Of a stretch of DNA of 59,503 nt, positions 1-59,503 are shown in pieces. Within the stretch, counting starts at the first letter, position 1; each line of letters opens with the position of its first letter. The notes under the pieces are model-generated. The model ran no database searches. It saw nothing but the letters and a program-made list of their open reading frames with translations, and had not been told where the DNA came from. Both the position numbers and the translations under genes were made by a program. Origin of the DNA: a bacterium (lineage in GTDB: Bacteria > Hydrothermota > DG-26 > JAUXAN01); the NCBI GenBank assembly GCA_030619885.1, contig JAUXAN010000010.1:1-59503 (forward strand), written 5' to 3'.

Positions 1-62
1 TTGCCAACATCAATGCCAATGAAAATATCATAGGTCGATGGTAAATAGTTTGGTCTAGTCAT
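1..62 (-). CDS. IS110-family transposase, 5' end only
   Basis: The first 62 bases read on the minus strand as the start of an IS110-family (DEDD, RuvC-like) transposase. ATG is at 62, with an AAGGAAGG ribosome site five bases upstream. The 20 visible codons end in IFIGIDVG, which matches the first RuvC-like strand and leading catalytic Asp of the family (usual form YIGIDVSK). The rest of the gene lies outside the window, so it cannot be judged intact. IS110-group elements are guided by a bridge RNA made from the noncoding end upstream of the gene; that end would fall within 63-290. The family call rests on a short stretch but the motif and start context are good. Confidence 0.7.
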   Translation of the reverse strand, partial: MTRPNYLPSTYDIFIGIDVG

Positions 63-290
63 GCTTTCCTTCCTTTTGTTACTAATGTAACATATCATAT
101 TAGAAAAGTAAAGCATGACACTTTAACATATCATCTCATCCTTCTGCCTTTTATTTGTAAGGCAAATGACTTTCAGCCATTTGGTCGAAACTTTCAATAC
201 CCGACACCAATTTAAAAAGGTAGTGAACGGTCCTCAGACCGTTCGTTGCTCTCTGTGTCTCCGTGGTGAGTTAAAGTTAATTGTCAAGAA
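63..290 (-). other. Noncoding flank upstream of the IS110 transposase
   Basis: No reading frame of note. It holds a perfect 8-bp hairpin at 225-244 (arm GAACGGTC), a second possible hairpin near 163-183, and scaffold-repeat text at 248-270 (CTCTGTGTCTCCGTGGTGAG). A TTGACA read on the minus strand lies at about 282-287. If the IS110 element is intact, its left end and bridge-RNA gene should lie in the part nearest the transposase. The exact end cannot be set here. Confidence 0.35.
225..244. repeat. Perfect hairpin, arm GAACGGTC
   Basis: Eight paired bases on each side of a 4-base loop (CTCA). It sits next to scaffold text of the CTCTGTGTCTCCGTGGTGAG kind. It belongs to the general pattern in this window of hairpins placed in or beside that scaffold. 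Confidence 0.6.
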
Positions 291-680
291 TTAGCACCTT
301 TTATTTTTTTTTCCGTATTTGTATTTGTGGACGAAAACTTCTTCAAAATCATAGACCGCCTTGAAATCTTCTATTTTATCTTCCTCTGTCTTTCCAAGCA
401 GTTTTGCATTGACCAGGTTGAATACTATCTCACCCCAATCGTCTGTCTTCTTTACCCCCCACTCATCGAAGACGAGCTTTGTGGTTGGTCCATAATTTTC
501 TATAGCCATTTCCTTTATCCCTTCCAGCAATTCTTTCCCTGTTACATGTTTTGGCTTTTTAAATTTCTTCTGGGTATATGTTAGAGCGGAGTAGAGAAAG
601 ATATAAGCATCGATTTTATACCTTCCGTTTTTCGCAAGAACTTTCTCTAATGCAGTTTCAATATCAATAACTTCTTTCAT
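291..680 (-). CDS. Minf_1886-family conserved hypothetical protein
   Basis: A 129-residue soluble protein with no signal peptide. The stretches YSALTYTQKKF, HVTGKELLEGI, DEWGVKKTDDWGEIVFN and GKTEEDKIEDFKAVYDFEE match the conserved core of the Minf_1886 family, a small protein of unknown function common in planctomycetes, verrucomicrobia and related groups. Its length is typical of the family. The C-terminus ends in a lysine-rich tail. It stands alone on the minus strand between the IS110 flank and a repeat-rich spacer, so context gives no hint of its job. The family assignment comes from remembered motifs and is fairly secure; the function is unknown. Confidence 0.8.
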   Translation of the reverse strand: MKEVIDIETALEKVLAKNGRYKIDAYIFLYSALTYTQKKFKKPKHVTGKELLEGIKEMAIENYGPTTKLVFDEWGVKKTDDWGEIVFNLVNAKLLGKTEEDKIEDFKAVYDFEEVFVHKYKYGKKNKRC

Positions 681-967
681 TTAAAGTAATCCAGACACTG
701 ATTACCACAGATAATTTTTGCCACCAAGGCACAAAGTCACTCGTTTACGTTAATCGGTTACGATGCCCGTTTCGTCTGACGGCTACGTAAATCGTCTTTT
801 TTAATTAGTCTGATACTCTGATATCTGAATTCTCCACCTGGTATTCTGATTTTCTGATATTCTTTTTTCATAACCATAACCGTTGGCCGCTCCACGATAC
901 GAGCTTCGTTGCCGTTCCATACGGATCCTGCGGACAAACGCTTAACGAAATTCTCTTTGTGTCCCTG

Positions 968-996
968 CCCCGTTAGAGGCGACACCTCTAACGGGG
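968..996. repeat. 12-bp-arm hairpin
   Basis: Arm CCCCGTTAGAGG, loop CGACA, then the exact reverse complement. It interrupts scaffold text: CTCTTTGTGTCC on the left and AAAGTCTTTGTGGC on the right. It could act as a transcription terminator, but no gene reads into it closely. Confidence 0.75.
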
Positions 997-1038
997 TGAA
1001 AGTCTTTGTGGCTAATAAAATCTTGAGAATCTGTGTTC

Positions 1039-1066
1039 ACCCAGCACCTATGCATAGGTGCTGGGT
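1039..1066. repeat. Perfect 28-base palindrome
   Basis: Arm ACCCAGCACCTATG followed directly by its reverse complement, with no loop. It splits the scaffold between TCTGTGTTC and TCATCAGTGTAAATCAGTG, exactly as the hairpin at 40754-40780 does, although the hairpin arms differ. Confidence 0.8.
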
Positions 1067-1104
1067 TCATCAGTGTAAATCAGTGTCTACTGTCTGAATC
1101 ACAG

Positions 1105-1608
1105 TCATCTAAATGAGACCTTATCGCCTATTCTCACTTTGTTCTTCTCAAACCATCCACGATTCATCTCCAATGTATAGATAGCAGAATGTTTCGAAAC
1201 ATAACTGGATGTATCATCAGGTGCCATATCAACCATATCAACGATAATACCACTTTGGTCTATGAAAGCAATAGATAAAGGTATACGAGTATTACGCATC
1301 CAGAAGGATAGATGTTGTTCATATTCAAAGACAAATAGCATACCGCTATCCCATTCCAGTCTCTCTCTTCCCATCAATCCCTTCATCCTTTTTTCTGGTG
1401 TGTCGCTGATTTCTATTTTGACAGGTATCCCCTTCACCCAGATAGTAGGGGCAGACCTTGTGCCTGCCCTTTGGGTTTGAATACGATTTTTGTTTTGGGC
1501 AACCACAGAGGTTCCACCTACTTTACCATCTTCTATCTCTTGATTGCCCTTACGACAACCTGTTAATATTATAATGAGAAGAAAGATAATCGTATTTTTC
1601 AATACCAT
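1105..1608 (-). CDS. DUF192-family lipoprotein
   Basis: A 167-residue protein starting at ATG 1608. That start places a short hydrophobic stretch (FLLIIILTGC) with a lipobox Cys near residue 18; the open frame upstream only translates a dispersed repeat. The C-terminal ~110 residues are a DUF192 domain: EKRMKGLMGRERLEWDSGMLF, MRNTRIPLSIAFID and VDMAPDD are the family's conserved blocks. DUF192 proteins are small secreted or periplasmic beta proteins of unknown role. Between the lipobox and the domain, bases 1447-1470 encode part of QRAGTRSAP and form a GGGCAG/CTGCCC inverted repeat like repeats seen between genes. It lies just downstream of purM but 123 bases away, so it may have its own promoter. 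Confidence 0.8.
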   Translation of the reverse strand: MVLKNTIIFLLIIILTGCRKGNQEIEDGKVGGTSVVAQNKNRIQTQRAGTRSAPTIWVKGIPVKIEISDTPEKRMKGLMGRERLEWDSGMLFVFEYEQHLSFWMRNTRIPLSIAFIDQSGIIVDMVDMAPDDTSSYVSKHSAIYTLEMNRGWFEKNKVRIGDKVSFR

Positions 1609-1631
1609 AATCTCAAATGATGTCTCAACTT

Positions 1632-1704
1632 GGAAAATCCCGATACTACCAAATTCAAAATCCAAAATAAATCCCAATCTCCAAATCCATAGCAATCTAA
1701 ATTC
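1632..1704 (-). repeat. Dispersed ~65-bp repeat, copy 1 (upstream of the DUF192 gene)
   Basis: Read on the minus strand this gives TTTAGATTGC, GATTTGGAGATTGGGATTTA, TTTTGGATTTTG and GTATCGGGATTTTCC. It matches the copies at 29966-30033 and 36971-37021. It ends 23 bases before the start codon at 1608 and points the same way as that gene. Confidence 0.7.
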
Positions 1705-1731
1705 TTACATATAGAAGATTAAATTTCAGTA

Positions 1732-2748
1732 TTATTGGGACTTTAATTTTACTTCTCTTTTTCCTTTTTTTATCTCTCCTATGGTGTAGAATTTTTCTTT
1801 TTTCCTTTTTAGATACCTTTCGATAGAGTTAATCTCATTTTTCGGAACCATTATCACCATGCCTATCCCCATATTGAAAGTTCTGTACATCTCTTTGAAT
1901 TCTATCTCTCCTTCCCTCTGTAAAAATTTAAAGATTGGCGGCACTTTCCATTTACTCACATCTATCTCTGCCGTCTTCCCTTCAGGTAGGATGCGTCTTA
2001 TGTTATCGAAAAATCCACCACCCGTTATATGGGCGATACCCGTTAGGTTGAATCTTTTAACGAGTGGCAAAACAGTGTGCAAGTAACAACGGTGTATTTG
2101 TAGAAGTTCCTCTCCAACTGTTCTCTTAAATTCTGAAACCCTATCCGAGACTTTTAATCCACAGACTTCGAAGATTATCTTTCTTGCTAAGGAGTATCCG
2201 TTTGTGTGCAATCCAGAAGAAGGGAAACCAACTATCACATCGCCTGTTTTGATTTTGCTGCCAGCTATAATGGCCTTTTGAGCAACTCTACCTACTATGA
2301 ACCCGGTCAAATCGTATTCACCTTCTTTATAGAAACCCGGAAGTTCTGCCGTCTCGCCACCTATCAGGGGTATACTGACATTTTTACATCCAATGGTCAA
2401 ACCCTTAACTATTTCTTCGACTACATCGGGTTTTACTACGCCAGTTGCTATATAGTCCATAAAGAAAAGCGGTTCTGCACCCTGACATAGAATATCGTTC
2501 ACGCAGTGGTTCACTAAATCCTGTCCAACCGTATCGTGACTGTCCAGCATAAATGCGACTTTCAGTTTCGTCCCAACACTGTCCACACTTGAAACCAAGA
2601 CCTCACTTTTATCGAGTTTATAGAGTGCGCCAAATGAGCCAATCCCTGCTAAGACATTTTTATTCAATGTTGATTTAACATACCCTTTTATCCTCTCGAG
2701 TGCCTCATTTGCAGCATCTATATCAACACCTGAATCTTTGTATTTCAC
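1732..2748 (-). CDS. purM: Phosphoribosylformylglycinamidine cyclo-ligase (AIR synthetase)
   Basis: A 338-residue cytoplasmic enzyme that closes the imidazole ring, converting FGAM to AIR with ATP in purine synthesis. The full family pattern is present: YKDSGVDIDAAN at the N-terminus, VSSVDSVGTKLKVAF, GQDLVNHCVNDILCQGAEP, GLTIGCKNVSIPLIGGETAELPG, FPSSGLHTNGYSLARK and HITGGGFFDNIRRILP. The length is normal. Translation starts at GTG 2748, nine bases after the stop of the LarA-like gene, so it is probably the last gene of the mdh-mdh-larA operon. No other purine genes are in the window, so this is a lone pur gene in an operon of 2-hydroxy-acid enzymes. Confidence 0.97.
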   Translation of the reverse strand: MKYKDSGVDIDAANEALERIKGYVKSTLNKNVLAGIGSFGALYKLDKSEVLVSSVDSVGTKLKVAFMLDSHDTVGQDLVNHCVNDILCQGAEPLFFMDYIATGVVKPDVVEEIVKGLTIGCKNVSIPLIGGETAELPGFYKEGEYDLTGFIVGRVAQKAIIAGSKIKTGDVIVGFPSSGLHTNGYSLARKIIFEVCGLKVSDRVSEFKRTVGEELLQIHRCYLHTVLPLVKRFNLTGIAHITGGGFFDNIRRILPEGKTAEIDVSKWKVPPIFKFLQREGEIEFKEMYRTFNMGIGMVIMVPKNEINSIERYLKRKKEKFYTIGEIKKGKREVKLKSQ

Positions 2749-2757
2749 AATGGTCTG

Positions 2758-4146
2758 CTATCTACTTTCCAGAAGAGGAGCAAGTATCTCCTCCTCTTCC
2801 TTCTTTTCCGCAGGTATTTTATCGATATCTTCAAACAGAGTAGTAGTAAATTCTTTCTCCCATCTGATGGTATATATAAACTTTTTGGTTCTGTGTATCA
2901 ATCTTTTACGGAGCTTTGGCACAGTTAGACTGGCATTCATCATAAACAAGATTTTCTCTCTTCCTTTCTCTTCCAAAGCGGAGTTTATCGCCTTCTGAAT
3001 GGTAGAAACAGGTTTTATGAAGATGGATTTGAGAAGATTGGGCTCAATACCGGTAACCGCCCACATCTGTGCCCATCTTGCTATCTCGGCGATCTTGGCT
3101 GCTTTATGATAACCGAGTTTATAGCCTCTGTCAATTTTGTCAAGCGCATCCTGAGGGTCACTTGAAGATGAGAGTAGGTTAACAAATGTTTCATCTCCGA
3201 CCCCCATTCTGCATCTGGAGACGAGTATCAGAATACCATTATCATTCAATGCAAGTTTCGCATTATCCAGTGCCTTCTGGGACTGGTAGAGGTCGATGTC
3301 CATAGGATAAGGGGCTACCGCTACCACAATATCCGCCTTCTCCTTTATCTCGACAGAAAAGACTTCATGTGCTTTTGGAATAGCAGATTTGAATGATTCG
3401 GAAATATCTCCAGCAGTGGCGGCATATATCCTCTCATCTCTGTCGAGCACAGTCATAATTGAAAATATCTCTTTATCCTTTATCGTCTGAATAGCATCCT
3501 CCATATCTTCATGAACAGGGTTACCTTCAAGAGCAAGTGCACTTGCACTCGATTTCAAAGCGTGCTTGTGATTCTGTTCGATTGTCTTATAAGATGCTAT
3601 TCCAGGAAGGAACGACTTTCTGCCACCAGTATAGCCAGCAAAGTAGTGGGGTTCTACAGAGCCGATGATCACAATCTTATGTGCCTCAACACCCATCCGA
3701 TTGACCCACATCTCCGTTCCGTTCTTGGATGTTCCTATATGAACCATATCCTCTTCTTTTCTGGCATCGTGACAGTAGATTCTATCTTTTAACTCATCGT
3801 GGAGTTCTCCAAAAATTTCGAGATATTCTTCTTCTGTTGGTGCACGGTGAACGCCGGTGGCTACGATGAATTTAATATTCTTATCTTTTATCTGATGATA
3901 GATTATATCCAGAACTTTCGCTGTAGGGGTGGGACGAGTGGCATCATTGACGATGAAGAGCACATCCTTCGCATCCTTGAGAAATTCTGTAAAGGATTTC
4001 GAAGCAACAGGGTTATTCAGGGCATACTCGAGTGTTTTTCTCTCATCCTTAATCTCCACCTCGTTTGGATAGACCATCTCGCCAAGACTTTCATCTGAAA
4101 TGAAGACCGTCACTTCTTCTCTTCCGTATGGTATCTCTATTCTCAT
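2758..4146 (-). CDS. LarA-type nickel-dependent racemase family protein
   Basis: A 462-residue LarA (DUF2088) homologue. Known family members racemise or epimerise lactate or related 2-hydroxy acids with a nickel-pincer nucleotide cofactor bound to a lysine. Residues matching the Lactiplantibacillus LarA active site are visible: Arg71 (DATRPTP), His100 (ATGVHR), His167 (EPHYFAGYTGG), Lys177 (GGRKSFLPG) and His193 (EQNH). All cofactor and catalytic ligands therefore appear intact. The protein is somewhat longer than LarA (about 424) at its C-terminus. It follows two malate/lactate-dehydrogenase-like genes, which suggests linked 2-hydroxy-acid metabolism. The cofactor genes larB, larC and larE are not in the window. 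The exact substrate cannot be told. Confidence 0.85.
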   Translation of the reverse strand: MRIEIPYGREEVTVFISDESLGEMVYPNEVEIKDERKTLEYALNNPVASKSFTEFLKDAKDVLFIVNDATRPTPTAKVLDIIYHQIKDKNIKFIVATGVHRAPTEEEYLEIFGELHDELKDRIYCHDARKEEDMVHIGTSKNGTEMWVNRMGVEAHKIVIIGSVEPHYFAGYTGGRKSFLPGIASYKTIEQNHKHALKSSASALALEGNPVHEDMEDAIQTIKDKEIFSIMTVLDRDERIYAATAGDISESFKSAIPKAHEVFSVEIKEKADIVVAVAPYPMDIDLYQSQKALDNAKLALNDNGILILVSRCRMGVGDETFVNLLSSSSDPQDALDKIDRGYKLGYHKAAKIAEIARWAQMWAVTGIEPNLLKSIFIKPVSTIQKAINSALEEKGREKILFMMNASLTVPKLRKRLIHRTKKFIYTIRWEKEFTTTLFEDIDKIPAEKKEEEEILAPLLESR

Positions 4147-4214
4147 AAGAAAAAAGAAACCCCCTGTTTATTAGTTCCTTGTGCTAACCTTGTAGTTTAT
4201 ACTTTCACTATAGA

Positions 4215-5150
4215 TTAAAAAATTCTCTGCTCTTCTAATTGTTCGATGATACTTTTTACCGAGGAAGCCGAGTTATGGAGGGCTTCTTTCTCGTCTGGTG
4301 TTAGGTTGAGTTCGATTATCTCCTCAACACCGTTTTTTCCGAGTTTCACCGGCACCCCTACAAAAAGACCCTCTATACCGTATTCTCCTCTAAGATAGGC
4401 TGAACAGGGAAGAATACGTTTCTTATCGAGAATAATAGATTCTACCATCTCGGCAACCGATGCTGCAGGTGCCCAGAATGCGCTGCCTGTCTTTAGATAG
4501 GATACTATCTCCGCTCCTCCTTTTCTCGTCCGTTCTATCAATTTATCGAGTTTATCCTTCGATATCAGTTCAGGTATGGGAACACCGCAGACCGTCGAGT
4601 ATCTGGGAAGTGGAACCATCGAATCCCCATGCCCTCCTAAGACCATTGCTGTAGTATTTGCCACACTGACTTTTAGTTCATTTGCAAGGAAATATCTGAA
4701 CCGTGTGGAATCGAGCACTCCTGCCATACCAACGACTCTTTTAAGCGCAAAACCAGTAATCTTCAATGCCACATAACACATGACATCGAGAGGATTTGTC
4801 ACCATAACAATGATGGCATTGGGTGCATAGCGGGCTATCTGTTCTGAGACCGATTTAATAATTTTGCTGTTCATGGCCAGAAGGTCCGCCCTCGACATCC
4901 CCGGTTTCCTCGGCTGACCCGCAGTCACTATCACCACATCAGAGTTGGTAATTCTGGAAAAATCGTCTGTTCCATCAATCCTGGTGTTATAACCTCTTAC
5001 TGGAGATGCCTCAATCGCGTCCAGCGCTCTACCCTCCGCGAGTCCTTCAACAATATCTACCAGCAAGATATCAGTAAATTTCTTCTCTGCCATATAGAGT
5101 GCAGTTGAGGCACCAACATTTCCACTACCGATGATACTTGTCTTTTTCAT
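4215..5150 (-). CDS. mdh: Malate dehydrogenase, NAD-dependent
   Basis: A 311-residue enzyme of the lactate/malate dehydrogenase family, interconverting malate and oxaloacetate. The dinucleotide loop GSGNVG (8-13) and Asp32 at the end of strand two point to NAD. The mobile loop is GQPRKPGMSRADL with Arg81 and Arg87, as in malate rather than lactate dehydrogenases. Asn119 (VTNPLD), Asp147 and Arg150 (LDSTR), and His174 (GGHGDSMVP) complete the catalytic set. It lies 11 bases downstream of a paralogue (5162-6109) and 68 bases upstream of the LarA-like gene, forming one operon. The size and all key residues are normal. Confidence 0.95.
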   Translation of the reverse strand: MKKTSIIGSGNVGASTALYMAEKKFTDILLVDIVEGLAEGRALDAIEASPVRGYNTRIDGTDDFSRITNSDVVIVTAGQPRKPGMSRADLLAMNSKIIKSVSEQIARYAPNAIIVMVTNPLDVMCYVALKITGFALKRVVGMAGVLDSTRFRYFLANELKVSVANTTAMVLGGHGDSMVPLPRYSTVCGVPIPELISKDKLDKLIERTRKGGAEIVSYLKTGSAFWAPAASVAEMVESIILDKKRILPCSAYLRGEYGIEGLFVGVPVKLGKNGVEEIIELNLTPDEKEALHNSASSVKSIIEQLEEQRIF

Positions 5151-5161
5151 GCTACAACCCC

Positions 5162-6109
5162 CTATTTCTTCTTTTCTTTCTCCTCTTCAAATTCAAAGGT
5201 ATTGATCGCATTTCTGACCACTGAAGCAGAGTGATCGAATGTTTCTTTCTCCTTTAAGGTAAGTTCGAGTTCAATGACTTTTTCTATCCCTTTGACTCCC
5301 AATTGTACTGGAACACCGAGACAGATATCTTTGTGTCCATACTCACCGTTTAGATAAGCAGGGCAGCACATAATCCTGTGGTCATTTCTCACTATAGCCT
5401 CAACCATCTCTGCAACCGAGGCTGCAGGTGCACAGGATGCACTTCCGGTCTTCAAGTTCGAAACGATTTCTGCACCTGCATTTCTCGTCCGCTCTATCAA
5501 TCTGTCTATCTTCTCCTTCGGGAGAAGTTCTGTTATAGGGATACCCTCTACCCTCGCATATCTCGGCAGAATGACCATGTAGTCGTGATGCCCTCCAAGA
5601 ATGATCGCCGTAGTATCGGCTGTAGAAACATTCAACTCCTCGGCGACGAACTCGCACAGACGGGTAGAGTCGAGGACACCGGCTACCCCCATAACCTTTT
5701 CGGGTTTAAGACCACTTATCTTCAGCGTATAATAAGTGATTGCATCAACAGGTTCGGTGAGAATTATGACAGTCGAATCGGGTGCATAAGTGACTATCTC
5801 TTTAACGATTGAATCTATCACTTTAACATTTAGTTCGAGCAGGTCAAGGCGCAGCATCCCTGGTCTTCTCACCTTTCCTGCTGCTATGACCACAACCTTA
5901 GAACCCTTCATATCTTTGAAATCATCCGAACCATCGATAACTATGTCATAACCTCTTATAGGTGCTGCTTCCATAAGGTCCAATGCCTTCCCCCTCGATT
6001 TCCCCTTCACATTATCGATCAACATCACATTGGCGAGTTTCTTCTCCGCTATATAAAAGGCTGTATCTGTTCCAACATTTCCAGCCCCTATTATACTCAC
6101 TTTTTCCAT
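5162..6109 (-). CDS. Divergent malate/lactate dehydrogenase paralogue with altered active site
   Basis: A 315-residue paralogue of the neighbouring mdh, alignable without gaps through residue 180. The NAD site (GAGNVG, Asp32), Arg81/Arg87 (RRPGMLR), Asp147, Arg150 and His174 are kept. However, the substrate-binding Asn of VTNP is Glu119 (LTEPVD), and the usual GGHGDSM is GGHHDYM. In the family the Asn contacts the substrate carbonyl, so Glu there should change substrate use or weaken catalysis. It is the first gene of the operon, behind a TTGACA promoter at 6207-6212, and ends in a Lys/Glu-rich tail. It could be a 2-oxo-acid dehydrogenase of new specificity or a regulatory partner of the active enzyme; the sequence cannot decide. 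Confidence 0.85.
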   Translation of the reverse strand: MEKVSIIGAGNVGTDTAFYIAEKKLANVMLIDNVKGKSRGKALDLMEAAPIRGYDIVIDGSDDFKDMKGSKVVVIAAGKVRRPGMLRLDLLELNVKVIDSIVKEIVTYAPDSTVIILTEPVDAITYYTLKISGLKPEKVMGVAGVLDSTRLCEFVAEELNVSTADTTAIILGGHHDYMVILPRYARVEGIPITELLPKEKIDRLIERTRNAGAEIVSNLKTGSASCAPAASVAEMVEAIVRNDHRIMCCPAYLNGEYGHKDICLGVPVQLGVKGIEKVIELELTLKEKETFDHSASVVRNAINTFEFEEEKEKKK

Positions 6110-6183
6110 CGTCCACCTCCTGAGTTCTTTTTCAACTCTTTTATTTTAGCCATCTTACCTCCTTGAATTTATATTATAATAAT

Positions 6184-6212
6184 ATTCTATTTACCAGAAA
6201 AAATCTTGTCAA
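6184..6212 (-). promoter_or_regulatory. Promoter of the mdh-like/mdh/larA/purM operon
   Basis: TTGACA at 6212-6207 and TAGAAT at 6189-6184, read on the minus strand, with a 17-base spacer. The start codon is at 6109. Just upstream of the -35 is GGTTGATTTTCC, also found before the promoters at 27256 and 47009. Confidence 0.75.
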
Positions 6213-6600
6213 GGAAAATCAACCTAATGGTTAGATTTTCCTGATCCCGCATCTTATAGTTCTTTGATTGGGTCAAGTAAAAAGAAGCCACGAATCAATC
6301 GAATGCACACGAATAATATAAAGAATTCTTAGAAAGAAGAATAAAAGAAAACGGTTGCAATTTTTTCTTGACAAGGGAGATTTATTTCCTAAAATTCTTG
6401 TAATGTGAAAAAATATCTATTTAACCAAATCAGCAGTCATCTGTATCTGGAGTAATCCGCGATGAAAAAAGGGGGTGAGAAACAGTTGTTAGTAATTAGC
6501 ATTTAGTTGTTAGAAAAAATTTGATGTGGAATCCATGGTTTATTTCCGTGGCTATCCGTGTCAGCATCTGCGGTAATCCGCGTCTAAAAAGGAGGTAAAA
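6213..6600. other. Divergent intergenic region with repeats
   Basis: No gene is seen. It holds scaffold-type repeats (AGCCACGAATCAATCGAATGC near 6287, TATCCGTGTCAGCATCTGCGG near 6554, AATCCGCG twice) and the plus-strand promoter at 6368-6395. The last repeat lies directly upstream of the AAAGGAGG ribosome site of the next gene. Confidence 0.6.
6368..6395 (+). promoter_or_regulatory. Promoter upstream of the DUF4412-like gene
   Basis: TTGACA 6368-6373, a 16-base spacer, then TAAAAT 6390-6395. The implied leader is about 200 bases long and carries scaffold repeats. No closer promoter of comparable quality is seen. Confidence 0.6.
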
Positions 6601-7479
6601 ATGTTTAAAAAAATATTATTTTCCCTATTTTTAATCTTCATCGCTGTTAGTCTTTCAGCTGATGTTGTCTTTGACCAGGTTACTAAAATCTCGGGGATCC
6701 CTGGAATGGGCGGTATGGAGATGTATTCCACCACATATATAAAAGGGGATAAACAACGCACAGACATTACGACTAAAATGGCAACCGGTATTCCAGGTAT
6801 GCCAGGCGGTGGCGAAGGGATGATGACTATTATGATTATAGATTTGAAAAAGGATGTTATGCGGACATTGATGCCAGACTCGAAGACCTATTCCGAAATG
6901 AGTCTAAAAAAGATGAGGGAGATGATGAAGGAATTCGGGAAAGAGGCAGGAGAAGAGTCTCCAGAAATTCCTGTACCCGAGATTGATGTTAAAAAGACCA
7001 AAAAGAGCAAAGTCATAAACGGTTTTAAATGCAACCAGGTCGTGATCGAAATGAAATCAAAGATGACAGATCCGGAGACAGGTGAAAAGGCTACTGCCAC
7101 ATTTACCCTCGATCTATGGTTGACAGAAAAGATGGCAGGTAGAAAGGAAGTCGAATCTTTCAGTGCGAAGTTAACCGAAGCGATGACAGGTAAGAAGGTT
7201 GAAGGTATGGACTTTTCACAGCTATTCAGCAATCTCAAGAATATACTTCCCGGACAATATGGGAAGGCAGGCGAGGAGATGGGCAAAAAGATGGAAGATG
7301 TAAAAGGCTATCCAATTCTGACAACCTTCAAAATTGAGATCGGAGGAAAAGAGGAACCTTTTACTCTTTCTAGTTCAACCGAGATAAAGAGTGTCAAGGT
7401 AAAATCCGTTCCAGACTCGAAATTTAAAATCCCTGAAGGATACACGAAAATGACCATGCCGGGAATGCCAGGGATGTGA
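6601..7479 (+). CDS. Secreted methionine-rich DUF4412-like protein
   Basis: A 292-residue protein with a clear signal peptide (residues 1-20, LFSLFLIFIAVSLSA). The pattern of a GDKQRTD segment, an IIDLKKDVMRTLMPDSKTYSEM segment and a later NGFKCNQVVIEM segment resembles DUF4412, a beta-rich exported domain of unknown function. Unusual are the GMPG/GIPGM motifs near both ends (ISGIPGMGGM, TGIPGMPGGG and a C-terminal MTMPGMPGM) and a high Met content. The ribosome site AAAGGAGG precedes ATG 6601. It is followed 47 bases later by a nitroreductase on the same strand, with a GTAGGGACAGGCACA repeat in between. The family call is moderate and the role is unknown. Confidence 0.65.
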   Translation: MFKKILFSLFLIFIAVSLSADVVFDQVTKISGIPGMGGMEMYSTTYIKGDKQRTDITTKMATGIPGMPGGGEGMMTIMIIDLKKDVMRTLMPDSKTYSEMSLKKMREMMKEFGKEAGEESPEIPVPEIDVKKTKKSKVINGFKCNQVVIEMKSKMTDPETGEKATATFTLDLWLTEKMAGRKEVESFSAKLTEAMTGKKVEGMDFSQLFSNLKNILPGQYGKAGEEMGKKMEDVKGYPILTTFKIEIGGKEEPFTLSSSTEIKSVKVKSVPDSKFKIPEGYTKMTMPGMPGM

Positions 7480-7526
7480 GAGTCGTAGGGACAGGCACAA
7501 ACTTTTAAACTTTTAGGTGGTGAATT

Positions 7527-8066
7527 ATGGAACTTGAAAGGGCAATAAGAGAGAGAAGAAGTATTAGAAAGTACAAATCAGATCCGGTGAGCGATGAAGA
7601 TTTATATACAGTTTTGGAGGCAGCTCGATGGGCGCCCTCATGGGCAAATACCCAGTGCTGGGAGTTCATAGTTGTAAAAAATCCACAGACAAAAGTTAAA
7701 CTTATGGAAACACTGACAGAAAGAAATCCAGCAAGAGGTGCTATGACCGAAGCGCCAGTTGTAATAGCTGCCTGTGCACAGTTGAAAAAATCCGGGTATA
7801 AAAGAGGTGAGCAGGTTACAGATAAAGGTGACTGGTTCATGTTTGATGTTGCTTTAGCAGTTCAAAATCTAACACTTGCTGCGTGTTCACTTGGACTGGG
7901 TACGGTACATGTAGGCGCATTCGATGCAAAAAAAGCGGAGGAGATTCTCAATGTTCCAGAAGGAACTGTTGTCGTTGAACTCCTTCCTCTTGGTTATCCT
8001 GTAGAAATACCCCAACCACCGCCAAGAAAGGAACTATCCGAATTCGTTTACTATGAGAAAAGGTGA
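7527..8066 (+). CDS. Nitroreductase-family FMN oxidoreductase
   Basis: A 179-residue single-domain nitroreductase-fold flavoprotein. It begins with the typical AIRERRSIRKYKSDPV, where the RRSIR segment binds the FMN phosphate, followed by LEAARWAPSWANTQCWEFIVV. The C-terminal LPLGYPVE and the mid-protein DVALAVQNLTLAACSLGLGTVHVGAF are also standard for the family. Such enzymes act as dimers and reduce quinones, nitro compounds or enones with NAD(P)H; the substrate cannot be predicted. AGGTGG lies six bases before ATG 7527. It is probably co-transcribed with the upstream exported protein. Confidence 0.9.
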   Translation: MELERAIRERRSIRKYKSDPVSDEDLYTVLEAARWAPSWANTQCWEFIVVKNPQTKVKLMETLTERNPARGAMTEAPVVIAACAQLKKSGYKRGEQVTDKGDWFMFDVALAVQNLTLAACSLGLGTVHVGAFDAKKAEEILNVPEGTVVVELLPLGYPVEIPQPPPRKELSEFVYYEKR

Positions 8067-8343
8067 TGGGGACAGGCATAAACTTTTAAACTTAACCGTT
8101 TTCCAATACTTGTCCCTACGGATCCGTATGGACCCGCACTTTTAAATGGCTGTTTAACTCCACAAATTGGACAGACACAAGTTTTGGGAATACGATGTCT
8201 GAGTATTTTAATTTTAAATTGTTCCGGCATGATACACTTCCCTTAGCAGAAAATGTATCATGAACTCAAAAGACATTCAATAAATAAAATGTCAAAGACA
8301 GGGCAAAGTTGGAAAAAATACAGAGAAGCCCTCAATATTTCTC
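8067..8343. other. Intergenic spacer with GGGGACAGGC and GGATCCGTATGGA repeats
   Basis: No gene is seen. GGGGACAGGCATAAACTTTT at 8069 resembles GGGACAGGCACAAACTTTT at 7490 after the previous gene pair. TACTTGTCCCTACGGATCCG follows at about 8110. The far end runs into the infA promoter. Confidence 0.6.
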
Positions 8344-8371
8344 TTGACAAAGGATTTCATTTTTGTATATA
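8344..8371 (+). promoter_or_regulatory. infA promoter, predicted leaderless start
   Basis: TTGACA 8344-8349, a 16-base spacer, then TATATA 8366-8371. The A of the infA ATG (8378) is seven bases after the -10, where transcription should start. There is no ribosome site before this ATG. Confidence 0.75.
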
Positions 8372-8377
8372 TAAAAT

Positions 8378-8596
8378 ATGCCAAAAAAAGATATGATCCA
8401 GGTTGAAGGTGTTGTGGTAGATGTACTTCCAAACGCTATGTTCAGAGTGAAATTAGATAATGGATATATAGCGCTATGCCATGTGTCGGGTAAGATGAGG
8501 ATGCATTTCATCAGAATATTGCGCGGTGATAGGGTATCGGCTGAACTTTCCCCTTATGACTTGACAAGGGGAAGGATAGTTTATAGATTGAAGTGA
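8378..8596 (+). CDS. infA: Translation initiation factor IF-1
   Basis: A 72-residue OB-fold protein of standard length, with [67 protein letters not shown]-1 binds the ribosomal A site with IF-2 and IF-3 during initiation. No Shine-Dalgarno sequence precedes ATG 8378, and the promoter -10 is only seven bases away, so the mRNA is probably leaderless. It opens the cluster infA-rpmJ-rpsM-rpsA; rpmJ follows after one base. This fits the common infA-rpmJ-rpsM order of bacterial ribosomal operons. Confidence 0.97.
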
Positions 8597-8597
8597 T

Positions 8598-8711
8598 ATG
8601 AAGGTAAGGGCATCGATAAAAAAGATTTGCAAGCACTGTAAACTCGTTAAAAGAAGAGGCAAATTGAGAATTATATGCAGAAACCCAAAACATAAACAAA
8701 GGCAGGGGTAA
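8598..8711 (+). CDS. rpmJ: 50S ribosomal protein L36
   Basis: A 37-residue zinc-ribbon ribosomal protein: it starts [15 protein letters not shown], with Cys11, Cys14, Cys27 and a His near 32 as the zinc ligands (C+ type). It ends in [10 protein letters not shown]. It was found by reading the gap between infA and rpsM, being too short for a usual ORF cut-off. ATG 8598 is two bases after the infA stop codon begins its end, and the TAA at 8709-8711 is three bases before rpsM. The order infA-rpmJ-rpsM is the classical one. Confidence 0.96.
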
Positions 8712-8714
8712 AAA

Positions 8715-9113
8715 ATGGCAAGAATATCAGGTGTAGATTTACCACAGAAGAAACGGATAGGGATAGCACTCACATACATTTACGGTATTGGCATATCAAG
8801 GGCAAATCTCGTACTCAAAGATACAGGGATAGACCCATTTAAAAAAGTGACAAATCTGACAGAAGAGGAAGTGAGGAAATTGAGGGATAAGATAGAATCG
8901 CAATACAAGGTTGAAGGTGCTCTTCATGCCGAGGTCCAGAGCAATATTAAAAGACTCGTAGAAATTGGATGTCATAGAGGAGCGAGGCATAAGAAAGGAC
9001 TTCCTGTGAGGGGACAGAGGACTCGTACGAATGCACGAACAAGAAAAGGACCAAAGAAAACCTCTGGAATTTCGAGAAACAAAAAACCCTCTGGTAAAGG
9101 AAAACTTAAATGA
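8715..9113 (+). CDS. rpsM: 30S ribosomal protein S13
   Basis: A 132-residue S13 of the small-subunit head. It begins [25 protein letters not shown] and has the C-terminal basic tail [28 protein letters not shown], followed by a somewhat longer Lys/Ser/Gly-rich end. GGCAGGGG upstream serves as ribosome site. Unusually, it is not followed by rpsK, rpsD, rpoA and rplQ; its stop codon overlaps the start of an S1 gene by four bases (ATGA). Confidence 0.97.
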
Positions 9114-10672
9114 AAGTCGCTGGTAAAAATAAAAAAGGAGATATGTTAAAACTCTACGAGTCCTCAATCCGTTCTGTTTCTGAAGGAGAGATAGTGAGTG
9201 GAAAGGTAATAAAAATTACAGATAAAGATGTTATCGTTGATGTCGGACTCAAGTCCGAAGGCGTGGTTCCTCTAGGCGAGTTCAAAGGTAGTATAAATGT
9301 GGGAGACGAAATAGATGTGTTAGTAGAGACTGTTGAAGATGAAGATGGATTGGCAGTTTTTTCCAAAGAGAAAGCTGACTTTACGAAGGCATGGAATATG
9401 GTCAAGAAAGCCTACGAAGACAATGAAGTCATTGAGGGGAAGGTGATGAAGAAGGTCAAAGGTGGAATGATGGTTGACCTCGCTGGCATAAATGCTTTTT
9501 TACCCGGATCTCAAATTGACCCGGTGCCTATAAAAGATATGGATGTATTTTTAGGTGAAAATATTCCTGTGAAGGTGATTAAACTCAACTGGAACAGGAA
9601 GAATGTGGTCGTTTCAAGGAGAGCGATCATAGAAGAAACGAGAGAGGAAAGGAAAAAGAAGGCATTCGACGAAGTGGAAGCTGGACAGATCAGAGAGGGG
9701 ATTGTCAAAAATATTACAGAGTTTGGTGCTTTCGTTGATATCGATGGAATAGATGGACTCCTTCATGTGACCGATATGTCGTGGGGTAGGATTTCACATC
9801 CCTCGGAAGTAGTCACCATAGGCGATACGTTAACAGTCAAAGTGTTGAGTGTTGATAAAGAAGCGGAAAGACTCACACTGGGTTTAAAACAGATCCAACC
9901 ATATCCATGGGATAATGTTGAGGAGAAATATCCCGTGGGTAGTAAGACGCGTGGAAAGATTGTTTCCTTAACCGATTATGGTGCATTTATAGAGATTGAA
10001 AAGGGGGTAGAAGGATTAGCTCATATTTCTGAGATGTCGTGGACACAACATATAAAACATCCATCCCAAATATTAGCTATAGGTGATGTAGTGGATGTGG
10101 TGGTCTTGAATATTGACAAGGAGAATGAAAAACTTTCACTCGGTTTGAAACAGGCAGGTCCTGATCCATGGTTAAATTTAGAAGAGAGATTTCCTGTGAG
10201 GAGTGTTTGTTCCGGTAAAGTCAAGAGTCTTGCGAATTATGGTGCTTTTATTGAACTCGAACCCGGTATCTATGGACTATGCCATATATCAGAGTTATCA
10301 CTAAAAAGGAACGTCTCTCATCCATCGCAGTTACTTAAAAAAGGACAGAATGTAGAGGTCAGAATTTTGGACATAGATAAGAAGAATAGAAGAATCTCCC
10401 TATCTCTTCAGCAATCTTACGACCCATGGAAGGATATGAAGAACAAATTCGATGAAGGGAAGTTTGTAAGGGCTGTAGTGAAAAAATTGAAGGATAGGGG
10501 GATCGAAGTTGAACTGAAGGATGGAATAGATGCCTTCGTTCCGCTTTCAAGATTGAAAGTAACTTCTGCCGAACAGTTGAGGGATAGATATAGGGTTGGC
10601 GATAAGGTTAAGATGAAGGTTATTGAAGTGATTCCCGAAAATAGGAGAATAATTTTGAGTGAGAAGATATAG
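9110..10672 (+). CDS. rpsA: 30S ribosomal protein S1
   Basis: A 520-residue protein of six consecutive S1 (OB-fold) repeats, at roughly 27-95, 112-177, 195-264, 280-351, 367-438 and 453-520. Repeats 3-5 carry the strong signature, for example [20 protein letters not shown] and [21 protein letters not shown]1 binds mRNA and helps load it on the 30S subunit. The start at ATG 9110 overlaps rpsM by four bases; a second ATG at 9143 follows GGAG too closely to be a better start. The six-repeat layout fits ribosomal S1. Its place directly after rpsM is unusual. Its 3' end overlaps the next gene by 14 bases. Confidence 0.93.
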
Positions 10673-12128
10673 TAAATTTCTTCTCCTTCTTTTCATACCA
10701 TCCTTGCTTCACTCCGGATGGTTAAATGAAGAGAGGCTGACAAATCTTGAAGGGGGGTCATTCCTCTCTTATAATAACGCACACTGCATCACTACAGAAA
10801 CTTATGAAATTTATCTCGTCTGGTTTGATGCCAATTCCACGAGTTATTACCGATCTAATATCTACTATAGAAAGTACGATTCGGGTTGGAAACAGGTAAC
10901 GAAATTAACAAGTTCTTCGTTTCATTCCGCTTTTCCATCACTAATTATAGATGAGGGACATAAATTTTTGGTCTGGTTCGAATTCCCTCCGAGCCCATTA
11001 GTGAACGACAGCATAGCCTTCGACCTCTGGTGGTGTGCACCTTCTTTGAAACCTTCGCTGATAACACCACTGATGGCTTCTGCCTCCTATTCTCTCTACC
11101 CATCACTCACAATGGATAGAGAAGATGTTCTCCATCTTGTCTGGCAGGATAGCCGGGATGGAAACTTTAATATCTTTTATAGATATTTCAAGGATAACGA
11201 ATGGTCCAGTGATACCAATCTCACCCCTGAAGGAGTTGGACAATATCCCTGCATCTGTGCAGGAGGGGATGCCATTTATCTTGTCTGGCAGGATTCTCGA
11301 AGTGGAGATACGGAGATATACTTTAAAAGTAAAAAAGGTGGTGTATGGACATCCGACACCGCTTTAACAGATAACCCGTATTCTTCACTCCACCCATTTA
11401 TAGCCGCAGACGGGAATGAGAATGTGCATCTCGTATGGCATGACTTGCGGGAAGGAACAGATAGGGTCTTCTACAAATTTTATAATGGTACAACATGGAG
11501 TTCTGATAGTTGCATCACACCCATAGGCTGTGATGCGCGTTACCCTCAGGGGGTAGTTGATACAGATGGGAATTTTCATCTTGTATGGGAGGACAGTCGC
11601 AGCGGAGAGTGTGAGATATATTACAAAAAATGGAGTAGTGGTAGTGGGATATGGTCAGAAGATACTGCACTGACCCGATATCCTGCTTTAGCCCGTCAGC
11701 CGCACATTGCCTCCGATGGGCTGGACAATCTCCATGTGGTGTGGGAGGATTATCGGGGTGATTCGACTTTTGCACCTGAGATATATTATAAAAAATATAC
11801 GAGTGGCAAGAATTCGGAGCTCAGAGTTCAGAATCTAATACAGTGTTATCCAAATCCATTTAATTCGTTCACCGTTATTCGTTATTCGTTACCTTCGATG
11901 AACGATGAACAAATAACGAATAACGCAAGTTTGAAGATATATGATGCAAGCGGTCGTCTCATCCGCACTTTCCGTGTTTATCCTCGTCAACATCCGCGTT
12001 CATCTGTGTATTCTGTTTCGTGGGACGGTAGGGATGAAAAAGGAAAATCCGTTCCCAGCGGGGTCTATTTTGCAATGATAAGATTCGACTCTAAAAGTTT
12101 TGCAAAAAAAATCTGTCTTATAAGATGA
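10659..12128 (+). CDS. Secreted beta-propeller-like protein with type IX/FlgD-Ig sorting domain
   Basis: A 489-residue exported protein. The signal peptide is FLLLLFIPSLLHSG. The central ~350 residues repeat the motif LVWQDSRDGNFNIFYR (LVWxDxRxGxxxIYYK) five or six times, as in sialidase/exo-glycosidase-like propellers; no catalytic residues are recognisable. From about 400 comes YPNPFNSFTVIRYSLP, LKIYDASGRLIRTF, SWDGRDEKGKSVPSGVYF, a C-terminal sorting or FlgD-Ig domain. Within it, bases 11870-11935 and 11977-12012 are in-frame copies of intergenic-type repeats. The GTG start at 10659 lies inside the end of rpsA. The ATGA at the end overlaps the C25 protease gene. It probably decorates the cell surface via the PorV-like protein downstream. 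Confidence 0.8.
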   Translation: MRRYSKFLLLLFIPSLLHSGWLNEERLTNLEGGSFLSYNNAHCITTETYEIYLVWFDANSTSYYRSNIYYRKYDSGWKQVTKLTSSSFHSAFPSLIIDEGHKFLVWFEFPPSPLVNDSIAFDLWWCAPSLKPSLITPLMASASYSLYPSLTMDREDVLHLVWQDSRDGNFNIFYRYFKDNEWSSDTNLTPEGVGQYPCICAGGDAIYLVWQDSRSGDTEIYFKSKKGGVWTSDTALTDNPYSSLHPFIAADGNENVHLVWHDLREGTDRVFYKFYNGTTWSSDSCITPIGCDARYPQGVVDTDGNFHLVWEDSRSGECEIYYKKWSSGSGIWSEDTALTRYPALARQPHIASDGLDNLHVVWEDYRGDSTFAPEIYYKKYTSGKNSELRVQNLIQCYPNPFNSFTVIRYSLPSMNDEQITNNASLKIYDASGRLIRTFRVYPRQHPRSSVYSVSWDGRDEKGKSVPSGVYFAMIRFDSKSFAKKICLIR

Positions 12129-15100
12129 ATATTATACTCTTCATATTTCTACTGGTAAATTTACAACCTGAGTATTTCAAGGTAGTGGAGAGCAATGAGA
12201 ATAAACTTGCAGTCGAAATCAAGCTCCAGAACTATAAAATTGAAAGCGAAAGAATAGGCAGTGAAGAATTTCATATAATCCACTCGGAGGGGGTCCAATA
12301 TACATCCGATTATGGAAGACCATCTCTACCTGTAAAGACTTTTTTTATCGGTGTGCCTCCAGAGGCAAAAATTCACATAAGACTTATAAATTTCAAAACT
12401 TCAAGTTTAACAGAAATAAAGCCACTCCCATCTCAGAATATTTCAACAGGTAAAAATGATTGTCAGGGATTTTATATAGATAGAGATTTTTATAAAAAGG
12501 ACATTTTATACCCACCTGAGATAGTGAAAATTAGGGGAGATGGTTTTATAAGGGACCACAGGGTGGCAATAATTGAGGTTCATCCATTCAGATACAATCC
12601 AAAGAGAAAGGAGCTCCAGGTATATGAGGAGATATCATTTGAGATAAACTTTTCACACAGATCGGAAATGAAGAGAGCACCAGATGGGAGAGACCCCTTT
12701 GAGAAAGCTCTTTCTGGATTGCTAATCAATTATGAAGAAGCGAAGTCGTGGCAGAAGGCCAGGGTAAAGGATAGATCTTTATCCTCAAAAGAGACAGGAG
12801 AAAAATGCAGATTGGTTATTGAAGAGGATGGTTTATACAGAGTTACATATTCCGATTTAGAAAGTACAGGATTGAACCTATCTACAATAGATCCAAGAAC
12901 GATGAAATTAAAGAATAGAGGATTTGAGATTCCAATCTACTTCGAGGGTGATGGGGATGGTGTATTCGACAGAGACGATTACTTCGAGTTTTATTGTGAG
13001 AAAATAAGAGGTGATGCCACCTATTATGATTTATATACGAATGAGAATGTATACCTGTTGACATGGGGCGGTTCTTTTGGGGCGAGGATGGCAGAAGAAG
13101 ATGGAAGTATAAGCGGAGAAGCATCTTCTCCTGTTTCGTATTATTTTTCCTCCCATTTTGAATTGGATTCTATCTTTAAAAGAAAGATATTTTCAAACCT
13201 GGCAGATCCGAACGACCGATGGTTCTGGTCGAGGATGGATGACCCGGATATACAGGAGTTCGAAATTAACATACCTTATCCGAATACTACTTCAGATGCT
13301 ACTTTGGAAGTATATTTCCACGGCATTACAGACGATGCCTCAGTATCGCCAGATCATCATATAAAGATATATTTAAATGATACTTTGATAGGTGAAGATG
13401 CATACTGGGAAGGACTGTCACCCTATCTTTACAGAGTTGATATTCCGGGCAAGTTCTTAAAAAATGGAATAAATAGAGTGAAAACCCATTCGGTTGGTGA
13501 TATATCTGAGTTTGGTAAGGGCACGGTTTTGAACTGGTTCGAGATCGGATATAAAAAATGGTATAAGACAGATAGTGATTACATTGAGTTTTTTCCATCC
13601 AAGACAGGTCTGCTTGAATTCAAAATCGAGGGTTTTTCTTATCCATATATAGATTTATACAAAGTTGGGGTATCGAAATTCACAGACTTTACAGTTGAAA
13701 GCAGCGGGGAAAAATTTAATCTAATTTTTCAGGATAGTGTGATTGATGTAAACACGAAATACATTGCACTCACCTGGTATGAAGAGAAAACCCCTGCCAA
13801 GATAGTAAAGTGTGATCCAGTAGATTTTACAAGCAGGGCAGATTATATCGTAATAACCCATCCTTACTTTTATGAAGAGGCGGTTGCTTATAAAGACCTA
13901 ATTTCGCAATCTGCAAATCTATATACGACAGATGATGTATTCAATGAGTTCAATTTTGGAATCCAGCATCCAGAGGCAATAAAGAATTTTTTACGCTATG
14001 CGTATGAGAACTGGGACCCACCGCCATATTACTGTTTGCTCATTGGTGACGGAACATGGGACCCGAGGGATATTAAAGGTTATGGAGACAACTTCGTTGT
14101 ATCTTACATCTATAATACGGGTGGGTGGGGATGGTCATGCTCTGACCATTACTACTCCTGTGTGAGTGGAGATGACGATTTTGGAGATATAGTCGTTGGA
14201 AGGATCCCGGCATCCACAAAAGAAGATATGAATAATTTTATAGAAAAGAGAAAAAATTATTACTCCGAATTCGGTGAGTGGAGAAGAGATGTGTTGTTGA
14301 TTGCAGGAAAAGAGAGAGACTACCCGCCATATAATGAGCCTCATAATTGGTTTCTTGATCATAAAGAGATTATACATAAAGAAGTTATACCACCCAGATA
14401 CGATGTTTCTACACATTATTATTGGTGCCATAAGAAGCATCTCATAGATGAGTTTAACGAGGGTTGTGTCATAGCAAATTATGATGGACACGGTGCAGGG
14501 GGCATATGGCATAATTTTTCACCATACAACATAGATCTATGGACAAAAGAGGATGTGTATCTCCTTAACAACGCCGGAAGACTTCCTGTAGTTATCGGGA
14601 TAACCTGTGTATCAGGTTTCTTCGATGAACCGGGGACAAATTCGATGGGAGAGGAGTTCATCTTTACTAAAGATGTCGGGGGTATAGCATATTTTGGTAG
14701 TAGTGGACCTGGATATTATCCTGATATATTTTGGCGCATTGATAAACCTGTATTTGAGTATATTTTTGAAAAGGGGATAAGGGCATTCGGTATGGCATGT
14801 ATGTTCGGGAAGAGTACGGCATCCACTGATATGATATATCTGCATAATCTCCTCGGAGACCCGGGCTTGGAACTGCCATTACCTGAGATGGATATGAAGT
14901 TGACCCTTTCTAACCCATCTGTTTCAGCAGGTGACAGCGTGTATCTGAAGGGTGTTATGTCACAGGATATTTCGGGTTCGTGCATCCTGACCATCTACGG
15001 TCCGGATACTATCCCATTTAAAAAATTTTCCTTTCCTGTGGAAGGATGCGAGTTCAATACATCCTTTATAATTTCAGATACAATCCCAAGCGGAGTTGGC

Positions 15101-16795
15101 TGGATTAAGGCGTATGTCTTCAGTTACTCTCACAAAATCGATGGGATTGGTTATACTAACTTTTATATAGAAAGTCCGTACATCTCAAATATCTCTACAA
15201 TACCCAAAAACCCTACGGAATTGGATTCTGTTTGGGTATGTGCAGCCATCTACGACCCTGAAGGGGTTTCATCTGTTTATTGCAAGTGGGGTGAATTTTC
15301 ATTAGAAAGGGTTTTATCGATGATTAGAACACCAGGACATGATTACAGGACCCAGTTTCCTATACCGCCTCATCCTCCGGGAAGCACTATACAGTTCCAA
15401 ATTGTTGCACTTGACCTCGATTCTAATGAAACGGTATCACCCACACAGACCTATCACATACCCGAACTTGCAGATCTTACAGTCGATAGACTATATTTAG
15501 GCGGAACGAACTATGTGAAGCTCTTTGCAGAGATAAAAAATAGAGGTGAGAGAGAGGCAAAATTCGTCAAGACAATATTCATAAAATTAGATGGGGACAC
15601 ATTGGGAATTGATACACTATTTTCAATTCAGCCAGAGAGTTTAAAAGTAGTGGAGGTGAGATGGGATGGGACCAGAGATTCAGCCACTGTTTTTTGTATG
15701 GTGGACCCGGATAGTTCCATCACTGAATCGGATGAGACCAACAATACCAAGATAGAATTGATAATAGTGGATAGAGTGAATGTTACAGTAGAAGAGGGGA
15801 CTGGAGGACCATTTTTCTTTTCTGATGGGACATTTGCATTCAAGATAGATTCACTCTCTGTAGACAGCAATACCGTTGCAATCATTAAATCATACCCTTC
15901 ACCCACCTCTGACCAGCCCGATATCATTAACACTGCAGTGGAAACTTACGAAATTAGCCTTGCAGATTCTACATCTGTTCTGTATAAAGATATGGAAGTG
16001 AATCTGTTCTTTGACCTTGCAGATTCCATTATGAATGCAGAGCAGGAAAATCTCGAGGTATATATGTGGCTTGAACCCTGTAAGAAATGGGTAAATTTAA
16101 AAGGGGAGAAAGCAGATTCCAACCTTTTAAAAGCAAAGACTCCACACATCGGTCCATACTCTGTTTTGATAAATTGGGATAAATTATCACCCAAGATTGA
16201 GGCAAGGGTTGAGGCTGACGAATATACGCCGGGTTATTATTCGACCGAAGGTGCAAAAATATCTGCTGTACTCGAAGATTTAAATGGGATAGATGTTTTC
16301 TTGCGACCCTGTGAGATCAAACTCGATAATGAAGTTGTTCCAGAAAGTCTGTGTTCCTTTCCAAAATCTATTGAGAAATACATTTCTATACCTGTTATCT
16401 TCTATCCAGACCTTGAAGAGGGTGAACATACAGTAGAGTTTATATGCAATGATTTCAACGGAAATGAGTCAACAAAGATACTTACATTCAATGCCGTTAC
16501 TAAACTCAATGTTCTACTTTTAGCTAACTATCCAAATCCTGTTCGTTCGAATAGTACCAAGTTCAGATTTATACTCTCAAAAGAGGCGGATGATGTTAGA
16601 TTGAAGGTATATACTACTTCTGGAAGGATGATAAAGGACTTCTATTTCAGTGGTGTAAAAGAGGCAAGCCGAGATTGGAATTTGAAGGATAAAGATGGAG
16701 AGATAGTTGCCAATGGTCTCTACTTCTATCAATTGATGGCGAAATGCGGTGGTAAGGAGGTTAAAGAACGCGGGAAACTCGCAATATTGAGATAA
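12125..16795 (+). CDS. Gingipain-like C25 cysteine protease with sorting domain
   Basis: A 1556-residue exported protease. The signal peptide is short (IILFIFLLVNLQ). An N-terminal propeptide region (about 20-200, with TSDYGRPSLPVKTFFIGVPP) precedes the peptidase C25 domain. This runs from about 600 (DYIVITHPYFYEEA) through LIGDGTWDPRD and FGDIVVGRIPAST. The catalytic His789 is in NYDGHGAGG and Cys828 is in GITCVSGFF. After it come Ig-like domains, a CARDB-like domain near 1120-1220, and a C-terminal sorting domain (NYPNPVRSNSTKFRF, LKVYTTSGRMIKDF, NGLYFYQL). C25 proteins with this domain set are cargo of type IX secretion or process other cargo (PorU type). It lies between another cargo gene and a PorV-like gene. 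Confidence 0.92.
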   Translation: MNIILFIFLLVNLQPEYFKVVESNENKLAVEIKLQNYKIESERIGSEEFHIIHSEGVQYTSDYGRPSLPVKTFFIGVPPEAKIHIRLINFKTSSLTEIKPLPSQNISTGKNDCQGFYIDRDFYKKDILYPPEIVKIRGDGFIRDHRVAIIEVHPFRYNPKRKELQVYEEISFEINFSHRSEMKRAPDGRDPFEKALSGLLINYEEAKSWQKARVKDRSLSSKETGEKCRLVIEEDGLYRVTYSDLESTGLNLSTIDPRTMKLKNRGFEIPIYFEGDGDGVFDRDDYFEFYCEKIRGDATYYDLYTNENVYLLTWGGSFGARMAEEDGSISGEASSPVSYYFSSHFELDSIFKRKIFSNLADPNDRWFWSRMDDPDIQEFEINIPYPNTTSDATLEVYFHGITDDASVSPDHHIKIYLNDTLIGEDAYWEGLSPYLYRVDIPGKFLKNGINRVKTHSVGDISEFGKGTVLNWFEIGYKKWYKTDSDYIEFFPSKTGLLEFKIEGFSYPYIDLYKVGVSKFTDFTVESSGEKFNLIFQDSVIDVNTKYIALTWYEEKTPAKIVKCDPVDFTSRADYIVITHPYFYEEAVAYKDLISQSANLYTTDDVFNEFNFGIQHPEAIKNFLRYAYENWDPPPYYCLLIGDGTWDPRDIKGYGDNFVVSYIYNTGGWGWSCSDHYYSCVSGDDDFGDIVVGRIPASTKEDMNNFIEKRKNYYSEFGEWRRDVLLIAGKERDYPPYNEPHNWFLDHKEIIHKEVIPPRYDVSTHYYWCHKKHLIDEFNEGCVIANYDGHGAGGIWHNFSPYNIDLWTKEDVYLLNNAGRLPVVIGITCVSGFFDEPGTNSMGEEFIFTKDVGGIAYFGSSGPGYYPDIFWRIDKPVFEYIFEKGIRAFGMACMFGKSTASTDMIYLHNLLGDPGLELPLPEMDMKLTLSNPSVSAGDSVYLKGVMSQDISGSCILTIYGPDTIPFKKFSFPVEGCEFNTSFIISDTIPSGVGWIKAYVFSYSHKIDGIGYTNFYIESPYISNISTIPKNPTELDSVWVCAAIYDPEGVSSVYCKWGEFSLERVLSMIRTPGHDYRTQFPIPPHPPGSTIQFQIVALDLDSNETVSPTQTYHIPELADLTVDRLYLGGTNYVKLFAEIKNRGEREAKFVKTIFIKLDGDTLGIDTLFSIQPESLKVVEVRWDGTRDSATVFCMVDPDSSITESDETNNTKIELIIVDRVNVTVEEGTGGPFFFSDGTFAFKIDSLSVDSNTVAIIKSYPSPTSDQPDIINTAVETYEISLADSTSVLYKDMEVNLFFDLADSIMNAEQENLEVYMWLEPCKKWVNLKGEKADSNLLKAKTPHIGPYSVLINWDKLSPKIEARVEADEYTPGYYSTEGAKISAVLEDLNGIDVFLRPCEIKLDNEVVPESLCSFPKSIEKYISIPVIFYPDLEEGEHTVEFICNDFNGNESTKILTFNAVTKLNVLLLANYPNPVRSNSTKFRFILSKEADDVRLKVYTTSGRMIKDFYFSGVKEASRDWNLKDKDGEIVANGLYFYQLMAKCGGKEVKERGKLAILR

Positions 16796-16797
16796 AA

Positions 16798-17715
16798 ATG
16801 GATAAAAAATCTTATCTTTTGCGTAGGCTACCCATCTTTCTGATTGGTTTGTTGTTAATCCTTCCTTCCTCCCTCTATTCCGGAAGGTATGCGGCTGACT
16901 TTTTAGAACTCGGGGTTGGGGCGAGATCGCTCGGTATGGGTGGAGCGTGTGTTTCTCACTGTTTCGATGGTTTCGCTCCTTTGTGGAATCCTGCTGGAAT
17001 TGTTGGTATAGAAAGGAGAGAACTCTGCGGAATGCATAGTTCAATCTTCAGTGGATTGGCAAACTTCGATTTTATCTCATTTTCTCATCCCATTCCCCAA
17101 AAGGGAGAGTTATCGTTATCATATGTAAGGTTTGCGGTTGATAGTATTCCAGAATTTCCTGAAGATACTACAGTTCATATACCAACAGGATACTTCTCAG
17201 ATAGAGAACATGCACTCTATCTTACTTATGGAAAGGAACTCTACGCATTCAATAACAGAATACTAACAGGATTGAATTTGAAATACATCTCTCAGAGTTT
17301 ATATAACAACAGGGGAACGGGTATTGGTTTTGATCTGGGTTGTATCATTTTATACAGGTGGTTTAACCTCGGTTTAAATTTCAAAGACATCGGTAATACA
17401 TATATAGTATGGAATACAGAGACGAAACACAGAGATGCCATTCCGATGAGTGTCAAATTCGGTATTTCGAAGGAGTTTTCAGTCAAAACACACCATGTAA
17501 CTTTAGCTGTAGATTTAGAGAGGAAATATGGATTTGACATTTACTATGGTGGCGAGTATTCGTTCATAGATATAATCTATTTACGGGCAGGTGCGAAGGG
17601 GAGAGATTTCAATATAGGTGGAGGTTTGAAGATTACGAAGATCGCGGTTGACTATGTATTCTCGCCCTATGAACTTGGAAGTTCTCACAGGATTAGCTGT
17701 AGAATAAGTTTTTAG
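16798..17715 (+). CDS. PorV/PorQ-like outer-membrane beta-barrel protein
   Basis: A 305-residue protein with an N-terminal signal (LIGLLLILPSSLYSG). It then has the family hallmark ADFLELGVGARSLGMGGACVSHCFDGFAPLWNPAGI. The remainder alternates like a transmembrane beta barrel and ends in an aromatic residue (CRISF). PorV is the outer-membrane shuttle that carries type IX cargo from the translocon to the surface attachment complex. The gene starts two bases after the C25 protease stop codon, so the cargo, protease and barrel are one unit. The core translocon genes (sprA, porK-porN) are not in this window. The relation to PorV is clear, the exact role inferred. Confidence 0.88.
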   Translation: MDKKSYLLRRLPIFLIGLLLILPSSLYSGRYAADFLELGVGARSLGMGGACVSHCFDGFAPLWNPAGIVGIERRELCGMHSSIFSGLANFDFISFSHPIPQKGELSLSYVRFAVDSIPEFPEDTTVHIPTGYFSDREHALYLTYGKELYAFNNRILTGLNLKYISQSLYNNRGTGIGFDLGCIILYRWFNLGLNFKDIGNTYIVWNTETKHRDAIPMSVKFGISKEFSVKTHHVTLAVDLERKYGFDIYYGGEYSFIDIIYLRAGAKGRDFNIGGGLKITKIAVDYVFSPYELGSSHRISCRISF

Positions 17716-17740
17716 GCTGATAATAAAAGTATAAACACGA

Positions 17741-17798
17741 ACCCCGCACTTACCTGCCCGCCGCTTTGCTTTGGCAGGCGGGTGCATAAGTGCGGGGC
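17741..17798. repeat. Nested hairpin, CCCCGCACTTA family
   Basis: The outer arms CCCCGCACTTA (17742-17752) and its complement (17787-17797) enclose a second hairpin with CCCGCC (17757-17762) and GGCGGG (17777-17782) arms. The outer arms match the other CCCCGCAC hairpins in this window. The hairpin within a hairpin looks like insertion of one element in another. It lies 26 bases after the PorV-like gene and could also end its transcript. Confidence 0.75.
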
Positions 17799-17884
17799 AA
17801 ATTGCACAAATTTCTTTTATTCTTCTTTTTGAGAATTTTTTATATTATTCGTGTGTATTCGATTGATTCGTGGTTTCTTATGAC

Positions 17885-17913
17885 TTGACAAAGATTTTGA
17901 TATCTTCTATATT
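17885..17913 (+). promoter_or_regulatory. Promoter with predicted leaderless start
   Basis: TTGACA 17885-17890, a 17-base spacer, then TATATT 17908-17913. The ATG at 17920 begins seven bases after the -10, and no ribosome site precedes it. The -35 follows scaffold text GATTGATTCGTGGTTTCTT. Confidence 0.8.
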
Positions 17914-17919
17914 TAGTTA

Positions 17920-19800
17920 ATGAATAAAATAGTATTCTTTCTCGTAATACTTTTTCCTCTTTGTTCGTATCCTTTATACTGGATACAGGAAGACTGGAGT
18001 GGTGGAGATGGACAGGATGTATGGGCTGACTCAACGAGATACCTTTCTGGGTCTGATGTAAATGGTTGGAGGGGAAAAGGGTGTTTGTTCTTGAATGCAC
18101 CAGATGTCCACAACTGGCACAAAACAGGGGACCTTGGTGGTATAGCCCACAAGACATACTGTTTACTGGAAAGATCCGGCGGTTCAATAATATACGCTGG
18201 AACTGCCTGTTTAGATGAAATTGGCAGGATATTCAAATCTACAGACCATGGAGAGAATTGGGAGGTGGATTCAATCCTCTACTATCCACCCAATGCAATA
18301 TATTCACTCCTTGAAACACCGGATGGCTCTATCTTTGCTGGAGGAAATACAAATATTTACAAGTATGATTCAATAGATACTATATGGAAACGGAACTACT
18401 CGAGAAATTACCCGATATGGGACTTTGTTTCTTGTAAAGGATATCTCTATGCAGGTGGTGGAAACTATGTGTATATTTTAGAGGAGGCAAATTGGGTGCC
18501 GCGCCCCGTAGATATGACCCAGTTATTTTCAATAGAATCCTATGATGATGAATATGTCTATGCGGGTGGTCTGAGAACAAATAAATTTGCGAGGTTGTTA
18601 AGATCTTCAAACCGTTTCATCTCTTATGATACGACCGCTTCTTTGGATACCGCAAGGACTGTCTATGACATAGTAGAGACAGAAGAAGGCAATCTATTAG
18701 CATCAACGGGTAATCCAGGGGGTGTTTTTTCTTCCTCAGATGGTGGGACATCCTGGTCATTCACCTATTTCACGGATTTTGATGAGGTGAGAACACTCAT
18801 TCAGACTGATGATGGGAAGATCTATGCAGGCACTTATCCGAATGCTACAATTTTCAAATCAGAAGATGGCGGTGACACATGGGAGAGTGTCTTCAGTTTT
18901 TCAGATACATACTGGATCTATGACTTTTTGCAACTTGGAAATGGACTTCTTTTAGCATCTACATCCGCATCAGGAACCGTATGGAGGTCGGGCTATTTCA
19001 CAGAAGGATACCTTATCTCATCTTTCTATCCTACCGATACATTGAATGGTTCAGCAGAGTATTTTAAAATGACTGTAAATGTAGAACTCAATTCGGGGGA
19101 GATAGTTGTGAGGGTGAGGACTTTATCCGACTTAAATGACACGCTTCCAAAATGGGAAGACTGTCCACCGTGTAGTTGTGGAGATGGCGAGAATCAATTT
19201 AATATCTCTTCGATGAGTTCAATAACCGATGGCGAAGGGTGGATACAATACAGAATGGATTTGAAAAGTGGAAATCCCGCGAATAGTCCATGGATAGAAA
19301 AAATTACAATCAAATATAGTTGTGACTTTGAGGGACCAAGAATAGAATCTGCTGTCGCATCAGATGGTGTCAATGGGGAGGCAGGAATAGATGGAGATGA
19401 TTACATCACGATTGTATTCGATGAGCCGACTGATACCTCTCATATAGAATCTTCAAATATCAATTCTATCCTCCATCTCTCATCTAACCACACCTGGTTA
19501 GATGGTTTTGGTTTTATAAGGAATGCGAAATGGCTCTCACCCGAAAGTTTAAAGATTGAATTGAGTGTTAATGGAACTTTGCCCACTGTAGAAATTGGTG
19601 ACACTATATTTCCTGATAGTGTTACTATAAAGGACACCCTCCCTGTAGGCAATGGTTCTTACAAACCCTTTGTGATAATAGGGTCTTTCGGTCCAACCCA
19701 TATTACAGAAATGAATAATCTTACTCATAAAAATATTTCTCTTTTCCAAATCTATCCGAATCCCTTTAACTCGTTTACCGTTATTCGTTACCTTCGATGA
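17920..19800 (+). CDS. Secreted BNR/propeller-type protein, sorting domain cut by a frameshift
   Basis: A 626-residue exported protein: signal peptide IVFFLVILFPLCSYP, then a series of propeller blades with BNR (Asp-box) motifs such as SSDGGTSW, KSEDGGDTWE and KSTDHGENWE. These are in repeated units of about 45 residues (IYAGT, LLAST). An Ig-like region follows from about 480. The C-terminal sorting domain begins at NPFNSFTVIRY but the frame ends in LR and a stop at 19798-19800. Compared with the gene at 10659, one 7-base unit (CGTTATT) is missing just before the break. The rest of the domain is intact in another frame (19797-20024). Without it the protein should not be anchored by type IX sorting. 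The start is probably leaderless. Confidence 0.8.
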   Translation: MNKIVFFLVILFPLCSYPLYWIQEDWSGGDGQDVWADSTRYLSGSDVNGWRGKGCLFLNAPDVHNWHKTGDLGGIAHKTYCLLERSGGSIIYAGTACLDEIGRIFKSTDHGENWEVDSILYYPPNAIYSLLETPDGSIFAGGNTNIYKYDSIDTIWKRNYSRNYPIWDFVSCKGYLYAGGGNYVYILEEANWVPRPVDMTQLFSIESYDDEYVYAGGLRTNKFARLLRSSNRFISYDTTASLDTARTVYDIVETEEGNLLASTGNPGGVFSSSDGGTSWSFTYFTDFDEVRTLIQTDDGKIYAGTYPNATIFKSEDGGDTWESVFSFSDTYWIYDFLQLGNGLLLASTSASGTVWRSGYFTEGYLISSFYPTDTLNGSAEYFKMTVNVELNSGEIVVRVRTLSDLNDTLPKWEDCPPCSCGDGENQFNISSMSSITDGEGWIQYRMDLKSGNPANSPWIEKITIKYSCDFEGPRIESAVASDGVNGEAGIDGDDYITIVFDEPTDTSHIESSNINSILHLSSNHTWLDGFGFIRNAKWLSPESLKIELSVNGTLPTVEIGDTIFPDSVTIKDTLPVGNGSYKPFVIIGSFGPTHITEMNNLTHKNISLFQIYPNPFNSFTVIRYLR

Positions 19801-20024
19801 ACGATGAACGAATAACGAATAACGCAAGTTTGAAGATATACGATGCATCTGGGCGCCTCATCTGCACCTTCCCGATAACCGATAACCGATCACCGATTAC
19901 CGAAGTTGTGTGGGATGGTAGGGATAGTTATGGCAGAAGGATGGTAGATGGGGTCTATTTCCTCTCTCTAACGATGGGTGGAAAGACTATAGACACTAAA
20001 AAAGTAGTCCTGTTAAAAAGATGA
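19797..20024 (+). pseudogene. Out-of-frame remainder of the sorting domain of the gene at 17920
   Basis: This 75-codon frame reads LKIYDASGRLICTF, VVWDGRDSYGRRMVDGVYFLSL and ends KKVVLLKR, the second half of a type IX/FlgD-Ig sorting domain. It joins the upstream gene if one CGTTATT unit is restored near 19781. It also holds a run of diverging heptamers (GATAACC, GATAACC, GATCACC, GATTACC) at about 19874-19902, coding for PITDNRSPITE. It may be a phase-variable switch, a decayed gene or an assembly slip. Confidence 0.75.
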
Positions 20025-20030
20025 CTGTTT

Positions 20031-20975
20031 TTATGGTTTATATTTGCTCGTTATTCTACCGACCAGGTCGTTCACCATTGTCTGAAGGTCTTGTTCTTTA
20101 GTAGTTTCTGACCTAGCAATTTCTTCCACCAATATCTTTTTCGTCTCAACATCAATGAGCCTTGTTTTCACTGTAATCTCTGTATTTTTGCTGACCTCCC
20201 CAAGCAATATTATCCTGGCATTGAGTAACTTTCCAATCTCACACCCTCTATCTACAGGAATCTCTTTTTCTCTCTCGAGTCCTTTCTGTCTCAGAGTAAG
20301 GTCTACCCTATCCTTTTCAATCGCTTTAAATTTTTCAGTTTTATCTACAATCTGGTAGATGAGATTGAATAGTATATTTGCGATCTCGAACTCTTCCGCT
20401 TCTTTTGTCAATTCTTTGAATTTGAATATCACTATCTTTTGCTCACCGACAGTCACCGGCTCGAATTCTCTATTCAATTCTTCAATTACTCTATCCGTCA
20501 TATCCATTCCCTGTTTTGCATAAACGATTCCACCCTCTGCAATATCGAAGATGATGGTATATTTCTCTTCTTCTCCTACCTTTTCGAGGAGTTTATTTAT
20601 ACGGTCAATAATTGGCTTTGTCAATTCTATATTTGCTTTTGATGCATCACCGTCTACACCCCATATTTTTCTTACATAGTCTTCGTACTCCTGCTTTTTA
20701 CCGAGTATCTTTTCTTCCTTTTTCTTTCGTGCCTCATCACTCAGCATCAACTTCTGTCTTTCCAATTCGCTTATCAGGTCTTCATACTCCTTTTTTAATC
20801 TCTGTGCCTCTTGCTGCCACTCTCTCTGTTGTTTATCGAACTGCTGCTTCAAATCCGCAATTCCCTTATAATCCTCAAATATTCTTTGAGAATCGATGTA
20901 TCCTACCTTAACCTCGGCGAACAGGATTGAACCTGATAAAAATAGAATTGCTGTAAAAATTCCTATTCTATTCAT
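20031..20975 (-). CDS. OmpH/Skp-like chaperone fused to a CsgG/FlgO-like domain
   Basis: A 314-residue exported protein. The start at ATG 20975 is set by AAGGAGG and places a signal peptide (FTAILFLSGSILFA) at the N-terminus. Residues 20-175 are OmpH/Skp-like: VKVGYIDSQRIFEDYKGIADLKQQ, a long charged coiled coil, then KYTIIFDIAEGGIVYAKQGMDMTDRVI. From about 185 a second domain follows with VIFKFKEL, KFKAIEKDRVDLTLRQ, IGKLLNARIILLGEV and TRLIDVETKKILVEE, the pattern of CsgG/FlgO/LpoB-like periplasmic domains. Skp guides outer-membrane proteins across the periplasm; a fusion to a CsgG-like domain is not a usual layout. It has its own promoter (20999-21026) and faces the frameshifted surface protein tail-to-tail. 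Confidence 0.8.
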   Translation of the reverse strand: MNRIGIFTAILFLSGSILFAEVKVGYIDSQRIFEDYKGIADLKQQFDKQQREWQQEAQRLKKEYEDLISELERQKLMLSDEARKKKEEKILGKKQEYEDYVRKIWGVDGDASKANIELTKPIIDRINKLLEKVGEEEKYTIIFDIAEGGIVYAKQGMDMTDRVIEELNREFEPVTVGEQKIVIFKFKELTKEAEEFEIANILFNLIYQIVDKTEKFKAIEKDRVDLTLRQKGLEREKEIPVDRGCEIGKLLNARIILLGEVSKNTEITVKTRLIDVETKKILVEEIARSETTKEQDLQTMVNDLVGRITSKYKP

Positions 20976-20998
20976 ATATACCTCCTTAATTTTGAAAT

Positions 20999-21026
20999 AT
21001 TTTACATAATTGTGAAGGTATGTCAA
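20999..21026 (-). promoter_or_regulatory. Promoter of the OmpH-CsgG-like gene
   Basis: TTGACA 21026-21021, a 16-base spacer, then TAAAAT 21004-20999, read on the minus strand. Scaffold text GTGGTTAATTTTTTC lies directly upstream of the -35. Confidence 0.75.
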
Positions 21027-21044
21027 GAAAAAATTAACCACAGT

Positions 21045-21080
21045 CTCCAATACGGGTCGTATGACAGACCCGTATTGGAG
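21045..21080. repeat. 14-bp-arm hairpin within scaffold repeat
   Basis: Arm CTCCAATACGGGTC, an 8-base loop, then the exact complement. It splits scaffold text: TTAACCACAGT on the left and AACACAGATTAAAGCACAG on the right. The arm shares GACCCGTAT with elements at 27204, 32338 and 47123. Confidence 0.8.
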
Positions 21081-21170
21081 AACACAGATTAAAGCACAGG
21101 ACTTTCTCCTTAAATTTATAATTGATCTGTGGTATATACTTTCATTGTACACTAAGTAAAAACACGGTGC

Positions 21171-22232
21171 TTATTTTCTCTTTGAAAGTTTGTAAGAACT
21201 GACATCCCTGGATGGTTTGTATTCAAAAGAATGGATAACTCTATCCTCTATCAGCCCATCTCTTTTTAGCCGGGATAGATTTTCAGGATACCTGCCGTGT
21301 TTTAGGAAATACAATCTTAGCGAATTTTCAACACTTTCCATCCCTTCCTGACTCTCTATGAAGCTGAAGAGATTAAAAATTGGAATTTCACGTACTTTGA
21401 GGAGATTTTTTCTTACATAGATACCTACAAGTATATTGGCTCCTAAAAAGGCTAAGATACCGACTATCCACAGTGCATTTGTCATAATTTCTGGAAGATT
21501 GAACCGCAACTCTTTCTTTTCGATTGCTTTTTTAATACCGATCCTTCTAATAGCTCCCTTCTGCAATAGTCCAAACAGTAGCTTGTGAGTCTCGAATTTT
21601 CCCATACCACATAGGTCTACAAGATCGGATACAGTTTTCCTTCTATCAAGAAAAGAGAGAACCTTCTCTTCTGCACTTTCTAACTCGGGAGGTATTTTTT
21701 CAGTCTTAATCACAAAAATATCTCCAGAGGAGAATTTATTCATTATTCTTGGCCACTCATCTATCCTCTCGGCTGCCTTCATCAATAGTCCCCGGGTATT
21801 TACTTCAACCTTAACCCAACTTTTGGAATATATCTCCGCTCCAGAATCAAACCTATAATTCCCTGCAGTCCAGTTGAAGACATCTTCAACTATATCCTGT
21901 ATCTTAAATCTTATGAGATCCTTAAATTCTTCTTCCTTCATATAACCTTCTTTAATCAAAATCTCATCCAATGGCATGCCCGTCTTTTTCTCAGATTTCT
22001 TTATTCTTGCAAACTCTTCTTTTAATATCCTTCCTGACTTTAAAAGGTAGCCTTCCAACTGATATTGATGCTCCTCCTTGTGAAAGGCATCAGTTATCAT
22101 ACCATTCTTGAAGCCGAGTTCTACCTCATCTGTTTTACACACAATGGTAAGGACACCCGACTTGCTTTGTGTTGCAATCAATTCAAACACATCCGGCACA
22201 GAGAGGTCTTTAAGACTTCCTTCTAACGCCAT
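21171..22232 (-). CDS. DUF4388 (PATAN-like) domain membrane protein
   Basis: A 353-residue protein. The N-terminal ~100 residues are a DUF4388 domain (LEGSLKDLSVPDVFELIATQSKSGVLTI, FKNGMITDAFH), usually found in signalling and motility proteins of delta-proteobacteria and relatives. A helical region follows, then one transmembrane segment near 255-275 (ALWIVGILAFLGANILVGIYV). The C-terminal part (SLRLYFLKHGRYPENLSRLKRDGLI) resembles the post-helix segment of GspG-type pseudopilins. The start at 22232 overlaps the end of the TPR gene by ten bases, so both are translated from one message. The role is likely a membrane-linked scaffold; no enzyme motif is seen. Confidence 0.7.
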   Translation of the reverse strand: MALEGSLKDLSVPDVFELIATQSKSGVLTIVCKTDEVELGFKNGMITDAFHKEEHQYQLEGYLLKSGRILKEEFARIKKSEKKTGMPLDEILIKEGYMKEEEFKDLIRFKIQDIVEDVFNWTAGNYRFDSGAEIYSKSWVKVEVNTRGLLMKAAERIDEWPRIMNKFSSGDIFVIKTEKIPPELESAEEKVLSFLDRRKTVSDLVDLCGMGKFETHKLLFGLLQKGAIRRIGIKKAIEKKELRFNLPEIMTNALWIVGILAFLGANILVGIYVRKNLLKVREIPIFNLFSFIESQEGMESVENSLRLYFLKHGRYPENLSRLKRDGLIEDRVIHSFEYKPSRDVSSYKLSKRK

Positions 22233-24235
22233 AACTCATCTCCGCATCTTTTTAAGATAAATATCATATTTAATGAGAATATGATTAATAGAACTAAACC
22301 AGCTGAGATTCTTGAACTTTGCGTTTCTACATAATGTGAAAAAGTTCCGCTATGGAATACAGGACAGTTGAAAAATATTATAGAGAGAAGTAAGACTGTG
22401 ATAATTATCATAAAAAATCCTCTCATACTCAGACCATAATAGATCCACCCACCTCCTGGAAAGACAGAGAGAATAGAAGCAACTATCTTTTGGAGTCTCC
22501 CCTTTCTGTCCCTGATGTTTTTCTTCATCTTCTCCTGTATAACGATAGATTTGGTTGCTCCGACCATACCTTTGCATTCCTTACAGAGCAGGAGTGCTTC
22601 CATCTCTTTCTTGCACCTGTTGCATATAGGGGAACCGCATATCGAACAGGATTGGGAGAAATTTTTCAAGAATGCACTGCACAGAATCAAAACCACGAGA
22701 ATTGAAATCCCTGCCATTGAAAGGGTTTTTGGAGCTTCACATAAGAGTGTAGAAAAAAGACTCGTCTCACCTTTTTTTCTCATAGAAATGTTTCTCCAGA
22801 GTTCTGTCGGGTTCAATGTCTCATCGATGGTCATCCTGTTATACTGTTCTTTCGCCTGATGTGCAAATTCAGATATGAGTTCAAAATCCAACTCATTCGC
22901 TAATCTAAACTCGGATGTAGATTCTGGAAGCATCAATTTCTTCAGGTATACCTGTGCAAGGTTATAGTGTGGTGCCCCTCTTTGTGGTTCGAGCTCAATT
23001 GCCCTTCTATATTCAATTACTGCACTGGCATAGTCTTGTTGAACGAAAAATACATTTCCAAGGTTATTATGAAAAATAGAGGATTCTCTTACAGAGAGAG
23101 CCTTTCTATAGGCCTCCTTTGCAGCATCGAATTGTCCACCCCTTTTTTCCAAAATTCCAATTGAGAAAAAAATATCTGCACTGGGATTAACTTCTGCGTA
23201 TGAATACAGCTTCTGCAAAAGGTCTTTATTATATGCTGAGCTCTGTGCATTCGATAAGTGAAAGGTTGTTTCGCTTTTTACAGCGAAGAAGTTTGTTTCC
23301 AATTTTACAATGATAGGAGAGAGGATGAGCAAGATTGCAAAGCACACTATCAATACCTTCTCTGTTTTTTTGGCAAATAGACAGGCCGCAATTAAGGCTA
23401 ATAAAATCAGCCATGTTAATCTCACTCCCCAGATTACAGGAAGTAAAATTAAAATTGTACCAACAATTGTCCTTACAAAACCTGGAAGAGATCGAGGTAT
23501 TATCTCTGCGATGTGGTGGTAGATGGAACCTAAATGCCTTATCAGAAGCAAGCAAATAAAAAAGATGAATGAGATGGCGAGTGTGACAGTTAAGTAAAAA
23601 TAGATGTTGAGGCTCAAAATATATTGATTCTCGAAACTTTTGAATAGGGTGTTTACATACTGAAAGATATCATCTACAAATTTGAGGTTGAAACTTGATA
23701 GATGTTTCTTTAGTAGTGATGCCTTCGGCTCGAGAGCCGTTGGATCCAATAGAGCGGAAAAATTAAAATTTCTGTATGCGTCTTCATCGTTACCTCTTTC
23801 TAAAGAGCTGAGTCCTTTATGAAAGAAATAGTTACTCAGATTGGGTAATCTCTTTGCCCCACTATCCCATTTGAAATCTGATATCTTCCCGTACAACTCT
23901 TCAACGAATGAGATTTTACCTTCTTTTTCAAAAAGTTCCAAAAGTACTACAGATTCTGCAAGATTATGCGATGTGTTAACCGAATTTCTAAAATTAAATT
24001 CTGCAAACTCTGTATTATTCTTTAAAGTGTATACCTTACCAAGATAGAAATAGATAAAGGGTGATATACCATACTTTTTAGATGAAAGATATAAATTTAT
24101 TGCGAGGTCTATATTATCTTTTCCTAAATTTTCATAGATAGAAGCTACCTCGTTTTTTTGCATAATAGCCTTTTTGAAATCCTGTTCAATCTGGGTATTG
24201 ACGATTATCGTAAGAAGGAAAAGAAACTTGAGCAT
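22223..24235 (-). CDS. TPR-repeat membrane protein with zinc-ribbon
   Basis: A 670-residue protein. The N-terminal ~190 residues are TPR-like helices. They are followed by three or four membrane segments (YFYLTVTLAISFIFFICLLLI, then residues near 245-310). A clear TPR block from about 365 follows, with IFHNNLGNVFFVQQDYASAVIEYRRAIELEP and APHYNLAQVYLKK. After another membrane segment comes a double CxxC cluster, CSICGSPICNRCKKEM...CKEC, that should bind zinc. Two more membrane segments close the protein. It heads the operon with the DUF4388 gene. No ribosome site precedes ATG 24235, and the promoter position suggests a leaderless mRNA. No specific family name is recognised. Confidence 0.7.
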   Translation of the reverse strand: MLKFLFLLTIIVNTQIEQDFKKAIMQKNEVASIYENLGKDNIDLAINLYLSSKKYGISPFIYFYLGKVYTLKNNTEFAEFNFRNSVNTSHNLAESVVLLELFEKEGKISFVEELYGKISDFKWDSGAKRLPNLSNYFFHKGLSSLERGNDEDAYRNFNFSALLDPTALEPKASLLKKHLSSFNLKFVDDIFQYVNTLFKSFENQYILSLNIYFYLTVTLAISFIFFICLLLIRHLGSIYHHIAEIIPRSLPGFVRTIVGTILILLPVIWGVRLTWLILLALIAACLFAKKTEKVLIVCFAILLILSPIIVKLETNFFAVKSETTFHLSNAQSSAYNKDLLQKLYSYAEVNPSADIFFSIGILEKRGGQFDAAKEAYRKALSVRESSIFHNNLGNVFFVQQDYASAVIEYRRAIELEPQRGAPHYNLAQVYLKKLMLPESTSEFRLANELDFELISEFAHQAKEQYNRMTIDETLNPTELWRNISMRKKGETSLFSTLLCEAPKTLSMAGISILVVLILCSAFLKNFSQSCSICGSPICNRCKKEMEALLLCKECKGMVGATKSIVIQEKMKKNIRDRKGRLQKIVASILSVFPGGGWIYYGLSMRGFFMIIITVLLLSIIFFNCPVFHSGTFSHYVETQSSRISAGLVLLIIFSLNMIFILKRCGDELWR

Positions 24236-24243
24236 ACATTCAA

Positions 24244-24271
24244 ATCTTAAATTTCAAAACAAAAAAGTCAA
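24244..24271 (-). promoter_or_regulatory. Promoter of the TPR/DUF4388 operon, predicted leaderless
   Basis: TTGACT 24271-24266, a 16-base spacer, then TAAGAT 24249-24244, read on the minus strand. The ATG begins at 24235, nine bases below the -10, leaving a leader of zero to three bases. GTGGTTTCTTTTTCC lies directly upstream of the -35. Confidence 0.65.
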
Positions 24272-24292
24272 GGAAAAAGAAACCACAACACA

Positions 24293-24310
24293 CAGGGTCT
24301 AAAGACCCTG
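24293..24310. repeat. Hairpin next to TCCATACGGATCC elements
   Basis: Arm CAGGGTCT with a 2-base loop and its complement. It is followed at 24311-24380 by two TCCATACGGATCC/ATGTATGGACAGG-like units and by scaffold text AAAATCTGTGTAATC. The spacer holds no gene. Confidence 0.6.
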
Positions 24311-24412
24311 TCCATACGGATCCTGCGGACACTACCTCTACCGATCCCTACGGATATGTATGGACAGGCAGAAGAGGGTTAAAATCTGTGTAATCTTGCA
24401 GTTTGTTTTTTC

Positions 24413-24441
24413 TTGACAAGTTTTATTTTTCAAACAAAATT
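24413..24441 (+). promoter_or_regulatory. Promoter upstream of the M16 protease gene
   Basis: TTGACA 24413-24418 with a weak -10 (AAAATT 24436-24441) at a 17-base spacing. It is preceded by scaffold repeat and TTTGTTTTTTC. The leader then carries a GTAGGGGCAACC unit before the GGGAGG ribosome site. Confidence 0.5.
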
Positions 24442-24501
24442 TATTGTAGGGGCAACCCTTTCCATACGGCTCTGTGAGTGGTTGCCTAAAGGGAGGTAAA
24501 A

Positions 24502-27108
24502 ATGTTTACAAAAATTAAACAAAATCTGACACCAAAGTTCATCTTTTGCCTGATGCTCATTTTGAGCTGGACTACACTCAGAGCTCAGGATGACATAATG
24601 AAAGTCACCCTCGATAACGGGATGACTGTCGTGGTTAAGGAGAATCATACAGCAGAAGTAGTATCTCTACGAGCTTATGTTAGATCAGGAAGTATTTATG
24701 AAGGTAAATATCTTGGTTGTGGTATATCTCATTACTTTGAACATATCCTGGCTGGTGGGACGACCACGAATCATACAGAAGATTATTTTAACAAATTGAA
24801 ACAAAAAATCGGAGCCAGTTATAATGCGTATACAAGCCGTGACCATACCTGTTATTATCTAACAGTGAACAGTAAATACCTGGATGAAGCTCTTTCGATG
24901 TTAGCTGATTGGCTGATGAATTGTGTCTTTGACTCTACCGAAATCGCACGTGAGAAAGGAGTGATTCTCAAAGAAATCCTGATGCGAGAAACTCCTCGAC
25001 ACAAAGTATGGGAGATTTTTAATAATGCACTCTATAAGGTGCATCCGACGAAATACCCTATCATTGGCTACACTGAACTTTTCAAAAAAATTACTCGTGA
25101 TGATATCTTGGCTTATTATGATAGACTCTATACTCCCAACAATATGCTTTTTATAGCAGTAGGTGATTTTAACAAAGATACAGTCCTCTTGAAGATAAAA
25201 GAAACATTCAAGGATTTTGAGAGAAAGCCCTTAGATTTTCCAATCTTACCTGCAGAACCTCGGCAAGTAAGCAAACGGGTTGTGGAAACCGAGTTAGATA
25301 TTAGTGCTACAAGTCTTGCAATCGGTTATCACACTGTCAATATTTCCGATGGTGATATGTATCCTTTGGATGTACTTGCAAATGTCTTGGGAGAAGGCAA
25401 GAATTCCAGGCTCAATAAGATTTTAAAACAGAAAAAACAGATAGTTAATTATGCGTACAGTTATTCCCATACACCTCACTATGTAAACGGATCATTTGTA
25501 ATTAGGACAGAGACATCTGACCCACAAAATGTAGTAGAGATTAAGCATGTCATTTTTAACGAAATTGAGAAAGCCAAGAAGAAATATATCTCCGAGTATG
25601 AACTTAAAAAAGCCAAGAAACAAATTCTGGCAGAAAACCTTCTTTACGAGCAAGATATTAGAGTTCAGGCATCAAGTATTGGACGGTATTGGATTGCGAC
25701 CAAAGATCCAAATTTCTCTGAGATTTATGTACGAAGGATCCAACAAGTCACCAAGGAAGATATAAAAAGGGTAGCCAACAAATATTTTCACGACGAGAAC
25801 ATGGTTGTTGTGACAATAAAGCCGAGTAGTTCGGAGAAACCACCACTCAAGGAGACGGTTTCTGAGAAAGTATCTGTAGGAAGGGTTCAAAAACTCAAGT
25901 TGGACAATGGGATCACCTTGTTATTCAAGAGAAACCTCAATTTCCCTACTATCTCTATCAAGGCAGCTTTCAAGGGTGGAACCAGGTATGAGACGGAAGA
26001 GGATAATGGAATTACCAATTTTATGGTGGAGATGCTCCTGAGAGGAACGAGGAAACGGACCGCCGAAGAGATAGTCGAAGAGTTTGAAAGAATAGGAAGC
26101 TCCGTCAATGCCACAGCAGAAAAGGATAGATTCCATCTGGCCACTGATATTTTAAGAGACGATATAGATCGTATTTTGGATGTCTTGGCAGATATTGTCT
26201 CTAATCCGACCTTTCCAGACGACGAAATCGAAAAACTAAGAAAAGAAATCCTCGCCAACATCAAAAGACAACAAGACGATCCCAGAACCATAGCTAAACA
26301 GTTTTTCCATCAACAATTATATACTGAACATCCGTATAGATTGCCTACACTGGGTACAGAGAAGAGTGTTTCTGGGATCACAAGAGAAGAAATAAGGGCG
26401 TATTACGAAAGGTATGTAGATCCAAGCAATATGGTTCTGGGCATCTTCGGTGATTTTGACGAGGTAACTATTGTGGCAAAAGTCAAGGGAGCATTCAGGG
26501 GATTCAAGTCAAAAGAGACACTTCTCCCAGAAATTTCTCCTGAACCTGAACTTCTTAATGACAAGGAAGTTTTCAATTATTATCGTCATCCACAAGTAAC
26601 GATTTTTTTGGGCTTCCCAGCAGTGAAAAGCTCAGATAAAGACTATTATGTTCTGAAGGTAATCCAAAATATTTTCAGCGGTAACTATTCCAGACTGCAC
26701 CAGGCTCTACGGGGGGAAAGGGATTTAGTATACTATGGATATGGATATCAGCGTGCCAATATAGACCGCGCTGCATTCGTAATTTCTGCCCAGACTTCCC
26801 AGAAGAATTACGAAGAAGTGGTTGTCATTTTAAAAAGGGAAGTTGAAAGGTTGAAGAGCGAATCTTTGACTGATGAAGAATTGGAAGGGTTCAAGCAAGA
26901 AATAATAAACTTGTATCCCATTTACTACCAGACCAATGCTGATCAAGTATCTCAAGCAGTTTTTTATGAGACCATTGGATTGGGGTATCAATTCTTTGAC
27001 GAGTTTCTGAATAATATACAGAAGGTCACCAAAGAAGATGTACAGAGGGTGGCGAGGAAGTATTTCAACAAATCAGTTCTTGCAGTATCCATGCCAGAGA
27101 GTGAATAG
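24502..27108 (+). CDS. M16-family zinc protease, two-unit, exported
   Basis: An 868-residue M16 (pitrilysin/processing-peptidase-like) protein with a signal peptide (FIFCLMLILSWTTLRAQ). It has two M16 units. The first (about 35-435) holds the inverted zinc motif H77-Y-F-E80-H81, where Glu80 is the general base, and a downstream Glu-rich helix (EIAREKGVILKEI) that gives the third ligand. The second unit (about 455-868) has MVEMLLRGT where the zinc motif would be, so it is an inactive partner half, as is typical. It ends with YSRLHQALRGERDLVYYGYGY, the substrate-binding R/Y region. Such periplasmic enzymes degrade peptides within a closed chamber. Good ribosome site GGGAGG; the promoter is at 24413. 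Confidence 0.92.
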   Translation: MFTKIKQNLTPKFIFCLMLILSWTTLRAQDDIMKVTLDNGMTVVVKENHTAEVVSLRAYVRSGSIYEGKYLGCGISHYFEHILAGGTTTNHTEDYFNKLKQKIGASYNAYTSRDHTCYYLTVNSKYLDEALSMLADWLMNCVFDSTEIAREKGVILKEILMRETPRHKVWEIFNNALYKVHPTKYPIIGYTELFKKITRDDILAYYDRLYTPNNMLFIAVGDFNKDTVLLKIKETFKDFERKPLDFPILPAEPRQVSKRVVETELDISATSLAIGYHTVNISDGDMYPLDVLANVLGEGKNSRLNKILKQKKQIVNYAYSYSHTPHYVNGSFVIRTETSDPQNVVEIKHVIFNEIEKAKKKYISEYELKKAKKQILAENLLYEQDIRVQASSIGRYWIATKDPNFSEIYVRRIQQVTKEDIKRVANKYFHDENMVVVTIKPSSSEKPPLKETVSEKVSVGRVQKLKLDNGITLLFKRNLNFPTISIKAAFKGGTRYETEEDNGITNFMVEMLLRGTRKRTAEEIVEEFERIGSSVNATAEKDRFHLATDILRDDIDRILDVLADIVSNPTFPDDEIEKLRKEILANIKRQQDDPRTIAKQFFHQQLYTEHPYRLPTLGTEKSVSGITREEIRAYYERYVDPSNMVLGIFGDFDEVTIVAKVKGAFRGFKSKETLLPEISPEPELLNDKEVFNYYRHPQVTIFLGFPAVKSSDKDYYVLKVIQNIFSGNYSRLHQALRGERDLVYYGYGYQRANIDRAAFVISAQTSQKNYEEVVVILKREVERLKSESLTDEELEGFKQEIINLYPIYYQTNADQVSQAVFYETIGLGYQFFDEFLNNIQKVTKEDVQRVARKYFNKSVLAVSMPESE

Positions 27109-27255
27109 GGGCGCAGATATCACGGCCTAAAAGGCTTGTGCCATACGTTAACCACGAATGACATCCCTGGTCTGCTTGAAAAAGGGTCAGTCCCTACGAT
27201 CGCAGACCCGCACGGGATCCGTATGGAGAAGATCTGACCATCAGGTCGATTTTCC
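27109..27255. repeat. Repeat spacer with GTCGCAGACCCG and GGATCCGTATGGA elements
   Basis: No gene is seen. It contains TTAACCACGAATGACATCCC near 27154, ATCGCAGACCCGCACGGG at about 27199, GGATCCGTATGGAG after it, and CAGGTCGATTTTCC directly before the -35 of the next promoter. Confidence 0.6.
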
Positions 27256-27283
27256 TTGACAAGATTTTTTTAAATATTATATT
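27256..27283 (+). promoter_or_regulatory. Promoter of the M23/WbpD/WbpE genes
   Basis: TTGACA 27256-27261, a 16-base spacer, then TATATT 27278-27283. The GGGAGG ribosome site and ATG 27302 follow closely. Confidence 0.8.
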
Positions 27284-27301
27284 GTCTATTAGGGAGGAAC
27301 A

Positions 27302-28207
27302 ATGAAAAAGTTCAATATAGTATTGATGCCGCAGAATGTTAATCGGATTTTAAATTTGCATATCCCTTACTTTGTGCTATATATCGGGATTGTATTCTTA
27401 TCCCTTTTCATTGCTGCATTTATATTTCTTGCCCGCTCTTATTACATCAAAGTCGTTGACCAGATAGCACTCTCAAATTTAAAAGAAGAGAACAGAATGC
27501 TTGAAGAAAAACTCAGTGCCTTTGACAGAGAGATAGAGAGATTGAAGGGAGCGATGGAATATCTTGTTGATACGGATACAAAATTAAGAATACTCGCTGA
27601 TTTGACGGGCGTCAGTGAAGATGTGAGGAAGCTTGGAATAGGTGGAACACTGCCTACAGAGAAAATGGATTCGAAACTCGAAGAAAAAATCGAGTCTATC
27701 TCTATGAGAGTGGATGAGTTGTTAAGACAGACTGAATTCCAGAAGGAGAGTTTTTCAGAGATATATTCTACACTGAAGAGCAAGAAGCACCTCCGAGACC
27801 ATACCCCATCCATCAGACCATGCTCGGGTTTCTTTGTGAGCGGTTTCGGGTATAGAAGGGACCCATTTACAGGACAGAGGAAATTGCATGAAGGGATAGA
27901 TCTGGCAGGTTCTGTTGGAACACCAATCTATGTGACTGCCGACGGTGTGGTAAAATATACAGGCTATAAAAAAGGCTACGGACTTACAATCATCGTTGAC
28001 CATGGATACGGTTATTCGACGAAATATGGACATCTTTCGCGAATTAAGGTGAGACTTGGACAGAGGGTGATGAGGGGACAGATAATTGGTGCATTGGGCA
28101 AGTCAGGAAGATGCACAGGCCCCCATCTCCACTACGAGGTGAGGGTAAGTAACAAAGCCACTAACCCGCTCAATTATATCATTCCAAATGTCACATACTT
28201 CGATTGA
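27302..28207 (+). CDS. M23 (LytM-type) peptidase, membrane anchored
   Basis: A 301-residue inner-membrane protein. One transmembrane helix at about 22-45 (YFVLYIGIVFLSLFIAAFIF) is followed by a coiled coil (about 58-90 and 120-165). The C-terminal LytM domain has the zinc motif H196-EGI-D200, and H275-L-H277 in GPHLHYEV, so all metal ligands are present and it should be an active endopeptidase on peptidoglycan cross-bridges. The layout resembles MepM/EnvC-like cell-wall enzymes. It is the first gene of a unit with two sugar-nucleotide enzymes, overlapping the next gene at TGATG. Confidence 0.93.
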   Translation: MKKFNIVLMPQNVNRILNLHIPYFVLYIGIVFLSLFIAAFIFLARSYYIKVVDQIALSNLKEENRMLEEKLSAFDREIERLKGAMEYLVDTDTKLRILADLTGVSEDVRKLGIGGTLPTEKMDSKLEEKIESISMRVDELLRQTEFQKESFSEIYSTLKSKKHLRDHTPSIRPCSGFFVSGFGYRRDPFTGQRKLHEGIDLAGSVGTPIYVTADGVVKYTGYKKGYGLTIIVDHGYGYSTKYGHLSRIKVRLGQRVMRGQIIGALGKSGRCTGPHLHYEVRVSNKATNPLNYIIPNVTYFD

Positions 28208-28776
28208 TGACAAAATATTATAGACATAACACCGCTGTAGTTGAGAGAGGTGCTGTTGTAGGGGAAGGGACAAAAATCTGGCATTTCTCTCACATTATGA
28301 AGGGCGCTCACATCGGTAAAAATTGTATAATAGGACAGAACTGTTTTGTAGGAAGCAGGGCGAAATTAGGTAATTTCGTCAAATTGCAGAACAATGTGTC
28401 TGTCTGGGACCTCGTTACACTCGAAGATTATGTCTTCGTTGGACCATCTGCAGTATTCACCAATGATGTAAATCCCAGAGCAAAATATCCAAAGGGTGGT
28501 AAGTGGGTACCAACAATAGTTAAGGAGGGCGTATCTATCGGGGCGAATGCTACAATCCTATGCGGAATCACTATTGGAAAGAATGGATTCATAGGGGCAG
28601 GTTCAGTTGTAACCAGAAATGTCCCTGACTATGGACTGTTCGTTGGTATTCCAGCGAGACTTGCAGGATGGATGTGTGAGTGCGGTGAGAGATTGAATTT
28701 CATCGAAGAAGAGAGTAAATGTAGCAAATGTGGAAAGAGATATTTAAAGAAGGGAACCGAAGTAAGATTAGTATGA
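28207..28776 (+). CDS. WbpD-like UDP-sugar N-acetyltransferase (left-handed beta helix)
   Basis: A 189-residue acyltransferase of the hexapeptide-repeat family, residues 10-150 forming the beta helix (VVERGAVVGEGTKIWHFSHIMKGAHIG, GANATILCGITIGKNGFIGAGSVV). It resembles WbpD/WlbB, which N-acetylate the 3-amino group of UDP-2-acetamido-3-amino-glucuronate for O-antigen. The conserved NNVSVWDLVTLEDYVFVGPS supports this. A C-terminal CxC...CxxC cluster (CECGERL, CSKCGKRY) should bind zinc and is often seen in this subgroup. ATG 28207 overlaps the stop of the M23 gene. It is followed by a WbpE-like aminotransferase, the preceding step of the same pathway. Confidence 0.88.
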   Translation: MTKYYRHNTAVVERGAVVGEGTKIWHFSHIMKGAHIGKNCIIGQNCFVGSRAKLGNFVKLQNNVSVWDLVTLEDYVFVGPSAVFTNDVNPRAKYPKGGKWVPTIVKEGVSIGANATILCGITIGKNGFIGAGSVVTRNVPDYGLFVGIPARLAGWMCECGERLNFIEEESKCSKCGKRYLKKGTEVRLV

Positions 28777-29876
28777 AGATTGGATTGATTGATTTAAAAA
28801 AACAGCACACCCCATTAGAAAATGAGATTAAAGTTGCCTTCGATAGAGTTTTGAAAAGCGGGATGTTCATACTTGGGGATGAGGTCAGTTCTTTTGAAAC
28901 AGAGATCGCATCGTATACAAATTGCAAATATGGGGTTGGTGTTGCATCTGGAACAGATGCTTTGCTTTTATCTTTGAAGGCAATAGGCATAGAAAGAAAT
29001 GATGAAGTGATAACAACCCCATTTACTTTTACCGCTACTGCTGAAGTGGTTGCGCTCCTTGGAGCAAGACCTGTCTTTTGTGATATAGACCCTAAAACCT
29101 ACAATATTAATCCTGATGAGATTGAAACAAAGATAACCTCTAAAACCAAAGCGATACTCCCTGTCCATCTATACGGGCAGAGTGCCGATATGGACCTTAT
29201 CCTTCAAATTGCAGAATCTCACAATTTAAAGGTAATAGAAGACGCCGCACAATCTATAGGTGGCGAATACAGGAGAAAGAAACTCGGTTCGCTCGGAACA
29301 GCAGGATGCATAAGTTTTTTCCCGACAAAGAATCTCTCCTGTCTTGGAGATGGTGGAATGGTACTAACCAATGATGAAGAAATCAGGGACAGACTCCAAA
29401 GATTGAGACTTCACGGCGCCAGAGAAAAATATCGATACCCAACACTCGGATATAACAACAGGCTCGATGAGATTCAGGCAGCATTTTTGAGAATAAAATT
29501 GAAATATCTGGATGGTTGGAACGAAAGGAGAAAGGAGATCGCTAAAGCCTACGATGACTCTATAGCAGATTATGTGCAAACACCTTATGTCGAACCCCAT
29601 AATTTGCATACCTACCATCAATACTCCATACGCACCAAGAAGAGGGATGAACTGCAGAAATACTTGAAGGATAATGGTGTTGCCACTGCGATACATTATC
29701 CAATTCCTCTCCACCTCCAGCCAGCATACTCTTACCTGGGCTACAAGGAGGGGGACTTTAAAGAATCCGAATCTGCATCGAAGGAAATTCTGTCGCTTCC
29801 AATCTATCCCGAACTCACGGATGAGGAGGTAGATTATGTGACAGAAACGATATTGAAATTTTTCAAATCCCATTAG
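28773..29876 (+). CDS. WbpE-like DegT/DnrJ/EryC1 aminotransferase
   Basis: A 367-residue PLP enzyme starting at ATG 28773, which overlaps the acetyltransferase stop (ATGA); a longer frame upstream runs inside that gene and is not used. Family blocks are GVASGTDALLLSLKAIGI, TTPFTFTATAEVV, PVHLYGQSADMD, EDAAQSIGGEY and SFFPTKNLSCLGDGGM, where Lys186 holds PLP. The C-terminal YHQYSIRTKKRDEL is also typical. WbpE/WlbC aminates the 3-keto group of UDP-2-acetamido-hexuluronate before WbpD acts, which fits the pairing here. The pair points to a 2,3-diacetamido sugar in a surface polysaccharide. The oxidase partner wbpB is not in the window. Confidence 0.92.
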   Translation: MKIGLIDLKKQHTPLENEIKVAFDRVLKSGMFILGDEVSSFETEIASYTNCKYGVGVASGTDALLLSLKAIGIERNDEVITTPFTFTATAEVVALLGARPVFCDIDPKTYNINPDEIETKITSKTKAILPVHLYGQSADMDLILQIAESHNLKVIEDAAQSIGGEYRRKKLGSLGTAGCISFFPTKNLSCLGDGGMVLTNDEEIRDRLQRLRLHGAREKYRYPTLGYNNRLDEIQAAFLRIKLKYLDGWNERRKEIAKAYDDSIADYVQTPYVEPHNLHTYHQYSIRTKKRDELQKYLKDNGVATAIHYPIPLHLQPAYSYLGYKEGDFKESESASKEILSLPIYPELTDEEVDYVTETILKFFKSH

Positions 29877-29916
29877 CGATTAAGACAGATAATGCATTAA
29901 CCACGAATGACATTCA

Positions 29917-29942
29917 CCCCGCACTTACGCACAAGTGCGGGG
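29917..29942. repeat. CCCCGCACTT hairpin
   Basis: Arms CCCCGCACTT (29917-29926) and its complement (29933-29942), 10 bp with a 6-base loop. It splits scaffold text TTAACCACGAATGACATTCA and AATCACGAATAAATAT. Confidence 0.8.
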
Positions 29943-29965
29943 CGGGTAATCACGAATAAATATAA

Positions 29966-30033
29966 GGATTTAGATTGCTTGGGGTTTGGAAATTGGGATT
30001 TACTTTGGATGTGGCAGTATTGGGATTTCTCGG
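29966..30033 (+). repeat. Dispersed ~65-bp repeat, copy 2 (upstream of the O-antigen ligase gene)
   Basis: Reads GGATTTAGATTGC, GGTTTGGAAATTGGGATTTA, CTTTGGAT, GCAGTATTGGGATTTCTCGG. It matches copies at 1632-1704 and 36971-37021. It ends 35 bases before ATG 30069, on the same strand as that gene. Confidence 0.75.
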
Positions 30034-30068
30034 ATTAATGTAAAATATAGAATTAAAATTGACATAGA

Positions 30069-31223
30069 ATGGATAAAAAACGGTTATGTAACAGAATTAT
30101 CCTTTTCGCCCTCTTCTGCTTCGTCTTAGGTGCCCCTTTCTCAATTACCATCACACAAGTTGCGTTCTTCTTAGGGCTCCTGGGTTGGTTTGTGAAATCT
30201 ATATTTGGAAAGCAAAAGCCAAAGTTCGGACCTTTGGAGATATGTTTTATTCTATTTATTTTATCCACAATAATATCATCTATATTCTCTGAACATAGCT
30301 CTGAAAGTTTCATCCGCTCCCGCGAACTATTTTTTATCTTGATAATATACCTCTTCTCAAGCAATCTAAAAAAAGAGAAAATCATTAAATTCTTGCTCTT
30401 CGTTTTAATACTGTCCACTGTTGTTACTTCAATATATGGATTTATCCTCTATACGAAAGGTATGCAGGAGAGGCTCTCTGGCAGGATAGCGATGCCCCTC
30501 ACCTTTGGTGGAATATTGATGATAGTCATCTCTGTGGGGGTTTCATTGTTTTTAGATGCAGAAAAGAGAGAGAAACTCTTTTTGTTTCCTTCTATTCTAA
30601 TATTGATAGCTGCTTTAGCGTTCAATCTTTCAAGGGGTGCATGGGTAGGTCTGTTCTGTTCTCTTTTGACTATAGGTTTTTTGAGAAGCAAAAAATTAGT
30701 TATCCTGGTTATGGCAGTCATTGTAGCAGGATACTTTCTGCTCCCAGGAAAGGTCGTTAACAGAGCCAGAAGTATAGTTGACCTTCACGAGTCCTCCATA
30801 AGCGATAGACTATGTATGTGGAGAAGCAGTATAGATATGATCAAAGACCACCCAATTATTGGTGTCGGTGTTATAGATTTAAGAGATTTATACGATGAAT
30901 ACAAACCACCTGAGGCAACGGAGATAAGGCGAGGTCACATGCACAACAATTTCTTAAATGTAGGCGTCCATCAGGGTATTGTGGGGCTGGCGATTTTTAT
31001 CGCACTATTCGTAGTTATCATAAAGGATGAATACAGAATTTACAAGGGGGTCCTAAAAAACAAGTTTCTATCGTCTGTAGTATTGGGCTCTCTTGCTGCA
31101 TTTGTTGGGTTTTTAGTGAATGGGATTTTTGAGTTGAACTTTCGTGACTCTGAAGTAATAATGTTAATCTGGTTTACAATAGGTGTAGCATTGGCATCAA
31201 AAAAGATTTTAACCCCGCACTAA
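30069..31223 (+). CDS. O-antigen ligase/polymerase (Wzy_C/WaaL type)
   Basis: A 384-residue inner-membrane protein with ten or more hydrophobic segments. The Wzy_C signature is present: NLSRGAWVGLFCSLL in the middle, then RLCMWRSSIDMIKDHPIIGVGV and a large periplasmic loop with HMHNNFLNVGVHQGIVGL, whose His and Arg are the conserved residues. Such proteins join or polymerise polysaccharide on undecaprenyl carriers, which suits the sugar genes upstream. There is no clear ribosome site; a possible -10 (TAAAAT 30054-30059) lies ten bases before ATG. The last codons and the stop come from the CCCCGCACTA hairpin at 31211-31239, giving the tail ILTPH. Confidence 0.85.
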   Translation: MDKKRLCNRIILFALFCFVLGAPFSITITQVAFFLGLLGWFVKSIFGKQKPKFGPLEICFILFILSTIISSIFSEHSSESFIRSRELFFILIIYLFSSNLKKEKIIKFLLFVLILSTVVTSIYGFILYTKGMQERLSGRIAMPLTFGGILMIVISVGVSLFLDAEKREKLFLFPSILILIAALAFNLSRGAWVGLFCSLLTIGFLRSKKLVILVMAVIVAGYFLLPGKVVNRARSIVDLHESSISDRLCMWRSSIDMIKDHPIIGVGVIDLRDLYDEYKPPEATEIRRGHMHNNFLNVGVHQGIVGLAIFIALFVVIIKDEYRIYKGVLKNKFLSSVVLGSLAAFVGFLVNGIFELNFRDSEVIMLIWFTIGVALASKKILTPH

Positions 31224-31239
31224 ATCATAGTGCGGGGTT
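31211..31239. repeat. CCCCGCACTA hairpin that forms the 3' end of the O-antigen ligase gene
   Basis: Arms AACCCCGCACTA (31211-31222) and its complement (31228-31239), 12 bp with loop AATCA. The stop codon TAA of the upstream gene lies inside it. GGGGTTTAT on the right arm could make it a weak terminator. It is followed by scaffold text ATCCGTGTCAACATCAG. Confidence 0.8.
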
Positions 31240-31381
31240 TATCCGTGTCAACATCAGTCCATTCCACAGGATCCGTATGGAACGGATCCAGAGATGGAAT
31301 TCCTTGTCTTTCTCTTGATGGATAGGAATTTAATGGGGATGGGTATTCGTGTATTTCGTGTGTTTCGTGGGCTCTCTTTTC

Positions 31382-31930
31382 TTAACCGAACTCGCTCAGG
31401 GTTTTGTAGAAAATTTCAAATGATGGCGCATCGTAGAGGACAAAGCGAATCTGTTGGATTTCGGGGAATTCTTTGACTGCTTCCACTACGGCATTTATGG
31501 CAACTCTTGCTGCCTCTTCCATCGGGTAACCGAACACACCTGTCGATATGGCAGGAAAGGATACGCTCTTCAATGTATGTCTGGCGGCGAGTTCAATAGA
31601 ATTTCGATAACATCTGGTCAAAAGTTCAGCATCAATATCAGAACCTTTATAGACAGGTCCTACCGTATGGATAACATATTTTGTTGGTAAGCGATAACCT
31701 TTTGTTATTTTCGCTTCACCGGTTTCACACCCACCGAGGGTCCGACATTCCTGATACAATTCGGGTCCAGCGGCTCGATGGATTGCGCCGGCAACGCCTC
31801 CTCCCGGTGCAAGCGCTTTATTTGCGGCATTCACTATCGCATCTGTATCCTGGGCGGTAATATCGGCCTGAACTACTTCCACTGTGGTCTGGTTAATCTT
31901 TATCTTCCTTTCTTTCGCAGGTCCTTCCAT
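31382..31930 (-). CDS. Macrodomain protein (ADP-ribose binding/deacylase type)
   Basis: A 182-residue macrodomain protein. The start at ATG 31930 is chosen because the longer frame runs into the tRNA-Gly gene. Signature blocks are ADITAQDTDAIVNAANKAL, GGGVAGAIHRAAG, TKGYRLPTKYVIHTVGP and ISTGVFGYP, as in YmdB/MacroD-like proteins. These hydrolyse O-acetyl-ADP-ribose or remove ADP-ribose from protein or nucleic acid targets; Asn37 and the GGGVAGAI loop are the expected ligand contacts. No strong ribosome site is seen. It lies 17 bases downstream of the tRNA cluster on the same strand, so it may be expressed from the tRNA promoter. No ART toxin partner is visible beside it. Confidence 0.9.
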   Translation of the reverse strand: MEGPAKERKIKINQTTVEVVQADITAQDTDAIVNAANKALAPGGGVAGAIHRAAGPELYQECRTLGGCETGEAKITKGYRLPTKYVIHTVGPVYKGSDIDAELLTRCYRNSIELAARHTLKSVSFPAISTGVFGYPMEEAARVAINAVVEAVKEFPEIQQIRFVLYDAPSFEIFYKTLSEFG

Positions 31931-31947
31931 AGGGAGTTTGGAGCAAG

Positions 31948-32020
31948 AGCGGGAGACGGGACTCGAACCCGCGACACTCAGCTTGGAAGGCTGATGCTCT
32001 ACCAACTGAGCTACTCCCGC
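31948..32020 (-). tRNA. tRNA-Gly(TCC)
   Basis: A 73-base cloverleaf: acceptor GCGGGAG/CTCCCGC, D-arm AGCTCAGTTGGTAGAGC, anticodon stem TCAGC around CTTCCAA (anticodon TCC), T-arm GCGGGTTCGAGTCCCGT. CCA is not encoded. It is the last of three tRNAs. Confidence 0.95.
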
Positions 32021-32024
32021 AGAA

Positions 32025-32106
32025 TGGGGAGGGGAGGATTTGAACCTCCGAAGGCTTCGCCAACAGATTTACAGTCTGCCCCCTTTGGCCACTTGGGTAC
32101 CTCCCC
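32025..32106 (-). tRNA. tRNA-Tyr(GTA)
   Basis: An 82-base class II tRNA: acceptor GGGGAGG/CCTCCCC, anticodon stem CAGAC with loop TGTAAAT (anticodon GTA), long variable arm, T-arm GGAGG TTCAAAT CCTCC. It lies four bases from tRNA-Gly. Confidence 0.95.
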
Positions 32107-32131
32107 ATTATTTCAAAAAAACAAAGTCCTG

Positions 32132-32203
32132 AGCTGGTGGAGGGAGTTGAACCCCCGACCTGAGGTTTACAAAACCCCTGCTCTGCCTCTGAGCTACACC
32201 AGC
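32132..32203 (-). tRNA. tRNA-Thr(TGT)
   Basis: A 72-base cloverleaf: acceptor GCTGGTG/CACCAGC, D-arm AGCTCAGAGGCAGAGC, anticodon stem GGGGT around TTTGTAA (anticodon TGT), T-arm GGGGGTTCAACTCCCTC. It is first in the tRNA unit. Confidence 0.95.
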
Positions 32204-32230
32204 ATTTCAAAACTATCGGCTCAATCTTTA

Positions 32231-32258
32231 GTATTACTTATATTTTGCTTCTTGTCAA
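32231..32258 (-). promoter_or_regulatory. Promoter of the tRNA-Thr-Tyr-Gly unit
   Basis: TTGACA 32258-32253, a 16-base spacer, then TAATAC 32236-32231, read on the minus strand. The first tRNA starts at 32203. Confidence 0.8.
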
Positions 32259-32651
32259 GAGAAAACACGGTCACTCACAGAATGGCGAATCCCACCCCAG
32301 GGGTGGGATTTAGGGACATCTACCTACGGTCGCAGACCCGTATGGGATCCGTATGGACTTGGCCCGATAAATCTGGTTATGGAGTGCAACAACCGTGTTG
32401 TTGCCAGAAAGTGCATTGACACGGTCAATGCACTCCAAAGAACTCATATGATATGCTATCTAACGGATAAACCTCTCTTACCATTGGATTCCTCAACTTG
32501 TTAAGGAATATCCTTTGGATTGCAGAAGCTTGCTTCTGCAATTGTCCGTGTGGATCCGTATAGACAAGAGTAAACTCTTGCATTCCATATTAAGAATTAT
32601 CCCGAACGAGTTCGGGATTCCGAGTTCGTGTAATTCGTGGGTTCTTTTTCC
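32259..32651. repeat. Intergenic hairpin cluster
   Basis: No gene is seen. There are six hairpins of unrelated sequence. They are 32288-32310 (arm AATCCCACCC), 32386-32404 (GCAACAAC), 32410-32434 (AGTGCATTGAC), 32519-32542 (ATTGCAGAAGC), 32565-32580 (CAAGAGT) and 32599-32618 (ATCCCGAAC). Between them are GTCGCAGACCCGTATGGG and GGATCCGTATGGA elements (32335, 32553). The last part reads TTCGTGTAATTCGTGGGTTC and runs into the next promoter. Confidence 0.75.
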
Positions 32652-32680
32652 TTGACTTGTTCATATATTTATGGTAGATT
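32652..32680 (+). promoter_or_regulatory. tldD-tldE promoter
   Basis: TTGACT 32652-32657, a 17-base spacer, then TAGATT 32675-32680. GTGGGTTCTTTTTCC lies directly upstream of the -35. Confidence 0.7.
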
Positions 32681-32723
32681 AATAATGAGAACAAGACGCG
32701 GAATTTAATTTAAGGAGGTATAA

Positions 32724-34169
32724 TTGAAAGAACTTTGCTTAAGAGCTCTTGATATCGCCAAAGAGAAAGGTGTGAGTTTTGCCGATATTAGAATAGTTAA
32801 ACATCATACCCAGATTGTTACAACCGAGGATGAGCGTGTCTCGGGCATACAGGACTCAGAGAGCATGGGTTTTGGTGTGAGAGTTCTGCTTAATGGATGC
32901 TGGGGCTTTGCGGCAAGCAAGAACCTTTTCAGAAAAGAGATTGAGGATGTTACTTTGAGGGCGGTTGAAATTGCTAGGGCAAGTAGCCTTGCAAAGATGG
33001 GAAGTGGAGTCGTTTTTGCACCCGAGGAGCCTCACGAAGCTATCTTCAGAACACCAGTTCAGAAGGACCCTTTTAAGGTTCCGATTGAAGAGAAGGTTAA
33101 TTTACTGCTTGGAGTAAATAAGGAGATGCTCAGGGTTCGGGGTGTGAAAAAAGCACACTCTTTTATGTGGTTCAAAAGTGAGGAGAGACATCTGGCAAAT
33201 ACTGACGGCTCATTTATTGAGAGCAATACATGCACGAGCACTGCTGAGTGTATTGCGACTGCAGTGGATGAGCACACCGCTAAGACGCGCTACTTTGAAG
33301 CCATACCAGTCAATGCCGGCTATGAACATATTGAAGGTACACCCCTTCTAAAAGAGGCACAGAGGGTCGGTGAGGAGGCAGTAGCACATCTTACCGCAAA
33401 GGAGTGTCCTCAAGGCAAAAAGGATTTAATTCTCCATCCTTCCCACCTGGCACTGACAATACACGAATCTATCGGTCATGCACTTGAACTCGACAGGGTA
33501 CTCGGCATGGAAGAGAGCCTTGCTGGCTCTTCCTTTGCAACAATAGATAAACTTGGTAAACTCAAATACGGCTCGCCCATTGTGAACATCGTCTGTGATA
33601 ATACAGACCCTACACGACTGGCAAGTAAGGGATACGATGACGATGGAGTTCCTGGGCAACGGTGGTATATAATAAAGAATGGAATTCTTGTTGACTACCA
33701 GACGGGTCGCGAGGTTTGTCATACAATTGGTGCAGAGCAAAGTCGTGGCTCCTGCAGAGCTGATTCATGGCAAAGCATACCAATTATAAGGCAGTCAAAC
33801 ATCGGTCTTGAAGCAGGGGAGGAACACCTCACCCTTGAAGAACTTATAGCAGATACAAAGGACGGAATATATATTGAGGGAATGGGGAGCTTCTCCATTG
33901 ATCAGAAACGGCTCAACTTCCAGTTTGGGGGAGATTGTTTCTGGGAAATCAAGAACGGGAAGAAGACCTGTATGTTGAAAGATGTGACATACCAGGCAAT
34001 CACCACAGACTTCTGGGGTTCGTGTGACGCAATCTGTGACAAACGATTCTGGCAACCATATGGTGTATTGAATTGTGGTAAAGGAGATCCCATGCAGATT
34101 GCTCAAATGACGCATGGCTCATCACCAGTGAGATTCAGAAACATTAATGTGGGGGGTGCAAAACTATGA
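32724..34169 (+). CDS. tldD: TldD-family metalloprotease
   Basis: A 481-residue TldD subunit. It carries the zinc motif H247-ESIG-H252 (HESIGHALELD) and the family's GSFSIDQKRLNFQFGGDCF-like end. TldD and TldE form a heterodimeric protease that encloses and degrades unfolded or small peptides, as in microcin B17 maturation and CcdA turnover. The start codon is TTG at 32724, supported by AAGGAGG six bases upstream. It overlaps tldE by four bases (ATGA). Confidence 0.94.
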   Translation: MKELCLRALDIAKEKGVSFADIRIVKHHTQIVTTEDERVSGIQDSESMGFGVRVLLNGCWGFAASKNLFRKEIEDVTLRAVEIARASSLAKMGSGVVFAPEEPHEAIFRTPVQKDPFKVPIEEKVNLLLGVNKEMLRVRGVKKAHSFMWFKSEERHLANTDGSFIESNTCTSTAECIATAVDEHTAKTRYFEAIPVNAGYEHIEGTPLLKEAQRVGEEAVAHLTAKECPQGKKDLILHPSHLALTIHESIGHALELDRVLGMEESLAGSSFATIDKLGKLKYGSPIVNIVCDNTDPTRLASKGYDDDGVPGQRWYIIKNGILVDYQTGREVCHTIGAEQSRGSCRADSWQSIPIIRQSNIGLEAGEEHLTLEELIADTKDGIYIEGMGSFSIDQKRLNFQFGGDCFWEIKNGKKTCMLKDVTYQAITTDFWGSCDAICDKRFWQPYGVLNCGKGDPMQIAQMTHGSSPVRFRNINVGGAKL

Positions 34170-35470
34170 GGGAATCAGAAGCTCGTTCTATAATCGAAAA
34201 AGTGCTGAAACTCTCCGGTGCAGAGGATACCTCTGCAGTAATTACGGGAAGTTATAAAGCCTCCACAAGATTTGCTGATAACGCTATAACGCAGAACATT
34301 ACGACGAATAACTATTCTCTTAAGGTTTCGTGCGCATACGGACAAAAGGTTGGGCATGCAACGACAAACGAGTTGATAGATGGGGCACTTCAAGGGGTTG
34401 TAAAGAGAGCGCAGGACATTGCACTTGTCGTGCCTCCGGACCCTGAACATATGCCTTTACTCACCTCTGACGAGGCAGAGAAATACCATCAGTTGGAACC
34501 TTATTTTGAAGATACAAAGAAATTCAGTCCCAGTGATAAGGCACGTATCATAAGTGCTCAAGCAGAGAAATGCCAGGAAAAGGGTATTAGACTATCAGGT
34601 GCATTCTCCAATGGTTCTTCATTCACTGCGTTTGGAAATTCGAAGGGACTCATGGGTTGCTACAAATCTACATCATTTGAAATGCATGTTACATGCCTTA
34701 CACCCACGAGTTCCGGCTGGGCAGAACAGATAGGAGAGGACATCTCAAAAGCAGGGTTCTCTTTGGTCGTTGACCGTGCATTCAATATTGCAGAAAAATC
34801 AAAAAATCCGCATGATTTTGAACCCCGGAAGTGCACGATAATAATGCATCCGGCTGCAGTTGCCGAACTCTTTACCTTTCTCTTCTGGGAGGGATTTGAT
34901 GCAAAAGCGACTGACGAGGAGCGTACTTTTCTGCGCGGAAAGTTTGGAACAAAGATTGGAGGGGAGAATATAACTATCCGTAGTGACCCTGCGGACCTCC
35001 GATGTCCTACCATATCTTTTCAACAGGATGGTCTTGTTGCACCTACACTTAAATGGATTGATAATGGTGTGGTGCAGAATCTTTGCTACTCCAGATTCTG
35101 GGCAAAGAAAAAGGGAAAGAAGCCCACGGGTTTCCCTACCAATATCATAGTAGACGGTGGGGATACCAGCGTTGAGGAGATGATAAAGACGACCGACTTG
35201 GGAGTATTGGTCACAAGATTCTGGTATATCCGTTTCGTTGACCCGATGGTTCCTTCTGTCACAGGAATGACCCGCGACGGCACTTTTCTCATTGAGGACG
35301 GAAAGGTGACAAAAGCTATGAAGAATATGCGTTTCAATGAGAATATTGTGGATGTTCTAAATCGAGTGGAGGTACTCTCTGTACCAGAACGCACAGGGGA
35401 GTACATTCCCGTCCTGGCACCTGCACTCAAGGTAAGAGACTTCAACTTCACAAGCGCAACCGATTTCTGA
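34166..35470 (+). CDS. tldE: TldE/PmbA-family protein
   Basis: A 434-residue partner of TldD, with the family's RFADNAITQNITTNNYSLKVSCAYGQKVGHA at the N-terminus, HPAAVAELFTFLFWEGFDAKATDEERTFL, and the end VTGMTRDGTFLIEDGKVTKAMKNMRFNENI. TldE lacks the zinc motif and completes the closed chamber with TldD. The start overlaps tldD by four bases, so translation is coupled. Nothing nearby suggests a peptide toxin substrate, so it may act in general peptide turnover. Confidence 0.94.
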   Translation: MRESEARSIIEKVLKLSGAEDTSAVITGSYKASTRFADNAITQNITTNNYSLKVSCAYGQKVGHATTNELIDGALQGVVKRAQDIALVVPPDPEHMPLLTSDEAEKYHQLEPYFEDTKKFSPSDKARIISAQAEKCQEKGIRLSGAFSNGSSFTAFGNSKGLMGCYKSTSFEMHVTCLTPTSSGWAEQIGEDISKAGFSLVVDRAFNIAEKSKNPHDFEPRKCTIIMHPAAVAELFTFLFWEGFDAKATDEERTFLRGKFGTKIGGENITIRSDPADLRCPTISFQQDGLVAPTLKWIDNGVVQNLCYSRFWAKKKGKKPTGFPTNIIVDGGDTSVEEMIKTTDLGVLVTRFWYIRFVDPMVPSVTGMTRDGTFLIEDGKVTKAMKNMRFNENIVDVLNRVEVLSVPERTGEYIPVLAPALKVRDFNFTSATDF

Positions 35471-35491
35471 GAGATATCTGGTAAGGCGGAC

Positions 35492-35502
35492 GGGGACGGT
35501 GC
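35492..35502 (+). repeat. REP-like GGGGACGGT element
   Basis: GGGGACGGTGCTTGATAG just after tldE. It resembles the REP copies at 36207-36219, 55298-55315 and 55435-55452. With the inverted copy at 36207 it brackets the small membrane-protein gene. Confidence 0.5.
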
Positions 35503-35552
35503 TTGATAGTTGGCAAAATTCAAGGATTGACTCTATTAATATTGATTGACAG

Positions 35553-36071
35553 TTATTTTTTTAAAGGTTTACTCTCCAGCATTATATGGGGTATCATAAT
35601 GATTATAAATTCAACGGCGATAGCCAGGTTATAAATGGATCCTGTAAAACTTGCAAAGCCAATAAGGGCTATCCAAAAACCATAATCTTCTGGATTTTTA
35701 ATATATTTGTACAAAGATTTTTTTGCAATTGGGACATTTTCTTCAAAGAAATTAAGACACAATGATCTTTTTAACCCCAACAACCCAAATGCCCATGATG
35801 CCAAAATTATGCCAGAAATTAACAAAATTAGTCCTATGTACTTTAAAACAATGCTATTATGAAATAAAGGATGTTCCTCAAATTGTAAAATAACTATCAA
35901 ACAGAATGTAATCACCCAAAAAATTCCTGTAACAATCATGTGGATGTTGAAAGTATTTTTGCCAAACCATTTAGTTAATCTTCTGCCTTTTAATTGAAGA
36001 ATTAAATTTATAGATTCGACAAAAATGGTCAGGAAGACAAATATTGTAGTTAGAATGAATATTCTGTTCAT
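35553..36071 (-). CDS. ICMT/PEMT-like small membrane protein
   Basis: A 172-residue integral membrane protein with about five hydrophobic segments. The C-terminal part (KRSLCLNFFEENVPIAKKSLYKYIKNPEDYGFW, then a membrane span and HIMLESKPLKK) resembles the SAM-binding end of isoprenylcysteine or phospholipid methyltransferases, where YxYIRHPxYxG is usual; here it is YKYIKNPEDYG. The match is only partial, so methyltransferase activity is uncertain. It lies alone between two inverted REP-like elements and uses AT-richer codons than tldE. No clear ribosome site is seen. Confidence 0.5.
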   Translation of the reverse strand: MNRIFILTTIFVFLTIFVESINLILQLKGRRLTKWFGKNTFNIHMIVTGIFWVITFCLIVILQFEEHPLFHNSIVLKYIGLILLISGIILASWAFGLLGLKRSLCLNFFEENVPIAKKSLYKYIKNPEDYGFWIALIGFASFTGSIYNLAIAVEFIIIMIPHIMLESKPLKK

Positions 36072-36194
36072 AACGATGGGATCAAACCTTTAAAATTTAC
36101 CTTCATTTAAATGAGATTGTATATGCAGGTTCAATTTACTTTTGTGTGCAATCAAGAGTAACTCTTTGCTTTTTTTCATCAATCCTTTTGGGTT

Positions 36195-36941
36195 TCAAGG
36201 ACTTTCGAGAACCGTCCCCCAATTCGTTTCCTTTTTTAGATATTTTTTCCATTTCCTTTCAGAATTCCTCATTGTCTCTCCAATTATCTTAAACACATCG
36301 CCATCTCTACAGTTTCTGACGATAGTGCATATCATCTTCTGTCCGTAGTTGTGTTCTATATATTTCACAATAGTCCACCCCCATTGGTAAGCAAGCTTCA
36401 CATCATTTTGAATTTTTTTAAAACCAGGGATTTTTTTGCCGAGTCCTTTAAGGACAGGTTTTCTGAAGTCGTCTTCGTATTTCCATTGTTTTGAAAGATA
36501 GGCTGCAAGCCCTTCACTCCACCATCTGGGCAATGCCTCTATATTTGGTGAAAGATGTTCTTCAAAAATATGTGTTGTTTCGTGAAATACAAGTCTTTGG
36601 TATTCTTTGGCAGAATACTCATAGATTGAGTCTGTTGCGTATGCAAAGGGAGCAAGAAGAACTAAATCCGTGCGCTGCGTTTGGGCTATTCTACTTGGTC
36701 GTGAAGGTTTTTCTATGTCGACTCTGAGCACAGTTTTAACAAGACGGTCATATTCTTTTCTATTCGGAACCAATATTGCTCTGATTGGTCCAAAGTTTTT
36801 TTTTACATGAAAATATTTCGAGAGAAACTTTATTGCTTTTTTTAACCCAGCAGATGTCTCCCTAACATACTTTTTGTCTTTTTCGGTAAATCCTACTTTT
36901 ATATTATCATCATTAAACCACAAGTAACCCTTTATTATCAT
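36195..36941 (-). CDS. Gluzincin-type metalloprotease (MA clan), cytoplasmic-looking
   Basis: A 248-residue protein without a signal peptide. Zinc motif H120-E121-TT-H124 (VFHETTHIFEEH) is followed by WWSEGLAAYLS, in which Glu143 is the usual third ligand of peptidase-MA-like gluzincins. The N-terminal domain (residues 20-70) matches the FxPIRAILVPNRKEYDRLV block often preceding this fold. Its last nine residues (NWGTVLESP) are encoded by a REP-like element at 36207-36219, so the C-terminus was altered by a repeat. Upstream lies copy 3 of a dispersed repeat and an extended -10 (TGGTATAAT near 36950). Confidence 0.8.
   Translation of the reverse strand: MIIKGYLWFNDDNIKVGFTEKDKKYVRETSAGLKKAIKFLSKYFHVKKNFGPIRAILVPNRKEYDRLVKTVLRVDIEKPSRPSRIAQTQRTDLVLLAPFAYATDSIYEYSAKEYQRLVFHETTHIFEEHLSPNIEALPRWWSEGLAAYLSKQWKYEDDFRKPVLKGLGKKIPGFKKIQNDVKLAYQWGWTIVKYIEHNYGQKMICTIVRNCRDGDVFKIIGETMRNSERKWKKYLKKETNWGTVLESP
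36207..36219 (-). repeat. REP-like GGGGACGGTTCTC element inside a gene end
   Basis: An exact GGGGACGGTTCTC on the minus strand, in frame with the end of the gluzincin gene. The same 13 bases occur at 55298-55310 and, inverted, at 55440-55452. Confidence 0.7.
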
Positions 36942-36970
36942 AATCGAGTTCCATTATACCAATACATAAA

Positions 36971-37021
36971 CCTGAGAAATTCCAATTGCAAAATCCAAAG
37001 TAAATTCCAATTACCAAATCC
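36971..37021 (-). repeat. Dispersed ~65-bp repeat, copy 3 (upstream of the gluzincin gene)
   Basis: On the minus strand it reads GGATTTGGTAATTGGAATTT, ACTTTGGATTTTGC and AATTGGAATTTCTCAGG. It ends about 30 bases before ATG 36941 in the same orientation as the gene, like copies 1 and 2. Confidence 0.7.
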
Positions 37022-37088
37022 AAAAATTTGTTGGGATTTGCATTATATCGACTCTGTTGTTTTTATATTCGACTGAGTAATGAACTTT

Positions 37089-38084
37089 TTACGATTTTTT
37101 TCTTAACCCGATTCCAACTTTTGTGCGGACTTCACGCATCGTCTCTTTTGCAATTTCACTTGCTTTTTCACTCCCATCTATAAGAATTTTTTTTACCTCA
37201 TCTGTTTTTTTCCATAGTTCTTTTTGCCGTTTGCGAATTGGGTCGAGTTCTCTGTTCATATTATCTGCAAGAATGCGTTTGCAGTCCAAACAGCCAATCT
37301 TCGCAGTCCTGCATCCCTCCGTAACTTCTGAAAGTTCATTCTTTGAGGAGAATAGCTTGTGGTAATTGAATATGTTACACACATCCGGGTTGCCTGGGTC
37401 TGTCCTTCTCTTACGAGCGGTGTCGGTTACCGCTGTTGCGAGTTTTTTCTCCACATCTTCTTTCGTATCATCTAAATAGATACAGTTGTCAAGTGTCTTA
37501 CTCATCCTGTTCACCCCATCCAAACCAAAAACCCTCATTCCCTTCTCCTCTGTGATTGATTGGGGTTCAGGAAAGGTTTTACCATAGCTGGTATTGAATT
37601 TACGAGCAATCTCCCTTGCAATTTCTAAATGCGGTAGTTGGTCTTCACCAACCGGTACAGCGAAGGACTTGTATATGAGAATATCTGCTGCCATCAGTAC
37701 AGGATAGTCTAAAAGCCCCATATTGACATTTTCAGGATGCTGTTGTATCTTCTCTTTGTAGGTTGGAATTCTTGATAATCTCGGAACCGAGACGAGGGTA
37801 TTGAATATCCATGCAAGTTCTGTATGTTCGGGCACTAAAGATTGAATCATCAAAATAGTCTTTTCAGGGTCCAATCCACAGGCGATGTAGTTCACAGCGG
37901 CATCTAAGATTCTTTTCTCCATCTCTTTTGGGGTATAGGTTACGGTCATAGCGTGATAATCTACGATTCCAAATATGCATCTGTATTTATCCTGTAGAGG
38001 TATCCAGTTTTTCATCGCACCGAGATAGTTCCCTAAATGGAGCCTACCACTCGGTTGAATCCCGCTGAAGATTCTCTTTTCCAT
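37089..38084 (-). CDS. trpS: Tryptophanyl-tRNA synthetase with Fe-S-type cysteine set
   Basis: A 331-residue class I synthetase. The HIGH-type motif is at 14-21 (RLHLGNYLG) and the KMSKS-type motif reads RMSK at 193-196. DYPVLMAADILIY and VGEDQLPHLEIAREI are standard. Cys236, Cys258, Cys265 and Cys268 (spacing 21-6-2) align with the four cysteines that bind a [4Fe-4S] cluster in Thermotoga maritima TrpRS (22-6-2), including GCxTAxIGCxDC. The cluster helps anticodon reading in that enzyme. It follows alaS by three bases, so both form one unit. Confidence 0.97.
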   Translation of the reverse strand: MEKRIFSGIQPSGRLHLGNYLGAMKNWIPLQDKYRCIFGIVDYHAMTVTYTPKEMEKRILDAAVNYIACGLDPEKTILMIQSLVPEHTELAWIFNTLVSVPRLSRIPTYKEKIQQHPENVNMGLLDYPVLMAADILIYKSFAVPVGEDQLPHLEIAREIARKFNTSYGKTFPEPQSITEEKGMRVFGLDGVNRMSKTLDNCIYLDDTKEDVEKKLATAVTDTARKRRTDPGNPDVCNIFNYHKLFSSKNELSEVTEGCRTAKIGCLDCKRILADNMNRELDPIRKRQKELWKKTDEVKKILIDGSEKASEIAKETMREVRTKVGIGLRKKS

Positions 38085-38087
38085 AGT

Positions 38088-40652
38088 CTACACCAGTTCA
38101 TAGATTTTTTTCAATGCCTCATCAATCTTTGCTACATCTTTTCCGCCTGCTTCTGCTATCGTCGGTTTACCCCCACCCTTCCCACCTACTACACTGGCAA
38201 TTTCCTTTGCTATTGCCCCTGCATTGTATTTTTCTTTTAAATTATCACTCACGAAAACCAGAAACCTTGCCCTTCCTTCATTTTCGCACCCTAAAACACC
38301 CACGACTTTTTCCAACTTTGTTCTCACTATGTCTGCAATAGTTCTCACATTACCCATATCTCTCACTTGAACCTTTGAAGAGACAATAGATATTTCACCA
38401 ATTTTTTTAGCTTTACCTATGAGGTCGCTTGCAATCTTTGTAATCGTTTCTCCCTCTACTCTTTTCAATTCATCTTCTAAATATTTCTTCTCTGTTAGTA
38501 GTTTGTGAAATCTGTCGGGGAGTTGCATCACTGGCACCGATGTCTCCTTTGCCATTCTCTTCAACACATCCTCCTGTGCCCTTACATACAAATATGCCTC
38601 CTTTCCACATTTTGCTTCTATTCTCCTCACTCCTGCAGCGACAGCGGTCTCATTCACAATCTTGAACAATCCCACTTCCCCGGTGTGGGAGAGATGTGTC
38701 CCACCACAGAGTTCTTTTGAAAAATCACCAGTCTTTACAACCCTGACAGAATCTGCATACTTTTCACCAAATAGGGCAATCGCACCTTCTTTTTTTGCTC
38801 TATCGAGTGTCATAATCTCGGTCTCGACTCTATGGTTTTCAAGAACCTTCTCATTGACTATCATCTCTATCTCTTTCAACTCCCCCTCAGAGAGAGGGTT
38901 GAAATGAGTGAAATCGAATCTGAATCGTTCATCTTCGACTAAAGAACCTTCCTGTTTCACATGGGTTCCCAAGACCCTTCTTAATGCATAGTGTAAAATA
39001 TGGGTGGAGGTATGACTCCTCGCTATCGCCATTCTTCTGTTTTTGTCTACCTCTACAGTAACCTTTTCGTCCTTGATTTCCCCTTCAACTTTTCCAATGT
39101 GAACTGTGAAGTTGTCCGTCCGTTTCGTATCTTCTATATTCAATTTAAAACTCTGTGAGTAGATGAGACCCGTGTCCCCGATCTGTCCCCCTGCTTCTCC
39201 ATAAAAGGGTGTTCTGTCGAGTATTAACTCTGCCTTCTCTCCACTCATTCGCCATTTTACAATATTTGCTTCTGTCGATATCTGCTCATATCCAACAAAT
39301 ACAGATTCTTCAGCCTCTCTGTAAGTTTTCCATCCGCCTGACTTTGTTTCTTCAAACTTTGCTTGGGCACGCGCCCGTTCTTTCTGACTATTCATCTCTG
39401 ATTCAAAACCATTCAAATCGACCGTCAATCCGTGTTCGGACGCCATCTCTTTTGTAAGGTCGAGAGGAAATCCATAAGTATCATACAGTCTAAAGACCTC
39501 TTCACCTGGTATTACACTCTTGCCTGATTGTTTTATCCTATCTGCTATCTCCTCAAATATGTTTATCCCTTTATCTAATGTCGAAAGGAACCTTTCCTCT
39601 TCAGATTTGATAAGTAGTGCACTCTGTTCTCTCTTTTCAACCAATTCAGGATATGGTTCTCTCATCACATCCACTACCACCCCTACCAGTCTGTATAAGA
39701 ATGGTTCTTTTATATTTAGTATGCGAGCCTGTCTGAGTGCTCTTCGCAATATCCTTCGCAGCACATAACCCCTACCTTCATTTGAAGGCACCACACCTTC
39801 TGATGATGCAAATACAATCCCCCTGATATGGTCTGAAATGATGTCCATTGCAGTGGTCGCATCACTATATGTAATCCCAAATATTCTCTCTATTTCTTCT
39901 ATGATTGGTTTAAACAGGTCTGTTTTGAAGTTAGAATCTGTGTCCTGCAGAATAGTCACGAGTCTCTCAAAACCCAGTCCTGTATCGATACCTCTATTTT
40001 TCAAAGGAGGGCGGGAGCCATCCTCTTGCTGGTCGAACTGGGGAAAGACCAAATTCCATATCTCAACATATCTGTCACATTCGCATCCTACACTACAGTT
40101 GGGTTTCCCGCAGGATTTCTCCTCTCCAAAATCATAATAGATTTCAGATGATGGACCACACGCACCTGTGGTCCCGGCAGGACCCCAGAAGTTATCTTCT
40201 TCTCCCAGTCTAAATATCCTTTCACTCTCCACTCCAACCTCATCTCTCCATATATTATATACCTCATCATCCTCTTTAAAAACGGAGATATAGAGTTTAT
40301 CTTTTTTTAACTTTGAAATTTCTGTCAGGTATTCCCATGCCCATTTAATTGCCTCTAATTTAAAATAGTCTCTGAAAGAGAAATTTCCAAGCATCTCTAA
40401 GAATGTATGATATTTCACACTGTGTCCGACATTCTCAACATCACTTAACCTCAAACATTTCTGACAGGAAGTTGCTCTCTTATATGGCAGTGGCACTTCA
40501 CCTGAGAAGTATTTTTTGAACTGAACCATACCTGCTATGGTGAAGAGTAGGCTCGGGTCATCTGAAATGAGGGGCGAACTCTGGACCAGAGTATGTCCTC
40601 TCTCGCAGAAAAAGTCAAGAAAAGATTTTCTTATCTCATTGGCTCGCATCAT
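38088..40652 (-). CDS. alaS: Alanyl-tRNA synthetase
   Basis: An 854-residue class II synthetase of normal length. N-terminal aminoacylation domain: RANEIRKSFLDFFCERGHTLVQSSPL, AGMVQFKKYFSGE, CQKCLR, HHTFLEMLGNFSF-type segment, and WNLVFPQFDQQ. The editing domain has the zinc ligands HTSTH and CGGTH. A C-terminal oligomerisation domain with DHHA1-like GGKGGGKPTIAEAGG closes it. The start may be either of two adjacent ATGs (40652 or 40649). It is the first gene of the alaS-trpS pair, with a repeat-bearing spacer upstream. Confidence 0.98.
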   Translation of the reverse strand: MMRANEIRKSFLDFFCERGHTLVQSSPLISDDPSLLFTIAGMVQFKKYFSGEVPLPYKRATSCQKCLRLSDVENVGHSVKYHTFLEMLGNFSFRDYFKLEAIKWAWEYLTEISKLKKDKLYISVFKEDDEVYNIWRDEVGVESERIFRLGEEDNFWGPAGTTGACGPSSEIYYDFGEEKSCGKPNCSVGCECDRYVEIWNLVFPQFDQQEDGSRPPLKNRGIDTGLGFERLVTILQDTDSNFKTDLFKPIIEEIERIFGITYSDATTAMDIISDHIRGIVFASSEGVVPSNEGRGYVLRRILRRALRQARILNIKEPFLYRLVGVVVDVMREPYPELVEKREQSALLIKSEEERFLSTLDKGINIFEEIADRIKQSGKSVIPGEEVFRLYDTYGFPLDLTKEMASEHGLTVDLNGFESEMNSQKERARAQAKFEETKSGGWKTYREAEESVFVGYEQISTEANIVKWRMSGEKAELILDRTPFYGEAGGQIGDTGLIYSQSFKLNIEDTKRTDNFTVHIGKVEGEIKDEKVTVEVDKNRRMAIARSHTSTHILHYALRRVLGTHVKQEGSLVEDERFRFDFTHFNPLSEGELKEIEMIVNEKVLENHRVETEIMTLDRAKKEGAIALFGEKYADSVRVVKTGDFSKELCGGTHLSHTGEVGLFKIVNETAVAAGVRRIEAKCGKEAYLYVRAQEDVLKRMAKETSVPVMQLPDRFHKLLTEKKYLEDELKRVEGETITKIASDLIGKAKKIGEISIVSSKVQVRDMGNVRTIADIVRTKLEKVVGVLGCENEGRARFLVFVSDNLKEKYNAGAIAKEIASVVGGKGGGKPTIAEAGGKDVAKIDEALKKIYELV

Positions 40653-40816
40653 CTTATTTACCGTTGCAATTCAGACACTGATTATCACTTGTATTTTTTA
40701 GACGCAGATTAACACAGATATTCACTGATTAAATTTTTTAACAATTTGTGTTCACCCCGCACCAAATCATGGTGCGGGGTTCATCAGTGTAAATCAGTGT
40801 CTGTTTGAATCATTGT
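40653..40816. repeat. Scaffold repeat split by a CCCCGCACCA hairpin
   Basis: No gene is seen. Scaffold text (CAGACACTGATTATCAC, GCAGATTAACACAGATATTC, CAGTGTAAATCAGTGTCTG) is interrupted at 40754-40780 by a hairpin with an 11-bp arm ACCCCGCACCA and loop AATCA. The 25-base core is an exact inverted copy of 42101-42125. Confidence 0.8.
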
Positions 40817-41770
40817 TTATTTGCCGAGCATTCCCTTCAAGTCCATAATCGTCCTCTGGTCGCTCACTATCACCTTCACATCATCTGCGAGTTTATCAAC
40901 ATAGAGGTAGTTTATATAGTCTGGACTCTTTCTCAGTACACGGTTGACTATCTCAATCGCATTAGCCTTTCCTTTTGCCTCTATAACCCTCCTCTCCGCC
41001 TCTTTTTTTTCTTTGTCCAGGACATATTCCATCTTCTTTGCGGTCTGTTCTGCCACCTGTTTCTCTTCTATCGCCCTTTCAAACTCTTTAGTAAAGGTGA
41101 CATCTCTTAAAATGACATCATCTATTATGAAACCGTCTTTGGCAAGTGATGTTTTCAACCTATCATTTATTGCCTGTTCTATCGCCTTCCTCTGAGCGGA
41201 GTAGACATCCATCACCCTATATTCTGACACCACATGTCTAACGACTGACCTTATAGAGGGTCTTATGACCTTCTCTTCATAGAGTGTTCCAATCTTTCTA
41301 TGTATCTCAGCCACCCTTAAAGGGTCTATTCTGTGCCAGCAGGTGAGGTCCAGTCCAATCTGGAGACCTTCTTTTGTTGGTGACCAGAGGGCATCGTCAA
41401 CATTCGCCCTTCTCCCTTCCCCTCTCTGTTTTGCCATAGTATATTCCTGCCGCCTCAAATCATACTGGATGGTTTGATTAACAAACGGGAAGATGAAGTT
41501 GATACCCTCTCTGGCAATAGAGTAGTTTTTGGTCATAATATTGAAAACCACGAGACAATGTCCGACTGGCACCACTTTGATAGATGCTGGCAAAACGAGC
41601 AAAACGAGCAGTCCAACTATTATGATGGGGAGTGCCTTTAACCATGAGACCTTACTCGTTGTGAATACCTCCCCGCCTCTCTTCTCTTTAACAGTAATCT
41701 TGACTGCAAATTTCCAGATCAGAAGGAGAATCACTCCAAGTACGATCAAAAAAAGTATAAAGTTAACCAT
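40817..41770 (-). CDS. Prohibitin/SPFH-domain membrane protein
   Basis: A 317-residue protein with two N-terminal hydrophobic segments (VNFILFLIVLGVILLLIWKF and ALPIIIVGLLVLLVLPASI). An SPFH (band 7) domain follows (VVPVGHCLVVFNIMTKNYSIAREGINFIFPFV), then a charged coiled coil (AIEEKQVAEQTAKKMEYVLDKEKKEAERR). Prohibitin-like proteins assemble into large rings that organise membrane patches and often regulate FtsH-type proteases. The ribosome site AAGGAGG precedes ATG 41770. A TTGACA promoter lies 190 bases upstream. Confidence 0.88.
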   Translation of the reverse strand: MVNFILFLIVLGVILLLIWKFAVKITVKEKRGGEVFTTSKVSWLKALPIIIVGLLVLLVLPASIKVVPVGHCLVVFNIMTKNYSIAREGINFIFPFVNQTIQYDLRRQEYTMAKQRGEGRRANVDDALWSPTKEGLQIGLDLTCWHRIDPLRVAEIHRKIGTLYEEKVIRPSIRSVVRHVVSEYRVMDVYSAQRKAIEQAINDRLKTSLAKDGFIIDDVILRDVTFTKEFERAIEEKQVAEQTAKKMEYVLDKEKKEAERRVIEAKGKANAIEIVNRVLRKSPDYINYLYVDKLADDVKVIVSDQRTIMDLKGMLGK

Positions 41771-41956
41771 AAGTTACCTCCTTGTTTACTGGATCCTGGA
41801 TGCTTGTCATACGATCCCTACGGATCCGTATGGACCCTTATGGGATCCTGGATCCTTGTTCAGTTCTTTTTGCTAACTACTAAATACTAACAACTAACTG
41901 CTGCCTTTCTCACCTCCTTTTAATTCTTCTCCTGTTTTGCAACTCTTCACAGGAAT

Positions 41957-41985
41957 TTTATATAAAAGTTAGAGTAAATTGTCAA
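41957..41985 (-). promoter_or_regulatory. Promoter of the prohibitin gene
   Basis: TTGACA 41985-41980, a 17-base spacer, then TATAAA 41962-41957, read on the minus strand. The leader runs through repeats to ATG 41770. Confidence 0.7.
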
Positions 41986-42100
41986 CACAAAAGACACGGA
42001 GCACCACAGATACTGACATCTCTGGATCCGTTGCGCAGCATCCCATATCCATACGGATCCGTACGGACGGGTCTGTGACCGTATGGAATGGACGGATAAA

Positions 42101-42125
42101 CCCCGCACCATGATTTGGTGCGGGG
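42101..42125. repeat. CCCCGCACCA hairpin, exact inverted copy of 40754-40780 core
   Basis: Arms of 10 bp with loop TGATT. The 25 bases are the exact reverse complement of the hairpin core at 40755-40779, 1.3 kb away. Flanked by GGATAAA on the left and GTAAACACAGAT on the right. Confidence 0.85.
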
Positions 42126-42197
42126 TAAACACAGATATTTATCGTGTTAGATGTTTACCATTTAACAGAGTGAACCCCATTGCTCGATATGAATAGT

Positions 42198-42656
42198 TCA
42201 TACATCTAAATGCTTTCTTTTGGTGAAGTATATTATATCTGAGTGCTTCTTGTATCCCAATTTTTCAAATACTTGCATAGATTTAGTATTCCAGTCCTCT
42301 ATCAAACAGGCCATTATTTCAATCCCAAGTTCAGAAAGCCTATCTTCTACCTCAGATACCAGCCTTCTTGCAATACCCTGTTTTCGAAATTCAGGAGCTA
42401 CTGCAAGTCTATTTATCCAACCTTTTCGTCCATCATGCGTACCTAAAATAGAGCCTGCCAGTTTCCCATTTATTTCAGCAACCAAGAATATAGCGTTCCC
42501 TCGTTCAAGTTCGGATTCAATCTTATCGCGTCTATCCCGACCTTTTGGTTTGTATTCAAGTTGTGCATCATTCCACAGTATTATAAGTGCATCATAGTCT
42601 CCTATACAGAATTCCCTTATCACTATATCTGATGAGTTCTTATGAGATGATTTCAT
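42198..42656 (-). CDS. GNAT-family N-acetyltransferase
   Basis: A 152-residue acetyltransferase of the GNAT fold. Acetyl-CoA is bound by the loop after INRLAVAPEFRKQGIARRLV (motif A, with RKQGIA at 91-96). ILGTHDGRKGW precedes it and NTKSMQVFEKLGYKK (motif B) follows. The substrate is unknown; the layout resembles small-molecule or RimI-like enzymes. It lies 106 bases downstream of the S9 peptidase gene on the same strand, possibly co-transcribed with it. Confidence 0.88.
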   Translation of the reverse strand: MKSSHKNSSDIVIREFCIGDYDALIILWNDAQLEYKPKGRDRRDKIESELERGNAIFLVAEINGKLAGSILGTHDGRKGWINRLAVAPEFRKQGIARRLVSEVEDRLSELGIEIMACLIEDWNTKSMQVFEKLGYKKHSDIIYFTKRKHLDV

Positions 42657-42762
42657 TTTATCTCGATTATACCCTTGGCTAATTTCTCCTCATCTTTTTT
42701 TAAGCAGAATGGGTGAAAGGAGGGAATCTGCAAACTTCTATCTACCGTCATTTCTCCATCTC

Positions 42763-44844
42763 CTACTTTCTCCCTTTCTCCTTTGTTTTTTTGTCCTTCT
42801 TCAAATGTCGGTCAAACCAGCGCAGAATATGGTTCAACCTTTCAATGCGCCTGTCTGTGCGCCCTCCACGAGAAAGACCATGCGGTTCATCTGGAAAACG
42901 AACCATTTCGGTTTCTACGCCTAACTTCTTCAATGCTACAAAGATTTGCTCGTCCTGCTCGATGGCGCAGCGCAAATCTTGTTCGCTGTGGATGACGAGG
43001 GTGGGTGTTTTGGCATTGCCGATGTATTTCATCGGGGATTGGTGCCAGTAGTTTTCAAGATTCTCCCAGGGTGGCTTGTCTCCAAACTCTCTTTGAAAAA
43101 CCCAATTGAAGTCACTGGAGCCATACATGCTAATCAAGTTGCTGACACTCCGCTGTGTCACCGCCGCCTTGAACCGGTCCGTGTGCCCAATGATCCAGTT
43201 CGTCATGTAACCACCATAACTGCCGCCGGTGACGCCCATCCTTTTGGCATCAATATATGGTTTTTGCTGGACGAAATCAACCCATGTCATCAAATCGTCG
43301 TAATCCGCTGTGCCCCAGTTGTTCCAGATGGCTTTAGAGTGTTCCTCACCGTATCCTTGCCCACCGCGTGGATTGCAGAAATAGACGACATAGCCGTGTG
43401 CAGCCAGATAGTAGAACTCGTGCATAAAGAAGTTGCCATACTGCACCCGTGGTCCACCGTGAATTTCCAGAATCGAAGGGTATTTTTTCGATTTGTTAAA
43501 GTTAGGCGGTTTGAGAATCCAACCCTGCAAATCGTTGCCTGCAGCGCCTTTGAACCAAACTTCCTCTATTTCCCCAAGATCCTGAGTCCGCAGCAGATTC
43601 TCGTTGATGTGTGTCAGTTTGCGTGGGCGTCCAGTGGCTAACTCTTTCACCCAGATCTGTCCAGGGTCGGTCATATTGGCATAGAAATAGGCGAATCTTG
43701 ACTGGTCTTTATCAAAACTGATATAACCCACGACTCCCTTGTCCCCGATCAGTGTTTGTAAACTTCGCACCAAATCTGATTTGGTACGGGGTTTACCGCC
43801 ATCAAGAACCACTGATTTAAGAACGGTATTCCCGTGCTGTGATACCTGAAAATAGAGCCTACTCCCGTCATTCGACCAGATAGGCGGCACCGTCGGCAGA
43901 CCACCCGGCAGATCATTGATGGTATCGCTCGACACATTAATATCAAACTTCTCTGTCAGATTTTTTGCCTCTTTGCTGCCGTCCGCCGGGACAACCCACA
44001 GACAAATGTTCTTCCACCACTGCCCTCGTCCCTCTCGCCCTAAATACGCCAGCCATTTTCCATTTAGTGAAAAAGTGGGATAGCCTTTTGGCCCTAAAGG
44101 CGTCTCAATCTTGCGGAGTTTTCCACCCTCTGCCGGAATAACAAACAGGTCTTCTGCCTCTGGGTCGAGATCAGGGTCTTTACTACGGTTAGAACCTAAG
44201 ACGATTCTCTTTCCGTCCGGTGACCAGCTTGGAGACCACTCGTCGTAGATATCACTGTCAGTCAATTGCTTGGCTTTGCCTGTGCGGGCATCAATCGTCC
44301 AGATATGCCAGCGTTCTTTTGGCAAAAATCCCTTTCCATCTTCTTTATAGAAAACGCGACTGATGTGACGCGAAACGACGCCCAGTTTTTTCTTTCGTTC
44401 GTCTTTCTCCCGTTCGATGGCATCTTTGTCTTTTTTACGAAACTGACAGACAAGGTATTTCCCGTCGGGGGACCATTCAAACCCGCTGAACTCGCCTTTC
44501 AGGTTAGTGAGCGTTCGCGCTTCTCCGCCGTGAAAGGGGATTATGTAAATTTGCGGCTGCTTTTCATCATCTCGATTGGAAAGGAGGGCAATCTCATTAC
44601 CATCGGGTGACCATCTGGGTTGGCTATATACTTGATTACCATAAGTGAATTGCCGGGTACGCCCTCCATCAGTGGGCACGACCCATAGGTTGGAGTATTT
44701 TTTCTTGGTCTTTTTATCCACCCGCTGTACGCAAAAGATTAAGTGGCGTCCATCCGGCGAGATTTCGCAACTGGTAATCAGTTTAAAACGATACAAATCT
44801 TCCGCTGTGATACGATGCTTTTTTCGTGTTAACATATTCTCCAC
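42763..44844 (-). CDS. S9-family prolyl oligopeptidase/acylaminoacyl peptidase
   Basis: A 693-residue cytoplasmic peptidase. The N-terminal propeller (TolB-like WD40 blades: PRWSPDGNEIALLSNRDD, FEWSPDGKYLVCQF, PSWSPDGKRIVLGSNR) covers about 40-400. The C-terminal alpha/beta hydrolase has GGSYGGYMTNW with Ser542, Asp623 (HSEQDLR) and His655 (EPHGLSRGG), a full catalytic triad. Such enzymes trim short or N-acylated peptides. Within the propeller, residues PRTKSDLVRS (bases 43758-43796) are encoded by a decayed copy of the CCCCGCACCA hairpin. GGTGGAG precedes ATG 44844. The codon use and GC are somewhat higher than in neighbours. Confidence 0.95.
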   Translation of the reverse strand: MENMLTRKKHRITAEDLYRFKLITSCEISPDGRHLIFCVQRVDKKTKKKYSNLWVVPTDGGRTRQFTYGNQVYSQPRWSPDGNEIALLSNRDDEKQPQIYIIPFHGGEARTLTNLKGEFSGFEWSPDGKYLVCQFRKKDKDAIEREKDERKKKLGVVSRHISRVFYKEDGKGFLPKERWHIWTIDARTGKAKQLTDSDIYDEWSPSWSPDGKRIVLGSNRSKDPDLDPEAEDLFVIPAEGGKLRKIETPLGPKGYPTFSLNGKWLAYLGREGRGQWWKNICLWVVPADGSKEAKNLTEKFDINVSSDTINDLPGGLPTVPPIWSNDGSRLYFQVSQHGNTVLKSVVLDGGKPRTKSDLVRSLQTLIGDKGVVGYISFDKDQSRFAYFYANMTDPGQIWVKELATGRPRKLTHINENLLRTQDLGEIEEVWFKGAAGNDLQGWILKPPNFNKSKKYPSILEIHGGPRVQYGNFFMHEFYYLAAHGYVVYFCNPRGGQGYGEEHSKAIWNNWGTADYDDLMTWVDFVQQKPYIDAKRMGVTGGSYGGYMTNWIIGHTDRFKAAVTQRSVSNLISMYGSSDFNWVFQREFGDKPPWENLENYWHQSPMKYIGNAKTPTLVIHSEQDLRCAIEQDEQIFVALKKLGVETEMVRFPDEPHGLSRGGRTDRRIERLNHILRWFDRHLKKDKKTKEKGRK
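43758..43796. repeat. Decayed CCCCGCACCA hairpin inside the S9 peptidase gene
   Basis: Arms GTAAACTTCGCACCAAATC and GATTTGGTACGGGGTTTAC around one base, pairing except for a few mismatches. The inner part CGCACCAAATC matches the intergenic hairpins, and the outer GTAAAC matches the flank of 42101-42125. It stays in frame, encoding GKPRTKSDLVRSLQ. Confidence 0.75.
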
Positions 44845-44882
44845 CTTTATGTTTCGTATTTGTTATTTTTCCATCAGTAAAT

Positions 44883-44911
44883 GTTATATCATAATTCGCA
44901 TAGTATGTCAA
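44883..44911 (-). promoter_or_regulatory. Promoter of the S9 peptidase gene
   Basis: TTGACA 44911-44906, a 17-base spacer, then TATAAC 44888-44883, read on the minus strand. Start codon at 44844 with a GGTGGAG ribosome site between. Confidence 0.8.
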
Positions 44912-44947
44912 GTAGTGTAGATGGTTCAATGTGCAGGTATCCAGGGC

Positions 44948-45841
44948 TCACTTTCTGATAAGGTGGATCCAGGCTAACCAAAAAGCACCGACGAGAATTA
45001 CGCAGCCTCCAAACAGTTCTTTTCCAGCCGGCAACTTTCCAAAAACTAAGTAGGCAAGGGGTAGAACGAATAGAGGTTGTACTGTCCTGACCATACTTGA
45101 GCGCGAGAGATCCCAATAACGATACGATCGAAAGGTCAGAAGAAAACTTGCGCAGGGACCTAAAAAAGCACCCAATAGGGTAATGTACCAATAAGATGCT
45201 TCAACGTGAAAGTCGATCTTACCCCTAAGAAGAGCCCAAAGCATGATGACCACCGCCCCGATGCCGACTCTGTAAACTACAAGAATGTTCGGATGTATTT
45301 CATGCACCCTTGCTTTGGCTATCAACATTTGCACAGCGACTGCAATGCAGGCAAGAAGCGTAAGGATTATGCCAATGCCTACGATATCCCATCTGCCAAT
45401 GGTACTTAGACAGCCGCCGAGGATCATGACTGTAACAGGAGCAATCTCTTTTATTGACATTCTCTCTCTCAAAAGGAGCACGCTGAGCACGATGGTTAGC
45501 ACGGATTGAAACCGCCACAAGAATGCTGCAAAAGATGGGTCCAGTCGGGCAAGCCCGGTCCAGGCTAAAATCATTGCTGCACCGGTTGCCAGCCCCATTA
45601 ACACTACGTTCCTAATATCACGTGAAGATAATGCCATCTGCCGCCACTGGCCGCAGCTAAGAACGATAAGGAGTGAATAAACAACTGCGGCAGTCGTCCA
45701 GACCAAACTGAACGTTACAGGATTAAACCCTTTCAGCCCGTACTTAGCCGTGACAAAGTTTGTGGAGACAAGAATGGTACCTCCCAAGGAATAAAGGAAC
45801 CCCTTGAGGTAATTACTTCGAGTCTGGATATCTGGACACAT
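44948..45841 (-). CDS. EamA-family (DMT) transporter
   Basis: A 297-residue inner-membrane protein with about ten hydrophobic helices in two EamA halves. The typical pattern is LARLDPSFAAFLWRFQSVLTIVLSVLLLRERMSIKE in half one and VRTVQPLFVLPLAYLVFGKLPAGKELFGGCVILVGAF in half two. DMT transporters export metabolites or drugs; the substrate is unknown. The start overlaps the terpenoid-cyclase-fold gene by 29 bases, so the two are linked. It ends 37 bases before the S9 promoter. Confidence 0.9.
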   Translation of the reverse strand: MCPDIQTRSNYLKGFLYSLGGTILVSTNFVTAKYGLKGFNPVTFSLVWTTAAVVYSLLIVLSCGQWRQMALSSRDIRNVVLMGLATGAAMILAWTGLARLDPSFAAFLWRFQSVLTIVLSVLLLRERMSIKEIAPVTVMILGGCLSTIGRWDIVGIGIILTLLACIAVAVQMLIAKARVHEIHPNILVVYRVGIGAVVIMLWALLRGKIDFHVEASYWYITLLGAFLGPCASFLLTFRSYRYWDLSRSSMVRTVQPLFVLPLAYLVFGKLPAGKELFGGCVILVGAFWLAWIHLIRK

Positions 45842-46916
45842 TTTCCGCTACTCTTTTTACAATGAGATACACCATTAAAGTTATCCATCTGCTTGGTAAC
45901 TCTTTTTGACCAAAGTCGAAATCAGACCAAACTTTGTGGATAGATTCTGCGTAGAAATATCCATTTTTATCTTGCTTTGAAATGAGTAAATCTATCATTG
46001 CGCCTATTCTGGGGTCGTTTCTTGTAAACCCTGTTAGAAATCTCGGGTGGGGCATTAAACCCAGCTTTCGCTGTTGAATTTGTGGAGGTTCCATCCCCAT
46101 CCTTTGGGCGGGGCTCTCTAACTGGGTAAACTCAAACTGGGAGAGGATGTCTAAATATTTCAAGATTCGATAATCGGTAAAGGGATATTTGAGTTTCTCC
46201 CAGCCTTTGCCGATTTGGGAGTTATGGCCAGCATATTTTATCTTTTCTCTATTTTCCCAGCACTTGAGCAGAAATTCTGCACTCCTTCTGGCAATTTTAC
46301 TATTCTTAAGTTCAGGATTTTGGGCTAATGCACCCAAAACACACAGTGTTGCAAATGCGCAACTCGGTTCTCGTTCTCTTGGTCTACCAGGTTGCCCTGT
46401 ATTTTTGCACCAAAAACCACCATCGAGACGCTTTCGCTGTACGAGCCACTCATAAGCTTTCTTCAATCTTGGGTCAGCAGTGTATCCTGACTTTGCCAAC
46501 GATTCGGTTAAGATGCCAGTGAAACAATCATACGGTTTGGGTGGAGGCGCGCAACCAAAGCCTCCGCAAGAAAGCTGTGTACTGAATACATATTCACAGG
46601 CATGGGCAATTTTTCTGTTTTCTTTTCTAAAGCCAAAATCAGCCAGCAAACTTAGTAACCAGAATGTGGTATCTTTCTTAGGCCACCAGGTATAGATATC
46701 CTTGGGAGTCCCCCAGTATCCATCTTTATTCTGTTTATCAAAAATTCGTTTAACCAACTTGTATTTATAAACTAATTTTTCAGTTGCAACAACCTCTTTA
46801 TCTTCCCTTTCCCTGCCTAAAAGATCTATCAGGGTTCGATATTTTACAAAAGGTTCCCCACCAAGAAGCCAATTGATAGGCGTTAACTCTAAAAATCTTT
46901 TCAATTTGTCCACCAT
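45813..46916 (-). CDS. Terpenoid-cyclase/prenyltransferase-fold (alpha-toroid) protein
   Basis: A 367-residue soluble protein with alpha-alpha repeats of the squalene-cyclase/prenyltransferase type (FDKQNKDGYWGTP, YVFSTQLSCGGFGC, VQRKRLDGGFWCK, ISKQDKNGYFYAE). The DxDD cyclase motif is not seen, so terpene cyclisation is doubtful. Related proteins are often annotated loosely as prenyltransferase or as a NifH-like name, without known function. GAAAGGGGATAG precedes ATG 46916. It heads an overlapping pair with an EamA transporter. A promoter lies at 46981-47009. Confidence 0.65.
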   Translation of the reverse strand: MVDKLKRFLELTPINWLLGGEPFVKYRTLIDLLGREREDKEVVATEKLVYKYKLVKRIFDKQNKDGYWGTPKDIYTWWPKKDTTFWLLSLLADFGFRKENRKIAHACEYVFSTQLSCGGFGCAPPPKPYDCFTGILTESLAKSGYTADPRLKKAYEWLVQRKRLDGGFWCKNTGQPGRPREREPSCAFATLCVLGALAQNPELKNSKIARRSAEFLLKCWENREKIKYAGHNSQIGKGWEKLKYPFTDYRILKYLDILSQFEFTQLESPAQRMGMEPPQIQQRKLGLMPHPRFLTGFTRNDPRIGAMIDLLISKQDKNGYFYAESIHKVWSDFDFGQKELPSRWITLMVYLIVKRVAENVSRYPDSK

Positions 46917-47260
46917 CTATCCCCTTTCTTGTGATTCGACAGTTCTTCACAAAATTCTCTTTTTAAAAAACTGTCGTCTAATGGTAACTATACAATAAAA
47001 TTTTGTCAAGAAGAATCAACCTATCTCTGGATCCGTAGGAACTAACCCCACGCCTTATACCTCCTTCAAGGGGGTCAAGTTCAAAAATCAAGGTCTCTGA
47101 AAAACCACAGAGGTCACAGTCGCAGACCCGTATGGGAGACATCAGAGGACACAGAGCGAGATTCAACCTCTGTGTCCTCCTATACCCCACAGAACCATGT
47201 GGGTGGAAGGGGATTTCTTTTTTCTGCGTTCTTTGTGTTCTCTGTGGTTTCCTTTTTTCC
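46917..47260. other. Divergent intergenic spacer with repeats
   Basis: No gene is seen. It holds the minus promoter at 46981-47009. It also has a CTCTGGATCCGTAGGAAC unit near 47028 and GTCGCAGACCCGTATGGG at about 47119. Scaffold text (CCACAGAGGTCACAG, GGACACAGAGCGAG, CTCTGTGTCCTCC) and a small CCCAC/GTGGG hairpin at 47186-47203 complete it. TGTGTTCTCTGTGGTTTCC runs into the HD-GYP promoter. Confidence 0.65.
46981..47009 (-). promoter_or_regulatory. Promoter of the alpha-toroid/EamA genes
   Basis: TTGACA 47009-47004, a 17-base spacer, then TACCAT 46986-46981, read on the minus strand. AGGTTGATTCTTC lies directly upstream, like the flank at 6213-6224. Confidence 0.6.
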
Positions 47261-47290
47261 TTGACAAGTTTTTTTTTATTTTCATATATT
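47261..47290 (+). promoter_or_regulatory. HD-GYP gene promoter, predicted leaderless
   Basis: TTGACA 47261-47266 with a -10 at 47283-47288 (CATATA) or 47285-47290 (TATATT). Either puts the start of transcription at or next to ATG 47295. No ribosome site is present. Confidence 0.65.
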
Positions 47291-47294
47291 GAGT

Positions 47295-48533
47295 ATGATC
47301 AATAAGATACTATACATCTTAGGGCTCGGTGTTATAGCGGTCTCAGTAATCTTTTTTAACCAAATTACATTCGCTCCACTTCCCTTTTTCCTAATCATCG
47401 CTCTAACCGCTATCATGGAGATATTCCCTGTCTATGTCTTTGCCGATAGAAAGTTGAGAACGGTCTTTATTCCGATTTTTACAGGAGGAATGATATTCGG
47501 TCCTTTATATCTCTGTTTGCTCATAACCCTTGTGGGATTCATTGATCTGATGAAACATCAGAAATATTTAGCTTCTAAGCTTTCGGAGATGTTGATTGTC
47601 TTCTTTCCTGTAGGGCTCTTCCCCTTCGTTTTCAAAGTTGATTTTTCCAGAATCAGAGGATTTGATGTTTTAGTTCCATTTCTTTCACTCATCGCTTTCT
47701 TTGTGCTTGAAATCATCATAGGAACTATACGCATGTTGGCTGAAGGCGAACCGAACAAAAAGGATTTCTGGGTGCGTGTCTTTGATGAGATCATTCTTGC
47801 CTATATACTCTTCACGCTTCTTACCTTCTTGTTCTCACTTACGGCACTCAATCTTGAGATACTCGAGATCTCACTCTTCTCCTTCTTGCTTCTCGCATAC
47901 CATGCAATCTTAATCATTCTGAATAGAGAACGGCTCATTCAGTATGACCTGGTTACAGCCACAGCAAAAGCCATAGATGCAAGAAATGAATATATGGTAG
48001 GACATTCAGCGTCGATAAAAAGATATGCGATTGCCATTGCAAAAGAGATGAATTTTGCACCGAGGGATATTGAAAAAATTGCATTTGTGGCTCAATTGCA
48101 TGACCTTGGTAGAATGGATGTAGAGAATGTTGTCGTTGGTAAGAAAAGCAAATTATCCAAAGCTGAGTATAGAGGTGTGAAGGAGCATGTTTTAACTTCT
48201 GAGAAATTCGTACGAGATACAAAACATTTCAACGGGTTTACCAAGATAGTGAGACACCACCACGAGTTTTACAGTGGGCTCGGCTATCCAGACGGTTTAA
48301 AAGCCGAGGAAATTCCTATTGAATCGAGAGTCATTGCAGTGGCTGATGCGTTCGACGCTATGACCAAACCGAGACCACATAGAAAGACAAAATCTTATGA
48401 GGAGGCACAAAAAGAACTATGCAACTACTCAGACACCCAGTTCGACCCGGAAGTTGTCAACGCTTTCCTGCGGGCATGGGAGAAAGGGATAGGAAAACAA
48501 TCTGAACCTTATGCCTACATATTAGGATATTAA
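47295..48533 (+). CDS. HD-GYP phosphodiesterase with membrane sensor
   Basis: A 412-residue protein. Seven to eight hydrophobic segments fill residues 1-210. An HD-GYP domain follows (about 215-400) with His269-Asp270 (LHDLGRMD), HHHEFYSGLGYPDGL at 321-335 and the RVIAVADAFDAMTKPRPH block. HD-GYP proteins break down cyclic di-GMP or related dinucleotides. ATG 47295 is preferred over the in-frame TTG at 47289, which overlaps the -10. Its end overlaps the cDPG-synthase-like gene tail by 12 bases. The membrane part resembles a MASE-type sensor. Confidence 0.92.
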   Translation: MINKILYILGLGVIAVSVIFFNQITFAPLPFFLIIALTAIMEIFPVYVFADRKLRTVFIPIFTGGMIFGPLYLCLLITLVGFIDLMKHQKYLASKLSEMLIVFFPVGLFPFVFKVDFSRIRGFDVLVPFLSLIAFFVLEIIIGTIRMLAEGEPNKKDFWVRVFDEIILAYILFTLLTFLFSLTALNLEILEISLFSFLLLAYHAILIILNRERLIQYDLVTATAKAIDARNEYMVGHSASIKRYAIAIAKEMNFAPRDIEKIAFVAQLHDLGRMDVENVVVGKKSKLSKAEYRGVKEHVLTSEKFVRDTKHFNGFTKIVRHHHEFYSGLGYPDGLKAEEIPIESRVIAVADAFDAMTKPRPHRKTKSYEEAQKELCNYSDTQFDPEVVNAFLRAWEKGIGKQSEPYAYILGY

Positions 48534-49838
48534 GAAATCCCCAAGCACATCTTCTAAATCTGGCTTCCCAATCTCTTTCAGTTCATAGTGTAACCTGACA
48601 GTAGGTTTGTTCAATTTCAAAACTTTACCCAGATCTATGGGGGTAGCAGCTAAGACCACATCACAGGGGGTCCCATTTATCGTAGCTTCCAGGTCTTTAA
48701 TATGCTGTTCACCGTAACCCATCGCTGGTATGAGGTTTTCAAGGTCTCTATATTTCACAAGGGTCTCTTTAATAGTGCCCACAGCATAGACTTCAGGGTT
48801 CACAATCTCCTCTGCGCCAAATCTTTTCGCAGCGACTATCCCTGCACCATATTTCATACCCCCATGGGTGAGGGTAGGACCATCCTCTACTACCACAACC
48901 TTCTTCCCTCGTATCATATTTTCATCGACGAATATGGGTGAGGCAGCCTCAATAACTCTGGCACCCTTATTGATAGCCTTAATATTCCCCTTCACCATCT
49001 CTACATCTTCTGCCTTTGCAGTATCAACCTTGTTGATAATAACTACATCCGCCATACGCAAGTTGGTTTCACCGGGGTGATAAGCGAGTTCATCACCCGG
49101 ACGATGGGGGTCCACAACCACGATATTTAGGTCTGGTCTATAAAACGAAAAATCATTATTCCCACCATCCCATACTATTATGTCCGCTTCCTTTTCTGCC
49201 TCTTTCAAAATTCTACCATAGTCACACCCAGCATAGACCACCGTCTGATTCCTAATATGAGGTTCATACTCCTCTCTCTCTTCAATCGTTACCTTATGCT
49301 GATCGAGGTCTTCTACTGTCTCGAACCTCTGCACGATCTGCTCTTTTAAATCTCCATAAGGCATAGGATGACGTATGACAACAGTTTTCTTTCCTTTATC
49401 TTTTAGAATCTTACACACCCTTCTTGTTGTCTGGCTTTTTCCACTCCCTGTTCTCACGGCACAGATTGAAATGACAGGTCTTTCAGATTTTATCATTGTA
49501 GAATTTGGACCCAAAAGGAGATAATCTGCACCGCAACTGAGCACCTGTGCGGATTTATGCATAACATAACTATATGGCACATCACTGTATGCAAAGACTA
49601 CAACATCAACCCCATTATCCTCTATCAGATGTGGAAGTTGGTCTTCTGGGTAGATTGGTATACCGTTTGGATAGAACCTTCCAGTAAGTTCTTTCGGATA
49701 TACTCTTCCTTCTATATTAGGAACCTGGGTTGCGGTGAAGGCAACCACCTCATATTCTTCATTATCTCTGAAATATACATTGAAATTATGAAAATCTCTG
49801 CCCGCTGCCCCCATTATTATGATTTTTTTCTTTCTCAT
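48522..49838 (-). CDS. Cyclic 2,3-diphosphoglycerate synthetase-like GTP/ATP-binding protein
   Basis: A 438-residue protein of the cyclic 2,3-diphosphoglycerate synthetase family. An N-terminal Rossmann-like part (KIIIMGAAGRDFHNFNVYFR) is followed by a P-loop NTPase domain (AVRTGSGKSQTTRR at 127-140) with VWDGGNNDFSFYRPD and VIINKVDTAKAEDV. In Methanothermus the enzyme closes 2,3-DPG into the thermoprotectant cyclic form. Bacterial members are common but little tested. Its ATG at 49838 overlaps the stop region of the P5C dehydrogenase gene, so it is translated as part of that operon. Whether it makes cDPG here is unproven. Confidence 0.8.
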   Translation of the reverse strand: MRKKKIIIMGAAGRDFHNFNVYFRDNEEYEVVAFTATQVPNIEGRVYPKELTGRFYPNGIPIYPEDQLPHLIEDNGVDVVVFAYSDVPYSYVMHKSAQVLSCGADYLLLGPNSTMIKSERPVISICAVRTGSGKSQTTRRVCKILKDKGKKTVVIRHPMPYGDLKEQIVQRFETVEDLDQHKVTIEEREEYEPHIRNQTVVYAGCDYGRILKEAEKEADIIVWDGGNNDFSFYRPDLNIVVVDPHRPGDELAYHPGETNLRMADVVIINKVDTAKAEDVEMVKGNIKAINKGARVIEAASPIFVDENMIRGKKVVVVEDGPTLTHGGMKYGAGIVAAKRFGAEEIVNPEVYAVGTIKETLVKYRDLENLIPAMGYGEQHIKDLEATINGTPCDVVLAATPIDLGKVLKLNKPTVRLHYELKEIGKPDLEDVLGDFLIS

Positions 49839-49839
49839 A

Positions 49840-51387
49840 TTAACTTACTTTCTCTGAAATCGCCTTAGCCTGGAGAAAGAGCAACAGATAGTCACTTCCA
49901 CCCGCTTTAGAATCTGTTCCTGACATATTAAATCCTCCAAATGGATGTGAACCGACAAGGGCTCCTGTGCACTTGCGATTGAAATAGAGATTTCCTACAT
50001 GGAAGACTTTCTTTGCCTTTTTTATCTTTGCTCTATTTTTTGTATATACCGAACCTGTAAGGCCATAGATGGTATCATTACCTATTTTAATAGCGTCATC
50101 GAAATCTTTAGCCTTCAAAACAGCGAGTACAGGGCCGAATATCTCTTCCTGGACAATGGTAGATTTAGAATCTACATCTGCTATCACCGTCGGTTTTATG
50201 AAATATCCATCTCCTGGCGCAACTTCTCCTCCGCAGAGAAGTCTCCCCTCTTTTTTGCCAATCTTGATATACTTAAGGATCGAGTTGTATGCATTCTCGT
50301 TAATCACCCCTCCCATATAATTTCCATAATCCTTCACATCTCCTACCTTAATGGTCTTCACCTTACTAATGAGTTTTTCAAGAAATTCGTCATACACATC
50401 TTCAACCACTATAGCACGGGAGCAAGCGGAACATTTCTCTCCCTGATAACCGAATGCAGAGGACATAACACCAACTGCTGCACTATCGAGGTCTGCCTCT
50501 GAATCAATGATTATGGCATCCTTGCCACCCATTTCAGCAATGACCCTTTTAATCCATTTCTGACCAAGACGGTGTATTGCAGCTACCTCATTGATTCTGA
50601 GTCCAACCTCCATAGAACCCGTAAATGCTATAAAACGTGCCTTTGGGTGGGCTACCAATATCTCACCTGCAATCGCACCTGGACCTGTGAGAAGATTCAC
50701 AACCCCTGCTGGTAAATTAACCTCTTCAAGAATCTCCATAAATTTGGCAGCGATACAGGGTGCATCACTTGAAGGTTTCAATACTACAGTATTGCCGCAT
50801 ACGAATGCAGCGGATGTCATACCACACAAAATAGCCAGGGGAAAATTCCATGGTGGAATGATAATCCCCACACCTAAAGGTATATATTCGAGTTCGCCCT
50901 TCTCAGTAGGAATCTGTGGCAAAGCGGGTGGCGAACCGTAGCGGATCATCTCTCTGCCATAGAACTCTAAGAAGTCAATCGCCTCAGCTACATCCGCATC
51001 TGCCTCTGCCCATGATTTTCCAACTTCAAAAACCATCCATGCGGCGAGTTCGAGTCGTCTTCTCCTCATCACTTCTGCAGCTTTGAAAAGATACCTGCTG
51101 CGCTCTTCTGGCAGGACAAATTTCCATGTCTCAAATACCTTATATGCAGTCTCAATTACCCTGTTCGCCAAATTCGCATCCGCTTTCTGAAAGATTCCTA
51201 TTAACTGTCCTTTATTTGATGGGTTATAAGATTTGAAGGTATCTTTTGCCTTAACCCTCTCACCGCCTATAATTAAATCGTATTCTTTACCAAGTCCCGA
51301 TTCGACTTTTGCAATCGCATCCTCCATCGCCTTTCTGTTCTCTCCTTTTGTAAAATCCGTATATGATTGATTTTTAAACTTTCTCAT
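49840..51387 (-). CDS. 1-pyrroline-5-carboxylate dehydrogenase
   Basis: A 515-residue aldehyde dehydrogenase of the P5CDH type, oxidising glutamate semialdehyde to glutamate with NAD. ATG 51387 with GGAGG upstream is chosen; a longer frame has no ribosome site. Key residues are Asn181 (IPPWNFP), Glu285 (AEMGGKDA) and the nucleophile Cys319 (GYQGEKCSACSR), in the order expected for RocA/PruA. The end QAKAISEKVS is typical. There is no fused proline dehydrogenase, and no free one is nearby. It overlaps the bactofilin-like gene by 14 bases and the cDPG-synthase-like gene is next, so three unlike functions share one message. Confidence 0.93.
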   Translation of the reverse strand: MRKFKNQSYTDFTKGENRKAMEDAIAKVESGLGKEYDLIIGGERVKAKDTFKSYNPSNKGQLIGIFQKADANLANRVIETAYKVFETWKFVLPEERSRYLFKAAEVMRRRRLELAAWMVFEVGKSWAEADADVAEAIDFLEFYGREMIRYGSPPALPQIPTEKGELEYIPLGVGIIIPPWNFPLAILCGMTSAAFVCGNTVVLKPSSDAPCIAAKFMEILEEVNLPAGVVNLLTGPGAIAGEILVAHPKARFIAFTGSMEVGLRINEVAAIHRLGQKWIKRVIAEMGGKDAIIIDSEADLDSAAVGVMSSAFGYQGEKCSACSRAIVVEDVYDEFLEKLISKVKTIKVGDVKDYGNYMGGVINENAYNSILKYIKIGKKEGRLLCGGEVAPGDGYFIKPTVIADVDSKSTIVQEEIFGPVLAVLKAKDFDDAIKIGNDTIYGLTGSVYTKNRAKIKKAKKVFHVGNLYFNRKCTGALVGSHPFGGFNMSGTDSKAGGSDYLLLFLQAKAISEKVS

Positions 51388-52501
51388 CTTGCCTCCTTCG
51401 TTTATGCAGAGATATTTCTGTCCATACCACTGCACCGAGACCAAAAAGTAAGACTAAAAACCGTATCAACCATCCTACATACGGTATCATTGTCAGAAAG
51501 AACAACACTACCAATCCTGAAATTATGGACCAGTAAGGGGAAACTTTCAATTTAAAGATTTTAAAAATTCCTTCACCGATAAAAAGACCAAAGAATATTC
51601 CACTCAAATATAAAAGAATTAAATAGAGTGAAAATACTATAATCCCGAGTGGCAGTCCAACAATGGTTATAGAGACCAACACCACTGCAATTGGAACACA
51701 GAATAGAACAATGAAACCTGTCAACAGGCACTGCCACCATCCTTCTTTGATACTATTTGCAATCGTCAGGCAATGTTTTGGTGATAGGGCAATAGATATA
51801 ATGCCAACGATTACAGCGCTGATTAGAAAGAGTATTCTGAAGAGAATCTTTGGAAAGGTTGGAAATTTGAATTCCCATTTCTTTTCGGGTAAAGTGTGAA
51901 CAATCTTACCCAACACCTCCGCATCCTCTTTCACTAGAATCTCTTTCTTACTCTTGTAATATAAATCGCCATCTATGACTGCAGAGGGAAGGATGATGAG
52001 TTCCCTACATGTCAATTCGACATCGCCTTCTATGTCCCCACCTATTTTGATTTCGCCTCCTGCACCTTCAACCCCTTTCTTTATTACCCCGAGTATATCT
52101 GCCTTTCCACATCCAAATTTCAAATCGCCTTTAATGCTCGAGTTCTCATCAAGCATCAGTTCAGAGCAGAATATGATGGCATCATTCTCCACAACCCCTT
52201 CTACACTTATTTCACCTCCAGCGACTCTAACATCACCTTTTACCTTACCTTCAATCTCAACATCCTGTGCGATGCCCCAGAAGTCTCCTTCTATTTCACC
52301 TTCTATTTTGATGCTATGTGCTCCTGCCATCAAGTCCCCTTTTATCTTCCCTTTTACAACTAAATTTCTACATCCTATGGCAACATTACCGTCAACGACC
52401 TCATCTTTTCCTATTACGACCTTTGCACCACTTCTCAATTGGGTAGCATACAGGTTAAGAGGAAAAAGTATCAAACCAAAGAGTAAAATTATTTTTCTCA
52501 T
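51374..52501 (-). CDS. Bactofilin-like (polymer-forming) exported membrane protein
   Basis: A 375-residue protein. A signal peptide (IILLFGLILFPLNLYA) precedes a beta-helix of bactofilin-type repeats (VDGNVAIGCRNLVVKGKIKGDLMAG, IEGEIEGDFWGIAQDVEIEGKVKGDV) to about 210. Four or five membrane helices follow (FRILFLISAVIVGIISIAL, LTGFIVLFCVPIAVVLVSI, IIVFSLYLILLYLSGIFFGL, IISGLVVLFFLTMIPYVGWLI). Bactofilins polymerise into filaments; the export signal and helices here suggest a scaffold on the outer face of the membrane. AAGGAGG precedes ATG 52501. It heads the operon with P5CDH and cDPG synthase. Confidence 0.8.
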   Translation of the reverse strand: MRKIILLFGLILFPLNLYATQLRSGAKVVIGKDEVVDGNVAIGCRNLVVKGKIKGDLMAGAHSIKIEGEIEGDFWGIAQDVEIEGKVKGDVRVAGGEISVEGVVENDAIIFCSELMLDENSSIKGDLKFGCGKADILGVIKKGVEGAGGEIKIGGDIEGDVELTCRELIILPSAVIDGDLYYKSKKEILVKEDAEVLGKIVHTLPEKKWEFKFPTFPKILFRILFLISAVIVGIISIALSPKHCLTIANSIKEGWWQCLLTGFIVLFCVPIAVVLVSITIVGLPLGIIVFSLYLILLYLSGIFFGLFIGEGIFKIFKLKVSPYWSIISGLVVLFFLTMIPYVGWLIRFLVLLFGLGAVVWTEISLHKRRRQDEKV

Positions 52502-52640
52502 GTTACCTCCTTTTTGTTACTCAAAACCTAATAAATTCTAATAAAATTGTCAAGATAAAAGAGATTAATGTTGGGGAAAATAGGGACAGCGCCCATTTTT
52601 TATTAACAAAATAAAACTTGTATAATAAGATTAATTTATT

Positions 52641-52835
52641 ATGCCAAGGATAGCAAGAATTGTAATACAAGGCATTCCTCATCATCTTACACAGAGAGGC
52701 AATTACCAACAAATAGTTTTTCAAGACAAAGAGGACATCTTTGGCAGAAAAAGAATAATAATTTTGTTTATTTTAATAACCGTGCTTGGTGTGACCCAAG
52801 TGTCAAAGCTTACAGCAGTATTAGATAGTTCTTAG
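52641..52835 (+). pseudogene. REP-associated tyrosine transposase (RAYT) N-terminal remnant
   Basis: The first ~33 codons read MPRIARIVIQGIPHHLTQRGN followed by YQQIVFQDKED, the N-terminus of RAYT/IS200-like Y1 transposases (usual MPRxARxVxPGxPHHVTQRGN). The first His of the HUH pair should come later and is missing. After codon 33 the frame turns into unrelated residues and stops at 52835, so the gene is broken. A REP-like GGGACAGCGCCC lies 60 bases upstream. Confidence 0.75.
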
Positions 52836-52941
52836 ACAGAATGAGATCCAAGTTCTGGGAAATTAGTAAAAAGATAGGGGTAATCCAAAGTTTTTACCCC
52901 AAAATCGATATGTCAAAGAACAAAACAGAGTATTTTTTCTA
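52761..52941 (+). pseudogene. Unidentified coding remnant
   Basis: Another frame reads NNFVYFNNRAWCDPSVKAYSSIR, a stop, then FLDRMRSKFWEISKKIG and SFYPKIDMSKNKTEYFF. The composition is protein-like and the frame is broken once. It may be the end of a second mobile-element protein; I do not recognise the family. Confidence 0.25.
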
Positions 52942-52994
52942 ATTATGACACAACCTTTTTAGACCCTGTTTTTTTAGTTTTCTTAAAAAAACTA

Positions 52995-53023
52995 TTGACA
53001 AAAAAGATGGAAGTCATTAAAAT
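52995..53023 (+). promoter_or_regulatory. Promoter of the large secreted protein gene
   Basis: TTGACA 52995-53000, a 17-base spacer, then TAAAAT 53018-53023. AGGAGGGAGG and ATG 53051 follow. Confidence 0.85.
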
Positions 53024-53050
53024 ATCTTAATTAAAAAATAAGGAGGGAGG

Positions 53051-55192
53051 ATGAAAAAGTATTTATCTTTCTTACTATGTAGTTGTTGGTTTTTGCTGGT
53101 TTCTACCAGTTTATTTGCTGTATCTAAAAATTCACTGCAGCAAAGGCAAAAATCTAAAGACAGACCACCGATGGATTTTAAGGTTCATAATGTCGGTGAG
53201 GTATGGAGTGTAGTAAGTAATTTTGGTATCTATGGTGACCCTAACTGGGTTCTTCCTGGATATGACTGGCCTGGAGGGACTGATGCCTTCTACCTTTGGG
53301 AAGGGAGAGTCTGGGTTGGAGCGATTGCCTCAGGAGAGACCCTGACAAGTTGTGCCGAATATGGAGGGTATGAGTGGATGCCATCTGAAGAAACTCAGCC
53401 CTCTGGCTGGGTCTATGAGGGTAGCGGCACATCTATGCAGGATATTATCTGTATCTACGATGACTGGGATGAAGGCGCAAATACAAAACCACTCGGATTG
53501 AAGATAATTCAGAAAGCGATGTCATGGAGTGTCTCCGGTTTCGATGATTTTATTGCATACGAGTATAAACTTATCTATGATGGAAGGCATGGTGATAAAC
53601 TTACCAATCTTTTCTTTTGTATATGTTTCGATGATGATTGTGGTGGACGGGTTTCACCTGATTCATGGCTCGACGATCTAGTATCATACGACGGCTGGAC
53701 CAATGGGGAGTGGGAGAAATCTTACCCTGAACCTACTTACCCCTATGATAAAGTGACACTAAATCCAGATGGGACAATTATCACCGAACCAGATGGTATC
53801 TATGACCAGTTCACAATTTTCGGAGATGAGCCTCAAGAGCGCACACTCCACGGGGACACACTCATATTCTGGAGAAATGTCTCATACTGCTATGATGGGG
53901 ATAATCCAGCAAGGCCGGAAGATGATACAGGTGAAGATGGTAAAGCCAGAGGGTATCTTGGTGGCAGAATGCTCTATGCGCCCCCTTCACCAAGAGACTC
54001 TATATGGGTAGATGAGTATGGAGATACCTGCAGGTTCCTCAGACCTCATTCCCATACATGGTGGAACTGGGAAACCGATCCCGGATCAGATAAAGAAAAA
54101 TACAGATATATGCTTGGCACTCATAACTTCTGTGATGTCTATGATATCGGTGTATATTATAAATTTATGCCACATCCATTCGATTCTAATGCACCTGTTT
54201 TTGACTATCGTTTTCTCCTTACATACGGTCCTTACGAAATATCAGCATGGGATACACTCGAATTTGTCTTTGCTGGGATAATGGGATATGGTTTAGATGG
54301 CGGAGATGAAGATTACTGGAGACCGGGTCAATGGATTGCAGGTCTCAGACACAATGCAGATAATGCTCTTAAGGCATATTATATGGGTAGCCAGCATTCA
54401 GATCCATTCCATCCGAGTACACCGTCAGAAGATATTCACTGGCTAATACCCATGCCTCCAGAAGTTCCAAACCTTGTATATAGTGCTGGTTTGGGATGTG
54501 TGACTTTAACCTGGGATGATATCGCTGAATGCATACCAGATCCATTGGATAAAAAATATGACTTCAGGGGATACAGGGTCTACAAGAGTAAGTTTAGAGT
54601 TGGCGAATGGGAACTTGTGAAAGGATTTGTTGATGCGGATTTTGCTGGGGCGAATCCAGACTCTTTTCCCCAACCACTCTATGACTACATAGAAGAAGGA
54701 GAGACCTTTTCTCACAGTTATGTTGATAGGGATATAATTTACGGCGTTCCCTATTTCTATGCGGTTACTTCTTTCGACTCAGGAAGAGATACATTGGAAG
54801 CACTAATAGCTATCCCATCTTTAGAAAGTGGTAAGACCAATTACAAGAAAACCCCCATAGGAGCCGAGATACAAATATTTGCGAAAACAGAAGGGGCAAA
54901 GGACTTGAGTAAGGTGACTGTTGCACCGAATCCCTACCTCGGTTCTGTTGCATGGGAGAACCAATATGAGAACAGAATACAGTTTATGAACCTGCCCGGC
55001 TCATGTAGAATACTCATATATACTCTCAGTGGGGACCTGGTTAGAGATATTGTCCATAGAGATGGCTCAGGTGACGAATACTGGGATCTTCTCTCAAGAA
55101 ATGAACAAGAGGTTATGAGTGGTCTATATGTATACAAGATAGAGACGGATGATGGCAATTATAAGATTGGCAAACTTATGATACTGAGATGA
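53051..55192 (+). CDS. Large secreted protein with C-terminal sorting/FlgD-Ig domain
   Basis: A 713-residue exported protein with a signal peptide (YLSFLLCSCWFLLVSTSLFA). The main body is rich in Trp, Tyr, Asp and Gly (GYDWPGGTDAFYLWEGRVWVGA, DDWDEGANTKPLGLKI, YRYMLGTHNFCDVYDIG) and of no family I can name. A fibronectin-III-like segment near 475-600 (PEVPNLVYSAGLGCVTLTWDD, YRVYKSK, YFYAVTSFD) precedes the C-terminal domain (VTVAPNPYLGS, RILIYTLSGDLVRDI, EVMSGLYVYKIETDDG). Similar proteins are seen in WOR-3/KSB1-like genomes, sometimes in many copies. It has its own strong promoter and lies between two RAYT remnants. Confidence 0.75.
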   Translation: MKKYLSFLLCSCWFLLVSTSLFAVSKNSLQQRQKSKDRPPMDFKVHNVGEVWSVVSNFGIYGDPNWVLPGYDWPGGTDAFYLWEGRVWVGAIASGETLTSCAEYGGYEWMPSEETQPSGWVYEGSGTSMQDIICIYDDWDEGANTKPLGLKIIQKAMSWSVSGFDDFIAYEYKLIYDGRHGDKLTNLFFCICFDDDCGGRVSPDSWLDDLVSYDGWTNGEWEKSYPEPTYPYDKVTLNPDGTIITEPDGIYDQFTIFGDEPQERTLHGDTLIFWRNVSYCYDGDNPARPEDDTGEDGKARGYLGGRMLYAPPSPRDSIWVDEYGDTCRFLRPHSHTWWNWETDPGSDKEKYRYMLGTHNFCDVYDIGVYYKFMPHPFDSNAPVFDYRFLLTYGPYEISAWDTLEFVFAGIMGYGLDGGDEDYWRPGQWIAGLRHNADNALKAYYMGSQHSDPFHPSTPSEDIHWLIPMPPEVPNLVYSAGLGCVTLTWDDIAECIPDPLDKKYDFRGYRVYKSKFRVGEWELVKGFVDADFAGANPDSFPQPLYDYIEEGETFSHSYVDRDIIYGVPYFYAVTSFDSGRDTLEALIAIPSLESGKTNYKKTPIGAEIQIFAKTEGAKDLSKVTVAPNPYLGSVAWENQYENRIQFMNLPGSCRILIYTLSGDLVRDIVHRDGSGDEYWDLLSRNEQEVMSGLYVYKIETDDGNYKIGKLMILR

Positions 55193-55297
55193 GGACATAC
55201 TTTAAACCTTATTGGAAACTTTATTGCTATCTGTATATGTTCTTTTTTGCTCGCTATGAGATCGTGTGACGGCAGGAGGGGTTAAAAAGGAATAAAT

Positions 55298-55452
55298 GGG
55301 GACGGTTCTCTTTTTTTCTTGAAAGGACTCTTCTATGGATCCGATAAATTCATAGATGAGATGGAGAGAAAATATGGAGTCAAGAGATTCCATACCAAAC
55401 GAGACAGACTCAAAAAGACATGAAAAGGCAAACCAAAAAGAGAACCGTCCCC
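55298..55452. repeat. Inverted REP pair around a RAYT remnant
   Basis: GGGGACGGTTCTCTTTTT (55298-55315) and its exact 18-base complement (55435-55452) enclose about 120 bases. The inner part encodes the end of a RAYT-like transposase. The right copy is also in frame with that end (KREPSP), a feature often seen at the ends of RAYT genes. Confidence 0.75.
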
Positions 55453-55471
55453 TATTTTCGCAAACTCTTAA
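55316..55471 (+). pseudogene. RAYT C-terminal remnant
   Basis: From 55319 the frame reads LKGLFYGSDKFIDEMERKYG and VKRFHTKRDRLKKT, a stop at 55421, then KGKPKREPSPIFANS. It matches the GSDEFIxxLExxxG and RGRPKK-type end of RAYT transposases. The stop and the absence of the catalytic part show that it is dead. Confidence 0.55.
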
Positions 55472-55484
55472 CCCTATTACTTTA

Positions 55485-56258
55485 TTACTTGAATTTTGAA
55501 AAATACGCATCAATTTCGGGTCTTAATTCTATACCTACTCTTTCAAAACAATTTAATAATTCTTCATAGGCACCACCATTCCCAAGAAAGTCCCACAATT
55601 CTTCTGCGACTTTTAACTCATTATCCAAATCTAACATACCTTTCAATGTCCATCTTTCATAAGGTCTTGGTTCGTATGGATTGTAAGGAATCGCAATATA
55701 TGACTTTACCTTTACATTTGGATTTTTCGCTAAGAAAATTGCTATCCATTCTAACAATGTCCTTTTGAAATCTTTAAAATTGCTAATATTTGGTTTTGCT
55801 GTTTTCAAGTCAAATAAATACACTGTTCCATCCGCACTTTGAACAAACAAATCCACTTTTACAGTTTTTAATTTGTTCATTGCACCCTTGTTGCAAACTT
55901 TTCTTATCCTTTCGATTTCTTCCGCCTTATTTGGATTTTTTCCAATTGTAAGTTCATTCATAATACGTTGAATTTCAGACTGGGCTTGTTCGCTAATAGT
56001 ATCACCAACCACATACTTTTTTTGTGCAAATTCAAAGTTCAAACTTGCCAAAGTTTCCGCAACAGGTTCAAAAATAGATGTACCAAAAGTAGTGTTTAAT
56101 GAGTGGATAAAGGAAAATAATGCCATTCTATCACGACCGAGTAAACGATAATGAAAAGGCATATGACTCGTTTCTGGCTTATATGTCTGAAACTTTTTCC
56201 GTAGGCTATCTTTGATAGTATTCTCGATTAATTTTATTTGTTCTTTTGTAAGCGACAT
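55485..56258 (-). CDS. TdeIII-like type II restriction endonuclease
   Basis: A 257-residue protein resembling the TdeIII restriction enzyme family (PFHYRLLGRDRMALFSFIHSLNTTFGTSIFEPVAETLA). A PD-(D/E)xK-like core is visible in TVKVDLFVQSADGTVYLFDLKTAKPN, where the first Asp, then Asp-x-Lys, would hold the metal. It begins one base after the methyltransferase stop, with its ribosome site (AAAGGAGA) inside that gene's end, so modification is made before restriction. The family name is from memory of motifs; the target site is not predicted. The GC content is lower than in the housekeeping genes, as is usual for mobile R-M systems. Confidence 0.8.
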   Translation of the reverse strand: MSLTKEQIKLIENTIKDSLRKKFQTYKPETSHMPFHYRLLGRDRMALFSFIHSLNTTFGTSIFEPVAETLASLNFEFAQKKYVVGDTISEQAQSEIQRIMNELTIGKNPNKAEEIERIRKVCNKGAMNKLKTVKVDLFVQSADGTVYLFDLKTAKPNISNFKDFKRTLLEWIAIFLAKNPNVKVKSYIAIPYNPYEPRPYERWTLKGMLDLDNELKVAEELWDFLGNGGAYEELLNCFERVGIELRPEIDAYFSKFK

Positions 56259-56259
56259 T

Positions 56260-57864
56260 TTATCTCTCCTTTAGATGAAATATTATTTCTGCATAGGCAT
56301 TAGATCTATCTTTTTCCACTCTATTCAACACAGGCCGCTTAAATTGATTAACGATTTTCATATCTGATAACTGTGCAATATCAGGATAAAGATTAAATTT
56401 GTCATTGGCTACTAAAAAGATGTCATAATCTTTTTGAAGATATTTTTTACAATTTCTTAAAGATTCCGCTATACCTTTAACATAAGAATCCCTTGCTTCT
56501 TTTCCCTGACCTTTAGAAAGGGGTCCGATTTCTAATTCATCTTTTCGATCAAATCCAAATATTTCATATGAATATGCATGCTGTTCGTGATAATCAATAA
56601 GTCCGACATAAGGTGGACTTGAGAAAATACCTTTAATCTTTTGTTTCAGCAATAATTCTGCAAACTCTGAATTTCTTTTTTTGATTTCTTCATAAATATC
56701 TATCGTTCTGCTATCTCCTGTCAAACATATTTGAAATGTTTTGGTTCTTAATCTATCAAATTCTTTAAGGCGATTTAATGTGTCTATGGTATATCTTTGC
56801 CACCATCCTTTAATGGAAAAAATCGGTTTGCATATTTTACCGTGTTTCTTACAGTAATATGTAGTTGTGACAGGCTCTTTTAAGGTTGCTAAATCAGCAT
56901 GAGTAGTTGCTCTGCAAGAGCGAACGGTTCTGCTCAAGATTATTGCTAATATTTTTTTAATATCCTTATTATCTACTTTTTTCAATTCCTTAAATACAAA
57001 ATCGATTTCTCCTCTCACTGAAAATAAGAACCACATATCTAAGAAAGAATTATTTTTATCTTGTTTAATTTTGATTTTATATTTTTCCACTAAATCATAA
57101 TAAATGCTTAAAATTTTTTGTTCTTTATCTTTTGTATATTCTTGTTCGTTAATCTCACCTTTCCTTACTTTTCTTTTATATTCTGGCGATGGAAAATACT
57201 TGTAGTTAAATTTTGAAAGTTCTGAAAGTAGATGTTCTTCAAAAGCAGTATTATTTTTTGTTTTCTGAAAATTTTCCAAGTTTAATGTGATATTGCGAAT
57301 AGCTTCCCTAATCTCTGGGATATTATGCTTTTCAACCTTAGTGTTACTAATCATTGCATTAAACGCAGAAATATCTACACCAATGGCATGCATCCCTAAT
57401 TCGTTTGTTTGAACTAATGTTGTTCCACTTCCACAAAATGGATCCAACACAATATCACCTTTATGAAAATATATTTGTTGCTTGAATTCATCGGTATGAG
57501 AATCAAGAAAATATTCTACTAATTGAGGAATAAATTTACCTTTGTACGGATGTAACCTATGAACATGTTTTGTTCTTTCCGATTCTTTGTATTCTACAAA
57601 TGACAAATGCCAATTAAGGTCTTCACCTAATTTCTTTTTCCACTGTTTTTCTTTGTCATAAGAGTCATAATATTCTTTTAATTCTTCAATATTTATCAAG
57701 GGATTCCCATTACTTACATACTTTCTTATTCTTCCGTATTGCAGTAAATACGAAATATTAGAAATTGTAACTTTACGATTTAAATATTGCGAAGCCCATT
57801 CGCTGGCTTCTCTTAAATTGATTAGTTTTTTTTCTTCTTTTTCAAAAAATGTTAGTTGGTTCAT
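56260..57864 (-). CDS. DNA N4-cytosine-type methyltransferase of a restriction-modification pair
   Basis: A 534-residue DNA methyltransferase. A small N-terminal helical part (LREASEWASQYLNRKVTISNISYLLQYGRIRKYV, helix-turn-helix-like) precedes HPYKGKFIPQLVEYFL. The SAM motif DPFCGSGTT is at 141-149 and the catalytic SPPY motif at 416-419 (FSSPPYVGLIDY), typical of N4-cytosine enzymes. The SAM motif precedes the catalytic one with 270 residues between, an order of the alpha kind. The insert carries a CKKHGKICK segment. It is followed after one base by the endonuclease. ATG 57864 lies downstream of an attC-like element. Confidence 0.88.
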   Translation of the reverse strand: MNQLTFFEKEEKKLINLREASEWASQYLNRKVTISNISYLLQYGRIRKYVSNGNPLINIEELKEYYDSYDKEKQWKKKLGEDLNWHLSFVEYKESERTKHVHRLHPYKGKFIPQLVEYFLDSHTDEFKQQIYFHKGDIVLDPFCGSGTTLVQTNELGMHAIGVDISAFNAMISNTKVEKHNIPEIREAIRNITLNLENFQKTKNNTAFEEHLLSELSKFNYKYFPSPEYKRKVRKGEINEQEYTKDKEQKILSIYYDLVEKYKIKIKQDKNNSFLDMWFLFSVRGEIDFVFKELKKVDNKDIKKILAIILSRTVRSCRATTHADLATLKEPVTTTYYCKKHGKICKPIFSIKGWWQRYTIDTLNRLKEFDRLRTKTFQICLTGDSRTIDIYEEIKKRNSEFAELLLKQKIKGIFSSPPYVGLIDYHEQHAYSYEIFGFDRKDELEIGPLSKGQGKEARDSYVKGIAESLRNCKKYLQKDYDIFLVANDKFNLYPDIAQLSDMKIVNQFKRPVLNRVEKDRSNAYAEIIFHLKER

Positions 57865-57934
57865 ATCTGATTACCTTCGATTAATTTTTAAATATAACAT
57901 ACCTTGATATTTGCTTTTTTCCCTGCCCGCAATT

Positions 57935-58033
57935 GCAGATAACGGTTCCAGCATATACGACGTTGCGACCGTAGGGAGCAATATCCCGAAGGGCAAGGGC
58001 GTAAGCCCGCAGCGTATATGTTGTGTTATCTGC
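57935..58033 (-). repeat. attC-like imperfect palindrome
   Basis: Ends GCAGATAAC (57935-57943) and GTTATCTGC (58025-58033) pair perfectly. Inside, CATATACG (57952-57959) pairs with CGTATATG (58013-58020). The spacers between the two stems differ (8 and 4 bases). The centre has a GGGC/GCCC hairpin. Two stems with an unequal spacer and a variable head is the layout of integron attC sites. On the minus strand it lies after the 58069-59271 gene, as attC should. It could instead be a MITE. Confidence 0.5.
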
Positions 58034-58068
58034 TGTTGCTTCATTTTAAAATATATGAAAATCCTTTG

Positions 58069-59271
58069 CTATTTATTGTTTCCCATTGTAGGAACTATTT
58101 TATTTGTTTTCAAATCGACCATCTCCATCATTTTTGCTAAATCCAGTGGTTTTAATTCTTGTTTATAGATTTTTTCGCAAATAGTAGAGGTAGTATTTAT
58201 AAAAAGATTAGGTGTATTATCTTTCTCTCGATACTCTATTATCACCTGCTTTGACTCTGTAAGAAGCCAAAGATGAAATAAAAACTGTGAAGCATGGAAT
58301 CGACGTTGATCTGGGTTTAAATTAGATACATCTTTCACCACAAGTTTTGCTTCATCAGCATTCTTTTTGAACTCTACTATTTCAAATCCTTGAGATGCTA
58401 AACCAGTAGCAAAATTTAGGAACGCTGCATCATCTCGTACTTCAACGGTAGGAGAAAATCTATTGATTTCCTTTAAATTATCTATGAAAAATAAAGTATG
58501 AGCTAATCTTATGGCTCTATAGACATCGAAAATGGTTTGCACTGCTTGCAGAAGTTCGCTCCTAGAAAGTCGACTCTCTTTTATATTTGGAGTCTTACCA
58601 TACCAGCAAATAATTTTACTATTTTCAATTCTTGCTGTATGATGATAAGCAATATTTCGCCATTGGTTCAATGTAATGTTCCATGGCGGTGGCATGAAAA
58701 GTTCAGCATATCCACTCTCTTGTTTCAATTTATTTACAATTATACCTAAATCTAAAGAATCGATATCTTCCAAAACAGTTTTAATCCCATTTGCAATCCT
58801 TATTTGATGAAGAAGTGCTTTTAAATAAGGCTTTGTCAAACCTTCTATTATATCTCCAATATTTCTAAGACATTCGTGCAAAAATTCTTCAATTTCAAGA
58901 TTGTTCTTATCAATTTCTAAATATAGAACACTCCAGTATTTTGATAAGCTCTGAAGAATTTGAGGTTGCCATAGAACACATGATTTAAAACAACTTTGTG
59001 TATCCTTTGCTTTTGCTGAACGATATGTATCCAGGCACTTCTCAAATTTTCTAAAAAACCAGTTTTCTTTTTGAAGTTTTAATAGATTTACACTCTCTGG
59101 AACAAGAGTTTCTATAGCAAACTGCTCAAGAATATCTTTATTATCAAAATATGGTTCAAGTGATTCAATTACAGATTCTTTTATTTCCTCTAGATTCATC
59201 CCTGATTCGATCAGTTTTAGCAAAGGATTTTCTTCTTTTACTTTTGATATGACTTTTTCATATTTTTTCAT
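58069..59271 (-). CDS. Unknown mostly alpha-helical protein with HEPN-like R-x4-H motif
   Basis: A 400-residue soluble, helix-rich protein that I do not recognise as a named family. The segment TLNQWRNIAYHHTARIE contains Arg205-Asn-x3-His210, the R-x4-H form of HEPN ribonuclease motifs. KIICWYG follows it. The C-terminal half (AAFLNFATGLASQGFEIVEFKKN, FHASQFLFHLWLLTE) looks like a separate alpha/beta part. ATG 59271 has AAGGTG upstream. It sits beside a restriction-modification pair and between two structures ending in GTTATCTGC, which fits a mobile defence gene. The HEPN reading rests on one short motif, so the function is only suggested. Confidence 0.6.
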   Translation of the reverse strand: MKKYEKVISKVKEENPLLKLIESGMNLEEIKESVIESLEPYFDNKDILEQFAIETLVPESVNLLKLQKENWFFRKFEKCLDTYRSAKAKDTQSCFKSCVLWQPQILQSLSKYWSVLYLEIDKNNLEIEEFLHECLRNIGDIIEGLTKPYLKALLHQIRIANGIKTVLEDIDSLDLGIIVNKLKQESGYAELFMPPPWNITLNQWRNIAYHHTARIENSKIICWYGKTPNIKESRLSRSELLQAVQTIFDVYRAIRLAHTLFFIDNLKEINRFSPTVEVRDDAAFLNFATGLASQGFEIVEFKKNADEAKLVVKDVSNLNPDQRRFHASQFLFHLWLLTESKQVIIEYREKDNTPNLFINTTSTICEKIYKQELKPLDLAKMMEMVDLKTNKIVPTMGNNK

Positions 59272-59296
59272 GTTAAAATCACCTTAAGGAGCAATG

Positions 59297-59340
59297 GCAG
59301 ATAACTTGTGCATTTATGAAATAAAGGTTCGTAAATGCAC
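59297..59340 (-). repeat. Half attC-like structure upstream of the HEPN-like gene
   Basis: On the minus strand: GTGCATTTA, a 15-base loop, TAAATGCAC, two bases, then GTTATCTGC (59305-59297). The last nine bases equal the end of the element at 57935-58033, in the same orientation. The outer left arm is missing, replaced by transposase-derived sequence. Confidence 0.5.
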
Positions 59341-59371
59341 TCGAAACTGGTATATTAGACGAACTATTTCG

Positions 59372-59503
59372 TAAATTCATTTCATTGCAGACGAGCAAAA
59401 TATTTCTAAAAAGGGACATAATTTCTTCTTTCATTGATGATACAAATTTCGCTATAGTTGAATGATCAGGTTCTGACCATCCTGAAAGTGCTATAAATGT
59501 TAC
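59372..59503 (-). pseudogene. IS1182-type transposase fragment
   Basis: From the window edge the minus strand reads VTFIALSGWSEPDHSTIAKF, then VSSMKEEIMSLFRNILLVCN and EMNL. This is the N-terminal domain of IS1182/IS5-like transposases (ALSGxxxPDHSTIAxF, then LFxxxLxxCxEMxL). After codon 44 the similarity stops where AIDG should follow, at about 59371, so the gene is cut there. It was probably truncated when the neighbouring segment arrived. Confidence 0.7.

Follow-up and report, generated by a model that had tools for sequence, protein, structure and literature searches.

Canonical-IntI integrons and CALINs, among them the class 1 integron and the Vibrio superintegron, combine an attI site with attC sites built of R and L boxes, a crossover at G↓TT (the arrow marking the point of exchange) and circularisable single-gene cassettes that read in one direction. 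In the inverted integrons of Treponema denticola, the integrase reads towards attI and the cassettes. The I2 helix of IntI is held to be the step that enabled integrons, and a study of how this helix arose points to missing intermediates (PMC7790495). Integrons are also described from archaea, with attI downstream of the integrase gene and attC sites that overlap between the domains; IntegronFinder was the means by which their integrases were detected, and these are stated to possess the IntI-specific domain (Ghaly et al. 2022, PMC9668308). Spirochaetota IntIs in reverse orientation are reported in the same work (PMC9668308).

Here we describe a contig of the Hydrothermota bacterium GCA_030619885.1 (JAUXAN010000010.1), the whole 59,503 nucleotides of which are called the window below. 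We read its right-hand end as the attI end of a chromosomal integron in which a truncated insertion sequence has taken the place of the integrase gene and for which the cognate integrase is one without I2, and we assign this reading a probability of roughly 0.85. The locus and its relatives share with canonical-IntI integrons all of the features listed above. They differ from them in an integrase that lacks the I2 insertion and usually reads towards attI, and in attC sites with spacers of usually 1 and 5 nt and an L stem of 8-13 bp in which no extrahelical base was seen. Archaeal hosts, an attI downstream of the integrase gene and attC overlap between domains are common to the integrons of Ghaly et al., from which the integrases described here are set apart by the missing IntI-specific domain. 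The direction of the integrase is that of the inverted T. denticola integrons, although the Spirochaetota IntIs are regarded as canonical. XerA/XerD-like recombinases, including the TnpF ('xerD') found beside tet(X), resemble our integrases in their best family match, and TnpF is 54.7% identical; in contrast, the integrases described here stand at attI with cassettes and many carry an extra N-terminal domain. As proteins, such I2-less relatives are not wholly new, given that the insertion has been called 'not fully conserved' in an integron-like subgroup (Smyshlyaev et al. 2021, PMC8138268). No description of integrons with I2-less integrases was found in the open-licence literature.

The features of the window that enter the argument are the following.

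55464 to 57942, minus strand: gene cassette 2 (the R-M pair), its own 3' attC lost, after 55464
55485 to 56258, minus strand: TdeIII-type type II restriction endonuclease (PF09520, 4e-93)
56260 to 57864, minus strand: DNA N6/N4 methyltransferase of the R-M cassette (PF01555, 4e-17; PADLOC MTase_II, 1e-226)
57935 to 58033, minus strand: attC, 99 nt, with R''/L''/L'/R' boxes and paired stems
57943 to 57935, minus strand: R' box of this attC, G↓TTATCTGC
57943 to 59304, minus strand: gene cassette 1, 1362 bp, opening with TTATCTGCC, followed by its gene and attC and closing with G
58033 to 58025, minus strand: R'' box of this attC, GCAGATAAC
58069 to 59271, minus strand: cassette 1 gene, 400 aa
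59305 to 59372, minus strand: attI-like primary recombination site, ending in AAATGCACAAG↓TT
59371 to 59503, plus strand: internal insertion-sequence piece, provisionally IS1182-like, at the expected integrase position and the contig end

The motif GTTATCTGC occurs three times in the window (57935-57943, minus; 58025-58033, plus; 59297-59305, minus), where 0.27 copies are expected by chance. Two of these form the outer stem, 9 bp long, of the palindrome at 57935-58033, and the third (59305-59297) opens cassette 1. The initial annotation had described a 99-base two-stem palindrome with unequal spacers, and this is what we find: the inner stem measures 8 bp, or 11 bp if one A.C mismatch is allowed. 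Because of that mismatch, a strict attC finder requiring an inner stem of at least 9 bp missed the site. Taken alone, the fold energy of the palindrome single strand is unremarkable (z -1.55). The interior comprises L'' (CAACATATACG), a variable terminal structure, L' (CGTATATGCTG) and the spacer GAACC before R', such that the minus strand reads GTTATCTGCC, the gene at 59271-58069, GCAACAGCAGATAAC, A, CAACATATACG and onwards to CGTATATGCTG, GAACC and G↓TTATCTGC, and then the R-M pair. AAC/GTT and both stems are present, and the RYYYAAC...GTTRRRY ends are matched in part (GTTATCT), as had been noted for the R' box; this departure from GTTRRRY would be accounted for by the use, throughout the lineage, of another attC (GTTA..) with an I2-less integrase. 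A search for the cassette pattern (a GTT+6 start, a matching R'', an inner stem and the next GTT) returned exactly one cassette in the window, cassette 1. A chance origin of the GTTATCTGC copies and of the cassette geometry was rejected, since three copies were reached in 0 of 100 shuffles and a cassette in 0 of 20.

The order of gene, palindrome and R-M pair was correctly read by the initial annotation, but the right-hand structure is an attI and neither an attC nor a second palindrome copy. Sequence comparison places the predicted crossover between G59305 and T59304. The stretch 59372-59305 recurs at 99% identity in another contig of the same genome (C44:598-672), preceded there by the C-terminal remnant of an integrase and followed by a cassette starting with GTTAGCTGAAATG, as against GTTATCTGCC in the window. 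The identity of the two copies, in the window contig (C7) and in C44, ends at the cassette boundary, and all differences between them lie to the cassette side of the crossover. Furthermore, a homologue lies directly downstream of an integrase in Dehalococcoidia AH-958-E16, with 50 of 78 aligned columns identical (~64%), and terminates in ATGAG↓TTGTCC. The attI of the window is truncated on its integrase side, at 59371, by the internal insertion-sequence piece, which is 100% identical to positions 1254-1386 of an insertion sequence in C36. A contig devoid of an integrase, an R-M cassette devoid of an attC and an insertion sequence at the right edge would also suit a CALIN relic, in which the likeness to attI is fortuitous and both palindromes are leftover attC sites; as the C44 copy of this sequence adjoins what is left of an integrase and the Dehalococcoidia homologue adjoins an integrase, we consider such a relic very improbable.

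The insertion-sequence end GAGACTGTCGAAAAA has seven copies genome-wide, each of which directly adjoins the GTT or AAC of an attC-like box; these lie in C36 (L005 positions 1521, 8373-8490, 9509 and 10212), C44:146 and C58:106814. The insertion sequence and a short derivative, both provisionally IS1182-like, seem from these junctions to target attC sites. A further remnant in the window, at 52642-52760, was judged by eye to resemble the N-terminus of a REP-associated (IS200-like) transposase, starting with MPRIARIVIQGIPHHLTQRGNYQQIVFQ.

The integron-type cassette proposed by the initial annotation is borne out by the attI, by cassette 1 with its matching R' and R'', by the attC, by the second cassette and by the same type of attC in other arrays and genomes. 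The start of cassette 1, GTTATCTGC, is an exact match to R'' (GCAGATAAC), and the first bases pair with the cassette's own R'' box, as they do in a circularised cassette. No test supports the description of its gene as HEPN-like, and the 400-aa protein has no family match in Pfam, NCBIfam or PADLOC. A fold predicted from the single sequence is mainly helical at low confidence (pLDDT 42). Of the 146 other genomes searched in the phylum, only two yielded homologues, and a search among plasmids found none. A defence or accessory role would be a plausible conjecture, since the gene sits in a short self-contained cassette beside an R-M cassette.

The R-M cassette is far more widely shared. Over 2.5 kb it is 93% identical in Bacteroidales UBA5762 (L067) and 90% identical in Actinomycetota STD1_113 (L052), with proteins 88-93% identical to those of the window, and both of these cassettes retain a 3' attC of the window type. 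In L052, the cassette adjoins an attI-like site that has an integrase fragment next to it, and the identity of the cassette with the window starts at the TT of G↓TT, that is, at TTATCTGCAATTGCGGGC. Common to different phyla and ending at G↓TT, the R-M cassette thus qualifies, on its sequence, as a mobile cassette.

Exact copies of the 22-nt attC core were found in 34 stretches from 33 other genomes of many phyla and both domains. The archaea include Methanosarcinales, Methanophagales, Methanoperedenaceae, Thermoplasmata, Nanoarchaeota and Nitrosotalea, and the bacteria Stahlbacteria/WOR-3, Marinimicrobia, Acetothermia, Bacteroidales, Chloroflexota, Actinomycetota, Latescibacteria and Syntrophaceae; the viral contigs searched contained none. 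NNNNAAC and GTTNNNN boxes flank most copies of the core, and the letters of the boxes differ from copy to copy. A conserved core scattered through many genomes might also denote a MITE-like mobile repeat with no recombination site, for which the initial annotation had named single dispersed copies with no genes between them as the hallmark. The core is present at four places in the genome under study (three full and one partial; two in C36, inside an array), where the outer boxes differ and pair and genes lie between the copies. Across genomes, the boxes vary by copy and agree with the first bases of the cassette upstream, the flanks are not constant and the whole R-M cassette moves along, leaving the MITE-like repeat the least credible of the explanations weighed here.

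Most of about 35 well-formed sites have an R''-L'' spacer of 1-3 nt and an L'-R' spacer that is 3-5 nt longer, with 1 nt and 5 nt, respectively, being usual. An extrahelical base was looked for in the L stem (8-13 bp) of these sites and no bulge was found, the comparison being with one clear canonical control drawn from class 1 integron regions, an aacA attC with spacers of 5 and 6 nt and a one-base bulge. Adjoining the inner end of the L stem is a conserved unpaired ACTTC, which might act in place of extrahelical bases. An imperfect palindrome of about 300 nt (L005:7965-8270; AACGGCTCGGCGGGTATG to CTATACCCGCCGAGCCG), which immediately precedes an attC in C36, is possibly a large attC with further insertions.

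The linkage between I2-less integrases and these sites is seen in Methanosarcinales B64_G16 (L101) and Acetothermia UBA7950 (L103), where an I2-less integrase, attI, a cassette and an attC of the window type share a single contig. The order of I2-less integrase, attI and cassette is conserved in G035, G008, G046 and G077, where the attC sequences are other, and on a 1.92-Mb Methanoperedenaceae contig the integrase is followed by an attI reading TTCGGATATGAATGAG↓TTATACGC. The integrase usually reads towards attI. Among 11 related I2-less integrases of the phylum with enough sequence, nine have an attI-like motif 76-156 nt past the reading frame, within a searched interval of 330 nt for which the background is 0.054. 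In the genome under study, C70 carries an I2-less integrase remnant, an attI and a cassette with the attC geometry of the window; attI is accompanied by an integrase in other genomes and by integrase remnants in C44 and C70, the window being the place where the integrase is missing. The search for an intI gene suggested by the initial annotation yielded degenerate integrase remnants but neither an IntI above the family cut-off nor any intact integrase, in a genome of 2.46 Mb and 86 contigs that is 97% complete. The four remnants lie at C70:26918, C44:733, C52:188 and C72:130, from which the genome is judged to hold several decayed integrons.

It might be argued that these are ordinary cassettes whose mover is a canonical, I2-bearing IntI that acts in trans or has since been lost, and that the I2-less recombinases are Xer-like enzymes that are nearby by chance or for another job. 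Indeed, canonical IntI1 recombines diverse archaeal attC sites (PMC9668308), and the Bacteroidetes MAG G077 encodes a canonical IntI alongside an I2-less integrase that has a separate attC array (C172 and C285; L112, L113). However, canonical IntI exceeds the family cut-off in only one of the 33 genomes with this attC and in none of 60 genomes of the phylum, and I2-less integrases share contigs with this attC type and lie immediately upstream of attI in many genomes. We therefore regard a canonical IntI as an unlikely agent. The cognate integrase is very probably, on comparative grounds, a tyrosine recombinase that lacks the I2 helix of IntI. Comparison of sequences establishes the anatomy of the site, the boundaries of the cassettes, the sharing of cassettes and attC across phyla and the adjacency, on single contigs, of I2-less integrases to attI and to attC sites of this type.

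The integrases on contigs with window-type attC sites, along with the C70 remnant, lack the IntI-specific insertion of about 40 aa that contains the I2 helix. The interval from the GKGxxxR motif to the HxLRH box is mostly 58-61 residues in I2-less integrases, against 100 in three canonical IntI and 62-63 in two Xer proteins of the genome under study. The IntI model TIGR02249 scores 221-236 against them, with a cut-off of 265, and aligns in two pieces, about 1-180 and 233-315. Their best NCBIfam family is NF040815 (recomb_XerA_Arch, 'site-specific tyrosine recombinase/integron integrase') and the best PDB match of an I2-less integrase is Vibrio IntI (2a3v), of which chain residues 174-237 are unmatched. 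Phylogenetic analysis sets I2-less integrases and IntI apart from Xer with full support; within this group, the tree leaves a single clade of I2-less integrases and a position on the stem of IntI undistinguished (AU p 0.30). One genome of the phylum (G179) and a Candidatus Stahlbacteria MAG have integrases that are 100% identical, by which the phylum would probably correspond to Stahlbacteria/WOR-3. Many I2-less integrases have an extra N-terminal domain with the motif RWHPExKxWSFP (aligned in A2 for L017, L081, L083, L080, L109, L111, L114, L116 and L118), which bears a weak likeness to HARP (best E 0.001, below the Pfam cut-off). The HARP domain binds branched DNA. The extra domain could stand in for the I2 helix by recognising DNA that is branched or folded.

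The same system is present in cultured Bacteroidota. On complete plasmids from Chryseobacterium SNU WT5, Pontibacter kalidii and Rufibacter tibetensis, I2-less integrases precede arrays in which small genes bear attC sites of this kind. With IntegronFinder 2.0, a complete integron in Bacteroidetes proper was reported for Salinibacter only (PMC9024848), which fits the idea that an I2-less lineage is being missed. The tet(X) regions examined were L119:4070-6091, L122 and L123:3977-6330 (pHH1107, pJAT2044 and Empedobacter brevis pSE1-3-20kb). Here, tet(X3) stands after an integrase named 'TnpF/xerD', the TnpF mentioned above, and an attI-like GCCACTTG↓TTATGTGCC. For tet(X2), R' (GTTATGTGCC) matches R'' (GGCACATAAC), an attC is present and a catB cassette lies ahead. 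Judged by these boundaries, tet(X) looks like a cassette of the I2-less integron type, and the system of the Bacteroidota plasmids appears to include tet(X2). A tetX-catB11-IS91-XerD cluster has been published, also for this Empedobacter strain, in passages that do not describe it as an integron (PMC11194056).

The I2-less integron that we favor would operate as follows. Each cassette spans from the TT of one G↓TT point to the G of the next. When the attC folds into a hairpin, the first bases of the cassette (TTATCTGC) would pair with the R'' (GCAGATAA) of that same cassette. An I2-less integrase would recognize the folded attC, which shows no extrahelical base in the outer L stem, and cut at G↓TT, the unequal spacers (usually 1 versus 5 nt) setting the choice of strand. 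The circular cassette with the 400-aa gene would thereby have been joined at attI, with the R-M cassette behind. What we infer is that the I2-less enzyme carries out the recombination, that the single strand folds in vivo and that the spacers act in this way. No bulge was seen in the L stems, and a Vibrio attC deprived of its extrahelical bases keeps a strand preference that depends on the central spacer (PMC2727003); it would therefore be coherent for the enzyme to lack the base-docking helix and for its sites to lack the base.

It is tempting to extend this reading to a widespread bacterial and archaeal integron lineage that never possessed I2, with integrases that are Xer-IntI intermediates and attC cassettes without extrahelical bases, and which also captured tet(X) in Bacteroidota; we place this at even odds. 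Most of the comparison genomes are metagenome bins, in which binning errors are possible, and a pure artefact is made less likely by the 1.92-Mb Methanoperedenaceae contig and by the Bacteroidota plasmids, which are complete. Standard integron searches probably overlook the I2-less lineage. If I2-less integrons are real, the origin of I2 would become directly testable, part of the many attC clusters 'without integrase' would be explained, and a gene-sharing network across bacteria and archaea would have been missed by current tools. The apparent tet(X) cassettes would, in turn, tie this lineage to a clinically important resistance gene.
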